Positions 1-40,010 of a stretch of 40,010 nt of DNA are shown here, in pieces; position 1 is the first letter of the stretch, and every line of letters starts with the position of its first letter. Below the pieces are notes generated by a model. That model was not told the DNA's origin. It made no database searches and was given only the letters and a program-made list of their open reading frames with translations. The translations under genes and the position numbers were made by a program. The stretch is from a virus, in the IMG/VR virus record IMGVR_UViG_3300007963_000011, positions 1 to 40,010 of that record. One strand, 5' to 3'.

Positions 1-8
1 ACCAGTAA

Positions 9-182
9 ATGAAAAACGACGTAATGAGTAGAGAAGCAAAAGATGTTATTTATATACTGGCAATCCTTGGGAGCATTTTGTTGTTTCTCATGTTGGTAGG
101 TTGTAAGTCGTTGCCCGGTAATCTTGAGATTGATACACCGTTTATTGACATAGAATACGAAGGAAAAACAAATGCCATTTAA
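9..182 (+). CDS. Small putative lipoprotein (57 aa), possible spanin component
   Basis: Reads ATG to TAA and overlaps the next gene by 11 bases. Residues 14-31 are strongly hydrophobic and end in Leu-Val-Gly-Cys (Cys32), a usable lipobox, so the mature product would be a short lipoprotein of about 26 residues with an acidic tail. Small phage lipoproteins next to holin-like genes are often outer-membrane spanins, but the tail lacks the proline richness of classic Rz1. A second lipoprotein candidate lies at 1229-1405, so only one may be the spanin. The start could also be the internal Met at residue 6. No clear ribosome binding site is visible in the few bases before it. Function is inference. 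Confidence 0.5.
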   Translation: MKNDVMSREAKDVIYILAILGSILLFLMLVGCKSLPGNLEIDTPFIDIEYEGKTNAI

Positions 183-669
183 TATACCAACAGCACAATC
201 GAGCGTAGACCCTAATCGCGGCTACGCACAGAGTCCATCTGGGCCGCAAGGTGCTTCGATGCAACCACCCGGTCTGGCCGAACTACTAAGTCAGTTGCTT
301 GGTCAGCAGCAACTACGGACAATCCAGACTACTGACCCCGGCGCAGGCTACGCCATGAGTCCCTCTGGCCCAGCGGCACAGATGCCAATAAGACAACCGC
401 AGCCACAATTTCGCCCAGTACAACCTGTCAGAGATTTGAAACCTTACACAGGTGCAGACCAGATAGGCCAGCAGATAGCGGGTTATGGTATGCCACCGCG
501 TAATGTAGACTATGGCGTGGGTTCTGCCTCTGCTCCTTGGGCTGTCGGGCCTAAACGTGGGCCTAAGCCTATGAGTCCAACTTTTGAAGGGCCACAACCC
601 TCTGCAGCAAATCGTATGGCCTACTTTAGTAGCCCTTCTGGCCCCGGCTGGAGACCACCGGGAGAATGA
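172..669 (+). CDS. Pro/Gln/Gly-rich disordered protein with SPSGP repeats (165 aa)
   Basis: The start is supported by an AGGA-containing site about 8 bases upstream (GAAGGAAAAACAA-ATG). The protein is low complexity and rich in Pro, Gln, Ser and Gly. Three copies of a Ser-Pro-Ser-Gly-Pro motif are spaced along it: GYAQSPSGP near residue 18, GYAMSPSGP near residue 60, and AYFSSPSGP near the C-terminus. I recognise no domain. It sits between a lipoprotein gene and a holin-like gene and shares its stop with the next start (ATGA). It resembles in composition the much larger proline-rich protein at 31919-34945. It could be a minor virion or lysis-associated protein; no function can be assigned. 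Confidence 0.75.
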   Translation: MPFNIPTAQSSVDPNRGYAQSPSGPQGASMQPPGLAELLSQLLGQQQLRTIQTTDPGAGYAMSPSGPAAQMPIRQPQPQFRPVQPVRDLKPYTGADQIGQQIAGYGMPPRNVDYGVGSASAPWAVGPKRGPKPMSPTFEGPQPSAANRMAYFSSPSGPGWRPPGE

Positions 670-818
670 ATTTTGATGACTTAAAGGTTGGCTTTGCGTC
701 AGTTACAGGATTAGGTAACTGGATGTTGGAGATTGATATACTGTTGAAGGCTGGCATTAGTCTGGCCACTTTGATTTACATTGTGTTAAAGATACGGGAA
801 CAACTAAGGAAAGACTGA
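666..818 (+). CDS. Single-pass membrane protein, holin-like (50 aa)
   Basis: The ATG overlaps the upstream stop as ATGA, an arrangement that suggests translational coupling. The product has a short polar N-terminus, one predicted membrane span at about residues 26-42 (core ISLATLIYIVL) and a basic C-terminal tail ending REQLRKD. Small one-span proteins with a charged cytoplasmic tail are the pattern of T7-type class II holins, which form the inner-membrane lesion in lysis. The neighbours (a second small membrane protein and a spanin-like nested pair) fit a lysis cassette. No endolysin is recognisable in the window. The holin call is inference from topology and context. Confidence 0.65.
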   Translation: MNFDDLKVGFASVTGLGNWMLEIDILLKAGISLATLIYIVLKIREQLRKD

Positions 819-820
819 TT

Positions 821-961
821 ATGCCAAGGGTAGGTGGAAAACATTTTGCGTATACCCCAGCGGGTATAAGGGCTGCGAATGCAGCAGCTAAACGCCAAGG
901 CAAGAAAGCAGCTAAGTCTGCTAAACCAAAACGAGGAACAAAAAAGACAAGATATGCTTAA
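821..961 (+). CDS. Small basic conserved phage protein (46 aa)
   Basis: Begins MPRVGGKHFAYTPAGI and continues with an Ala/Lys-rich, highly basic tail; nearly a third of residues are Lys or Arg. This N-terminal pattern (MPxVGGKxFxYTxxG followed by AAK repeats) recurs, as I recall, in small proteins of marine and freshwater podoviruses, always near structural genes, with no assigned function. The basic composition suggests nucleic acid or membrane-surface binding. It starts two bases after the preceding stop, with a possible AAGGAAAG site about 8 bases before the ATG. Its 3' end overlaps the next gene by 8 bases. Confidence 0.75.
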   Translation: MPRVGGKHFAYTPAGIRAANAAAKRQGKKAAKSAKPKRGTKKTRYA

Positions 962-1142
962 AGGTAAAAAAACATACATGACAGCAGCGGGCGGTGTCCT
1001 AGCTGCGGTGGGTGCGTACTTTAGCGGTGAGATGGAACTAGGGATGATGCTTAATCTCGTCATTACCTCGTTGCTGGCCGTTTTCCTACGCAAGGGCGTC
1101 AAATCAGACACAAGTGCTGAGTCTGGTGGCAGCGATTCTTAA
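954..1142 (+). CDS. Small two-span membrane protein, holin-like (62 aa)
   Basis: I chose the ATG at 954 because the protein then begins MLKGKKTYMTAAGG, a common start for small phage membrane proteins, and overlaps the upstream gene by only 8 bases. An in-frame start at 879 would lie inside the preceding gene. Two hydrophobic stretches are visible, at about residues 9-23 and 28-45, joined by a short acidic turn, and the tail is Ser/Gly rich. It may be the holin, an antiholin partner of the 666-818 product, or an unrelated membrane protein. It overlaps the next gene by 29 bases. Confidence 0.7.
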   Translation: MLKGKKTYMTAAGGVLAAVGAYFSGEMELGMMLNLVITSLLAVFLRKGVKSDTSAESGGSDS

Positions 1143-1317
1143 AGCGTTTCCTGCGCTTGCAGATCTATTCGGCAATGCGGTTGACATGCTTCGAGAACAA
1201 CAAGCACAGCAGAGGCTTTCTGTTAAAGATGCCTCTGTTGATGCTGCTATTGATGAGCGGTTGCGTAAGCACAAAAAAGGAAAACAGTCATCGGTTGATG
1301 ATGCACCCACAGTTTGA
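1114..1317 (+). CDS. Possible inner-membrane spanin-like protein (67 aa)
   Basis: GTG start overlapping the upstream gene. The first about 24 residues are hydrophobic to amphipathic (LSLVAAILKAFPALADLFGN). A charged, helix-prone segment follows (DMLREQQAQQRLSVKDAS to DERLRKHKK). Phage inner-membrane spanins have a short anchored N-terminus and a coiled-coil periplasmic part, and their outer-membrane lipoprotein partner is often encoded in another frame inside them. That arrangement is present here, because a lipoprotein reading frame begins at 1229 inside this gene. The hydrophobic segment contains Lys and Asp, so it is a weak membrane span and the spanin call remains uncertain. Confidence 0.55.
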   Translation: MLSLVAAILKAFPALADLFGNAVDMLREQQAQQRLSVKDASVDAAIDERLRKHKKGKQSSVDDAPTV

Positions 1318-1405
1318 GCTTGCGGTAATTAACGCTCCTGAGTTTACAAGGGAAGCACTCAAGACGATTAACAAGCTTGAGTATGAGATAGAGAGGCGAA
1401 AGTAA
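1229..1405 (+). CDS. Putative outer-membrane spanin lipoprotein nested in the previous gene (58 aa)
   Basis: In a different frame from the gene it overlaps, this ORF begins MPLLMLLLMSGCVSTKK, a very short hydrophobic signal ending Met-Ser-Gly-Cys (Cys12), which reads as a lipobox. The rest is a polar, helix-prone tail ending in NKLEYEIERRK. An upstream in-frame ATG at 1175 would add 18 residues including Arg and Lys and give a more usual signal peptide, so the start is open. Nested inner/outer spanin pairs are known in many phages of Gram-negative bacteria, and they connect the inner and outer membranes during the last step of lysis. Its TAA overlaps the next ATG (TAATG). Confidence 0.5.
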   Translation: MPLLMLLLMSGCVSTKKENSHRLMMHPQFELAVINAPEFTREALKTINKLEYEIERRK

Positions 1406-1533
1406 TGGCTACGGTGGCAGTAACAGCAAGGACGAAGCCCTCGGTGAGCGCGGTGACAGCGCGGGTCAAGGGGGCTAAGGTTGCATTAACGGCACGCAGC
1501 AAGGGGTCTGTGACAGCAATAACAGCAAGATGA
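1405..1533 (+). CDS. Micro-protein of 11-residue TAR repeats (42 aa)
   Basis: ATG overlaps the upstream TAA, and its TGA overlaps the next ATG, so the frame fits exactly between two genes. Almost the whole protein is a repeat. The tripeptide Thr-Ala-Arg occurs at residues 7, 18, 29 and 40, exactly 11 residues apart, with Lys two residues after the first three copies and alternating Val/Ala/Ser between them. The pattern suggests short beta strands with regularly spaced basic residues. I do not recognise a family. Its place between the lysis genes and the tail-tube gene suggests a late gene, perhaps a virion or DNA-binding component (inference). Confidence 0.65.
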   Translation: MATVAVTARTKPSVSAVTARVKGAKVALTARSKGSVTAITAR

Positions 1534-2498
1534 GTGTAGAGTACATATTGGATAGGGTAGGTAAGAAGCTGGGGATTAACCCCAACGACAACCATCAGCG
1601 TTCCATTATGCTGGGCTACCTGAACGAGGGGGCGCAGGAACTCTACGAAGAGTCTGATATGGTTGGTAGTCTTGTGGAGGACTCTTTCTACGTTCAAGGC
1701 AACAAGACAATAGCTCTGCCTAGTGATGTGAGTTCTATCCGAGCCGTGAGGGAGAAGGAAAGTAAGTACCCTTGGAGTCTGTCCAGCCTTACCGAACGCT
1801 ACGCATACAACACCTTGGAACAGGATGACCGCACGTGGCGTATTAAGGGCTATGAACCTTTCAAGGTAACTCCCTCAAGTTTTGCCGGTATGAAGGCTAC
1901 AGCAACACAGGCAATGACGGACATCTCGCTTACGGTTGTAGGTACGCGCTCGGATGCCAGTCGTTTTGTGGAAACCGTAGACATGGACGCTACAAGTAAT
2001 ACGTTCTCTACTACGTTTACGTCGATAGAGTCTATCATCAAGTCGGACGTTTGTACTTACGACATCAGTATCAAGCAGTCGGACGATACCGTGGTTGCGG
2101 TTATACCCAACAACGAGAAGGAGTCACAGTATTTGATCGTGGATGTTAGTGAGTTTCCGTGGGAATCTACCGCAGAGCAGAATGACGCGCACACGTTGGA
2201 GGTGGTCTACAAGAAGAAATTGCCTTACCTCAGCAAGGACAGCGACGAGTTCCCGGCGGATGGCTACGATAACATCATCGTGAACAAGGTGATGCAGCTT
2301 TATATGGAGGAGCAGGGCAAGATCGAGGAGGCCATGCTGTACGACAAGAAGGCCTCTCGGAGTATGGGTCGTCGTAACTCGGATTTGCAGCGTGGCCAAC
2401 GGCAGAAAGTCAGGTTCGATAAGCATCCGCACGACAAGCTTACGACCTCTCTCCTCAGCAAATACTCGAAAACCTCACGTGTGTCGGGACTATACTAA
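1530..2498 (+). CDS. Tail tube / head-tail adaptor protein, T7 gp11-like (322 aa)
   Basis: The N-terminus (MSVEYILDRVGKKLGINP, then a helical segment LGYLNEGAQELYEESD) matches the general pattern of podoviral tail-tubular A or adaptor proteins, which form a ring under the portal. The centre is a beta-rich region with YPWSLSSLTERY, and the C-terminus is helical with a conserved-looking VNKVMQLYMEEQGKIEEAMLYDKKA segment followed by a basic tail. Length is larger than T7 gp11 (about 196 residues) but within the range for marine podoviruses. It is followed with a one-base overlap by the nozzle-like gene, the same order as gp11-gp12 in T7-like phages. Confidence 0.75.
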   Translation: MSVEYILDRVGKKLGINPNDNHQRSIMLGYLNEGAQELYEESDMVGSLVEDSFYVQGNKTIALPSDVSSIRAVREKESKYPWSLSSLTERYAYNTLEQDDRTWRIKGYEPFKVTPSSFAGMKATATQAMTDISLTVVGTRSDASRFVETVDMDATSNTFSTTFTSIESIIKSDVCTYDISIKQSDDTVVAVIPNNEKESQYLIVDVSEFPWESTAEQNDAHTLEVVYKKKLPYLSKDSDEFPADGYDNIIVNKVMQLYMEEQGKIEEAMLYDKKASRSMGRRNSDLQRGQRQKVRFDKHPHDKLTTSLLSKYSKTSRVSGLY

Positions 2499-4885
2499 TG
2501 GCAGCTTTCATACAGCAATCTTTTGGCGGCGGTATGAATCTAGGCGTTGATGACACTAGACTCGGTACTAACGAGTACGGGCTGGCTTACAACATTAGGA
2601 ATCGTCACGACGCTGTGGAGTGCGTCAAGAAGGCGAAGGCGTTCGACACAACCAATGCACTTGGGGGCTATAGTGCGACAGACCCCAGAGTGCAGGGAAT
2701 CATCTTTGTAGACCCGTATTTCTTTGTCTTTGTGGATGGCATCTGTCTCAAGAAATCCAAGGACAGCGATACGTTTACTACGGTCTGGACTACCTCCAGC
2801 AGTCACACGAAACCAGCAGCGTACTCTAATGGTGTTACGACAGGGACGGGTACGATAAGGCTCTCTGAAGCTGCCGAGTTTGTATTCACCGCAGTCGTTC
2901 CACCTTCGTATGATAATTTTGCAGGTAGAGCTGTCTCGGCAGACAACGCCAGCGCGGGTGGGCAAACAGACTACACCAAACGTATACCCCCAACAGTTGC
3001 AGGGATAATCGTGCAGGATGGTGTCAACAGGCCCAATCTTATAGAGATAGCAGCAGACACCACGGTTACAGCCCGACAGTTGATGGGCTACGATCAATGG
3101 AGGCCGAACTTTGTCAGGATAAACCATAGTGCTGGTTATGATCCGGGTGCAACTACGTATACTGTGGACGCCACTCCGGTACAGATTAACTCAGGCGCGG
3201 TAATCAAGTTTACAGGCGGGGGTGTCCTTACTGTGAACGATACCAACTCTGCAGGGGATACTGCCCTAGGCGGGGTTCTGTCTGTTGCACGCGTTGAGAA
3301 TGACGAACTGGGTATTGTGGGTTTCCGTGAGTATGTGCCTATAGGCAAGCAGATGGCTTTTCACGGCGGCAAGTTGTATGTGGCATCTGCTGATGGGACG
3401 AAACTCTACCATAGTGTTAGCGGTCGGCCTTTGGATTTCATGGTTCCCGTAAACGAGGACGGGGGTAAGATACACGACGCCGAGGCTATAGGCGGTGTCG
3501 AGGCCGTAGCCTACACAATCAGCAACGATCCTATAACCTGCCTCAAGAGCTTGAACACAGAGGAACTCTTCGTCGGCGCGTTTAACTCAAGCTACTCTGT
3601 CAAGCCCGATACGGTGAATACGATTTTCGGTGAGCCAACCTTCACCAAGAAGTTTTTGTTTAGCACAGGGCCGGTGAATCAGAACTCGGTTGTAGATTTG
3701 TTGGGTGACACAGCTTTCATTGACAGGCACGGGATACGATCTTTCAACGCTGTACAACAGGCGGAAACTCTCGCAAGGGATATTATCTTTTCGCAGCCGA
3801 TTTCTGATGTGTTTAAGGACGTAGCGCAGGATGGCTCTTTCCAATGTGCCACGGTACACGATGGTTATGCGCTCTTCCATGTGTTAACGAATTTACCCGA
3901 ACAGTATCTTACCGTGGTTTACGATATGGCCACCAAGAAGTTTGTTAGTCTTGATCGTCAGGAGTCTAGTAAGACGGGGGCTACGTGGCAGGATGGGGCA
4001 GAAGCTACGATAGATGTCTTTGATGCGAATACATTCTGCACGCCTATACGGGCTATGGCTACGGGTGTTACAACGGCGGGCAGCAAGGATTTGTTTGCAG
4101 TTACGGACGATCCAAGCAGCAAATCTCTGTGGGTTAAACACCTTTACGGTAGCACAGAGTTTGCTATGGGTCGCATGGATACCAAGGCGTACAGTACGCA
4201 GGAACCCATGGTAGAGTTGAAGCCTATCTCAATGAACATGATGTTCAACAAACCGTTCGAGGCTTACCACACTTTTAAGATCAATAATGGTGATGGCTAC
4301 ACGCCGGGGGTTTACCCATCAACGGCTACTACAGAGTTGCATAGCGGGTCAGGTACGAGCTTATACATCACCGTGGATGAGTTCCAAGAAGCTGACACGG
4401 CGGTTACAACGGATAATTTGCCGATACATAATACCACGTTGTTCTTCGATAGCGGGGCTACTCTGGTCTATAAGGAGTTTGCCGCTGACGGTTCGGTGGG
4501 ACGCTCTCTGTCGAATAGCGCAACCAAGGTGGCTGGTATCCTGTCCAATGCGGCTGTGTCCGACAATGACGAGGGGCGCAACGCTGGTTATGTGGCTGTT
4601 TCACAGTTCGTGGATGACGTACGGACGGAGGCTACACACGGCGGTTTGCAGACTAGAGGGTTGCCTTTGATCCAGTCTGGGTTAAGATACCCGGTAGTGT
4701 TTCCAGCAGAATTTGATGTAAACACTCATGCGAATCTGGCGTTTAATTGGCAATCTTCCTGCCAAGGTTGGAAGGTAAAGTATAGAATTTATTTACAGGG
4801 GTCGTCCAAGCTTTCCCAGATAAGGTTGGAAGCAAAAGATGTGACGCTAAAGTCGTCACTCATTAACCAAGCATACTCAGCATAA
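2498..4885 (+). CDS. Tail nozzle / tail tubular protein, T7 gp12-like (795 aa)
   Basis: The start FIQQSFGGGMNLGVDDTRLG, followed by NEYGLAYNIRNRHDAVE, is the usual beginning of podoviral nozzle proteins. Long beta-rich segments follow, and a propeller-like block near residues 390-440 reads VVDLLGDTAFIDRHGIRSF. The length (795) agrees with T7 gp12 (794). In the virion this protein would form the tube through which DNA leaves, below the adaptor ring. It starts in the TAATG overlap with the preceding gene and is followed by a one-base gap before the next ATG. Assignment rests on pattern, length and gene order. Confidence 0.8.
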   Translation: MAAFIQQSFGGGMNLGVDDTRLGTNEYGLAYNIRNRHDAVECVKKAKAFDTTNALGGYSATDPRVQGIIFVDPYFFVFVDGICLKKSKDSDTFTTVWTTSSSHTKPAAYSNGVTTGTGTIRLSEAAEFVFTAVVPPSYDNFAGRAVSADNASAGGQTDYTKRIPPTVAGIIVQDGVNRPNLIEIAADTTVTARQLMGYDQWRPNFVRINHSAGYDPGATTYTVDATPVQINSGAVIKFTGGGVLTVNDTNSAGDTALGGVLSVARVENDELGIVGFREYVPIGKQMAFHGGKLYVASADGTKLYHSVSGRPLDFMVPVNEDGGKIHDAEAIGGVEAVAYTISNDPITCLKSLNTEELFVGAFNSSYSVKPDTVNTIFGEPTFTKKFLFSTGPVNQNSVVDLLGDTAFIDRHGIRSFNAVQQAETLARDIIFSQPISDVFKDVAQDGSFQCATVHDGYALFHVLTNLPEQYLTVVYDMATKKFVSLDRQESSKTGATWQDGAEATIDVFDANTFCTPIRAMATGVTTAGSKDLFAVTDDPSSKSLWVKHLYGSTEFAMGRMDTKAYSTQEPMVELKPISMNMMFNKPFEAYHTFKINNGDGYTPGVYPSTATTELHSGSGTSLYITVDEFQEADTAVTTDNLPIHNTTLFFDSGATLVYKEFAADGSVGRSLSNSATKVAGILSNAAVSDNDEGRNAGYVAVSQFVDDVRTEATHGGLQTRGLPLIQSGLRYPVVFPAEFDVNTHANLAFNWQSSCQGWKVKYRIYLQGSSKLSQIRLEAKDVTLKSSLINQAYSA

Positions 4886-4886
4886 T

Positions 4887-5129
4887 ATGTCCATAGCAGT
4901 AACAAGTTCAGTAACGAAGTCGGATAAGGTGACGTTGTTCACTAGCAAGGATGACTTTGACACGTGGTTGGCAGGGGTCGCCGTACCGGATGCAACGACC
5001 TCGGCAAAGGGCGTCGTAACAATGGGCGCAGCGGTGTCTGATGTGTCCAGCAGCACAACGGGTAATAACACAACGACAATCAACGCGTTGCTTGCCAGCT
5101 TACGGGCTGCTGGCGTGATAACAACATAA
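4887..5129 (+). CDS. Small structural protein, head-fibre/cement-like (80 aa)
   Basis: The second half reads DATTSAKGVVTMGAAVSDVSSS, then repeated Thr/Asn, then INALLASLRAAGVITT. Short phage proteins with an AKGVV segment and an LLASLRAAG terminus occur near tail and head genes and have been annotated as head-fibre or decoration proteins; I use the resemblance only. The N-terminal half (TKSDKVTLFTSKDDFDTWLAG) is polar. It starts one base after the nozzle stop. An ORF on the opposite strand of similar size (4877-5083) is a shadow. Role in the virion is inferred from position. Confidence 0.65.
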   Translation: MSIAVTSSVTKSDKVTLFTSKDDFDTWLAGVAVPDATTSAKGVVTMGAAVSDVSSSTTGNNTTTINALLASLRAAGVITT

Positions 5130-5141
5130 GGAGATCGAGAT

Positions 5142-6068
5142 ATGGGAGATGGATTTTTAGGTACAGACTTCGGTTGGGACGACGCAGCAAACTTAGCTAT
5201 CGACTATTGGGCAGGTAAGAAAGGTGAGCGCACAGGCCGGGACGTAGGCGAAGAGTACGGCAAAGCATATGCAGAATCTTACCCTAGGGTAATGCAGGCG
5301 CACCGCGACGAAGCGGAAGCTATGATGCAGAAAGACCTCAATCTGCAGCGACAGTTCACGCCTAAGCAACAACGGCTGGCTTGGGAAACTGCACAAGGTA
5401 GCGAGGGTATCAAAGACTATAAGCCGGGATTTGTACCCGGTGCGATTGATTACGTAGGTCTTGAGGGCGAGGCAGACCATTGGAAGCGTAGGTTGGCTGC
5501 CGCTACGGATAAGACCATCATGGATCTTCAAGGGCCGTATATGGCCGAGAACGTGATGAATCAGTTGGCTGTAACTGATAAGCCGTGGATGGATACTAGA
5601 GACGCTGGGGCAGCGAAACTGCAAGAACTTTTGGGTAGTATAAACATGAGCGGTCTTTCTGGTGGTGAACGTGCAGAGATTGAACGTATGAACGCACGGC
5701 GTAATATGCAGAGGGGTTCAGCAGGTGGCGGTGGGAACTTAACTGCGATAGAGAACGCCATGCAGTTTGGTTCTGCAATGGATCGTAAGAGAGCCGCATT
5801 GGGCAATGCGCTACAAACAGCTACGAATTTTATGGCAGGTTCTCGCTCAGGCTTTGACCCCGTACAGGCTACTTTAGGTAGAGGCAGCGGCACTAACCAA
5901 ATAGCTGCAGGGTTCCAAGGTGTACAGCCGGTGCAGAACTATTCCAATCAAATGCCGGGATTGCCTACTAACATGCTGCAAGGCGTAAACTCCGGTGGTA
6001 ACATTTTTGACACGTTAGCTAGAGGTGGCAAGTCCAGAACCAGTTGGCTTGACCCCGGCGGAAATTAA
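5142..6068 (+). CDS. Putative internal virion protein A (308 aa)
   Basis: A good ribosome binding site (AAGGAG, 9-10 bases before the ATG) supports this start. The N-terminal half is charged and helical. The middle contains a Gly-rich hinge (RGSAGGGGN near residue 195), and the C-terminal half is rich in Gly, Asn, Gln and Ala with MQFGSAMDRKRAALGNALQTATNFMAG. This is the first of three consecutive genes of increasing size behind the nozzle gene, the same pattern as T7 internal core proteins gp14, gp15 and gp16, which are ejected to form a channel across the cell envelope. No motif proves the function; it is called by order and composition. Confidence 0.6.
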   Translation: MGDGFLGTDFGWDDAANLAIDYWAGKKGERTGRDVGEEYGKAYAESYPRVMQAHRDEAEAMMQKDLNLQRQFTPKQQRLAWETAQGSEGIKDYKPGFVPGAIDYVGLEGEADHWKRRLAAATDKTIMDLQGPYMAENVMNQLAVTDKPWMDTRDAGAAKLQELLGSINMSGLSGGERAEIERMNARRNMQRGSAGGGGNLTAIENAMQFGSAMDRKRAALGNALQTATNFMAGSRSGFDPVQATLGRGSGTNQIAAGFQGVQPVQNYSNQMPGLPTNMLQGVNSGGNIFDTLARGGKSRTSWLDPGGN

Positions 6069-6073
6069 CTATT

Positions 6074-7177
6074 ATGGCAAGTCTAGGTGATATACTAAGA
6101 GGTGCGCTCGGCGGCGAGTATAGCATGGGCAGAGACCTTGACGACGAGGAGCGTAGAAGGATCGAGGAGTTACGCGCTCAAGGGATACATGTCCCGCAGG
6201 AGCGTCAGTCGTCTCCGTTTCGCTATGGTGCAGGTACGGTACGCAAGAAAAACTTAGCGGATATACGTGCAGCGATGCAGCCTGACCAACAGCGCAGGAT
6301 GAACGAGCTGATGTTTCAGCGTGGCAGAGGTGCAAGAGATGCGCTCGCTATGGAGCAACAGCAGCGTAGGCAGCAGGCTGATGACGCGATACGACAGCGT
6401 GCAATAGCAGACCAAGGTCGTATGCGTGAGTTGGGGGGTAAGCCGACGATGTCACCACAACAACGGTTTGCTGCAGATCAAGCTAAGGGAACAGGCCCGT
6501 CTATGATGTACAGGTCTGCAGAAGATTACGCAGCAGATGCTCCTCCTCAGATAACCCCGCAGGAACAGGACGAATTGGCTGTGTTACAGAGAGAAAACCT
6601 ACCGTCGCGTATACAGGAACAAACTCTCAGCACAGCGCAGCAGGCTGGCAGAACACAAGAGTTAGCTCACCAAGTTGGTTTGATAAACCTAGAAGATAAA
6701 CGGGCAGCAAGTCAGTTATCCGCTCAGGTAAGGGAAGCATTGCCCGCAGATTACGCACGGCTCTTGGCAAACAAACAGGTTGTAGGCACAGAGCTTGCAG
6801 TCTTGCTTGACGCGCAGAGGTTGAAGACACAGCAAAAGTTTGGTGACCAACTCGCAGCTAAGTCGGCTAATAAGCAGCTAGATGCGTTGGATTTAGAATT
6901 AAAGAGTATACAGGATACAATGGCTTGGCTTACCCAGACGCAGCAAGGTCAGGTCTACAGTATGCAAGGTGGCAAGCTTGGTACTGACTATCTGAACGTA
7001 CTTAAACAGCTTGAGCTTGCACTTAGTAATGCGCGAGACAGGGAAAATAGAAGTCGTATAGCTGACCGAGGTTTAACAGGAAATCCGTCAGGTTCGACAC
7101 TAGGAGATGCTTTAGGTGGTAATCTTTCTGTACCGTTTAGCCTTAATCCTGGTCGTACATCTGGAACTATAGACTAA
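6074..7177 (+). CDS. Putative internal virion protein B, Gln-rich helical (367 aa)
   Basis: A highly helical, Gln/Ala/Arg/Asp-rich protein. The first about 70 residues are basic and acidic by turns (DDEERRRIEELRAQGI), and residues 85-125 form a run of QQRRQQADDAIRQRA type, a probable coiled coil. A second helical part near residues 180-300 includes ELKSIQDTMAWLTQTQQGQ. The C-terminus turns Gly/Ser/Asn rich. It starts 5 bases after the preceding stop and ends one base before the giant gene. In T7-like order this corresponds to gp15, although it is much shorter than that protein (747 residues). The function is inferred from position. Confidence 0.6.
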   Translation: MASLGDILRGALGGEYSMGRDLDDEERRRIEELRAQGIHVPQERQSSPFRYGAGTVRKKNLADIRAAMQPDQQRRMNELMFQRGRGARDALAMEQQQRRQQADDAIRQRAIADQGRMRELGGKPTMSPQQRFAADQAKGTGPSMMYRSAEDYAADAPPQITPQEQDELAVLQRENLPSRIQEQTLSTAQQAGRTQELAHQVGLINLEDKRAASQLSAQVREALPADYARLLANKQVVGTELAVLLDAQRLKTQQKFGDQLAAKSANKQLDALDLELKSIQDTMAWLTQTQQGQVYSMQGGKLGTDYLNVLKQLELALSNARDRENRSRIADRGLTGNPSGSTLGDALGGNLSVPFSLNPGRTSGTID

Positions 7178-7178
7178 G

Positions 7179-10100
7179 ATGCCCAACCTACACCTAGTCA
7201 GACGCCGTGCTAATACACCTCGTAAGGGTGTGTACGATAAGCATATGCGGGATCAAGACTTAGATCCCGAACAGTACGAGGTGTTGGATGATGACGAGCT
7301 TGAGACTTACTTAGCCGACGACTACAGCAAGCTTTCTTCTTTTGGTTACGGTGCAACTGAACACGCTGGAGCAGGTGCGGGTGCAGCCGGTGCAATGTTG
7401 GGCACGGGACTAGCTATGGCTGGTACAGGGATAGGTATTTTACCTGGTCTGGGTCTAATGGCTGCTGCCGGTATAGCCGGTGCGTTTACTGGTAGTGCAG
7501 TCCAAGGTGTTGCCGAGGATGTAGTCTACGACGACGAGCAGCAGGCAGAGTTAGCGAGGAATCGTCGTAACGCAGCTCTTGCAAATCCTGTGTCGAATTT
7601 TGTGGGTACACAAGCACCCATGCTGGCTTCTTTTAAGCCGTCACTTACGCAGCTAGGCAAACTTGGTAGTGGGATAAAGTCTTTTGCTGGCGGTAAAGGC
7701 CTGCTTGCAGACCCAAGTGTGAGGCAAGCTTATACACAGGCTGCTATGGGTGCTGGACTAGACACCGGCATAGAGGGCGGCTTTCAGTTACACAAAGGTG
7801 AACTCGATCTTGGTAGGTTGGGCGCAGCCGCTACCATAGGCACACTCCTACAGAAGCCTACGTTTAAGCCCAAGAGTGCTGACGCTCTTATTAAGCGTGG
7901 GCGTGATATAGCTGAGAGCAGAACCAAGGGTTCATGGGTTAAGCCTGACAATCCAAATGCGGTATTTAACATATGGGCTGACCCTCTGGCTCACGGTGAC
8001 ACTTTACGTGCTGCTCAAAAACCTGAGTACACGAACACCTCCAACGAGGGTAAGTTCTTTGTCGGTGACACAGGGACTAGGGTTGGTGCTGTAGAGAACG
8101 CATCCTCACCTACGCCCTCGAACCTAGCCCATGCTATTGAGATTGAGGTAACACGTGGAGCTGGTATTCTAGACCCGATAAGCGTCGGCCCGGCTGCGCG
8201 AGAGCTTGGTACTGGAGCAGGTAAAGGTGGTACGCGAGGCACGGGTATAGGTTACGTACCGCTTACTGTAGAGGAGGTTGCCGCAGCACAGGGAGTCACA
8301 ACAAAGGTTGTTCGGGAGGCTTATGGCGCACGTGATGCTGTCGTAGCTCAGGCTACTAAAGACAAAGCCGCTGCAACCAAGGCTTTAGACAAGGCCCAGA
8401 AGAACTTAGAGGCCGTCGAGAACGGGCCAAAGGTTTATTCGCGCAAGCAGCGTAAAGATATTGTACCTGTACGAAAGCTAAAGACCGCTCAGGCTGCGGT
8501 TAACAAAGCACAGAAAGCCTTAGACAAAGCAAACAAGCAGCTTGCGAACAACGACATGGGTGACTCTGAGAAGGGTGCAATTACACGGCTCTTCTCTGGC
8601 GCACCTAAGTCAACAGAGACCGTGCTTGATCCTGTGACGGGTAGGCCACGTAAGGTTAAGGTCGTTGAGATTCCACCAGAGGCCAGCGCACGTTACTTGG
8701 ATCGTAACGGTGAGCCGTTGCACGACAGGCTGGATGTGTGGGAGCCTGCAGGCCTAAGAGCAAGGGGCGAGGGAGTTAAAGATCCTGTAACAGGTGAGCT
8801 TGTTCCTGACCAAGTGTTCTTTGATCCGCTGACGAATAGGTTTCACAGGCGGATTACTAACAAAGACGGGCTAACACGTACCCCTATGGTGGGTACAGTT
8901 GAGGCAAGTAAACTACGTCAGAAATTTCAAGACCATATGGTCGGTGTGCGTAAGCGTGCGGCTGATGTTCGGCGTGAGATCGAGCAACAACGTAGGCTGG
9001 CCACCGGCGAGGAAAAAGCCTTACCTCCGCTGAACGAGAAAATCTTGGAGATGTTGCAGATTCTCGCCCGGAATCACGGCTTCAACTTAACGAAAGAACT
9101 CACAAGGATATACTCACGTGGTAAGTATATGGCAGGTGTCGCGTACTATGACGCACGTAACGTCAGGGTTGACCCTCGGCGCATGACGGATGACACCCTA
9201 GCACACGAGGGGTTCCATAACTGGTTGGATGATCTCCAGTATTCTACGAATGCCAAGGACAGGAAGCTAAGGGAGGATTTCCTGAAGCTTTTTGAGGACA
9301 CGCCAGAGGGTACTAGCTGGAAGAAAACGTCTATAGAGCATGAGGGGCCACGCAACTTTGGGCAGCCCGGTTACAGGTCTAATCTGCTTAGGAGAGGTTC
9401 CAAGACCCCTGCTGTAAGCGGGGAAGAACAGGCAGTTGAGTCTCTCGGCCTAGCTATGGTCGAGCGTCTATCCAAACGATCAACCGACGAACTCAAGCGT
9501 AACACCGCCAAGTTCAAGGTTCTGTTACGCAACGCTAGGCTGCGGTGGAAAGATAAGTTCGGGAGAAGTCTTACGGCTGACGAACTCAAGGAGTATATGC
9601 TCATCAAGTACGAACACGATGCACCGTTTCTGTACAACGATGACCTTGTTAATGGTTTTGTAACTCATAGGCTGGGGAAGAAACCGACAGAAGCCAAGGC
9701 CTTGTCTAAGTGGCACGCCGATAAGCAGCAGTTGATGAACGATGTACAGGCGGGTAATCCTGTACGGTTGGGTGCTGTGTCGCCTATATCGAGAGCAGGG
9801 GATGATCCTTGGAAAGAGCTGAAGTTTCAGGAGGAGAAGCTACGACATAATTCAAAGGGTGAGGTGGAGGCTACAGCACAGGAGAAGAAGGAAGGCTTCA
9901 GCGAGATCAGAAAGTCGTTGGGTATGGAAGAGAGCGGTACGCCACCTGAAGGGCCGGGGCTTGGGCGTACACTCAACAAAATCGAGCAGGACACGGGGCA
10001 GAAATTCCAAGAAGCTCAGGGTGAGCGTCCAACAACAGAAAACACAATAGACGTTAAGGTCTACGATAAAACAGGTGAAAATCCTAGCTACTCTAAGGAA

Positions 10101-13100
10101 GACCATAACCTAGAGTTTACCCCTAGAGGAACTTCTATACTTTATCATGTAACTACGCCAGAGGGTTTTGAGGGAATACAGCGGAAAGGTTTTGATGCCG
10201 GTGAGTCTGCTGACATAAGAGACGGTGATGTTGGCGGCACAAAACACGCTCGCATATTTACCTCAGTAACAAAGTATCAATCTGATGCAATCATTCGTGA
10301 CATACAACGAATGAACAGCTTCAAGACTGTTGAAGATGTTTATGCGTATCTCAGGTCACGTATTATTCCAATCGAAGCTGAGAACCTTGAGAAGAAAATC
10401 GCTAATTTGAGTACGGAGGTTCCTAGTATTGCAGCCGAGGGTAATCCGCAACGTACTTACCTATGGCTTGCTGGGAGGTTCCACGAAGACCTTAGATCTG
10501 TTGTACACGGGCAACCTCCTCCAAGAGGGGTAAAAGACTTAGACTACGAAGCTGTAACAGAAAGCAGAGAACCTTTACCGGCTGAGTATCCTTACGCAGA
10601 CTTAAGAAAAAAGTTCATAGGGAAAAATCCCGTGCAGATTAAGTTTGACGCGGGTATGGACGTCAGCAGTTCTGGTGATTCAACACAGCGTGTATTTGAC
10701 GGTGGTGATAGGCTTTGGGGAAAATCTGTACCTCCCTACGCTATTGAGGCAGGGCAACCTTTTACAGGTAGTGATTTAAGAAGGCACGCAGGAGGTTTTC
10801 GTGATTTTTCAGCAACTAAATACCAAGAAGCAGTCGGCGAGCGTCCCGCCGGTGACGCTGACTTGATGTTTGCCTCCAGCAGAGACCGCGCACGCCATGC
10901 AGCAGAGACGTACGACAGGGTAAAAACACCAGAGGATCAGTTCGATCCTGAGCGTACAATATTATCCGGTGGTGTGAAAGACCGCGCATGGTACAGCCCG
11001 TTGAAGGCGCTCAAGGTGATACAATTCACACAGGCTGAGACAGACCAACTGTTGATAAGGCCATTCACAGGTTTGCAGAATGCGGACATAGCTAACTCTA
11101 CAAAGAAGATGGCCCTGTATGCCAGAGATGCCCAGAACAGGCTTGAGTTAGCAGAGAAGCGTTATACTACGCGGTTTATCGAACCTTTGATTATGCGTAT
11201 GAAAGACATTAACGTGTCTGATGCGGATAAAGCTTTGTTGGGTAGGTTTAGATACCTGCGTACTTTGGTTAAGCGTAACTACAAAGACTTGGATAGCGAT
11301 TTCGTGCGTGACTACAACACCGAGTATCTAAAGCTGAAGTCAACTGTCGAGTCGTCGCGTAAGCTGGCCGATGCGAACAAGGAGCTTGATACATTGTATG
11401 CCCAGACGAGGGCTGAACATATAGCTAACGGCCCCAAGGTAAAAGATGGCGACCTATGGAGAGACCCCAAGGATGTACCGGAGGGCTACTACGAACCCGG
11501 TATGCTTAGCCGTTCGGCTACAAACATACTCAAGAACAAGGCCCATACAACAGAGGGCAAAGCCTTACAGGATAAGATTGTTAGCTTTTGGATGAAGCAA
11601 CAAGTGGCAAGGCCGGGGCTAGAGGCTGAGCTTCGTGACAATCTTGCAGAGTACATCGCCGTCATCAGCAACAAGGAAAACTTTGTTAAGACAACGGGCG
11701 AGAGTGTAGACCTTACAACGTCGTCTAGGTTTAACGCGTTGCGTAAGGTACAGGGTTTGCTTATGCCGCCCGAACTTGTAGACCCCGATCCTTTTATGCG
11801 GGCTGGTCGTTACGTGGGTAGGTTCTCCAAGGACATGTCTTGGTTTACGCAGATAGAAGACGATCATGTTATGCGTGCAATCCGTGATCTAAAGGATCAA
11901 GAGGGCAACTACACGCACAGGCTTAGTAAGGGAGAGACCGAAACCAAGACGCCTACATTGAAGGAAATCTTTGGTGACGATGTAGACACAGGTTATGGTA
12001 GCCGCGCAGAGAAAACCTTCCGCAACCTAGACGAAACCCATGCAGGTTTTCATACAGACTTTGATGTAAGAATACTAAGGGCCAACAGAATGATTACCTC
12101 TTGGTGGTTAGGCCTCCTATCTGGTGTTCGGGATATGGTTAACTCATTCAAGAATGCTAACATGTATATGCAGACAGAGGACTGGCCGTTAGTTTTGAAG
12201 TCGCTCAAAAACCTGAGTGCCGCATGGAAAGAGAGTCATCTTGCCGGTGCAAACCGTGATAAAATTTCCTCTATAGAATACGCATACGATAGCTCGGACA
12301 GGTTGGCGGATAGCATGGCTACGGTGGCAGACTTTTCGCAGAAAGCTTCGGGTCGGGAACTGTTCGAGAAAGGTACACGTGCGATACAGTTTAATCTTGG
12401 CAAGCTGCTGATGCGTAGCTATGTTAATAGTGTGAGTGACAGTCCGCACATTAAGCGTGTGCTGTCCACGATGGGTAGGATGGCAGATGTTGACACAAGC
12501 AAGCTGCGGAAAAACCCTGAGTCTCTTACGGAGGGTGACCTTCAGAAGCTTGCGACTGCTTGGGTTGAGGTCAACCAAGGTACATACGGTGTTCGGGGCG
12601 TACCTTCTGCAATGATTCGTGGCAAGTCTAGCTACTTCCTGTCCCTCTCTCGGTGGTCGGTTGAGAAGTTCAATCGTTACCTGAAGGATGTCATCTTGCC
12701 AATGAAGACAGAGGGGGACTATAAACCTTTTCTCAAGGCCACGCTTGGTTCGTTTGTAGAGGCCACGGTACTTAACGAACTGGCCAACATGATTAACGCC
12801 AAGGAAAGCTACGAGCCGTCAACAGCAGAACTGCTTGAGTCAGACGCAGGCTACGAAGAGTACATCTACCACGCCATGCACATGGCTAATCTTAGCGGTT
12901 ACTTTGGGGTACTCTCTGGGTTGGGTAATGATCTCACGCGGGGGCTTCGCACAAAGAAAGCGGGTATAGAGGATGTGTCCGCAGTTACGTTCCCGGCAAT
13001 GGAAGCTTTGTTTATGGAGAAGGGTGTCGCGCAAACTTTTTTCTCTTACCTTACGTCTGGCGAGAAAAGTAACCCCAAGGTTATTATGCGGGTGGTCGAG

Positions 13101-13697
13101 GATATTATGACAGGCCTCAATCAGTCATTGCGTATATCCCGTAATCAGTTGATAGCCAGCTCGGCTACGGCGAAGAGCGTCGATAGTGCGTTGGGTACGA
13201 CTTACTTTAAGGGCCGAGCGGAAGAGTTCGCACATAAGAAGATGGAGCGGAATCTCAAAGTATACAACCGTCTCTACCGTGGAGAGCATACGGCTGGTTG
13301 GTGGGGGAATCTTGACCGTTATGAGAAGTTACCGGCGGCTGACTTTAGATACTCCACCACACGCGACGACATGAACGAAAACGTGAGGCCATTCTTGGAG
13401 AGTGCTTGGAAGCGTTCGTTGGTGAGGGGTAAGCTAGACCCCAAGAAGTTCAAGGGTCTTCTGCAGCAGGGCTACCGCAAGCCACAGAGAATTTCACCTG
13501 TTGCGAATGACGAATACTCTAAAAGGGAGGCGCGTAAGTTTGCTGACTTTATAGGTAGGGTTAAAGGCAAAGATGCTATACGAGATATTATAGGGCAGGA
13601 GAAGCGCGACACAGGCTTGGCGGCAGCACGCAAGGAACTTATACAACAAAGCTTGCCGGGGTTCTTGGCAGAGAAGGGCTATCAACCACCAAGATAA
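7179..13697 (+). CDS. Giant internal virion / polyvalent protein with zincin and ART-like segments (2172 aa)
   Basis: The largest gene, about 16% of the window. Visible parts in order: a basic N-terminus; a Gly/Ala-rich hydrophobic glycine-zipper stretch (about residues 62-110) that could insert in membrane; a Lys/Ala coiled coil near 390-460; a zincin metallopeptidase signature LAHEGFHNW with His676, Glu677 and His680; a segment beginning ILYHVTTPEGFEGI (His990) followed by a FTSVTKY element, resembling an ADP-ribosyltransferase-type fold; and a long helical C-terminal half including SWWLGLLSGVRDMVNSF near residue 1636. Ejected phage proteins that string together enzymatic domains were described as polyvalent proteins (Iyer et al.). 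It occupies the T7 gp16 position. No lytic transglycosylase motif was recognised. The metallopeptidase call is firmer than the ART call. Confidence 0.75.
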   Translation: MPNLHLVRRRANTPRKGVYDKHMRDQDLDPEQYEVLDDDELETYLADDYSKLSSFGYGATEHAGAGAGAAGAMLGTGLAMAGTGIGILPGLGLMAAAGIAGAFTGSAVQGVAEDVVYDDEQQAELARNRRNAALANPVSNFVGTQAPMLASFKPSLTQLGKLGSGIKSFAGGKGLLADPSVRQAYTQAAMGAGLDTGIEGGFQLHKGELDLGRLGAAATIGTLLQKPTFKPKSADALIKRGRDIAESRTKGSWVKPDNPNAVFNIWADPLAHGDTLRAAQKPEYTNTSNEGKFFVGDTGTRVGAVENASSPTPSNLAHAIEIEVTRGAGILDPISVGPAARELGTGAGKGGTRGTGIGYVPLTVEEVAAAQGVTTKVVREAYGARDAVVAQATKDKAAATKALDKAQKNLEAVENGPKVYSRKQRKDIVPVRKLKTAQAAVNKAQKALDKANKQLANNDMGDSEKGAITRLFSGAPKSTETVLDPVTGRPRKVKVVEIPPEASARYLDRNGEPLHDRLDVWEPAGLRARGEGVKDPVTGELVPDQVFFDPLTNRFHRRITNKDGLTRTPMVGTVEASKLRQKFQDHMVGVRKRAADVRREIEQQRRLATGEEKALPPLNEKILEMLQILARNHGFNLTKELTRIYSRGKYMAGVAYYDARNVRVDPRRMTDDTLAHEGFHNWLDDLQYSTNAKDRKLREDFLKLFEDTPEGTSWKKTSIEHEGPRNFGQPGYRSNLLRRGSKTPAVSGEEQAVESLGLAMVERLSKRSTDELKRNTAKFKVLLRNARLRWKDKFGRSLTADELKEYMLIKYEHDAPFLYNDDLVNGFVTHRLGKKPTEAKALSKWHADKQQLMNDVQAGNPVRLGAVSPISRAGDDPWKELKFQEEKLRHNSKGEVEATAQEKKEGFSEIRKSLGMEESGTPPEGPGLGRTLNKIEQDTGQKFQEAQGERPTTENTIDVKVYDKTGENPSYSKEDHNLEFTPRGTSILYHVTTPEGFEGIQRKGFDAGESADIRDGDVGGTKHARIFTSVTKYQSDAIIRDIQRMNSFKTVEDVYAYLRSRIIPIEAENLEKKIANLSTEVPSIAAEGNPQRTYLWLAGRFHEDLRSVVHGQPPPRGVKDLDYEAVTESREPLPAEYPYADLRKKFIGKNPVQIKFDAGMDVSSSGDSTQRVFDGGDRLWGKSVPPYAIEAGQPFTGSDLRRHAGGFRDFSATKYQEAVGERPAGDADLMFASSRDRARHAAETYDRVKTPEDQFDPERTILSGGVKDRAWYSPLKALKVIQFTQAETDQLLIRPFTGLQNADIANSTKKMALYARDAQNRLELAEKRYTTRFIEPLIMRMKDINVSDADKALLGRFRYLRTLVKRNYKDLDSDFVRDYNTEYLKLKSTVESSRKLADANKELDTLYAQTRAEHIANGPKVKDGDLWRDPKDVPEGYYEPGMLSRSATNILKNKAHTTEGKALQDKIVSFWMKQQVARPGLEAELRDNLAEYIAVISNKENFVKTTGESVDLTTSSRFNALRKVQGLLMPPELVDPDPFMRAGRYVGRFSKDMSWFTQIEDDHVMRAIRDLKDQEGNYTHRLSKGETETKTPTLKEIFGDDVDTGYGSRAEKTFRNLDETHAGFHTDFDVRILRANRMITSWWLGLLSGVRDMVNSFKNANMYMQTEDWPLVLKSLKNLSAAWKESHLAGANRDKISSIEYAYDSSDRLADSMATVADFSQKASGRELFEKGTRAIQFNLGKLLMRSYVNSVSDSPHIKRVLSTMGRMADVDTSKLRKNPESLTEGDLQKLATAWVEVNQGTYGVRGVPSAMIRGKSSYFLSLSRWSVEKFNRYLKDVILPMKTEGDYKPFLKATLGSFVEATVLNELANMINAKESYEPSTAELLESDAGYEEYIYHAMHMANLSGYFGVLSGLGNDLTRGLRTKKAGIEDVSAVTFPAMEALFMEKGVAQTFFSYLTSGEKSNPKVIMRVVEDIMTGLNQSLRISRNQLIASSATAKSVDSALGTTYFKGRAEEFAHKKMERNLKVYNRLYRGEHTAGWWGNLDRYEKLPAADFRYSTTRDDMNENVRPFLESAWKRSLVRGKLDPKKFKGLLQQGYRKPQRISPVANDEYSKREARKFADFIGRVKGKDAIRDIIGQEKRDTGLAAARKELIQQSLPGFLAEKGYQPPR

Positions 13698-13702
13698 AAT
13701 CT

Positions 13703-14161
13703 TTGCCCAAGCAAGCCCAAGGCAAAAAGTTCGGTAGCGTTGGCCAGCGAGGGGAATTCCTAGTAGCTGAAAAACTGTTATCTTACGGGTGGATTGTAGC
13801 GCAGCCTTTAAGTAGTGCGTCTGTTTTCGATCTGCTGGTCGGTAAGGGTGGTAAGATTTGGCAACGGGTACAGGTTAAGTCTACGCTTGAGCAGCATTCG
13901 TACAAATACAACCGGCCACACTATCAGTTTATCCTGTCTCACGGTGCTTCAGTAAAGAAGCGTTACACCGCAACACAAATTGACTTCTTTATATGCTGCG
14001 CTTTGGACGTTGGTAAGTTTTGGATTCTACCCTTCAAGGAGGCTACCGCTACCACACTCAAAATCTACAACGGGGAAGATAGCAAGTTCCACCGATACGA
14101 AGACGCGTGGGAACTGCTAGGATGCCCTAGGCAGATAGACCAGCTTTCCTCCCTTGCGTGA
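13703..14161 (+). CDS. PD-(D/E)XK nuclease-like protein (152 aa)
   Basis: Starts with TTG 5 bases after the giant gene. The N-terminal part has a nuclease arrangement: RGEFLVAEKLLSYGW (helix with Glu), then SSASVFDLLVGKGGK (Asp), then RVQVKST, the Gln-x-Lys after a beta strand. This Glu...Asp...QxK order is typical of small PD-(D/E)XK endonucleases related to Holliday-junction resolvases and intron endonucleases. The second half (IDFFICCALDVGKFWILPF) fits the later strand of that fold. It may act in junction resolution or genome processing. Its last 45 bases overlap the convergent leftward gene. A weak ribosome binding site and non-ATG start make the exact beginning uncertain. Confidence 0.65.
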   Translation: MPKQAQGKKFGSVGQRGEFLVAEKLLSYGWIVAQPLSSASVFDLLVGKGGKIWQRVQVKSTLEQHSYKYNRPHYQFILSHGASVKKRYTATQIDFFICCALDVGKFWILPFKEATATTLKIYNGEDSKFHRYEDAWELLGCPRQIDQLSSLA

Positions 14162-15355
14162 GCCGGTAATCTGATCGGTCTGCATTAAGAATTCCAAGGC
14201 TGCCTCTAGCTCATCCTTCTTCAGATCGCTATGCCAATCTAACCACAGACGTTTGTGAGTTACACCTTCTGGTTTGCTGTTTACATATTCGCCAAGCTTC
14301 TTGGTAAATTCGTGGATTACATTCCTGCCTGTTAGGTCGTAGCTCAGGTGCATGAAGACCTCTGTCTCGGCGAGGAACTTCTCTGCGTGTTTGAAGGACT
14401 CTAGGCTAATTTCTGTAGACTCTGCGGAGCTACCCATCTGCACAGTCAGAGCGAGTTTCTGTAGATGGATGTTCTTCCGTGCGTAGTACAAGTCCAACTT
14501 AGGGCTGGAGTTTATCCTGCTGTTTATGTACATACCCTTTTCGTAGCGTTCCTTGTGGTAGGCGGCACACTCTGCCGACATGGGTACAGGCCCACACAGG
14601 TTGGCAAGTTTCTTTACGTGCTGAACCACCGCCGCCCTTGCTTTAACATGCTTGTCCTCGAAGCCGGTGAACTGCCGAAAGAACCTAGGCTGCTCTTGGT
14701 AGATCACAACAAACCGCGAGGTAAAACCTTGCGAGATAAGATTCTCGTTGAAGCACTCGCGGATAAACGATGGCGTAGTGCCAGCTATCAGCGACACGCA
14801 CACGTTTTGTACATTGTCTTTGCCCTGCTTCTTGGTGTAGTAGCGGTAGTTGCGTGCGTCGTAGAGTTGGTTAAGCATGTTGACGGTGTCCTCGGTGCGT
14901 TTCTTTAGGAAGACGCCGAGTTCCTCTACCAGCATCATACAGGACGCATGGATGTATTCCTTGCCGTCATCTAAGGTAAAGACCTTCGTGCAGTCACCAG
15001 CTAGGAACTCACTAAGGCACTCTGCCGTGATGCTGTCTGCACTATACTCGAATAAGGGTGTGGTCTTTTTCTTGTCCTTTGACATTACCTGCAGTTCGGT
15101 ATCCTGTATGATATCGGAGATCATAGAGATTAGACGGCTCTTGCCACAGGCGGGAGGGCCAACCAACAGCATGAACAGGTTAGGGTAGATTGCATTGATA
15201 CCCTGTGATGTCCATACCCTACGCTGGAGGCAACTACTTATGAGAAAGTAAAATCCCCAGTCTATGAAAAGGTCTGGGGATTCGAGGTCTTCTAGGTACA
15301 GCCTCCAACTGTCACGTACCGTCACGCTACACCTCCCCATGTGTCGCCGATACAA
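14117..15355 (-). CDS. DUF3987/D5-like P-loop ATPase, probable replication helicase (412 aa)
   Basis: Clear P-loop at about residues 66-73 (GPPACGKSR), a Walker B candidate near 140-146 (MMLVEELG), a polar strand with Thr (SLIAGTTPSF, about 188-197) and an arginine-finger candidate in GFTSRFVVIY (210-219). The C-terminus looks like a winged helix (THKRLWLDWHSDLKKDELEA, about 360-380). This domain order resembles DUF3987 and D5-type helicase-primase ATPases, which are common beside phage polymerases, so a role in replication fork unwinding is likely. No primase catalytic domain is visible. Its start overlaps the polymerase gene by 34 bases, and its 3' end overlaps a convergent gene by 45 bases. 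An ATG five codons downstream is an alternative start. Confidence 0.75.
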   Translation of the reverse strand: MYRRHMGRCSVTVRDSWRLYLEDLESPDLFIDWGFYFLISSCLQRRVWTSQGINAIYPNLFMLLVGPPACGKSRLISMISDIIQDTELQVMSKDKKKTTPLFEYSADSITAECLSEFLAGDCTKVFTLDDGKEYIHASCMMLVEELGVFLKKRTEDTVNMLNQLYDARNYRYYTKKQGKDNVQNVCVSLIAGTTPSFIRECFNENLISQGFTSRFVVIYQEQPRFFRQFTGFEDKHVKARAAVVQHVKKLANLCGPVPMSAECAAYHKERYEKGMYINSRINSSPKLDLYYARKNIHLQKLALTVQMGSSAESTEISLESFKHAEKFLAETEVFMHLSYDLTGRNVIHEFTKKLGEYVNSKPEGVTHKRLWLDWHSDLKKDELEAALEFLMQTDQITGSRKGGKLVYLPRAS

Positions 15356-17709
15356 GCCTCGCTCTTCATGGCGAAACGCTCACCACGTGGCGAAACTAGA
15401 TCACAGTTCATTATAGCCATAGTTTCCTTGGCAACGTAGTCCACGTGTTCTGGTGGACATTGCAGTAGGACGCTATCGTGGTTGTTCTGTACGATATCTA
15501 CGTCCATTGAGGACAGGGGGTCTTTTTGATTTTCTATTTTCTGTTGCATTTTAGTAAACGTGATGTTGGTTATTGTCCCAACGGTTGATTGCGGTACGAA
15601 AGCGTAGGCTTCCTTGTGCATGGATTCGTCTATGATAGAGGTAAAGACACGGGGGTAGCCGAAGAGATTGCGTAGCACACCGTCTCGGCGTAGAGTATCG
15701 ACAGTCTCCCTGTGCCAGCCTCGTATCTCTGGGAACAGGTCGTGGTAAGTGTTGAGGAATACCTTGGCCTCGGCCTGAGATATGGAGACCTTGCCCTCAG
15801 ACTTCTGTAGGAGATTCAGCCTAAACGTAGGGGGCTTCATGCCGTAGTTGCTGGCATGACAAACCATCTTGGCAATGAAGTAGTAGCGTTTCTCTGCGCT
15901 CCAGTTGTCGCTGGACTTTATTAACTTGTCGAGTTCGCCCCAGCCTCGCAGCGTAGCAACCTCGGCAATCGGTGCAGTACAGTAGTTATCGACCGAGCGG
16001 CCCAGTTCTGCAGACCACACTTCGGCAAACAAACGAAGGGCAACATACACATGACTTTTAATCCCATGTAGAAAGAGACTGCGAAAGTTACCCTTAGCAC
16101 ACAGGTAAGAAACGACAAGTGCCTCTGCACCTGACTGATCCACTTGGACAAAGACTTTGTTTTCATCTGGTAGGAATATCTTGCGTAAATCCTTGGGGAA
16201 GTTTTGCACGTTTGTACCCCAGCGGCCAAGCAATCTTTTAGAGGCTAGCCTAAACGTGGTAGTCCCGGCCAAGTTGTACCCCGTGGTAATCCTTTCCTTG
16301 GTTGTTCCACGTGGAACATACGGTGGGAACTTTAGCTGCCCCGACTGCTTGGCTACGCCACGGTACTTTAGGATGATGGTGAGTACAGGATTCGGGTGCT
16401 TCAGACGTAGCTGCAGCAGAGTCTTCTCATTGGTCATATCCTTGACCGGCTTCTTATACCCCATACCATCATATAGATAAGCCGAGACCTGCTTGGGGCT
16501 GTTAGGATTCAACGTATACCCCACAAGCAGCTTCAACATACGAGAGAGCTGGGCGCAGTAGCGCGTGTTGTAAACCACACGGTCGTCTAAGTCCTGCTTG
16601 TTGTAGTTGATACCCTGCAGCATGGCCGTTAGATACGGTGCGATGCTGTCGTTTACCTGTTGGATACTGTCCTCTGCGTAGAGTTGCTTCGCGTGGATGG
16701 TTAGCTTTGGTTTGAGTAGGGCTAGGCTTATAACATCCTTGGCGTTGTAGTGGTAGAGGGAGAGGATTTGCTGCTGGTTGCGCGGTTCAAAGACACCGTC
16801 GTTCTTGTGGTACTCGCGGTCAGCGTAGAGGGAGATGCAATGGCCTAGGGATTTCTCGACTTCGGGGCATAGGCGATGGTGTGCGAGCATCGTATCGTAG
16901 ACTTTGCGCGGGGCAGGGATACCATACTTGTAGGCCATGACGAAGAGGTCGAACAAGGCATTGTGGATTACCACCGTATTGTCGCGGAATGCCACCGCCA
17001 AGGCTCTTAAAATTCTTGCTGTACCCAGACCACCATAGTAGTACGCACGGCGCGGGATTTCGTACATCGGAACACAGATAGCTTCCGCCTCTGACCAACC
17101 GTACCCAAAGCACGTAAGCGTCAAGTCACTAGCGGTCTCTACGTCAAAGAATAAATCCTTGCCCTTCGTTTCTGTAAGGTCTTTAACTACTGCTTCAATA
17201 TCTGGATAGATTACCTCACCCAACTCTTCTATCTTTGGCTTTACCAGAAGATACCGACACGCTTTCTTGATATCTTTCCGTAACCAAAACCGCCAGTTCT
17301 GTCGCTTGGTCTTACCGTGCGTAGCCTTATCATCGTCGCTGCCGCCGGTGTACTCTGTGTTAGGGTTGAAGTAGTTCTTGCGATCGAAGGCATCCTGCGG
17401 CATATACGACGCGAGATGTATAACGTCACCCTCCATCCAAGGGTTGCCTCTCTGCTCATCGAGACCTACGCCCGGTTTGTACTGATGCAAAGACTTACGC
17501 CCAAGCAACAACACAACCCTAGTGTTCGGTAGGTAGCCTGCGTTTAACGTAGACAACGTACGCAGGTCACAAGATTCACGGCTAACCCCAAGTGTAGAAT
17601 CGAAAAACGCCCCCGCGTAGCCGCTCATAAGAACGTGGCGGTCAAACCGCGAGGGCGTGTCGATTACGACAGTTAGGCCTGAGTATTTCTCAGCAGGCTT
17701 ATGACGCAT
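15322..17709 (-). CDS. polA: Family A DNA polymerase with 3'-5' exonuclease and degenerate glycosylase-like N-terminus
   Basis: 795 residues. Residues 1-150 resemble a uracil-DNA glycosylase-like fold (VVLLLGRKSLHQYKPG, then IHLASYMPQDAFD), with the catalytic-type motifs not preserved. The exonuclease has Exo I FFDVETAS (Asp189, Glu191), Exo II NALFD (Asn250, Asp254) and Exo III YNAKD (Tyr321, Asp325). The polymerase has motif A VDQSGAEA (Asp524), motif B with Lys614, Tyr622 and Gly623, and motif C HDS (His744, Asp745). The residue matching E. coli Phe762 is His618. It replicates the phage genome. It overlaps the genes on both sides (11 bases upstream, 34 downstream), so it lies in one operon with the ATPase gene. 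Confidence 0.95.
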   Translation of the reverse strand: MRHKPAEKYSGLTVVIDTPSRFDRHVLMSGYAGAFFDSTLGVSRESCDLRTLSTLNAGYLPNTRVVLLLGRKSLHQYKPGVGLDEQRGNPWMEGDVIHLASYMPQDAFDRKNYFNPNTEYTGGSDDDKATHGKTKRQNWRFWLRKDIKKACRYLLVKPKIEELGEVIYPDIEAVVKDLTETKGKDLFFDVETASDLTLTCFGYGWSEAEAICVPMYEIPRRAYYYGGLGTARILRALAVAFRDNTVVIHNALFDLFVMAYKYGIPAPRKVYDTMLAHHRLCPEVEKSLGHCISLYADREYHKNDGVFEPRNQQQILSLYHYNAKDVISLALLKPKLTIHAKQLYAEDSIQQVNDSIAPYLTAMLQGINYNKQDLDDRVVYNTRYCAQLSRMLKLLVGYTLNPNSPKQVSAYLYDGMGYKKPVKDMTNEKTLLQLRLKHPNPVLTIILKYRGVAKQSGQLKFPPYVPRGTTKERITTGYNLAGTTTFRLASKRLLGRWGTNVQNFPKDLRKIFLPDENKVFVQVDQSGAEALVVSYLCAKGNFRSLFLHGIKSHVYVALRLFAEVWSAELGRSVDNYCTAPIAEVATLRGWGELDKLIKSSDNWSAEKRYYFIAKMVCHASNYGMKPPTFRLNLLQKSEGKVSISQAEAKVFLNTYHDLFPEIRGWHRETVDTLRRDGVLRNLFGYPRVFTSIIDESMHKEAYAFVPQSTVGTITNITFTKMQQKIENQKDPLSSMDVDIVQNNHDSVLLQCPPEHVDYVAKETMAIMNCDLVSPRGERFAMKSEACIGDTWGGVA

Positions 17710-17965
17710 CGGTTGGCAACTCTAGCTCCATGAGCTTTGCTGTAGCGATCTCTTCAGACTCCTTGTTGAAGTCTTTATTAGACTTGAAGTTCTCGTCTGC
17801 GTAGGACGCAATCAAAGAACCGGCATCTTGAAAGCCAGCCTTGTATCCAACGACGAGAACCTTTGCCATGAGTTCCTTTAACCTGTGCGCCAAGGCTTCA
17901 CAGTCTTGAGGCTTCTTAGGGGCCAAGCTTTCCAACTCTTGCTTTACGTGTTCAATTACTGTCAA
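17699..17965 (-). CDS. Hypothetical acidic helical protein (88 aa)
   Basis: Starts with TTG, and the start is well supported: a perfect AAGGAGG ribosome binding site lies about 5 bases upstream, inside the end of the preceding small gene, whose TGA overlaps this start. The protein is helical and charged, with a conserved-looking centre LAHRLKELMAKVLVVGYKAG and an acidic second half (SYADENFKSNKDFNKESEE). No family is recognised. It overlaps the polymerase start by 11 bases, so it is probably translated together with it and may assist replication (inference from position only). Confidence 0.75.
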   Translation of the reverse strand: MTVIEHVKQELESLAPKKPQDCEALAHRLKELMAKVLVVGYKAGFQDAGSLIASYADENFKSNKDFNKESEEIATAKLMELELPTDAS

Positions 17966-18129
17966 CGTGGCCTCCTTAGTCCTAGTGATAAAAGACGGGG
18001 TACGTACTGGTTTAGACGTAGCTTCCTGTCTCGTGCTTCTACCTTTAGCCTCTTATGTAGGCCTTCCGGTATTAGTATCGCGCAGTATCTTTTTACGCGC
18101 CCATCAGATTTAGGTTTTGTTATGTTCAT
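17962..18129 (-). CDS. Small ribbon-helix-helix DNA-binding protein (55 aa)
   Basis: A 55-residue frame, MNITKPKSDGRVKRYCAILI followed by PEGLHKRLKVEARDRKLRLN and QYVPRLLSLGL. The order is a basic N-terminal arm, a short beta strand (RYCAILIPE), helix one (GLHKRLKVEARDR), a turn with Asn, and helix two (NQYVPRLLSLGL). This is the Arc/MetJ/CopG ribbon-helix-helix pattern, in which a dimer inserts the strand in the DNA major groove. It lacks a visible ribosome binding site and is preceded at 16 bases by the candidate structured RNA at 18146-18229. Its TGA overlaps the next TTG start. It may be a phage regulator, possibly acting on its own operon (inference). Confidence 0.75.
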   Translation of the reverse strand: MNITKPKSDGRVKRYCAILIPEGLHKRLKVEARDRKLRLNQYVPRLLSLGLRRPR

Positions 18130-18145
18130 TTTATTTTCTGTAAGT

Positions 18146-18229
18146 GAGGCTTGCGTTTGTTTCAGAAGGGGGTGAAAGAGTTACACCTACCTGACGTAGA
18201 ATCTCTCCACGTACCATACCGCAAGCCTC
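18146..18229 (-). ncRNA. Candidate three-way-junction RNA, copy B
   Basis: The gap between the ssDNA-binding-protein gene and the ribbon-helix-helix gene folds, on the leftward strand, as a 10-bp perfect closing stem (GAGGCTTGCG with CGCAAGCCTC). The stem encloses a 7-bp hairpin (18194-18212, one G-U pair) with loop GAGAU and a second hairpin at 18171-18187. The joining segments read AUGG before the first hairpin and GAAACA before the closing strand. The element begins 8 bases after a stop and ends 16 bases before an ATG. The same plan occurs at 22861-22936. It could be a riboswitch, processing site or translation control element. Confidence 0.45.
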
Positions 18230-18237
18230 GTATGAGA

Positions 18238-18720
18238 CTAGAACCCCGACAGATCGTGGTCTTCAGCAGCTTCTAACCTGCGTTCCACGTTGTAGCGATA
18301 GTTCGCCAACGGCTGCCCAGTTATGGGGTCGATCATAGGATCACCTGTGATCTCGTCCATCCTAGACTCGGTCTTCGTGTAGAGTACAGCCTTAAAAGCT
18401 TTACCCTTTAGACCTGCCGCTATGTCATCGTACTCTTCCAGCTCAAAATCTTCTGGCAGATCAAAGATTTTGTGATACTCCTTCAGACTCCGTGATGGAA
18501 TCAGAGGGTAGTCCCTAACTTGAACGCCACCGACTTCAACGAAACCCCTAGGCCCGTTAACTTCTGTGGGTTCCACAACCTCAGCTACAACAGCAACCAT
18601 GTCGTTGCCCTTGCTGCTAACCTTGCGCTCGGCTTCGACAATGCGAAGCGTGTATGTACCGTTCGGGAGGTAAGGCCTACCCGAACTTTCCGTAATGTCC
18701 TTTAGACTTATTCTAGCCAT
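18238..18720 (-). CDS. Probable single-stranded DNA-binding protein, DUF669-like (160 aa)
   Basis: The N-terminal half has an OB-fold-like arrangement: YLPNGTYTLRIVEAERKVSS, then KGNDMVAVVAEVVEP, then beta strands with GGVQVRDYPL. The C-terminus becomes acidic and ends AAEDHDLSGF, an acidic tip with a terminal aromatic residue as in many SSB proteins and T7 gp2.5, where it recruits replication partners. Phage proteins of this sort protect single strands during replication and recombination. It lies upstream of the polymerase in the leftward operon, and a Sak4-like annealing ATPase is encoded nearby. No ribosome binding site is seen before the ATG. Confidence 0.7.
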   Translation of the reverse strand: MARISLKDITESSGRPYLPNGTYTLRIVEAERKVSSKGNDMVAVVAEVVEPTEVNGPRGFVEVGGVQVRDYPLIPSRSLKEYHKIFDLPEDFELEEYDDIAAGLKGKAFKAVLYTKTESRMDEITGDPMIDPITGQPLANYRYNVERRLEAAEDHDLSGF

Positions 18721-18798
18721 TAGTTATTAGTATGTAGTATGTGTTTATGTTTATCGTAGTGTATCGTACACGTATCCCCTACACTCATAGGGAAAGTA
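18721..18798 (-). promoter_or_regulatory. A/T-rich leader before the SSB-like gene
   Basis: About 78 bases between the structured segment and the ATG at 18720. The leftward strand carries two small hairpins (CCCTA-TGAGTG-TAGGG, and GTGTA-CGA-TACAC), then an A/T/C-rich run with CATA/CTA repeats up to the start codon, and no ribosome binding site. It probably holds the 5' untranslated part of the SSB-like transcript; a promoter cannot be singled out. Confidence 0.3.
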
Positions 18799-18957
18799 AT
18801 CTTGAGGTGTCTGCCGCGCCACACAGATGTACGCTAAGTTGTCTTACCAACCCTGTCCCCGCAGCGGAGTCAGTCCCCGCTTTGAAGGGCGACGGAGGCC
18901 CAAGTCGGCAGTCGCAGACATATGACAAACCGCAACTGCAATTACGCACCTCAAGAT
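18799..18957 (-). ncRNA. Candidate larger structured RNA upstream of the SSB-like gene
   Basis: The gap 18721-18969 lacks a convincing gene. On the leftward strand an 11-bp perfect stem (ATCTTGAGGTG with CACCTCAAGAT) closes about 137 bases that contain a strong 7-bp hairpin with loop ACUGA (AGCGGGG...CTCCGCT, one G-U), a GGGC...GCCC hairpin, a GUUG-GUAAGA-CAAC hairpin and a TGTCTGC/GCAGACA pairing that competes with the base of the main stem. The tract looks G+C-richer than its flanks. Cys-rich short frames cross it on both strands, so a small protein (GTG at 18985 or ATG at 18967 to 18785) is the alternative. Confidence 0.35.
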
Positions 18958-18969
18958 CTAAATTCATTC

Positions 18970-19185
18970 CTAGAATCTCCACCACCTAGACAGGGGTAGG
19001 CAATCCTCGCGGTTCTTAATAGCCCGGTCTCTAGCCTCTTTCAGTTGGCTGTCCGTGAACATGTACGGGGTAAGCTCAGTTCTGGTTTTAAGGTACGTAA
19101 AGACGTACGACTTGTTAGCTGACTTTTGCTGGCTGGTGTTTGCTACTACAAACAACCGCCCTAGTTTTGCTTTAGGTTTTTTCAT
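18970..19185 (-). CDS. Hypothetical protein (71 aa)
   Basis: Basic N-terminus (MKKPKAKLGRLFVVANTSQQ) followed by a helical segment FTDSQLKEARDRAIKNREDC. The latter resembles a short pattern (FTDxQLxxAxxRAxKNxED) common in small phage proteins of unknown role. It ends with an aromatic tail LSRWWRF. Its ATG overlaps the preceding TGA in an ATGA junction with the gene at 19182-19400, so the two are translationally coupled. No domain is recognised and no function can be assigned. Confidence 0.7.
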   Translation of the reverse strand: MKKPKAKLGRLFVVANTSQQKSANKSYVFTYLKTRTELTPYMFTDSQLKEARDRAIKNREDCLPLSRWWRF

Positions 19186-19400
19186 TCGTAATGTTCCGCT
19201 GCTTTTTTTATACCCATTTCCTTGACCTTTAATCTTATCTTATCCATCTGCTTCAGACGTAGCCTGTGCATTTCTTGGCGTACTACCGGATGCCATATAG
19301 CCTTGATTGCCCCAGAGATTCCTACCTTGGAATGGTAGTTGTCTCTGGCCCATTGTACGTAGTCTTCGGTTTCTTTGGTTGTTAGTTTCATTTCAGTCAT
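19182..19400 (-). CDS. Hypothetical basic helical protein (72 aa)
   Basis: A small, charged, helical protein with a C-terminal run of Lys and Arg (RLRLKQMDKIRLKVKEMGIKK) that suggests nucleic acid or protein contact. It contains an aromatic patch (YVQWARDNYHS and AIWHPV). It shares ATGA with the next gene downstream and lies 9 bases after the gene upstream. An ATG at residue 4 is an alternative start. No family is recognised. Confidence 0.65.
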   Translation of the reverse strand: MTEMKLTTKETEDYVQWARDNYHSKVGISGAIKAIWHPVVRQEMHRLRLKQMDKIRLKVKEMGIKKAAEHYE

Positions 19401-19409
19401 AGTATTGAT

Positions 19410-19769
19410 CTAGATAACAAGCTCATCTTTAATGTATGGTGTTGTTGTGTAACCCTCTAAAATCTCTGCAGATTTCATTGGTATGTACCACTGTGATCCT
19501 GCTCCGTGATAGCCGTCTGAGCCACCACTTAGTATTGATTCAAGACTTAGTTTAAGGTATAACTTTTTTACTAGGTCTGAAAAAACAAACAACTTAACAG
19601 CATTGTTTTTAGCATAGTCGAGTAGCCTCTTGTCAAAACTTAGTGATTCGCTCTGCCATAAAACTGACGAAGCAAACGGAAACTCTCTTACAATGGCGTC
19701 TCCAATATGCTTTCCTACGAATGTTTTTCTGCCGTTAACCGTGGTGTAGATTGCTTTACTCTTAGGCAT
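19410..19769 (-). CDS. Hypothetical protein (119 aa)
   Basis: The N-terminus reads MPKSKAIYTTVNGRKTFVGK, then a helical and aromatic middle (FASSVLWQSESLSFDKRLLDYA) and a Gly/Ser-rich segment GGSDGYHGAGSQWYIP near residues 82-97. I recognise no family. The start overlaps the end of the Sak4-like ATPase gene by 8 bases, which points to co-translation, so a role in recombination or replication is possible but unproven. The local sequence appears A/T-richer than the neighbouring genes. Confidence 0.65.
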   Translation of the reverse strand: MPKSKAIYTTVNGRKTFVGKHIGDAIVREFPFASSVLWQSESLSFDKRLLDYAKNNAVKLFVFSDLVKKLYLKLSLESILSGGSDGYHGAGSQWYIPMKSAEILEGYTTTPYIKDELVI

Positions 19770-20418
19770 AGTATTCCTCCACTTTCTTTAGCACCTCCAC
19801 AATATCATTCGGTATCAACTGTTCGTCAAACATACCCATTGGGGTCTTGGCCGAGGTAACCCCGTCCGTGTTAGTCTGAAAAAAGTATTCCATCTCTTCG
19901 GTCTTCTCGTTCTTGCGTACCTCGGTGAACAACACCATGAGGAACTCCTTCTCTACTGCACCTTCGTGAACTTTACCTTGGACTTTGACCCTACGGTGGG
20001 AAGACTCCCCACCTGTGATCTGCGGTATCTTCACGATGTCGTCTACTGCCGTGAAGATAATCGTAGCCTTGTCGTTCTTGATAGAGTCCAGCATGTTGCG
20101 GATAGTTCTATTGTAGAACGACCAGATATCGTAGCCCTTGAACGAGTTCGTGGCAAGCGTATTTACCTGCTCCACGTATTTAGTGAAGGATTCCACCACG
20201 ATAGTCTCGCAGTTGTCTTCCTTTAAGGTTTTCTCAAGCAGCCTAGGGAAGGCGTTGGCATTCTCTACAGGAACGATGTTGAACCTGCTGGCGTTACGAA
20301 AGGGGAATCCCTTTCGTTCCAAGTCTAGGATGTAGGTAGTCTCTGGGTCTAGGTTACGCAGCGACGTACTCTTGCCGCTGCCACTATGACCCACGATTGC
20401 TATTAGTGGTTTATACAT
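19762..20418 (-). CDS. Sak4-like RecA-fold ATPase, single-strand annealing (218 aa)
   Basis: The Walker A motif is at residues 10-18 (GHSGSGKST). It is followed by YILDLERKGFPF, typical of the phage AAA_24/Sak4 family, and a Walker B candidate ETIVVES at 71-77 with a polar strand IIFTAVDDI. Sak4 proteins are short RecA-like ATPases that assist annealing of complementary single strands with the phage SSB. The length of about 218 fits the family. The neighbours support a recombination set: SSB-like protein, PD-(D/E)XK nuclease with an iron-sulphur cluster, and Nmad1-type protein. It overlaps genes on both sides by 8 bases. Confidence 0.8.
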   Translation of the reverse strand: MYKPLIAIVGHSGSGKSTSLRNLDPETTYILDLERKGFPFRNASRFNIVPVENANAFPRLLEKTLKEDNCETIVVESFTKYVEQVNTLATNSFKGYDIWSFYNRTIRNMLDSIKNDKATIIFTAVDDIVKIPQITGGESSHRRVKVQGKVHEGAVEKEFLMVLFTEVRKNEKTEEMEYFFQTNTDGVTSAKTPMGMFDEQLIPNDIVEVLKKVEEYYA

Positions 20419-20782
20419 TATCTGTTTCTGTTGTTACTTCTACTTGTGTTTCTGGTTCAATGATACCAAAGAAGGTATCGAATTCTAACTGCTCCTCGCT
20501 GGGCCACTCGTTGCGTAGTAGCATAAGCCCGATGAGTCCGTAGTTTGCTATGTCCTTGAAGGTATCCTCCAGCGATTCGTGCTTGGGGGATTCCTCCTTG
20601 TCCATCAGCAAATTCGCAAGACGTTCTACCTTGTCGTACAAACGCACGCTAAGGCCTTTCGTACCGAACCGGCTGATGTTGCCCGGCCCGTAGTCTTTCT
20701 GCTTCGAGTCTAGGAGACTGACGCACTCCGCCGCTATGTACAGCGCACGCTTACCTGCTATCGTATCCAGTTGTATTTTCAT
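20411..20782 (-). CDS. DUF1599 / Nmad1-type nucleotide-modification-associated protein (123 aa)
   Basis: The core KQKDYGPGNISRFGTKGLSV, then RLYDKVERLANLLMD and ESLEDTFKDIANYGLIGLML, matches the DUF1599 pattern (K-x-DYG, then a K-x-x-RL helix, then a D-x-x-D-IANY helix), a mainly helical fold near MazG-type nucleotide pyrophosphohydrolases. These are often found with phage genes for modified nucleotides or polymerase and could adjust the nucleotide pool. No hypermodification enzyme is visible in this window. It overlaps the ATPase gene by 8 bases and shares ATGA with the upstream gene. Confidence 0.75.
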   Translation of the reverse strand: MKIQLDTIAGKRALYIAAECVSLLDSKQKDYGPGNISRFGTKGLSVRLYDKVERLANLLMDKEESPKHESLEDTFKDIANYGLIGLMLLRNEWPSEEQLEFDTFFGIIEPETQVEVTTETDNV

Positions 20783-21060
20783 TTGCTAAGTGTCCTTCCG
20801 ATTAGTATGGACATATTCTGTATAGACTTGTCTATTGCGGTTAGCTTACTTCCGAGCATGTCTGCCGCTGCTAAGATCGCTGCGGTGTGGCTGGCAGAGT
20901 CAGTAGTCAGTATTCCTGTCATCTCGTTGTCCTGTAGCGTAGCTTCAAGGGTCGCATTAAGTGACTCCAAGGCTGCCGTGTATCGTAGCAAGGTAAAGTT
21001 ATCCATGCCGTCTCTGTAGGCATCGTGCCTAGCCTTTAGTGTTTTTTCTGTTACTTCCAT
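20779..21060 (-). CDS. Hypothetical helical protein (93 aa)
   Basis: Almost entirely alpha-helical by eye, rich in Ala, Thr and Leu: a charged N-terminal helix (TEKTLKARHDAYRDGMDN), then LRYTAALESLNATLEATLQD and a second half with AAILAAADMLGSKLTAIDKS, so a coiled coil or helical bundle is likely. It shares ATGA with the DUF1599 gene downstream and lies 4 bases after the nuclease gene upstream. No family is recognised. Confidence 0.65.
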   Translation of the reverse strand: MEVTEKTLKARHDAYRDGMDNFTLLRYTAALESLNATLEATLQDNEMTGILTTDSASHTAAILAAADMLGSKLTAIDKSIQNMSILIGRTLSK

Positions 21061-21064
21061 AATG

Positions 21065-21982
21065 TTATAGTTGGAATTGTAGTGGATCGTAGACCTTGCG
21101 GGTGTAGTCCATGTTGACTATGGACTCCCTGTCACCGGCTGAGTTTGCCGTACACAAGGGAGTAAACCCACATAGGCCAAACTTAGTCTCGCAACAGGCG
21201 AAGTTGCTAAGGAAGATATCCTCACCGTCCTGCTCTGTGTACGTGTTGAAGTATATGTCCAGCTTGCTGCGTATCCTACCCACAAGGTCGTCAATGTAAG
21301 CTTGGAACTTGGCCAGCCTGTCGTTGCTGAACTCGAATATCTCGCTGCGTTCAAACTTGTTCTTGTTAGTTCGCCCAAGGAACAGACCGTTAATCATACA
21401 GCCTACGTTGTCTTCGGGGAAAAGCTTATGCCAGATGAGGTTGTAGAACATAAGCTGCGGGGATATTTTGTAGGATGCGAAGTAGGAGGCAATGCCGTAG
21501 GCTGCCGTGGACTTGTGGTCTACGATGACAGGCCTGCCGAAGTAGGTTCCGACGAAGTCTATCGTGCCACAGAAGAGTACGTCCAGCTCCGGTGTCTGTA
21601 GGTAGGGGTAGGCGAAGCGCATCTCAAGTAGAGGGTCAGGGTCTTTGCGTACCTGTAGCCCTGTGTCCACCTTGTAGTATTGTTGGAGTAGGTTGACCAA
21701 GTGGGCTAGGTCTCGGAAGTCTTTGTCCGGTACAAGCACATCGGCGTAGTGATCTATGGCTAGGTTGGTAGCCTTCTCCTCGTCACCATCAGAGTAGTAC
21801 GACTCCAAGGCCTTGTGTACTGCCGTGCCATACTCCATCTTATGGTTAGAGTTCCGCTTGCGTAGCCCTCGACACAACATATACCACAGCCTACGTTCGC
21901 ACGCTGATTCCTTTATGAGTGACGCATCTATCTTTAATATAAGTTTACCCTCTTTTGTTTTTTCTAGGTTAAGTAATTCCAT
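21065..21982 (-). CDS. Cas4/RecB-like PD-(D/E)XK nuclease with Fe-S cysteines (305 aa)
   Basis: Motifs in order: Cys28 in SACERRLWYML; GTAVHKALE (His56), the RecB-type first motif; CGTIDFVG (Asp142); IVDHKST (Asp155, Lys157), the catalytic core; QLMFYN (Gln176), motif QxxxY; and a C-terminal group CCETKFGLCGFTPLC (Cys263/264, 271, 277) that with Cys28 could bind a 4Fe-4S cluster as in Cas4 and AddB. The product would be a single-strand exonuclease working with the Sak4-like and SSB-like proteins. No CRISPR array is present, so it is not a CRISPR adaptation gene. Its start overlaps the next upstream gene by 14 bases. Confidence 0.85.
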   Translation of the reverse strand: MELLNLEKTKEGKLILKIDASLIKESACERRLWYMLCRGLRKRNSNHKMEYGTAVHKALESYYSDGDEEKATNLAIDHYADVLVPDKDFRDLAHLVNLLQQYYKVDTGLQVRKDPDPLLEMRFAYPYLQTPELDVLFCGTIDFVGTYFGRPVIVDHKSTAAYGIASYFASYKISPQLMFYNLIWHKLFPEDNVGCMINGLFLGRTNKNKFERSEIFEFSNDRLAKFQAYIDDLVGRIRSKLDIYFNTYTEQDGEDIFLSNFACCETKFGLCGFTPLCTANSAGDRESIVNMDYTRKVYDPLQFQL

Positions 21983-22184
21983 ATGATCTCTTTAGTAGTT
22001 CTACCTTATCGAGTAGGTTTGGTTTCTCTTTCGGCACACGCTTCTTACGTGCGGTTTTAGCTTTAGATAACGTCACCTGTGGCTCGGTTAACTTTAAGTA
22101 GCAGTCGAAGTGTTGGAGTAAGTCCTCATCCGACATAGCCTCCAGCTTTTCTACGGTACAATCTAGCAGTTCTTCAATCGTCAT
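21969..22184 (-). CDS. Hypothetical protein (71 aa)
   Basis: The N-terminal half is acidic and helical (TIEELLDCTVEKLEAMSDED followed by LLQHFDCYLKL), the second half strongly basic (SKAKTARKKRVPKEKP). This two-part charge pattern is frequent in small phage proteins that bridge DNA and a protein partner. No family is recognised. It overlaps the nuclease gene by 14 bases and the preceding micro-gene by 11 bases, so it belongs to the same transcript. Confidence 0.65.
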   Translation of the reverse strand: MTIEELLDCTVEKLEAMSDEDLLQHFDCYLKLTEPQVTLSKAKTARKKRVPKEKPNLLDKVELLKRSYGIT

Positions 22185-22260
22185 AAAGGTCTATGATAAA
22201 TAGTGCTGAGAATAGCAGGGTAAAGAATACAGAGGCTACCGTTAGTATCAACAGGGGCAT
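22174..22260 (-). CDS. Micro-protein with one membrane span (28 aa)
   Basis: A 28-codon frame fills the 83-base gap between two genes and overlaps the downstream start. The product is nearly all membrane span, MPLLILTVASVFFTLLFSAL, then FIIDLYDD with an acidic end. No strong ribosome binding site is seen, but the ATG lies 7 bases after the preceding stop, so reinitiation is possible. A second small membrane protein is at 26700-26792 in the same operon. Its role is unknown, and chance cannot be excluded for so short a frame. Confidence 0.45.
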   Translation of the reverse strand: MPLLILTVASVFFTLLFSALFIIDLYDD

Positions 22261-22267
22261 TCTGTGT

Positions 22268-22849
22268 TTATCTTACCACGTTTAACGCACCATTGTCCGT
22301 GTCGAACTCAAAGTCTACAAGTTTTTGCTGCTCTTCCAACCACTTGGTATCCTTCGTATCAACCCTGACGTTCTCCCTGTTGAATGTATCCATCTCCTCG
22401 GCTGTCTGTAGCCAAGCGAGTAGCTCTCCCTTCCATACGGACGAGTCCGCAAACTCATACTGTAGTTCTCTAGCTTTAATTTGGTTGCGTGTGGTGTCCT
22501 TGAAGTAAATCAAGACACCAGCGTTTGTCTTGCGTAGCGCAACCTGAGTGCGTAGTTCCCCATAGATTGGCCCGTATTCCGCAGAGTTATCGACAAGAAA
22601 CTTGAAGCCGTCGGTTAACTTTACATAGAGAGTGTTGACTGTGTAGCCTGTCTCCTCCGCTGTGATTACGATATCCTTCTGACCATTAAGTAACTTATCC
22701 AAGATAGGCTTTATCTTGTAAGCACTGGTCGGACTGTACGTCGAGCGAGAAACTGCAGACTTGGTTCGCATTTTACGCAAGAGTGCGGAGTGATCCTCTA
22801 GGGTTGCGGCTTTTGCGCGTATCTTATCTGTATTGTTTATATCATCCAT
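22268..22849 (-). CDS. Hypothetical protein (193 aa)
   Basis: I prefer the ATG at 22849 (MDDINNTDKIRAKAATLEDH) to the in-frame ATG at 22888, because the longer start would lie inside the candidate structured RNA at 22861-22936. The protein has a basic N-terminal region (LLRKMRTKSAVSRSTYSPTS), a beta-rich centre (DIVITAEETGYTVNTLYVKL) and a C-terminal helical part rich in Trp and acidic residues. The centre could be a small DNA-binding or cystatin-like fold, but I do not recognise the family. It is followed 7 bases later by a membrane micro-gene. Confidence 0.7.
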   Translation of the reverse strand: MDDINNTDKIRAKAATLEDHSALLRKMRTKSAVSRSTYSPTSAYKIKPILDKLLNGQKDIVITAEETGYTVNTLYVKLTDGFKFLVDNSAEYGPIYGELRTQVALRKTNAGVLIYFKDTTRNQIKARELQYEFADSSVWKGELLAWLQTAEEMDTFNRENVRVDTKDTKWLEEQQKLVDFEFDTDNGALNVVR

Positions 22850-22860
22850 GTGTATAAAAT

Positions 22861-22936
22861 AGGGTAGCGTAGTGTTTCTCACGGCCATGATTAAGCCGGT
22901 TCGTACATCTCGTACGACACCATGCTACGCTACCCT
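22861..22936 (-). ncRNA. Candidate three-way-junction RNA, copy A
   Basis: On the leftward strand a 12-bp perfect stem (AGGGTAGCGTAG with CTACGCTACCCT) encloses two hairpins: 22901-22917 (UCGUAC, loop GAGAU, GUACGA) and 22882-22898 (CGGC with GCCG). Joining segments are CAUGGUG before the first hairpin and GAAACA directly against the closing strand. It starts 7 bases after a stop codon and ends 11 bases before the next ATG. The plan, loop and joining motifs match the copy at 18146-18229, while the stem sequences differ, as expected of a selected RNA structure. Confidence 0.5.
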
Positions 22937-22943
22937 TGTTTAC

Positions 22944-23369
22944 TTAGGCCTCCTTCTCGGCGGCCATCAGTTCCTCCATGCGAGCAAGGACAGCTTTGCC
23001 CTCGTCGAATTCGCCAGCAGCAAAGTATGCCTTGGCCTTCTTGAACAGTTTGCCGGGAGTCTCCCCGCCACCTGCTTCTGGAGTCCACTTGTCTGCGTCC
23101 TCCTTGGAGTAGATCACCAAGTCAGGGTACTTCTCCGTCAACTCGGCCCGTAGCTCATCAGTCGTCTTGCCGTTAGGCTTCAACGAGTTCTTTACCGTAG
23201 ACCGAATTCGTGCGCTAACCTGCTGGTTCAGCAAGCCTAGCGTTTTTGCCTCACCGTACCTAGAAACTACGTCTGCTGTAGTCTTGAACTCTGGTACATG
23301 GAACTTGAAGTCTTTCCAATCTCCCGACTGGAAATGCTCCACCTCGTATGTGGTATCTATCGTTTGCAT
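22944..23369 (-). CDS. Hypothetical protein, first gene after the sigma-54-like promoter (141 aa)
   Basis: Reads MQTIDTTYEVEHFQSGDWKD, then FKFHVPEF, a helical segment (VVSRYGEAKTLGLLNQQVSA) with a basic run RIRSTVKNSLKPNGK, then an acidic helical C-terminus (FDEGKAVLARMEELMAAEKEA). A GAGAGATAAA stretch lies just before the ATG, giving a fair ribosome binding site. I recognise no family. Its place directly behind the hairpin-rich leader and the candidate -24/-12 promoter suggests it is strongly or conditionally expressed, perhaps a nucleic-acid-binding regulator (inference). Confidence 0.7.
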   Translation of the reverse strand: MQTIDTTYEVEHFQSGDWKDFKFHVPEFKTTADVVSRYGEAKTLGLLNQQVSARIRSTVKNSLKPNGKTTDELRAELTEKYPDLVIYSKEDADKWTPEAGGGETPGKLFKKAKAYFAAGEFDEGKAVLARMEELMAAEKEA

Positions 23370-23457
23370 TTTATCTCTCTGTTACTTTCGCGCAGTTAAC
23401 TGTTAGCGCAAAAAATTTAATTGTTGTTAAGGGAAAATCCTTTAACATGTAGTATTA
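23370..23457 (-). promoter_or_regulatory. Leader between the -24/-12 site and the 22944-23369 gene
   Basis: A start about 12 bases after the -12 element would lie near 23447, giving a leader of some 78 bases. It holds a hairpin TTAAAGGA...TCCCTTAA (about 23426-23444) and a GCGC-flanked AGTTAACTGTTA segment near 23391-23410 whose AACTGTTA is complementary to TAACAGTT near 23482, just upstream of the promoter. The final bases GAGAGATAAA precede the ATG. Confidence 0.35.
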
Positions 23458-23474
23458 AGCAGGAAGCGTGCCAA
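23458..23474 (-). promoter_or_regulatory. Near-consensus sigma-54 (-24/-12) promoter
   Basis: On the leftward strand the sequence is TTGGCACGCTTCCTGCT. Against the sigma-54 consensus TTGGCACG-N4-TTGCT it differs in one base, and the GG and GC doublets have the required spacing. It lies in the gap between the sigma-54-activator-type AAA+ gene and the gene it would transcribe. The 9-base core should appear by chance less than once in a window of this size, and this copy is intergenic and correctly oriented. Function depends on a host sigma-54. Confidence 0.5.
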
Positions 23475-23503
23475 ACCCGGTTAACAGTTGAATGTTTTTT
23501 CTT

Positions 23504-23550
23504 AGCCTACAGGCTGTAAGCAATTTCCTTACAAGGAAAGACAAGCTTAC
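23504..23550 (-). repeat. Adjacent hairpins upstream of the -24/-12 site
   Basis: Two hairpins lie side by side: AGCC-TACA-GGCT (23504-23515), and an outer GTAAGC/GCTTAC stem (23516-23521 with 23545-23550) enclosing TTTCCTT/AAGGAAA (23524-23530 with 23533-23539). Neither is followed on the leftward strand by a T-run, so they do not look like ordinary terminators. They may be activator or bending-protein sites, or a folded leader. Confidence 0.45.
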
Positions 23551-23561
23551 TTTAAGTGCAA

Positions 23562-23598
23562 GGCTTGGGCTATAGTGGGTCTCCTTATAGCCCAAGCC
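23562..23598. repeat. 13-bp perfect inverted repeat downstream of the AAA+ activator gene
   Basis: Arms GGCTTGGGCTATA (23562-23574) and TATAGCCCAAGCC (23586-23598) are separated by 11 bases. It is too long to be expected by chance in a gap of this size. It lies about 115-150 bases upstream of the transcription start inferred from the -24/-12 site, where enhancer-like sites for sigma-54 activators usually sit. It may instead end the transcript of the AAA+ gene, although no T-run follows on either strand. Confidence 0.6.
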
Positions 23599-23603
23599 GG
23601 AGC

Positions 23604-23630
23604 GAGTTGCACGACATGCACGAGTTGCAC
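23604..23630 (-). repeat. Three tandem 9-bp repeats (GTGCAACTC type)
   Basis: On the leftward strand the 27 bases read GTGCAACTC, GTGCATGTC, GTGCAACTC in direct tandem. The outer copies are identical and the middle differs at two places. The period of 9 bases is not a full helical turn. Together with the adjacent inverted repeat it may bind a regulator; iteron-like replication sites are another possibility. Confidence 0.5.
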
Positions 23631-23681
23631 AGTACACATGAATTCCGTTTTTACCTATCGCTGTGTTATGTGTACCGGTAG

Positions 23682-24455
23682 TTATCGGTCGCCCTCCCAA
23701 TGGAAGTCTAGGCTATGTGGGCCTAGGACTTTATACTGGGTTGCCAATCGGAGTAGCTCTCGGACATTGCCCCTCAGTAGGGGAGGGCGTACCCATTGGC
23801 TTGCCTTAGCCCCGGCATGGAGTAAGGCGAGGAAGTCCTCGTACTCTGCGTTGGTCAGGATATTCTTGAGGATAAGGCGGGCATCTTCCATACGCTCCCT
23901 CAACGGCTTTAGCTTTAACCTAAACGTGGCTATCCTATGGTACAGGTCATCACGGAAGTCAGAACCCAAACAGTTTGTAGCAAAGACAAACCTGCCTGTG
24001 AAGTCCGTGTCCTCGTTCTCCCCTATCCTACGAAATTTGCGGGTCTCTATCAGTCGCAACAGCATCACCTGTATCGCAGGGGTTATGTCTCCGATTTCGT
24101 CCAGAAAAAGCGTACCTTTGGAGGCAGCGACCAGCAGACCCATACGACTGCTGGTTGCCCCGCTGTAGCTTCCCTTTACATGGCCGAAGAGTTCGGCCTG
24201 TACCAAGGCGTCAGGCATAGCCGATAGATTCAAGGCTATAAACCTACCCGTGCGCCTACCGTGTAGCCTTTCCGCCACAAGTTCTTTACCCGTACCTGAC
24301 TCGCCCGTGATAAGGACAGACTCAGGCCTATGGGATAGCTTGTCCGCTGCCTCTAGCACACGCAGACAGTCGGCGTCTTGGGTTATAAACTTCCCCGTGT
24401 TGTAGGCTATGTTCTGTTTCTTGAGAACCTTGAGCTGGGCTTCTAGGCTAGGCAT
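23682..24455 (-). CDS. Stand-alone sigma-54-activator-type AAA+ ATPase (257 aa)
   Basis: Carries a full bacterial enhancer-binding AAA+ domain: Walker A GESGTGKE (51-58), ELFGHVKG, the sigma-54-contact loop GSYSGA at 95-100 (variant of GAFTGA), Walker B GTLFLDEIGD (114-123), the arginine-finger segment FRDDLYHRI (167-175), LKPLRERMED, and the sensor-II-type GNVRELLR (229-236). There is no N-terminal receiver or sensing domain and no C-terminal Fis-type helix-turn-helix, so it is only the motor. Family members use ATP to open sigma-54 promoters. A perfect AAGGAGG lies just before the ATG. It overlaps the upstream gene by 8 bases. Its downstream gap holds a -24/-12 promoter. A replication role cannot be excluded. 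Confidence 0.85.
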   Translation of the reverse strand: MPSLEAQLKVLKKQNIAYNTGKFITQDADCLRVLEAADKLSHRPESVLITGESGTGKELVAERLHGRRTGRFIALNLSAMPDALVQAELFGHVKGSYSGATSSRMGLLVAASKGTLFLDEIGDITPAIQVMLLRLIETRKFRRIGENEDTDFTGRFVFATNCLGSDFRDDLYHRIATFRLKLKPLRERMEDARLILKNILTNAEYEDFLALLHAGAKASQWVRPPLLRGNVRELLRLATQYKVLGPHSLDFHWEGDR

Positions 24456-25335
24456 TCTTGACCTCCTTAAACTTCTTGGTGACCAAAGTCTTGAAGGCTT
24501 TGTCTATCCCGTCTGTATCCGTAAGGCCAGAGACATCGTACCAGAATACCAGTTCGGCTTGGTCTTTCTGTATGGTAACGTCGGAGTCCTTGATCTCGCC
24601 CATGCTTATCTGTGTACCGTAGCCCCCGCTCTGGTGATAGCCGTACTGTATACGTATCTTCTCAGACTCCAGCTCTTGGAGGTGGAAGAGAAACCTACGC
24701 ATCATAAACGTAGCGCACATGGCGATACACAGTCTATCGGCGTCGATCATCTCTTGGAAGTCCTTGAGCTTGACGTAGGTTATGTGAACACCACCGCTAC
24801 CGCTACAGGGGAAGGTAGCTATGACCTCGCAACTGTAGCCCATGGTTTCTAGGTGGTCTACCGCCTTGTATATCAAGGCTCCCCTATGGAAGTAACACTC
24901 CTCCGGTATGCCGTTATGATTCCAACAGTTGACGTAGATGGTAAGCAGGCGTTTGCCTTGGGTTATAACGGTATCGCTTTCCTCTTCCTCTAGGAAGTGT
25001 TCGGGGCTAGCGTCAGTTGTCGCTGCCTCTATGTTTACCACACCACCTGCTATAGTGGGTACGTAGTCGGTAAGGTACTCTTCGAGTGGGGCTATGGCCT
25101 CGACGATAGCTTCGTCTACCTTTGTTTTCTCTAGCCTATCCAGACCCCAACCTCCTGCGTCAAGCAGGAAGACAGCCTCCGTCCATGACTGCGTACCGTA
25201 CCAGTCGTCGTTGTCTGCATCCTTGTGGGATGCGTAGCTGTTCAGGATTTTCTTATGTTCGCTACGTACTGGGTCTTTGTCTAGGGCAGAGCGGAACTCA
25301 TCCCATGAGTATATGGTTTTGGTTAAGTCTTTCAT
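24448..25335 (-). CDS. DUF7192-like protein, possible partner of the MoxR-type ATPase (295 aa)
   Basis: The N-terminus has SWTEAVFLLDAGGWGLDRLE. The core from about residue 135 reads RLLTIYVNCWNHNGIPEECY, then FHRGALIYKAVDHLETMGYS and CEVIATFPCSGSGG, and ends in a helix IAMCATFMMRRFLFHLQELE and GYHQSGGYGTQ. It recalls phage proteins listed as DUF7192, and the alternating strand-helix order suggests a degenerate von Willebrand A-like fold without a clear MIDAS (DxSxS). Genes for MoxR ATPases are usually next to vWA partners, and this one starts 3 bases after the MoxR-like stop. I propose the two act together on a protein or DNA complex; the target is unknown. Confidence 0.6.
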   Translation of the reverse strand: MKDLTKTIYSWDEFRSALDKDPVRSEHKKILNSYASHKDADNDDWYGTQSWTEAVFLLDAGGWGLDRLEKTKVDEAIVEAIAPLEEYLTDYVPTIAGGVVNIEAATTDASPEHFLEEEESDTVITQGKRLLTIYVNCWNHNGIPEECYFHRGALIYKAVDHLETMGYSCEVIATFPCSGSGGVHITYVKLKDFQEMIDADRLCIAMCATFMMRRFLFHLQELESEKIRIQYGYHQSGGYGTQISMGEIKDSDVTIQKDQAELVFWYDVSGLTDTDGIDKAFKTLVTKKFKEVKNA

Positions 25336-25338
25336 GGT

Positions 25339-26415
25339 TCAGAAGGGTACATCGTTGTCGTCTAGGATTTCCTTAACGTCTTTGGGTACGTCAGGTTTCG
25401 ATTCTTTCTTGGACTTGTACTCATCAGAGGCCAAGTCTTTGATTTCGTGGCTGGGCTTCCGTATGTCCACACGCTTCTCGGTGTAGATTTCCAGTAGCCT
25501 ACGTTTCTGCTCGCCCTTGACCGAGCGAAACACCGTAGCGTCCAAGGCTGCGAACTCATCCCACCCTGCCTTAGCCATTAGGTTTACACATTGGCGTAGG
25601 TTGCGGGTCGCAAAGATTACCCGTATCTTATGAGTCTGGGCGTAGTCTCGCATCGCTTGGAACCTATCGATGAACTTATCGAACTGACTCTGGGTTATCT
25701 TCGGCTCGTCTACGGATTTGTATAGGCCAAGTGTCCATAGCTTCTCTGCGTTAGCATCGTAAGGCCACTCGACGCAGACGAACTCGTTGAGGAGGGCTAC
25801 GTCTAGGGCGTTGCGTCCTATGTATTCCCTGTCTGGCCCTAGTCCCCACGTGTTTGCAGTACACATGAGGTGGCACTTGGGGTTGACCTCCTGCATACCG
25901 TACGGCATGTAGATATGACCGGAGAGTATGCCCTTGATAATCATTAGCACGTTCGAGTTGCCGTTGTCTATCTCATCGATGACAGCTAGGCCACCCTCTT
26001 GGATTATCTTAGTGAACACACCGGGGACGTAGTTACCCGTGGCATTGTTGAAGCCTATCAGGTCATGGGTCGCTGTCTGTTTGTTGACTTGCCGTATAGC
26101 GTAGTGCTTGCAGCCTAGGGCTTTCTTGACTGCGTGGGTTACGCGAGTTTTACCGCTGCCCGTAGGCCCGATAATCATAGCGGGTTCTCCCGAACCCATC
26201 ACCTCTATCAAAGGTTTCAGTTGGTAGTGCTGACCCTTGACGCTGGTGTAGTTGACTACGTTATTGCTAACGTGCTGCTTAATCTCCAAGACTACGTTCT
26301 GTTGTGTAGTCTCGGCGATTCGTGTGTCTAGCTCGCTGAACTTGGTAGCGAACTCTTCCTTGACGGAGGATAGAATCTCCTCGGTCATACCTTTTATCCA
26401 ATTATTTTCTGTCAT
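25339..26415 (-). CDS. MoxR/CobS-like AAA+ ATPase (358 aa)
   Basis: The N-terminal about 50 residues form a coiled coil. It is followed by Walker A at residues 83-90 (GPTGSGKT), ATHDLIGFNNATGNYVPGVF (substrate-loop region), Walker B GGLAVIDEID (141-150), the sensor strand CHLMCTANTWG and a second-half segment ALLNEFVCVEWPYD. The acidic C-terminus ends KEILDDNDVPF. The order matches the MoxR/CobS branch of AAA+ proteins, which act as chaperone-like remodelers and are common in phages without a known target. AAGGAG before the ATG supports the start. It overlaps the upstream gene by 14 bases and lies directly before its presumed partner gene. Confidence 0.85.
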   Translation of the reverse strand: MTENNWIKGMTEEILSSVKEEFATKFSELDTRIAETTQQNVVLEIKQHVSNNVVNYTSVKGQHYQLKPLIEVMGSGEPAMIIGPTGSGKTRVTHAVKKALGCKHYAIRQVNKQTATHDLIGFNNATGNYVPGVFTKIIQEGGLAVIDEIDNGNSNVLMIIKGILSGHIYMPYGMQEVNPKCHLMCTANTWGLGPDREYIGRNALDVALLNEFVCVEWPYDANAEKLWTLGLYKSVDEPKITQSQFDKFIDRFQAMRDYAQTHKIRVIFATRNLRQCVNLMAKAGWDEFAALDATVFRSVKGEQKRRLLEIYTEKRVDIRKPSHEIKDLASDEYKSKKESKPDVPKDVKEILDDNDVPF

Positions 26416-26698
26416 TTGTATTTTCTCCTTCCTCGTCTAACTCTTCTACGCAAAACTTCAGTATGTAATCATCTATATCTATGTGTATGTCTGTCTTAAA
26501 AGTTAGGCGTCCAAGAACAAAGCCTTTGTCCTTGTTGCCTAGGTTGCTACAGTTATCCAATGAGTAGCCCTTGATAAAACCCTTGTCCTGTAGAAAGCTC
26601 AGGATAGAGGGTACATGGCTTCTGCATGCGTGGAATAACTCCTCTTGATCTACCTGCAGTATGTAGCGGTGGTCTAATTCTATGTATTCTTTGTCCAT
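26402..26698 (-). CDS. Hypothetical acidic protein (98 aa)
   Basis: Begins MDKEYIELDHRYILQVDQEE, continues with a possible helix LFHACRSHVPSILSFLQDKG and beta-type segments (FVLGRLTFKTDIHIDIDDYI), and ends acidic (EELDEEGEN). No family is recognised. The ATG lies one base after the stop of the membrane micro-gene, and the end overlaps the MoxR-like gene by 14 bases, so it is part of the same operon. Confidence 0.65.
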   Translation of the reverse strand: MDKEYIELDHRYILQVDQEELFHACRSHVPSILSFLQDKGFIKGYSLDNCSNLGNKDKGFVLGRLTFKTDIHIDIDDYILKFCVEELDEEGENTNDRK

Positions 26699-26699
26699 G

Positions 26700-26792
26700 T
26701 TAGTAGAATAGCATGTGGCCTAGGGCAGTTCCGACTAGCCAACTTAGGACAGCCATGGCTAGCCATACCTTTGCCGGGATTGTGTTAGTCAT
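26700..26792 (-). CDS. Micro-protein with one membrane span (30 aa)
   Basis: A 30-codon frame with a strong AAGGAGG ribosome binding site a few bases before its ATG, overlapping the end of the upstream gene by 8 bases. The product reads MTNTIPAKVWLAMAVLSWLV, then GTALGHMLFY: a short polar start and one membrane span. The ribosome binding site makes this much better supported than most frames of this size. Possible roles include superinfection exclusion or modifying a host membrane protein, but nothing in the sequence decides. Confidence 0.65.
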   Translation of the reverse strand: MTNTIPAKVWLAMAVLSWLVGTALGHMLFY

Positions 26793-27003
26793 CTTCCCTC
26801 CTTATAGAGTTGTCCTTTGGTGTTTCTAAGGACTCAAGCCATATCATTTCGAGTACCGACCAGTTAAGGTTAACCGGACATGGCTCGTCTGTGATACCCC
26901 AAGTGCCTTGGCCTGCAGTTGACTGCAAACATTCTACACTTGATAGGCGTACTAACTCTCGGCTGCTTTCGGTATACTCTATGCAATGTCTTAGGCTATT
27001 CAT
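26785..27003 (-). CDS. Hypothetical protein (72 aa)
   Basis: The start overlaps the helicase stop, and an AGGAGG site inside the helicase's last codons lies just before the ATG. The protein is polar with several Cys and Trp (CIEYTESSREL, VECLQSTAGQGTWG, PCPVNLNWSVLEMIWLESLE) and an Arg/Glu/Asp-rich tail. It does not look like a known fold. Its 3' end carries the strong ribosome binding site for the membrane micro-gene. Confidence 0.6.
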   Translation of the reverse strand: MNSLRHCIEYTESSRELVRLSSVECLQSTAGQGTWGITDEPCPVNLNWSVLEMIWLESLETPKDNSIRREDD

Positions 27004-28546
27004 TTGTTTCCTCCTGTACTGTAAGGTTCTCGTCTTCTAGTTCTTGGTACTCGTTGTCGGATGCTATGTCCTGTTGTACCGTACCGTTAGTGAACACGTT
27101 GACCCAGTTTTCCTTTCGGCCTACGCTTGCGTTGATACAGTTTAGCTTAGCTTTGACTCGCTCGCATACTGTTTCCTCGATGGTGTCCTTGTACCATACG
27201 ACCTCTTGGGTTGTGTCCGAGATCGAGGTGATACGGTGGCCTCGGCCTAGTGCTTGGACTAAGTCTATGGCTGACCATGTGGGTGGTATGATTATGTGTC
27301 GTGGTCTACCCTCTTTGGAGTTGTGGTGTAGAGAGATGCCTACGCCACCTGATCGCATGGTGAAGAGTAGGACATCGGACTTACCCTCTTGGAACTTGGC
27401 TCGCTCCGCCTCACGCTTGGTGGGGGACTGGCCTCCGACTATATGGGATATCCTATCCTCGGACAAGCCTTCGTTACGCAGGGCTTTGTAGGCCAGACGC
27501 ATGGGATTAACAAAGTTAAACACCACGATAACCTGTCGCCCACGCTCCGCCATCTCTATCGCACGCTTAGCCATGCGTACAGCACGTACCTCTTCGGCTC
27601 CCTCGCGGAACTTTTGTATGGCAACTAGCATTTCGTTCGCGCCGAAGTTAGAGTTCCGCATCTGCTCTTCGCACTTGCGCTTGAAGGCTACGAAATAGCT
27701 ATCGTAGTGTTCGCGCTCGGCTGCTGTATCGAACTCGATGAGGCGACAGCGGGTATGAGTCTTGTGCTTGTAGCGTACCTTGGGTACAAAGACAGCGTAC
27801 GGTTTCATTGCGGTACGTAGCCTTTCCATGTGCGCTTGGCAGAGTTGGGTTGGCCTACCCCAGCGAGCTATGTTTTGCAGTAGTTGGGGTACGGTTTCTG
27901 TAGTGCAGGGTTCGCCGTAGTGTTCCATGCCTACGCCTTGGACTACGCTTCGCGCCTCGGATACTTTTTGGTAGGGTGTAGCCGAGATGAAGATACGCTT
28001 GACGCCTGCAGGGATAGACCACGAGAGCTGAGTCTGGGAAGAGGTGTCGTTCTTTAGGCCTTGGCACTCGTCGAAGACTACCAGCGAGGGTACACGTGTG
28101 GGCTTCCAAGCGTACACCTTGGAGTTATTGTACGGGTTCTTTGCGGACTCCCAGTAGAGGCTATTACCTAGCTTACCTCTGAATCCAGAGTACGACATAG
28201 GAAATATCTTGTGGGTTAGAGCAAACTGATTGATAACCTCTAGGGTCTGCGGGATTACTGCTGCTGGCGTAACCCATAGGATAGGCATAGGCCAGTCGGA
28301 CTGTATCTTAATCAGTTCGTTGTCGAGTAGGTACTTGATGACAGGGAGTACCATGTATGTTTTGCCTAGCCCAGCGTGGGCTTGCAGTAGTATCCCTTGT
28401 TGGGATTGTAGCTTACAGGCTGCGTCGGTTGCAGCCTTGATTTGGAAGGGCATATTCTCTACCCCTGCTTCATTGACTATCTTTTCAATAGCCTGTTGAA
28501 CTATGTCCGTACACTCAGGTACGGTATCTGTGTTTGTTGTTGTCAT
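26996..28546 (-). CDS. SNF2-type SF2 helicase (516 aa)
   Basis: Motif I is at about residues 56-63 (AHAGLGKT), motif Ia WVTPAAVI, motif II DECQ at 159-162, motif III SATP at 188-191. The second RecA-like half has IVVFNFVNP, LLFTMRSGGVGISLH (motif V) and motif VI QALGRGHR at 431-438. This is the usual set of phage SNF2-like translocases such as UvsW/RapA-type proteins, which can remodel replication forks, reverse branches or strip RNA polymerase. It begins 7 bases after the preceding stop and is coupled to the next gene by overlap. A role in replication-recombination is likely. Confidence 0.9.
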   Translation of the reverse strand: MTTTNTDTVPECTDIVQQAIEKIVNEAGVENMPFQIKAATDAACKLQSQQGILLQAHAGLGKTYMVLPVIKYLLDNELIKIQSDWPMPILWVTPAAVIPQTLEVINQFALTHKIFPMSYSGFRGKLGNSLYWESAKNPYNNSKVYAWKPTRVPSLVVFDECQGLKNDTSSQTQLSWSIPAGVKRIFISATPYQKVSEARSVVQGVGMEHYGEPCTTETVPQLLQNIARWGRPTQLCQAHMERLRTAMKPYAVFVPKVRYKHKTHTRCRLIEFDTAAEREHYDSYFVAFKRKCEEQMRNSNFGANEMLVAIQKFREGAEEVRAVRMAKRAIEMAERGRQVIVVFNFVNPMRLAYKALRNEGLSEDRISHIVGGQSPTKREAERAKFQEGKSDVLLFTMRSGGVGISLHHNSKEGRPRHIIIPPTWSAIDLVQALGRGHRITSISDTTQEVVWYKDTIEETVCERVKAKLNCINASVGRKENWVNVFTNGTVQQDIASDNEYQELEDENLTVQEETNE

Positions 28547-28553
28547 TTTTCTC

Positions 28554-28946
28554 TCATGGTTTGTGGTTTATACTTTCGTCTAATCTGTAGGGATGGAACT
28601 CGTGTAGACCAAGGCCTAGTTTGATAGGGCCATAGTATTGTACGCCCTCTTTCTGACGTAGCTTATGATCTGCCTCTACCAGTTCTAGTATACCATTGAG
28701 TCTTTCTCTCGTTAACTTTGTAGGCTTACCGGCAAACTCCAGTCGTAACATACGAAACTTCTGATAGTTACTGTATGTTTTGCCTATTGTGTCTAGCGTA
28801 GCTATTCTTCTACCGTGAAGGTACATATAGGTACGGCCACAGTTATCTCTGTTTTTGTGGACTACCGTGTTTCCTAGGCTGTGGATTTGTTCTTTTGTGA
28901 AGTATTCTAGGAATACGGATGCTGCTTTGTGGGTTATTTTTCTCAT
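28554..28946 (-). CDS. Hypothetical protein (130 aa)
   Basis: Basic protein with MRKITHKAASVFLEYFTKEQ, a beta-type part YMYLHGRRIATLDTIG and a helix KLTRERLNGILELVEADHKLRQ. The segment HGRRIATL could be a turn in a small nucleic-acid-binding domain, but I do not recognise a family. It ends 7 bases before the helicase ATG and is the gene just upstream of it in the operon. Confidence 0.65.
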   Translation of the reverse strand: MRKITHKAASVFLEYFTKEQIHSLGNTVVHKNRDNCGRTYMYLHGRRIATLDTIGKTYSNYQKFRMLRLEFAGKPTKLTRERLNGILELVEADHKLRQKEGVQYYGPIKLGLGLHEFHPYRLDESINHKP

Positions 28947-28963
28947 GGTTTGTGGTCTATGTT

Positions 28964-29194
28964 TTACTGTTCTATCAGTTTTAGGTGTAGGCTACCTTTT
29001 AGTTGGTGGCCTCTGTCTGTTAAACCCATTTCGTGGTCTAGCATACCAAGAGCAGAGACTAGAATTTCTCTTTCTGTCTCCGTTATGTACAAGGCATATT
29101 GTATGCTACGTACCTGATCCTCGTTTAACTTACTTGTTCTGGGATTGTAGACTATCTTTTCTCCACCGCATGATGCTCCGTTTTCGTTTTTCAT
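28964..29194 (-). CDS. Hypothetical protein (76 aa)
   Basis: N-terminus MKNENGASCGGEKIVYNPRT, then a helical part (LNEDQVRSIQYALYITETER, then EILVSALGMLDHEMGLTDRG). No family is recognised. It sits in a chain of small leftward genes with short gaps (17 bases to the next, 26 to the previous), with no strong ribosome binding site visible. Confidence 0.6.
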   Translation of the reverse strand: MKNENGASCGGEKIVYNPRTSKLNEDQVRSIQYALYITETEREILVSALGMLDHEMGLTDRGHQLKGSLHLKLIEQ

Positions 29195-29220
29195 TTCTTA
29201 GCCTTTGTCTTTCATTGGTC

Positions 29221-29556
29221 TTAAGAGTATCGGTCGAACTTTCCTGTTACCTTTTTGCCTACATAGCATACGCCATCAGAGAACATAAAGTATAAGCCTT
29301 TGATACCGTAGGTTTCGTGGTTGTCGGGATGTAGGTTTAGTTTATGAGGATGGCTAGGCGAGCTGCTTTGCCAGTCTTTATCTGCTGTAAACATAGCGTG
29401 CAGATTTCTGTGTAAGGTACGACACAGCTCACCTTCGATATCGAATAACCTATCGACTACATAGCCCTGCCTGTACGAAAAGTACTCTAGCTGGTCATCG
29501 GCATCGTAGAAGTAAACACTCTCTAGGTTAATACCGTTGTCAATTAACTCTAACAT
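29221..29556 (-). CDS. Hypothetical protein (111 aa)
   Basis: Reads MLELIDNGINLESVYFYDAD, then DQLEYFSYRQGYVVDRL, with many aromatic residues and a beta-rich second half (YGIKGLYFMFSDGVCYVGKK). The start overlaps the end of the zinc-ribbon gene by 7 bases. The aromatic-rich pattern suggests a compact beta fold, but I recognise no family and assign no function. Confidence 0.65.
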   Translation of the reverse strand: MLELIDNGINLESVYFYDADDQLEYFSYRQGYVVDRLFDIEGELCRTLHRNLHAMFTADKDWQSSSPSHPHKLNLHPDNHETYGIKGLYFMFSDGVCYVGKKVTGKFDRYS

Positions 29557-29813
29557 TTCTTAGCCTCCTCCTGTCTGCCTTCTAGTCTACCCTCGGCACG
29601 GGCTAAGTCTTTCTCGGCTTCTGCTAGGTAGCCTCGGAGTCGGGCTATGTCTACGCTACAATTCCATCGTTTGCTGTTAAGCAGTCCGTTGGTTAGGTCA
29701 AGCCCTGCTTGCTCTACGCGATGGGTTAGGTACTTTAGCGAGCAATCCTCGCATAGGTCTAGCGGTGCGGTTATTTTACCGCAACCGTAGCATGGTAGTT
29801 GTGGTCTAGACAT
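29550..29813 (-). CDS. Small zinc-ribbon protein with helical tail (87 aa)
   Basis: Cys8 and Cys11 (CYGC) followed by Cys21 and Cys24 (CEDC) make a CxxC-CxxC zinc ribbon. The rest is helical, with a charged C-terminal segment EAEKDLARAEGRLEGRQEEA. Such proteins often bridge DNA, RNA polymerase or ribosomes. It overlaps the next gene by 7 bases and starts 4 bases after the 54-residue gene, whose end carries a GGATAAGA sequence that could serve as its ribosome binding site. Confidence 0.7.
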   Translation of the reverse strand: MSRPQLPCYGCGKITAPLDLCEDCSLKYLTHRVEQAGLDLTNGLLNSKRWNCSVDIARLRGYLAEAEKDLARAEGRLEGRQEEAKKC

Positions 29814-29817
29814 TTTC

Positions 29818-29982
29818 TTATCCTATCTTGTTTTGTGGTTTTATCCCGTGTTGGGCTAGTTGCCTAGCGCGTTCTTCTTTTCTTGCGCTAAGTATTTTCT
29901 CGCCTTGCTTTATGGCGTAGTTACGCTTGGCCTGAGAATATGCTATCTCTAGCTCAAGGTTTACTTGCTGTATGGTTTTCAT
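29818..29982 (-). CDS. Small coiled-coil basic protein (54 aa)
   Basis: A 54-codon frame that fills most of the gap between the zinc-ribbon gene and the 30012-30500 gene. It is fully helical by eye: QQVNLELEIAYSQAKRNYAI, then KQGEKILSARKEERARQLAQ, with a basic end HGIKPQNKIG. No strong ribosome binding site is seen, but the frame fits with a 4-base gap downstream and 29 upstream. Function is unknown. Confidence 0.6.
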   Translation of the reverse strand: MKTIQQVNLELEIAYSQAKRNYAIKQGEKILSARKEERARQLAQHGIKPQNKIG

Positions 29983-30011
29983 TTTCTGTGTAGTAGCCGT
30001 AGGTTACTGGC

Positions 30012-30500
30012 CTAGGCTAAATCTTTGAGGGCTTCGACGGCCATGGGGTAGAGGGAATCTACCGTAGCCTTTTGTGTGCGTAGGTTTAGGTTGTAGATGC
30101 TTTGGCGTGCCTTTGCAGGGCTACGCTTGAGGACTTTCTCGAAGTAGGCTATGACGGTGTCAGTCTTGTGGTCTTGCTCGTCGCGGAGTGTAGACTCTTT
30201 CGCTCGACGCTGTGCCATAACTCTCCATGCTTCGCTACACCACAAGCGTGCCGTGCCTTGGCTTAGCTTAGGCATGGATGTATCTGACCAAGTCTTCGCG
30301 TACTCTTGGCCTTGGTACTCAACGACTACGCCCTTGCACTCAGCGTGGGCTATCTTGGCTGCCTCATCTAGGCTAATCTCTACTGATTCCATACGCCCGG
30401 TGTAGTCGTCATGTATAGGATTGCCCTTGGTCAGGGCGAACTCTACCCAAACCTGACATAGGCTAGGGTCTTCGAGGAGGTAGGCTAAGTGATTTTTCAT
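30012..30500 (-). CDS. Hypothetical protein, first gene of the long leftward operon (162 aa)
   Basis: Acidic and helical N-terminal half (LAYLLEDPSLCQVWVEFALT, then ISLDEAAKIAHAECKGVVVE), then a Trp-containing basic part (ARLWCSEAWRVMAQRRAKES) and a helical C-terminus (AKARQSIYNLNLRTQKA). I recognise no family. The ATG is about 7 bases from the transcription start expected from the -10 at 30514-30519, with no ribosome binding site, so the mRNA may be nearly leaderless. Being first after the regulatory region, it is a candidate early gene (inference). Confidence 0.65.
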   Translation of the reverse strand: MKNHLAYLLEDPSLCQVWVEFALTKGNPIHDDYTGRMESVEISLDEAAKIAHAECKGVVVEYQGQEYAKTWSDTSMPKLSQGTARLWCSEAWRVMAQRRAKESTLRDEQDHKTDTVIAYFEKVLKRSPAKARQSIYNLNLRTQKATVDSLYPMAVEALKDLA

Positions 30501-30511
30501 AGTTAAAAGAA

Positions 30512-30528
30512 AAAGTATACCATACTTT
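30512..30528 (-). promoter_or_regulatory. Extended -10 promoter overlapping an inverted-repeat operator
   Basis: The leftward strand reads AAAGTAT-GGT-ATACTTT, a perfect 7-bp inverted repeat with a 3-base spacer. It contains TGG-TATACT, an extended -10 element directed at the leftward operon. A repressor dimer bound to this repeat would cover the -10. No good -35 is seen at 17 bases, consistent with an extended -10 type. The ATG at 30500 is very near the expected start. Confidence 0.45.
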
Positions 30529-30685
30529 CCTTAAAAAGCGAGCATAATCTACGGTTACCTTTATACTCTAACTGTTGGGAGAGTGTGCTTTACTTACTGG
30601 ATTTAATGTACTTAGTAAATGTTTGGGAGCTATGGTAGGTTATAGAATTATAGAAAGATTGTAAAAGTATCATCGGGGGTAGGCA
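30529..30685. promoter_or_regulatory. A/T-rich gap between the operon promoter and the terminator
   Basis: No gene is supported here. On the leftward strand there is a second TATAAT (near 30643-30648, in a tandem TTATAGAA repeat on the other strand) that could be an additional promoter without a convincing -35. Otherwise I see no structure. Confidence 0.3.
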
Positions 30686-30718
30686 TAAAAAAACTCCCCG
30701 CCACATTGGGCGGGGAGT
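30686..30718 (-). terminator. Rho-independent terminator of the 30738 gene
   Basis: On the leftward strand a perfect 10-bp G+C-rich stem (ACTCCCCGCC with GGCGGGGAGT, 6-base loop) is followed by a run of seven T. It lies 19 bases after the stop of the leftward gene, so that gene is a separate transcription unit insulated from the long operon that begins at 30500. Confidence 0.9.
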
Positions 30719-30737
30719 GTAGACTTGGGGCAAGGGA

Positions 30738-31229
30738 TTATTTGCCTATGTTGGCCATCATGTAGGATTGCAGGGCATCTTGGGCCTTGACGTATTCCTT
30801 TGAGCCTTTGCCGTGCTCGTCTTCAGCCTTAGCGATTGCCAGCATTAACTCGTCGCCGGTAGCTTTCTGAGTCTCAAGCGCACCATTGCGGGCCTTAAGT
30901 TCGCTAGTAGCGGCTGCCTTCTCCGGCCTTTTGTGCCAACCGTTAGCCCGCTTGAGTAGCGCGGCTGAGTTGGCTTCCGGGTCGAGGCTATCAACCTTTG
31001 ACTCGTAATGCTTGATTAAGATATCAAGTAACTCTTCGTCAACTGTTGACTCGTCGCCTTCACCGGGCCGGGCAACCTGACCACCTTGGAAGGCTGCAAA
31101 AGCCGCTAAGTCAACTCCCGGCAAAGGCTTGCCATCGGTGTCGCTGAGCCTTAAAGCCTCATTGCCTAGACGGTTCTCAACAACAGAGAACAAGGACACG
31201 AACGTTTCCACATGTACTGTACTTTTCAT
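30738..31229 (-). CDS. Monocistronic hypothetical protein (163 aa)
   Basis: From the ATG at 31229 it reads MKSTVHVETFVSLFSVVENR. An in-frame ATG at 31319 would add 30 residues, but the DNA in between forms two small hairpins and the extension does not look protein-like, so I prefer the inner start; the choice is open because neither start has a clear ribosome binding site. The middle is hydrophobic then acidic (GVDLAAFAAFQGGQ, then GEGDESTVDEELLD) and the C-terminal half helical with Lys/Ala/Glu. It has its own strong terminator and lies just left of the twin palindromes, a position often held by an early or regulatory gene. No family is recognised. Confidence 0.65.
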   Translation of the reverse strand: MKSTVHVETFVSLFSVVENRLGNEALRLSDTDGKPLPGVDLAAFAAFQGGQVARPGEGDESTVDEELLDILIKHYESKVDSLDPEANSAALLKRANGWHKRPEKAAATSELKARNGALETQKATGDELMLAIAKAEDEHGKGSKEYVKAQDALQSYMMANIGK

Positions 31230-31409
31230 TTTTTTGAAGTCTATGGCAGTAGACGCCACGCGAACGGGGGCCACGCATCGCGCATGGCTTGTCTCCGCCG
31301 CCGTTGTCAAATCTACCATAGGCGTCTAGCTTACTCCCGATTTGCGGGATGCGTCAACATGTATTTTCAATTCCTAAGTTTGTAATTTGAGGGGTAACTG
31401 TTGGTTATT

Positions 31410-31431
31410 GTTGACTAATAAATTAGTCAAC
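31410..31431. promoter_or_regulatory. 22-bp palindrome, left copy
   Basis: Arms GTTGACTAAT and ATTAGTCAAC with a 2-base centre. Its half site TTGACT is also like a -35 hexamer. An almost identical 22-bp palindrome lies 139 bp to the right (31549-31570), on the other side of an AT-rich tract. This is a probable binding-site pair for a dimeric regulator or replication initiator in the divergent intergenic region. Confidence 0.7.
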
Positions 31432-31469
31432 GGGAAAAAGCGCGGGAGAGGGGAAGAGGCTCGTACGCG

Positions 31470-31520
31470 TATTTATATATATATATTTATATTATCATTA
31501 TAGATATAGAAACCTTTAAT
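31470..31520. other. AT-rich tract between the twin palindromes
   Basis: About 50 bases almost without G or C, including an alternating TA run (atatatatat) and TTATATTATCATTATAG. Such tracts melt easily and are found at replication origins and strong promoters. It is bracketed by the two 22-bp palindromes. Confidence 0.6.
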
Positions 31521-31548
31521 CCCTCGCAACCCTCTTTTCCTTTTTTGT

Positions 31549-31570
31549 GTTGACTAACTTATTAGTCAAC
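31549..31570. promoter_or_regulatory. 22-bp palindrome, right copy
   Basis: Arms GTTGACTAA and TTAGTCAAC around CTTA, matching the left copy at 20 of 22 bases. It lies directly after a pyrimidine-rich run (CCTCTTTTCCTTTTTTG). As one of a pair, it may bind the same protein as the left copy and allow DNA looping. Confidence 0.7.
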
Positions 31571-31820
31571 TATAATTAACAGTCAGCGTTCCGGCCTATC
31601 GTAGGTATACTTTACGGCGTAGACTATCATTGATACCGTGGGTAGTGGTTACAGATATACGTAGAGTACGTAATCCAGAGGGGAGGCCCAGAAGAAGATC
31701 GCTTACAGAACTATGACCCTCTCTGGCAAAATGACAAAAAATACAACCTAGGCTAACAGTTAAAAAATACCTTTACCAGTAGGCGGGTTTGGCATCAAAT
31801 GTGCTTTAGTCGGTGTGGTT
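31571..31820. promoter_or_regulatory. Upstream region of the rightward late unit
   Basis: No gene is supported. Visible: a TACGTA-gag-TACGTA palindrome at 31658-31672, and a 9-bp stem with one G-U (CCAGAGGGG at 31675-31683 with CCTCTCTGG at 31718-31726) enclosing 34 bases. It probably contains the promoter and leader for the rightward genes that begin near 31919; I could not single out -10 and -35 boxes. Confidence 0.35.
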
Positions 31821-31934
31821 ATGGATAATACCAAAGTTAGGTTTGAGGGGTTCTCTAAGAGAGCCGAGGAGATTTGTCGGGGTACGTCCTTGATGAGGTA
31901 CTACTTTAGGAGGCAGCAATGGGAAAAAAGCTAG
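31821..31934 (+). CDS. Possible small basic leader protein (37 aa)
   Basis: Reads MDNTKVRFEGFSKRAEEICR, then GTSLMRYYFRRQQWEKS; basic with several aromatics. It overlaps the start of the large proline-rich gene by 16 bases, and the strong AGGAGG for that gene lies inside it, so the two could be coupled. The frame has no good ribosome binding site. Treat as a weak candidate. Confidence 0.3.
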   Translation: MDNTKVRFEGFSKRAEEICRGTSLMRYYFRRQQWEKS

Positions 31935-34900
31935 TACGGCAGTTTAAGCCGCATAAGGCTCCGGCAGGGGTTAGGGGCTACCGGCCTCAAGCGATTGCAG
32001 AACATCCCCCAGCAGCCATAGTGGACTACGGAGTACCCTCCATAGACCACGGGCTGCCGCAGAGGCCGCCTACACCCCCTGTAGCACCTACACCCCCTGT
32101 AGTCGATTTAAGAGGGCTACCCGAAATTCCCATGCTTGTCCCGTATCCCCCAACAACGGCCCAGATTCCCAGAACTATGGGTACTCCAGCACTACCCCCT
32201 GACTGGTATCCAGAAACACCCAACCGAATCTGGACTCCCCAACCTCAGCCAACAACAAGCCCAAGGCTACGTCGAAACACGGGCGAGGGAGACCTCCCCA
32301 TAAACATACCCTCTGTCAACCTACCCACCACAACTACAACCCCACAAAGACCCTATCCACCTTATACACAACCAAACGTGGGCGTTGATACAACAGCCGA
32401 AAGCTACAACCTCCCCCCACAGCAACAGACAATCTACGAAAGACCCACCACAATAGACTACGGCCCAATAACAACCCCCATAGCTCGCCCCATACAAGAA
32501 GACGTAGGCTACATTGAACCCCAGCAATCTTACCCTATTACACCCGGCCCCCAAATAACCGCTACTGAACAAGCCTTCTACGAACCCCAACCCGTCGAAA
32601 GCGCATACGCCTACCCTATCCAAGTAGACTACCCCCAACCCCAACCTCTACCCCCCGACTTAAACCCCGACTTAAACCCCGACGAGATAACAAGCCTAAT
32701 AGACACCCTCATACCTGAACAGCAGGAAACCAAAACTATCAACTTCCCGCAAGAAGGCCCACAATGGGTAGAAGACCCCCAAGCTTTGGCAGCACAAGAA
32801 GCCATAGATCAAGCAGGCTTCGACCAAACTGACCCCTCTATCTATCAGTCACAACCCACAATAGACGAAATCCCCGAACTAACCTACAACCAACCACAAC
32901 AACAAGACCCCTTCGTCATAGACTATGGCCCAACCTACGGAGACCCTGTCGTACAAGAAACCACTCAAGCACCCTACTTACCACCAGTAGAACAGTCCAT
33001 ACAGGAGCTACCCGTAACTCAACCTCCAGAAGTGGGTATGCCGGAAATCCCGGTAGAAAAAATCGTAGATGAAACAGATGATACAGTAGCGGGTATGTAC
33101 TACCAAACCCCAGATGTGGAGAATTTATCACCCGGCGGAGGTGTACAGGCTGGGGGCAACCTTTCTTGGGAAGACCTTCAATACAAAAACGCCCAAGAAA
33201 GTACAGGAATAAACGAAAAGTTCGCTATTCCCGGTGGCCCAGTCGAAAGAGACCCCGAAGGTGCAGCAGCTATCGCAGAAGCTTTAGAAGATGACACAGC
33301 TACCGACGCCACTATCCCAGCTAAAACAATCACACCAGAAGGCGTAGTCGTAGACGACTCTGGCAAAACTTACACCGTAGACACAGAAGCAGGCGTAGAC
33401 ATCGAACAGCTTCCAGAAACCCCGTTTGCTGGTGAAGTTGCAGAAGGCCCGATGGTTGACCCTACGGAAGCTACAGACCCAAAACCCTTTACACCGGAAA
33501 TCGCTGATCCGCCTGCGCCAACAGAAGGTGTAGACATAACGGCGCAGGTTGACCCGGCGTTAACTACCGCCAGCACCGGAGGCCGTAAATGGTTACACAC
33601 AGGCCCATCAGACTTTGCAGAAACACTCCATCAGTTCAAAATAAACAGAGGCTCGTCTGGGCCACCTATCGTAACCGATACCCCTGCTGTATCTGGCCCT
33701 GTAGTCAACAGAGAGACCGGTGAAATAACAAGGGAACCCCTCACATGGCATCAGTTTAATCCAGCAGGTGGTTCGGTAAGCCCTTACACCGAGGGTATAA
33801 ACACAGGTACAGAAACAGGCGCGAAAGGCCCGCCAGATGTAACGGGTGTATCAGCTACTTCCGGTACTGGAAGAGGTGGAGAGGGTAGAACTCCGTTTCA
33901 GACCTTCCTTGAAAACCAAGATAACGCAGGTGAACTAATACCCGGTGGCTTGAACCTTGATATGGCCTCATTAAAAGGTCAGGCTGGTATAAATCAACTG
34001 CGGTCTGAAATGACCGCAAAAGACTTTGAAGGTATAGACTCCTTTGAAGGCCTTGGAAACTTCTTTAACCTAAAACCAGCTTTCCAAGGATTTGGAGAAA
34101 GTATAGCAGGCGCAATTCAAGAGTTAACCGGCATGGAAGCTGGAGACCTTAAAGGGCCGGGGCTATGGGATACTCTTAATACTCCAATACCTGCGTTCTC
34201 CACAGGTGAATTTGGCATCACACCACTTGACATCATTACTGTAATAGCTTCCGGTACGGTTGCAATCGGCCCTATCCTAGTGAAAAAGTTTATGGATTCG
34301 CTGATGCAACCCTTTGAAGCTGCGGTAACTGACGGCTTAAAGGGGGTCTTCAATACCGTGTTCAAACGCGGTGGCGAAAACTACAACAAACAGCCAGTAT
34401 CCCAAGAAAACATTAACGCCGCTGATCTTGAGGTTTTAGCTGAAGAACTCGGTATAGACAAGCCTTCCGGTATGATAGAGGCGGGTACTTACTACGGTGC
34501 AGATGGCACTGTAATAGCTAGAAACATGAAGCCATTAGATTTTGGTTTGAACACCGTAGACGGTGCAAACTCCTTCAAGGATGTGTTACATGCTGTAGGG
34601 GCTAAAGCTGACCCCGGTTACACCAGCATTAAATACAACACACAAACAGGTCAGGTAGATGTTGTCCACGCTGATGGTAGTGTTACTGAAAATGCCAGTC
34701 ATATTACTGTAGACAGCGAAGGGAACATGCAGCAAGGTACGGGCAACAGTAAGAAAACCAAGAAGGTTAACTGGGGTGTTAAAGTTATTGGTGTTAATGC
34801 TATAGATACTGTTGCTCCCCGCAAAGACAAAGGTAAGGGCAAAGGCAAAGGCAAAGGTGGGTCTATCTGGGACTGGATTAAAGATAAGTTACCCGGCAAG

Positions 34901-34945
34901 GACGATGATGAAGAGGAAGATACTAAACCCCCCGCAGGTCGCTAG
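31919..34945 (+). CDS. Large proline-rich, mostly disordered protein with one hydrophobic segment (1008 aa)
   Basis: A strong AGGAGG 7 bases upstream fixes the start. Residues about 30-390 are dominated by Pro, Gln, Thr and Tyr, with motifs such as TPPVAPTPPV and DLNPDLNPDE, plus recurring DYG/DYP elements. An acidic Glu/Asp/Thr/Gly-rich middle follows, then a more ordered part with a hydrophobic stretch DIITVIASGTVAIGPILVKK near residue 770. A basic GKGKGKGKGG segment and an acidic end follow. It is the first gene of the terminase-portal unit. Function is unknown; candidates are a fibre-like virion protein, a packaging factor or a membrane-linked protein. The codon choice is C-rich, unlike neighbouring genes. 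Confidence 0.75.
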   Translation: MGKKLVRQFKPHKAPAGVRGYRPQAIAEHPPAAIVDYGVPSIDHGLPQRPPTPPVAPTPPVVDLRGLPEIPMLVPYPPTTAQIPRTMGTPALPPDWYPETPNRIWTPQPQPTTSPRLRRNTGEGDLPINIPSVNLPTTTTTPQRPYPPYTQPNVGVDTTAESYNLPPQQQTIYERPTTIDYGPITTPIARPIQEDVGYIEPQQSYPITPGPQITATEQAFYEPQPVESAYAYPIQVDYPQPQPLPPDLNPDLNPDEITSLIDTLIPEQQETKTINFPQEGPQWVEDPQALAAQEAIDQAGFDQTDPSIYQSQPTIDEIPELTYNQPQQQDPFVIDYGPTYGDPVVQETTQAPYLPPVEQSIQELPVTQPPEVGMPEIPVEKIVDETDDTVAGMYYQTPDVENLSPGGGVQAGGNLSWEDLQYKNAQESTGINEKFAIPGGPVERDPEGAAAIAEALEDDTATDATIPAKTITPEGVVVDDSGKTYTVDTEAGVDIEQLPETPFAGEVAEGPMVDPTEATDPKPFTPEIADPPAPTEGVDITAQVDPALTTASTGGRKWLHTGPSDFAETLHQFKINRGSSGPPIVTDTPAVSGPVVNRETGEITREPLTWHQFNPAGGSVSPYTEGINTGTETGAKGPPDVTGVSATSGTGRGGEGRTPFQTFLENQDNAGELIPGGLNLDMASLKGQAGINQLRSEMTAKDFEGIDSFEGLGNFFNLKPAFQGFGESIAGAIQELTGMEAGDLKGPGLWDTLNTPIPAFSTGEFGITPLDIITVIASGTVAIGPILVKKFMDSLMQPFEAAVTDGLKGVFNTVFKRGGENYNKQPVSQENINAADLEVLAEELGIDKPSGMIEAGTYYGADGTVIARNMKPLDFGLNTVDGANSFKDVLHAVGAKADPGYTSIKYNTQTGQVDVVHADGSVTENASHITVDSEGNMQQGTGNSKKTKKVNWGVKVIGVNAIDTVAPRKDKGKGKGKGKGGSIWDWIKDKLPGKDDDEEEDTKPPAGR

Positions 34946-34954
34946 ACTATATAA

Positions 34955-35383
34955 GTGAAAAACCATGACCTTCAAGCAATAGCCCTCGTACGCCAAGGGG
35001 TAAACCCTGCAAAGGTTGCCGAAATCCTTGAGCGAGAGGACGAGACTGCCTTCAGGGTAACCTTCGACTCAAACTTCAAAGGCACTCTACAACGTGCAAA
35101 CGGCAAGCACGAAAAAGACTTAGAGTACAAGGCAGAAGAACCTGAGTTCGACTTCAACGAAGAGGTAGACAAACTCCTCCCCTTAGCGTTCCAAACTGCC
35201 AGAGAACTTATGGAGTATGGTGAAAACGAAGCTGTACGCGCTGGCCTTTTCAAATGGTTCGGAGACCAGAAGAGCGACAAGAACAACAAGGGCATCTCCT
35301 TCAACGTCAACGACTTAAACCTCCGCCTAGAGACGGCCCAAAAACGCGCCGAAGAAAGCTTCATAACCGTTGACAGCTACTAA
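34955..35383 (+). CDS. Putative small terminase subunit (142 aa)
   Basis: GTG start, 9 bases after the preceding stop; no ribosome binding site is clear. The N-terminus LQAIALVRQGVNPAKVAEIL looks like a helix-turn-helix used by small terminases to bind the packaging site, followed by an acidic linker and an oligomerisation-type helical part (LLPLAFQTARELMEYGENEA). It ends overlapping the large terminase by 14 bases. The immediate neighbour is a clear large terminase, which is the main support. In headful- or cos-type packaging it would recognise DNA and load the motor. Confidence 0.7.
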   Translation: MKNHDLQAIALVRQGVNPAKVAEILEREDETAFRVTFDSNFKGTLQRANGKHEKDLEYKAEEPEFDFNEEVDKLLPLAFQTARELMEYGENEAVRAGLFKWFGDQKSDKNNKGISFNVNDLNLRLETAQKRAEESFITVDSY

Positions 35384-36893
35384 ACAGGAAAACAGCCTCA
35401 AGTTTAAGTCTCCGCTGGAGCTGGTCTCTTTCGTGGATGACGAAGTCCTTGACGGTTCGATGAAGCTTCACAAATGGCAGGCGCAGATCATGTTGGACTT
35501 TGCCGATCCAAGTACAGATAAAGACCCCTTCCGCTCGGTGGTACGTGCAGCCAACGGCTCAGGCAAAGACAAATACATTATAGCTCCCTGCGCCGTGTGG
35601 TTAGGCACAGTCTATGACGACTCTCTCTGTATCATAACCTCTGCCTCCGGTAACCAGCTAGATCGCCAAACAGATCGGTATATCCAGCAGCTACTAAATG
35701 GAATCAATCGGATTTTTGATAAGCAGATATGGAAGCTGAACTACAGGCACTATACGAATTTGCTGAATGGCTCAACGATAGAACTCTTTGCTACTGATGA
35801 GCCGGGTAGGGCAGAGGGTTGGCATCCCGCCACAGCCAACGGTCAGTTTGGGATATTTGTCTCAGAGGCCAAGTCAATCGCAGATGACATCTTCACAGCC
35901 TTGGCTCGTTGTACAGGCTTCACCAAGCGTGTGGACGTTAGCTCTCCCGGTCTTCCCGATGGTCACTTCTACAATGCCTGTGTCGGTAACAAGTGGAAGC
36001 AATACCACGTGACGGCCTTTGACTGTCCGCATTTGAGCGAAGAATACATAGACGACATCAAGAGTGCTTACGGAGAAAACTCCACTCTCTACCGCTCCAT
36101 GATCCTAGCCGACTTCGGCGGTCTCGAAGAACAAGTCGTTATAAACTTCCAGCAGCTCGTAGACCTAGATAACGTGGAGGTAGATCGCCTAGAGTCCGAG
36201 TACAACATCGCAGGTCTCGATCTCTCAGCAGGTGGTGACGAGCAAGTTCTAGCAATTCGCAACGGCAATGAACTCATAGCCCTTGAAAGCTTTAAGTTTA
36301 CGGATACTGTGGTTCTTATAGAGCATCTGGAAAAACTCTTCTACAAGTATGGCCTAGATAACCAAGATGCCATAATCTACGGTGATGCCGGTGGTCTTGG
36401 CAAGCCCATCCTCGACACACTAAGGGCAAACAACTGGCCGGTTAAGTACGTACTCAATCAGGCTAAGCCTCGAAATGAGCTGGCCTACCTTAACCGAGGG
36501 GCGGAAACGTGGTTTAATATGGCCAAGCTTATTGAGAACAAAGAGATCATTGTCCCTAAGTATACGACCTTACGTAAGCAACTTGCCTCTCGGTACTACA
36601 TGGTAACCCCTCAGAACAAGTTACAGCTTGAGAGTAAGAAGGTAGCCAAGGCTAAAGGTCGGAACTCTCCTGACCATGCGGACGCTTTTGTGCTTGCTTT
36701 TTGTGACTACGCCCCTACAAAAAAGCGGGGTCAGCGTGTCAAGTACAAGCTAAACAAGTGCGAGCTAAAGCAAGAAAGCAAGGTTTTCACGCTAACACAG
36801 GCTCGAAGAAGCCAGCGGTTACGCCACATGCTTCCCAAGCGTGACCCTATGGCACAGGAATTTTTAATGGAAGAAATTAAGGCGTTACGGTAA
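35370..36893 (+). CDS. Large terminase subunit (507 aa)
   Basis: The ATPase domain has an unusual Walker A (AANGSGKDK, residues 60-68) and a Walker B GIFVSEAK (161-168), with Glu166 as the expected catalytic acid and Ser before it rather than Asp. The RNase-H-type nuclease domain has GLDLSAGGDE (Asp284), YGDAGG (Asp339) and SPDHADAF (Asp435, Asp438). Order and length are standard. The motor cuts concatemers and pumps DNA into the prohead through the portal. It begins with TTG overlapping the small subunit and ends in TAATG with the portal start, indicating coupled translation. Confidence 0.93.
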   Translation: MTATKQENSLKFKSPLELVSFVDDEVLDGSMKLHKWQAQIMLDFADPSTDKDPFRSVVRAANGSGKDKYIIAPCAVWLGTVYDDSLCIITSASGNQLDRQTDRYIQQLLNGINRIFDKQIWKLNYRHYTNLLNGSTIELFATDEPGRAEGWHPATANGQFGIFVSEAKSIADDIFTALARCTGFTKRVDVSSPGLPDGHFYNACVGNKWKQYHVTAFDCPHLSEEYIDDIKSAYGENSTLYRSMILADFGGLEEQVVINFQQLVDLDNVEVDRLESEYNIAGLDLSAGGDEQVLAIRNGNELIALESFKFTDTVVLIEHLEKLFYKYGLDNQDAIIYGDAGGLGKPILDTLRANNWPVKYVLNQAKPRNELAYLNRGAETWFNMAKLIENKEIIVPKYTTLRKQLASRYYMVTPQNKLQLESKKVAKAKGRNSPDHADAFVLAFCDYAPTKKRGQRVKYKLNKCELKQESKVFTLTQARRSQRLRHMLPKRDPMAQEFLMEEIKALR

Positions 36894-38581
36894 TGACTAA
36901 GACGACATACGACTACATGGATTATGATGATGCGGCGAAGGAAATTCATCGCCTTAACAGTCATCTACAAGGACAGACCACAAAGGCGGACGAACATCGT
37001 TTGTTGAGACATCCTACGATAGATATGGATGCTGAGCAGCGTAGTGGGCATCTGGCCCCTGACGAGCTTTATATTCCGATACACCTTGTGGACATGAACA
37101 TACGCAGGGAGCAGGCGCGTTACGTGTCGTACATCAGTTCGTCACGACGGGTGGCCATCTTCAAGAGCTTGAACGACGTTGCGTTTGATTCGACTGTTAT
37201 AGAGGAAGACTTCACTGATAAGGCTCGGTATCCCGGTTGGCAAACCTCCATCTTCAGGATTATAGACTCTATGCAGTTGCATGGTTATGGGGTAGCAGAG
37301 GTTTCCCTCGATGTAACCAAGCCGGGACACTTTGCGGTAAGTGACGTAAACTTTGAAGACCTTGGGCTACCCGAAGACGCCAGAGACATCCAAGCCTGTG
37401 AAATGATCGTACACCGGCATCATTTCACAGACCTCCAACTTCGTAGGATGGCGGAATCAGACGACTTCAACAAGGAACAGATGAAGAGCCTAGACTTTGC
37501 GAGTCTTGCAGAGAACTACTCGCTGATGGAAGTCCAAAAGGTTTTGTTCAAAAAGGACAATCTGGTCTACGTAGGTTGGACATGTTTAGATCGTTGTGAC
37601 GATTGGATACGCAAACCTCGTCCATTGTTTTTGGGTAAGAAAGAGCAGGGTGAAGACCTCTACGAGACTCAGTACCCTTACGTTATATTTTCCTACAACA
37701 TCAACGAGGACACTACGATATCGTTGTTGAAGGGTCGTGCGGAGATTGACGAATACGCACAGGAGTCGGCAACGTCTCTTCTCTCGTCGTTTGTTACGGC
37801 ACATCGTAGGGCTTCTGGTTTGTACTTCGCCAAGGACAGCAACGACCCGAACAACACGAACATCCAGACGAGTGTGTTCTTCACACCGAATGCGCTTATT
37901 GATGCAAACGTAAAGCAGTTTCAGCTAACGCCACCGGACTCTTCCATCATGGGGGCTATCCAGACTATCTTGGGTCAGAACATGCAGGAAACCTCCCAAG
38001 TGAACTACGCTGCAATGAACCGCAAAGATAGCCGTAAGACCGCCACGGAAGTTCAAGCAGCCACCTCTGAAGCCCAGTCTCTCTCTGCCTCACAAGTCGC
38101 ACTCTTTAGTATAGCACTCAAGAAAGTTTACTCGCAATGCTGGAACATATACAGGTCAAGAATACTCGCCGGTTTAATACAGCCAACAATACCAACCGGC
38201 TTTTTTACAGACCACGAATACGCAGTCAGACCGGCAGGAGACACGGACGTAATAGAACGGCAGGAAAAGATAAACAAAATGATGCAGGCTTGGCCTGTGG
38301 TGCAACAAACGGGGGCAGCCTCCCTCTTTCTTAAACGCTTCGTCTCGATGTTGTTTCCAGAGGATGGCCAAGCTTACGTACAAGCTATCCAAGACGACAA
38401 CACAAAGACTCAACTCCTTATGCAGCTAAACACAATACTGCAGGCGTTGATTGTAGACCCAGAAACGGGCCAGCTTACCGAAGAGGCCCAACCCCACGAA
38501 CAGCAACTAACACAGATAATGCAGCAGGTGCAGCAAGTATTAAACCCCGGTGGACAGCAACAGCAACAACCAGCAGGCTGA
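36893..38581 (+). CDS. Portal protein (562 aa)
   Basis: Follows the terminase with a one-base overlap (TAATG). The pattern fits podoviral portals: an early DELYIPIHLVDMNIRREQAR segment, a helical wing region, a probable tunnel-loop zone near SLSASQVALFSIALKK and a Gln-rich C-terminus (QQLTQIMQQVQQVLNPGG). Twelve copies would form the ring through which DNA enters and leaves the head. Length is close to T7 gp8 (536). The gene order terminase-portal-scaffold supports the assignment. No deletion or frameshift is seen. Confidence 0.85.
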   Translation: MTKTTYDYMDYDDAAKEIHRLNSHLQGQTTKADEHRLLRHPTIDMDAEQRSGHLAPDELYIPIHLVDMNIRREQARYVSYISSSRRVAIFKSLNDVAFDSTVIEEDFTDKARYPGWQTSIFRIIDSMQLHGYGVAEVSLDVTKPGHFAVSDVNFEDLGLPEDARDIQACEMIVHRHHFTDLQLRRMAESDDFNKEQMKSLDFASLAENYSLMEVQKVLFKKDNLVYVGWTCLDRCDDWIRKPRPLFLGKKEQGEDLYETQYPYVIFSYNINEDTTISLLKGRAEIDEYAQESATSLLSSFVTAHRRASGLYFAKDSNDPNNTNIQTSVFFTPNALIDANVKQFQLTPPDSSIMGAIQTILGQNMQETSQVNYAAMNRKDSRKTATEVQAATSEAQSLSASQVALFSIALKKVYSQCWNIYRSRILAGLIQPTIPTGFFTDHEYAVRPAGDTDVIERQEKINKMMQAWPVVQQTGAASLFLKRFVSMLFPEDGQAYVQAIQDDNTKTQLLMQLNTILQALIVDPETGQLTEEAQPHEQQLTQIMQQVQQVLNPGGQQQQQPAG

Positions 38582-38864
38582 GTTAGCCTATCTACAATGG
38601 CGTGACTCCGTATGTACGCAGCTACTCAAGCAGAGGCTTGGTGAGTACAAGGAGCAGATTCTCAATGAGATTAAGTTTAAGTCTGTGGACGCAGCCTCCC
38701 CAGACAACATTATACGATACAGGGCTGCACAGTTAAAAACAGTAGACGATATATTGGATACAATAAATGAGCGCGGAAACATTATTCGAACAGAAAGTAA
38801 CAGTCCAAGACCCACGGGCAGGGACGTCAACAGAAGTCGGGCAAGAGGAATCGGACTCCGCTGA
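38550..38864 (+). CDS. Small helical protein between portal and scaffold (104 aa)
   Basis: Starts with GTG 32 bases inside the end of the portal gene, in another frame. The first 70 residues are helical (QQAELAYLQWRDSVCTQLLK, then RLGEYKEQILNEIKF); the last 30 are basic and polar. Its final 98 bases overlap the start of the scaffold-like gene, an unusually long overlap. Small helical genes at this place are common in podoviruses, but their role is not known to me. Confidence 0.6.
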   Translation: MDSNSNNQQAELAYLQWRDSVCTQLLKQRLGEYKEQILNEIKFKSVDAASPDNIIRYRAAQLKTVDDILDTINERGNIIRTESNSPRPTGRDVNRSRARGIGLR

Positions 38865-39900
38865 GTCAACAGAAGAGAGTCAGTTGGATATGTTTGGCGA
38901 CATATTCGACGGTGATCTTGTTGAGGACGACGCAGAGGGTGGTGAGACACAGGATGTCCCACCTGACGATGATGGCGAACAGACTCCCCTACCGGAAGGT
39001 GAGTTGGCTGAAGACCGCGAGGAAGTCCTAGAGCAGCCCCAGACAAAGGCGGAATCTAGGAACTACGAAGACTTCGACGAGTCTGAGCGGCCCTTACTCA
39101 AGCAAATGTCTAACGCGGCCTTTGAGAAATACTCAAAGAATCGTAATGAGATGGTCGAGGCCAAGCAACAACTGGAAGAACTACGTACAAAGACTCCCGA
39201 CTCCAAGCTGCCCGAAAGCTTCCACGAACACCCCGAAGCCTACACTCTCTCACCAGAGTATCGTGAGGCCGCTAACAACTACAGCAAGGCCCAGACTGAG
39301 TACGCACATTGGAAACAGCAGCTAATCAACGTGCGTAATGGAGAGCCTTGGCAGGGTATAGACGGCTATAACGCAGACGGGCAGATGGTTGCGGGCAAGC
39401 AGGCGTTCAAGGCTACGCAGTCCTCGGAAATCGACATAGAGTCTGCGCTGCAGGAGGCCAAGAACTTTATGAATCAGTTCGGCCAGCAGGCTTCTCACAT
39501 ACAGGACAACTACTCTAAGATTTACAGCGAAGCAGACAGCATGTTGTCCTCAGAGCAGAAGAAGCACTTTGCGTGGGAGGAGGACTCTGACCGATTGAAG
39601 ACTGCGGTTGAGACTCCCGGCGGAAAATCGTCTACGATAGGCGATTTGAAGCAAGGTTTTTTCGACGCTATGCCGGGAAATTTCCAGAAGCATCCCGTAA
39701 CTAACTTAGCCTCAAACCTTTACGTGACACTACAACTTTATGCCTCTGAGCTAGGAAAGTTGAAAAAACAGCTTGACATATCAGAGACAAACAAGAAAGA
39801 TTCTCGTCGAGTCGAACCGCGTTCGGGAAGAAGGTCAGAGTCAGCTAGTTCTGATGATGAAGTCTTTTTAGCGGACGATTTCGAGAAGCTACTAGGGTAA
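38767..39900 (+). CDS. Scaffold-like capsid assembly protein (377 aa)
   Basis: The N-terminal third is very acidic and disordered (DIFDGDLVEDDAEGG, then DVPPDDDGEQTPLPEGEL), the centre helical and charged (RNEMVEAKQQLEELRTKTPD), and the C-terminus has a basic stretch (RRVEPRSGRRSE) before a final acidic helix FLADDFEKLLG. Acidic N-terminus, helical core and basic C-terminal helix-turn are the hallmark of phage scaffold proteins, which direct capsid protein into a prohead and then leave. The position after the portal and before the expected capsid gene fits. An alternative start is Met42 at 38890, but the ATG at 38767 matches the preceding gene layout. Confidence 0.75.
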   Translation: MSAETLFEQKVTVQDPRAGTSTEVGQEESDSAESTEESQLDMFGDIFDGDLVEDDAEGGETQDVPPDDDGEQTPLPEGELAEDREEVLEQPQTKAESRNYEDFDESERPLLKQMSNAAFEKYSKNRNEMVEAKQQLEELRTKTPDSKLPESFHEHPEAYTLSPEYREAANNYSKAQTEYAHWKQQLINVRNGEPWQGIDGYNADGQMVAGKQAFKATQSSEIDIESALQEAKNFMNQFGQQASHIQDNYSKIYSEADSMLSSEQKKHFAWEEDSDRLKTAVETPGGKSSTIGDLKQGFFDAMPGNFQKHPVTNLASNLYVTLQLYASELGKLKKQLDISETNKKDSRRVEPRSGRRSESASSDDEVFLADDFEKLLG

Positions 39901-39943
39901 GGGCATACCACTGCTACTATGTGCGAAGGGCATCGCGGCGTAA

Positions 39944-39986
39944 GGAGATGCGTTCTAGAATCTCCAAAACTGGAGTCTACGGACTC
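39944..39986 (+). terminator. Overlapping hairpins downstream of the scaffold gene (attenuator-like)
   Basis: Three hairpins share bases: GGAGAT/ATCTCC (39944-39949 with 39960-39965), CTCCA/TGGAG (39962-39966 with 39971-39975) and GAGTC-TACG-GACTC (39973-39986), a UACG tetraloop stem followed by TTT. Each excludes its neighbour, so they can act as a partial terminator or attenuator between the scaffold gene and the capsid gene expected to the right. The short T-run makes full termination uncertain. Confidence 0.5.
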
Positions 39987-40010
39987 TTTAACTTAAATAT
40001 AATATAACAT
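39987..40010 (+). promoter_or_regulatory. A/T-rich segment with TATAAT at the right edge
   Basis: A perfect TATAAT (39998-40003) lies in an A/T-rich run at the end of the window, directly after the hairpins. No good -35 is seen at the expected distance. It may be the promoter of the capsid gene that should follow outside the window. Confidence 0.3.

Follow-up and report, generated by a model that had tools for sequence, protein, structure and literature searches.

The put RNAs of HK022 are phage RNAs of about 70 nt, built from two adjacent stem-loops near early promoters, that act as antiterminators without the need for phage proteins. The theta (HDV-like) ribozymes found in gut phages fold as HDV-type pseudoknots and cleave at the 3' end of tRNAs (PMC10879173), and the RNA-based anti-CRISPRs (Racrs) are solitary phage RNA units that mimic CRISPR repeats (PMC10651486). 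The element described here, which is present twice in a 40,010-base IMG/VR virus record (hereafter the window, meaning the whole stretch of DNA that was analysed), is a new, unnamed class of small structured RNA. Neither the window nor six further loci gave a match in Rfam 15 at the gathering threshold, and at E values of up to 10 just chance matches to miRNAs, sRNAs and snoRNAs appeared, far below threshold; this agrees with the preliminary description, in which the motif was not recognised as a known riboswitch or ribozyme. The open-access literature likewise holds no description of the motif that we could find; subscription papers or preprints might contain one.

Both copies occupy gaps between genes on the minus strand (Table 1), where their closing stems (P1) belong to the small number of long, spaced inverted repeats of the window. 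What the preliminary description had reported for the two gaps was confirmed to the base: P1 is perfect over 12 bp in copy A and 10 bp in copy B, AUGGU and the loop GAGAU are found in both, and GAAACA lies directly before the 3' arm of P1 (P1') in copy A, with AA in between in copy B. The same holds for the distances from the upstream stop codon to the stem (7 and 8 nt for copies A and B) and from the stem to the downstream ATG (11 and 16 nt), as well as for the lack of a clear ribosome binding site in front of either downstream gene. For either copy RNAfold, which had been named as a refuting test, retained P1 as well as the GAGAU hairpin and returned a three-way junction (copy A, -36.7 kcal/mol, z -5.7; copy B, -32.5 kcal/mol, z -3.2); the minimum-energy details of the inner junction depart slightly from the consensus and between the copies, with P1 and P2 unchanged. 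A covariance-model check had been proposed too, and here covariance model R2, trained without copy B, recovered that copy at 39.9 bits (E 4.6e-9), while copy A, which was in the training set, scored 74.2 bits (E 8.7e-19). No third copy was found by this model in the 40,010 bases. The window holds one member of each of the two types, a and b, into which most of the family falls.

Table 1. Coordinates of the RNA elements, their flanking genes and element-adjacent tRNA genes.
Feature	Record	Positions	Strand	Remark
Copy A, whole element	window	22861-22936	-	type a: GAAACA abuts P1'
Copy A, P1 5' arm, AGGGTAGCGTAG	window	22925-22936	-	pairs with 22861-22872
Copy A, J1/2	window	22918-22924	-	conserved core CAUGGUG
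Copy A, P2	window	22901-22917	-	TCGTAC-GAGAU-GTACGA, 6 bp, GAGAN pentaloop
Copy A, P3	window	22882-22898	-	base CGG/CCG, variable loop
Copy A, J3/1	window	22873-22878	-	GAAACA
Copy A, P1 3' arm, CTACGCTACCCT	window	22861-22872	-	
Copy B, whole element	window	18146-18229	-	type b: AA between GAAACA and P1'
Copy B, P2	window	18195-18211	-	CGTGGA-GAGAU-TCTACG; A18212/U18194 flank, G.A position
Copy B, J3/1	window	18158-18163	-	GAAACA, then AA, then P1' 18146-18155
Gene upstream of copy A	window	22944-23369	-	141 aa, no family; stop TAA 7 nt before P1
Gene downstream of copy A	window	22268-22849	-	193 aa, no family
Gene upstream of copy B	window	18238-18720	-	160 aa; stop TAG 8 nt before P1
Gene downstream of copy B	window	17962-18129	-	55 aa; weak HicB-like match below cut-off
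tRNA-Arg(UCU)	L057	227-300		
tRNA-Arg(UCU)	L060	739-815		
tRNA-Arg(UCU)	L230	4144-4218		
tRNA-Arg(UCU)	L404	4728-4804		
tRNA-Arg(UCU)	L428	74-148		

The window contains a leftward replication-type operon with genes for a DNA polymerase (15322-17709), an exonuclease and a helicase, and the 160-aa product encoded upstream of copy B has a weak ssDNA-binding/DUF669 match. The leftward operon with copies A and B also includes, unusually for a phage, a gene for a protein with a sigma-54 activator AAA+ domain (23682-24455, minus strand; PF00158, E 2.5e-46). At its head stands a long imperfect stem, CTATGGTAGA...TCTACTGCCATAG (about 31240-31340, minus strand), which gave no match to the three-way-junction family. 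An inverted repeat, GTTGACTAA..TTAGTCAAC, occurs twice at a spacing of about 130 nt (31410-31431, 31549-31570, 31470-31492), on either side of an AT-rich stretch in the gap between the divergent gene runs, a candidate operator or origin. Further on, positions 32001-33000 (plus strand) combine an extreme GC skew of -0.43 with an AT skew of +0.38; this is the start of a 1008-aa ORF without a family match, and a strongly biased coding sequence.

Across the family, the element measures about 75-110 nt and folds into a three-way junction of P1, P2 (with the GAGAN loop) and P3, in which a fixed core, (C)AUGGUG / GAGAN / AC-nnG / GAAACA, is combined with helices that are free in sequence and strictly paired. 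P1 spans mostly 5-20 bp, with a median of about 10, whereas P2 has 6 bp and carries at its base a G.A pair (G22918 opposite A22900 in copy A), which is found in 98 of 104 distinct members and is replaced by A.G in 4 and by A-U in 2. P2 is followed by C, P3, three loose bases, GAAACA and P1', with P3 consisting of at least 3 bp and a variable loop and having a near-invariant G as its third 5' base. In type a (60/104) the 5' joining strand is CAUGGUG and GAAACA abuts P1'; in type b (38/104) the strand reads NNAUGGU(G) and AA separates GAAACA from P1'.

Two-sided changes occur at 19 of the 20 pairs in 28 diverse type-a sequences, and likewise in 100 distinct members. Covariation in the 28 sequences amounts to 0.999, against 0.234 after shuffling and at most 0.195 in slid registers; in the alignment of 100 distinct model hits, which was fitted to the covariance model, it is 0.807 against 0.190, with 91% of cells paired. 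All 11 modelled pairs of P1 covary, as does the base of P3, and P2 is paired in 99.5% of cells among 100 distinct members. P2 contains 24 G.U against 2 A.C, an excess that fits the strand assigned to the element as an RNA. The preliminary description had asked for homologues with covarying stems, and since these are abundant, the reality of the element is far beyond chance, and copies A and B represent one motif, a selected structured RNA. To some extent the search patterns themselves force the core to be invariant, and the second copies that were found by the model only keep this core as well, with GAAAUA, a GGAAU loop (in a tandem pair) and one decayed copy as single exceptions. A GNAA-loop version of the pattern gave one match across IMG/VR, with P2 unpaired, so that the loop is essentially GAGA and GNRA loops in general are rejected. 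A small conserved ORF beginning at the AUG of AUGGUG was also considered and ruled out, as the core lengths are distributed evenly over the three frames (39/34/31) and the copies inside ORFs use different frames.

With the DNA polymerase as query, 34 related loci were collected. Copy B lies upstream of the polymerase in those relatives of at least 83% identity that cover the site, and its P2 is changed yet paired among them (CGTGGA/TCTACG, CGCAGA/TCTGCG, CGTAGG/CCTACG and TGTAGA/TCTACA). Copy A was found in all relatives reaching its site, and the virus family of the window retains both copies. The distant relatives L024-L027 and L029 (58-59% identity) have no copy within the 5-20 kb covered; the element is hence probably gained and lost among relatives.

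A pattern of the joining motifs only, which left both P2 arms and the entire P1 unconstrained, gave at least 120 matches in IMG/VR. All six P2 pairs are formed in 108 of the 120 matches listed, at a chance of 0.28% each, and P1 is long in most of the matches listed. One exact P2 variant, which accounts for 10 of the 108 among the matches listed, occurs in 40 contigs across IMG/VR, which suggests, as a rough estimate, a family of about 430 IMG/VR contigs. The carriers are mostly uncultured, otherwise unrelated bacterial viruses with one or two copies per whole record; 15 diverse members gave no blastn match at E 0.1 against 50,697 records of cultured or annotated phages. With a stricter pattern, 84,980 bacterial and archaeal genomes yielded ten matches (Verrucomicrobia, Acidobacteria, Planctomycetota, Myxococcales, Nocardia and unclassified MAGs), and in one order of Verrucomicrobia the element was present in 2 of 177 genomes; this rarity marks it as mainly a phage element. 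Two copies are present in the genome of the named strain Geminisphaera colitermitum TAV2. In an all-against-all comparison of 28 carriers, no protein family was common to all and none occurred in more than 9, for which reason a phage protein partner was rejected. Tandem pairs are found in L158, L247, L376, L378, L382, L392 and L395, the one in L382 (also L437) being located on a 193.8-kb near-jumbo phage record. In the L016 record (G058), seemingly the same copy stands at 11-99 and 46560-46648, at either end of a contig of 46,649 bases, whose genome is thus probably complete with redundant ends.

The placement of the element is independent of the neighbouring gene. In 53 of 60 cases it shares the strand of the gene in front of it (upstream/downstream strands relative to the element: +/+ 48, +/- 5, -/- 4, -/+ 3), counts which, like the gene distances, rest on a simple gene caller. 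In 27 of the 58 intergenic cases with a same-strand upstream gene, the distance from that gene's stop codon to the start of P1 is -3 to 14 nt. No relationship links the genes upstream, which encode, among others, an endolysin, RusA, a replication initiator, HNH, an ssDNA-binding protein and a head protease. Downstream genes start from 5 to more than 800 nt away. Copies occur all along same-strand gene runs, the last position included, and some close a run and face convergent genes; promoter-proximal placement was not seen across the family copies. A strong intrinsic terminator follows within 14 nt in about eight members and within the full 70-nt span in 11 of 104, compared with 4.7% of random positions. 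In L057, L060 and L230, at least three lineages, a tRNA-Arg(UCU) begins a few bases past P1', and the same applies to L404 and L428. Any tRNA directly 3' of the element on the same strand is a tRNA-Arg(UCU), in several lineages. In L187, L203, L170 and L211, right before the element stands a hairpin, GTCAGAACGCTGAC, that overlaps the upstream stop codon. Such neighbour-independent placement speaks against both a riboswitch serving the downstream gene and self-cleavage as an obligatory property.

Copies also occur inside ORFs, 12 on the same and 3 on the opposite strand. In L183, L246, L255 and L241 the element stands in frame within the large terminase gene, between the regions encoding the ATPase and nuclease domains, where it forms an extra loop of the terminase; the terminases of G005, G043 and G044, carriers with a copy elsewhere, are without this stretch. 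Further in-frame copies are located in a portal gene (L210) and in a Mu-type transposase gene (L271). The encoded peptide diverges (SGEIPEQASSLPCETP / PEENSGQASSLPSETL / SDERSEQGFHGSPSETP) with the RNA pairs kept, and the reading frame across the element differs from gene to gene, which together constitute the strongest sign that the RNA, and not the local gene, is under selection.

The sense-strand location, the lack of a fixed neighbour, the one or two copies per genome and the tolerance of coding sequence, together with hosts from many phyla and no shared phage protein, point to a module whose sole requirement is transcription. The reading we rank first, albeit tentatively, is that of a stand-alone RNA module which is carried by any host transcript and binds a widely conserved host partner. 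With somewhat more reserve, one can imagine an unnamed phage RNA class that has moved between unrelated phages and targets in trans a component conserved from one bacterial phylum to another, with RNA polymerase, the ribosome, an RNase or a defence complex as candidates. Such an element could find room at any site of the genome, down to an in-frame insertion into the large terminase, and would be carried, and possibly released, by whichever transcript contains it. P1 would represent a sequence-free clamp that closes the module within any transcript, coding ones included, and the rigid core and the GAGAN loop, at a fixed distance set by P2, could bind a partner conserved across bacterial phyla, be it a host protein, a ribonucleoprotein or a defence component, and thereby titrate or redirect it to the benefit of the phage. 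We infer the action in trans mainly from placement; most copies are situated within operons, and those may exert an effect in cis. As hundreds of unrelated phages carry the element, even in essential genes, it probably does an important and so far undescribed job.

Second in our ranking, and in our view unlikely, is a new self-cleaving ribozyme that would separate upstream and downstream parts of phage transcripts, as theta ribozymes do beside phage tRNAs. Circular permutation is frequent, though not obligatory, in self-cleaving ribozymes, and with the one permuted pattern that was searched no permuted forms were seen, the true matches being tandem copies and the others chance matches. The small invariant core, the sequence-free helices, the missing gene association, the hosts of many phyla, the adjacency to stop codons and tRNAs and the phage precedent of theta ribozymes (PMC10879173) would all suit such an activity; however, no Rfam ribozyme family matches, and the in-frame copies would sever the essential mRNAs of terminase, portal and transposase, which speaks against efficient cleavage. 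Rather improbable is a cis-acting mRNA element, either a 3' exonuclease barrier for the upstream gene or an RNase III or RNase E site: a plain hairpin would suffice for this and leave the invariant core unexplained, copies inside ORFs would be senseless as 3' barriers, and there are just one or two copies per genome, even though P1 is very stable and lies flush against the preceding stop codon in roughly half of the cases, and some copies directly precede terminators. Nothing in the family data points toward processing of the T7 type, which had been proposed as well.

Less probable still is that the downstream gene is controlled by a riboswitch or by a translation switch that senses a protein, the reading of the preliminary description. 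In its favour are the short distances, in the window, to start codons without clear ribosome binding sites, and the likeness of the tandem copies to tandem riboswitches. Across the family, however, the downstream genes belong to no consistent class, are unrelated and not conserved, and may be far off, convergent or absent, with a terminator or a tRNA in their place; some copies lie within ORFs, a perfect P1 of 10-20 bp is poorly suited as a switching helix, and no expression platform was seen. The earlier recognition of a selected, unfamiliar RNA stands, and its assignment as a switch for the next gene is probably wrong. We further doubt strongly that the nascent RNA acts on RNA polymerase as an antiterminator in the way that HK022 put does, since copies lie away from the starts of gene runs and several are found at the very end or directly before terminators; the RNA-only nature without need for a phage protein, the conservation of the polymerase across hosts and the one or two copies per genome would be in line with it. 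Last comes a DNA-level element (a single-strand origin, packaging or recombination site) merely resembling an RNA, for which the flexible location, the one or two copies per genome and the palindromic arms could be cited, and which we consider highly improbable given the strand bias with transcription (53/60), the preference for G.U over A.C in P2 and a GC skew that does not switch at copy A or B in the window.

If the favoured stand-alone module does bind a conserved host machine or defence system, it would give access to that machine or system through an RNA that is small, testable and portable; if the element were catalytic, it would constitute a new ribozyme class. In comparison with known systems, it shares with the hammerhead ribozymes of phages a three-way junction, conserved junction bases, a GAAA stretch and variable helices, but the CUGANGA strand is absent, as had been noted before, and the junction strands are ordered CAUGGUG / AC / UGAAACA (alignments A1, A2 and A5), without an Rfam match. 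Like theta ribozymes, it is a small phage RNA module without a protein partner that is widespread in uncultured phages and can adjoin tRNA genes, as theta ribozymes often do; it differs from them as a three-way junction that lies 5' of tRNAs in a few lineages and also inside ORFs, without an Rfam match or known cleavage. In contrast to the two stem-loops of HK022 put, it is a single junction closed by P1 that may stand anywhere in a gene run, from start to end. Unlike Racrs, finally, the element is a longer three-way junction, and the two are likened by their way of working alone: position-free and acting in trans on a host system, which is how we tentatively imagine the element to work.

Follow-up and report, generated by a model that had tools for sequence, protein, structure and literature searches.

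The window, by which we mean the whole analysed stretch of 40,010 nucleotides from the viral record IMGVR_UViG_3300007963_000011, contains a gene for a sigma-54 activator, a sigma-54 promoter site (P1) next to it, and a series of leftward genes. The features of this part are as follows.

23682-24455, minus strand: sigma-54 activator of 257 residues, a bare AAA+ domain with the loop GSYSGA and no helix-turn-helix (HTH) (PF00158, Sigma54_activat, E = 2.5e-46)
23458-23474, minus strand: P1, sigma-54 (-24/-12) promoter site TTGGCACGCTTCCTGCT, located in the sequence and found in the same place in relatives
22944-23369, minus strand: first gene after P1, 141 residues, of unknown function, conserved in many but not all relatives
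22268-22888, minus strand: second gene after P1, an open reading frame of 206 residues, of unknown function
21065-21982, minus strand: PD-(D/E)XK exonuclease (PF12705, 6e-12)
19762-20418, minus strand: Sak4-like recombination ATPase (phrog_2872, 3.7e-33)
18238-18720, minus strand: single-strand DNA-binding protein-like (phrog_378, 1.3e-4)
15322-17709, minus strand: family A DNA polymerase (PF00476, 1.7e-30)
14117-15355, minus strand: primase/helicase-like protein (phrog_14296, 2.5e-32)

The predicted structure of the 141-residue protein had no fold match at E<=0.001. The stretch just before the activator gene, 24448-26415, encodes a DUF7192 protein; it also encodes an AAA_5 ATPase, whose family carries the label porphyrin biosynthesis.

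The motifs that we required of an AAA+ activator are all present in the window protein: Walker A (GESGTGK), Walker B (FLDEIG), the arginine fingers (FRDDLYHR) and sensor II (GNVREL). Among 48 aligned sequences, 37, 43, 43 and 37 respectively match the strict forms of these patterns. Only about 23 residues precede the AAA+ domain and about 23 follow the sensor II motif. The structure model (pLDDT 86.6), in which the last helix spans residues 230-244, is matched best by the AAA+ domains of FleQ, NtrC4, NtrC1 and PspF. Neither the sequence nor the model contains a receiver, GAF or HTH domain; the usual N- and C-terminal domains are thus both absent. A C-terminal HTH is usual but not required, being absent from FleT (PMC7175178) and from CtcC and FlgR (PMC3162934), and the same is true of the N-terminal signal domain, which PspF and FleT lack (PMC3162934).

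The loop that contacts sigma-54 is GSFTGA in 22 of the 48 aligned sequences, GSYSGA in 10, GAFTGA in eight, GSYTGA in four, GAYTGA in two and NSFTGA in one, with one sequence lacking the pattern; [GN]x[FY][TS]GA accordingly describes 47 of the 48, and we judged the requirement for a GAFTGA-type loop to be met. GSYSGA occurs in the close relatives of the window, and GAYTGA, GSFTGA and GAFTGA occur in distant ones. The substitutions A2S, F3Y and T4S have each been found in validated activators (PMC3162934). By analogy, the GSYSGA loop is compatible with a working activator; the triple combination itself is without test. The assignment suggests a function for phrog_7998, a phage protein family currently listed as unknown. 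A tblastn search of the phages collection with the activator returned 64 records, many of them named or annotated as bacterial regulators. One human gut phage record (MT121960) has a PF00158-like open reading frame with GAFTGA and a Walker A that is degenerate; the 18,453-base stretch of it that was examined contains neither a strict nor a loose -24/-12 site.

P1 lies in the 312-base gap between the activator and the next leftward open reading frame (22944-23369). It differs from TGGCACN5TTGCW by one mismatch, and its GG-N10-GC spacing is exact. It meets the sequence criteria for a sigma-54 promoter: GG and GC at exact spacing, an intergenic position, and an orientation toward a gene start. 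The predicted +1 is near 23447, with the ATG of the 141-residue gene 78 nt further on. Because no transcript data exist, both the start site and its activation are only inferred. Counting mismatches gives no excess (21 sites with at most two mismatches in the window, 20.3 expected), and we rejected such counts as sole proof of P1. A weight matrix built from the sites of 24 distant relatives gave P1 the highest score in the window, 29.1, with the runner-up at 12.8; in 100 simulated first-order Markov windows the highest score was 22.1 and the mean maximum 12.7.

A sequence-only reading of the window had described P1 as a site one mismatch from consensus, exactly spaced, intergenic and facing the next leftward genes, all of which held. 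Its statement that 6784-6799 was the only other correctly spaced match failed, as there are ten in all with at most two mismatches, among them 34504 (plus strand, one mismatch, coding) and 31790 (plus strand, two mismatches, intergenic). The whole-genome matrix scan that it proposed was run on the window and ranked P1 first, and the outcome that it named as refuting, equally good matches at many coding places, did not arise, with only 10 of the 100 strict sites described below being coding. The transcript start near 23447 that it expected stays inferred. The comparison of relatives supports its suggestion of a single circuit made up of activator and promoter; the suggestion is incomplete in that the circuit also reaches a second site.

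Relatives were collected by two scans of viral contigs with the activator protein alone, which gave 80 loci; in the second scan the best 80 of 223 encoding stretches were taken and 143 were left out. Of 79 loci, 73 had TGGCAYN6TGCW on the same strand within 700 bp past the activator gene and none had it there on the opposite strand; the 80th locus (L187) ends within the activator gene. The distance from the activator stop codon ranged from 5 to 643 bp. All of the first 18 relatives (61-100% identical) contain TTGGCAYGNTTCCTGCT, and when the activators were clustered at 60% identity, 17 of 21 clusters had at least one member with P1. The six loci without a strict P1 (L185, L194, L206, L209, L212 and L221) each have strict sites elsewhere, those in L212 and L221 being scored as coding. 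These counts overstate independence, since the loci are related. After regions with flanks at least 85% identical were dropped, 35 of 74 P1 regions (window included) were left. In these, positions not imposed by the search were also conserved: the upstream T (86%), the G after TGGCAY (83%), a spacer T and C (86%) and the final T (35 of 35). The flanks had an average top-base frequency of 43-52%. The gene after P1 belongs to the 141-residue family in many lineages and is a different gene in some, so P1 has been kept while its target changed. Loci fetched with the 17-mer itself were left out of this evidence because they had been selected for the 17-mer. In many relatives the gap between the activator stop and P1 contains DNA that reads like tail-fibre repeats (TTGxxNVAIGYxAG) without a long open reading frame; such stretches lie at 23620-23681 in the window, 10750-10850 in L012 and 10790-10880 in L166.

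The 80 loci hold 100 distinct strict sites, of which 47 are P1 sites, 43 are other intergenic sites and 10 are coding. Control patterns in the same loci gave 12 matches when reversed (none intergenic) and 10 when scrambled (one intergenic). Shifting the spacer by a single base abolished the enrichment, leaving two sites for the shorter spacer and seven for the longer one (one intergenic in each case) against 100. The 18 whole records examined held between two and nine sites each, 81 altogether, against six control matches.

A second sigma-54 site, P2, which the sequence-only reading had missed, precedes the rightward genes.

31790-31805, plus strand: P2, a further sigma-54 site (TGGCATCAAATGTGCT) ahead of the virion genes read rightward, with a predicted start near 31816
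31821-31934, plus strand: mini-ORF of 37 codons (MDNTKVRFEGFSKRAEEIC...) at the start of the predicted P2 transcript
31919-34945, plus strand: first long rightward gene after P2, an open reading frame of 1008 residues
35370-36893, plus strand: terminase large subunit, downstream of P2 (phrog_2, 3.3e-27)
31708-31737, minus strand (leftward): candidate early sigma-70 promoter TTGTCA-N16-CATAGT, in an element conserved upstream of P2

P2 is intergenic, has two mismatches to TGGCAC-N5-TTGCW and lies before the gene starts at 31821 and 31919. Its matrix score of 12.0 is not significant alone against the simulated mean maximum of 12.7; the case for P2, which is an inference from sequence alone, rests on comparison among loci and not on its score. 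Only 31 loci include 8.4 kb or more of sequence ahead of the activator stop, and all 31 have a second site, on the opposite strand in 19 and upstream on the same strand in 12, with none having neither. The opposite-strand sites lie 6.0-8.4 kb upstream of the activator stop, and the reversed pattern had no matches in the opposite-strand stretch of the 31 loci. In L001, which is near-identical to the window, 113 bp separate P2 from the first long virion gene that follows it. Short open reading frames like the mini-ORF occupy the same place after P2 in distant relatives. The element GAACTATRACCCTCTCTG...ATGA, 54-75 bp upstream of P2, is conserved in 11 of the 80 loci when searched as a fixed pattern. 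TTGTCA-N16-CATAGT was found once in the window, with 1.4 occurrences expected in shuffles. The gap between early and late genes also holds the palindromes TTGACTAATAAATTAGTCAA and TTGACTAACTTATTAGTCAA, at 31405-31435 and 31550-31572, which are possible operator sites. GC skew is strong (-0.43) at 32001-33000, within the first rightward gene, where the coding sequence is proline-rich.

No sigma-54 gene or sigma-54 DNA-binding domain was found in any of 22 phage records, in a search whose control was detected in 4 of 14, and host sigma-54 is therefore presumably used. Scans of genome contigs for a host with the 141-residue gene and with the terminase gave no match. As these searches were empty and the host has not been identified, it is unverified that the host has sigma-54. 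The phages collection contained no near DNA match to the window and no relative of the 141-residue gene, and the window has no tRNAs. None of 21 records yielded a single-subunit RNA polymerase, a result that carries no information because the control in that search went undetected too.

The sites, the activator gene, its predicted fold, and their conservation and arrangement are shown, by computation only. The reading that we favor, and consider likely (probability about 0.86), is that this tailed phage uses an activator of its own to switch on the sigma-54 RNA polymerase of its host and so express later genes; transcription, its timing, ring formation and the use of host sigma-54 are inferred. 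In this view host sigma-70 polymerase would first transcribe the leftward early genes, including the activator gene, possibly from the candidate promoter at 31708-31737, an order inferred only from gene order. The activator would then form an AAA+ ring and, at the expense of ATP, open the sigma-54 polymerase poised at P1 and P2. Leftward transcription from P1 would express the exonuclease, Sak4, SSB-like, DNA polymerase and primase/helicase genes of recombination and replication, and rightward transcription from P2 would express the terminase and virion genes. As the protein has no signal or DNA-binding domain, it is probably active immediately on synthesis, working either from solution or by way of a separate partner that binds DNA. 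Related phages probably run their later genes through host sigma-54 as well, because the same layout of activator and promoters has been kept.

The alternative that survives best is a refinement that does not exclude the main reading. The enhancer-binding protein could be split, with a separate phage or host protein bringing the AAA+ ring to the promoters by binding a word that they have in common.

23397-23405, no strand: word TAACTGTTA within the leader of P1; TAACWGTTA has only two copies in the window, of which this is one
31754-31762, no strand: word TAACAGTTA, the second of these copies, 27 bp upstream of P2
23480-23490: near-copy GTTAACAGTTG (plus strand), just upstream of P1

In favor of a split protein, TAACWGTTA occurs twice in 40 kb, once per promoter. 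Lineage-specific words are likewise confined to P1 and P2 in L012 (two copies of TAACWGTTA), L015 (four copies), and L105 and L223 (three copies each of TTAGAAGTTA instead). In 5 of 16 genomes (the window, L015, L017, L166 and L105) the longest word common to P1 and P2 exceeded every sampled control, with up to 400 stretches drawn for each locus. Against it, the other 11 genomes failed to beat all controls, L181 and L189 showing nothing; L168 has a single TAACWGTTA copy away from both promoters; no HTH was found in the ten small early genes searched; and the word could equally well be a repressor site. In some lineages the common word makes a DNA-binding protein, whether partner or repressor, likely without showing it, and a separate partner for the activator is possible. 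On balance we consider the split reading clearly less likely than not. The copy in the P1 leader lies in a stem-loop at 23389-23412 (with the TAACAGTTA word), which in L015 has the stem GCAC/GTGC instead of GCGC/GCGC. We considered GCGC-TAACAGTTAACT-GCGC as an RNA element and dropped it, as the word recurs upstream of P2; that copy is outside the predicted transcript, so the word is more likely a DNA site than an RNA one.

A bolder reading is that a widespread phage group runs its whole post-early program on host sigma-54 through a bare AAA+ engine and a separate DNA-binding partner, whose target word (TAACWGTTA or TTAGAAGTTA) changes jointly at P1 and P2 between lineages. We consider this clearly less likely than not. 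If it were true, host sigma-54, which is non-essential in many bacteria, would be a hard requirement for growth of these phages.

It is also conceivable, and in our view unlikely, that the sites are sigma-54 promoters fired by host activators and that the phage AAA+ protein does something else, such as tampering with host sigma-54 genes. The lack of a DNA-binding domain in the phage activator would fit, as would the existence of other phage contigs with many sites and no detectable activator. However, in 73 of 79 loci the activator adjoins P1, and it does so also where another gene follows P1. There is very little to recommend action of the AAA+ protein on sigma-70 polymerase or as a repressor, like some GAFTGA-defective relatives; the loop in the close relatives of the window is indeed GSYSGA and not GAFTGA, but each change in it is known from validated sigma-54 activators (PMC3162934), distant relatives have GAFTGA, and the linked promoters are of the sigma-54 type. 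Conservation of the 17-mer because of some other role, for instance in packaging or as a replication origin, might be suggested by the conserved words and inverted repeats around it and is equally improbable, as only sigma-54-defined positions and spacing are kept, with the collapse on one-base spacer changes noted above, and the sites precede differing genes.

The favored reading, a phage-encoded activator of host sigma-54 polymerase, assembles parts of known kinds. FleT of Rhodobacter (Cereibacter) sphaeroides is the only known activator without both outer domains (PMC7175178) and, like the phage protein, is an AAA+ domain with neither a signal nor a DNA-binding domain, a likeness noted without direct sequence comparison. 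FleT is a cellular flagellar regulator, whereas the window activator belongs to a phage gene family adjoining phage promoters. The AAA+ domains of PspF, FleQ and NtrC1 have the same fold and motifs. These proteins carry DNA-binding domains, and FleQ and NtrC1 also have N-terminal domains; the phage protein, in contrast, ends about 23 residues past sensor II. CtcC of Chlamydia and FlgR of Helicobacter are also sigma-54 activators without a DNA-binding domain (PMC3162934) but are cellular and retain a signal-receiving part. A phage-borne sigma-54-type regulator is already in print, in phage phi1422 (PMC3391216); it was only annotated and was guessed to be co-opted, with no promoters reported in the relevant sections, and we made no sequence comparison with it.

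Polymerases, sigma factors and modifiers of sigma-70 are all known to be supplied by phages. In the late-gene takeovers by T7 RNA polymerase and T4 gp45/gp55, a phage product turns on later gene classes. The window phage, unlike these, would rely on a sigma factor already present in the host and contribute nothing but its ATPase activator. A literature search, mostly without subscription papers and so a limited negative, found no phage that had been shown to fire its promoters with host sigma-54 by means of a phage-encoded activator. What appears to be new, again as an inference from sequence alone, is that these parts would serve together as a circuit for phage takeover, in which the activator is a bare AAA+ protein conserved in a diverse group of phages. 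If this is correct, phage success would be tied to a factor that serves the host in nitrogen use and motility, and loss of rpoN is predicted to give resistance to this phage group. Loss of rpoN also changes metabolism (PMC8744999). The phage protein would also be a minimal natural sigma-54 activator with matched promoters, useful for studies of mechanism.

Contigs that were fetched with the 17-mer and lack the activator form a separate set. PF00158 exceeded the cut-off in only 1 of 26 such records. These contigs (91 loci) have 162 sigma-54-like sites against three matches to the reversed control, and those with many sites include L119, L078, L086, L122, L092, L152, L159, L089 and L090. Their sites often occur as divergent pairs about 25 bp apart or as tandem copies 26-28 bp apart.
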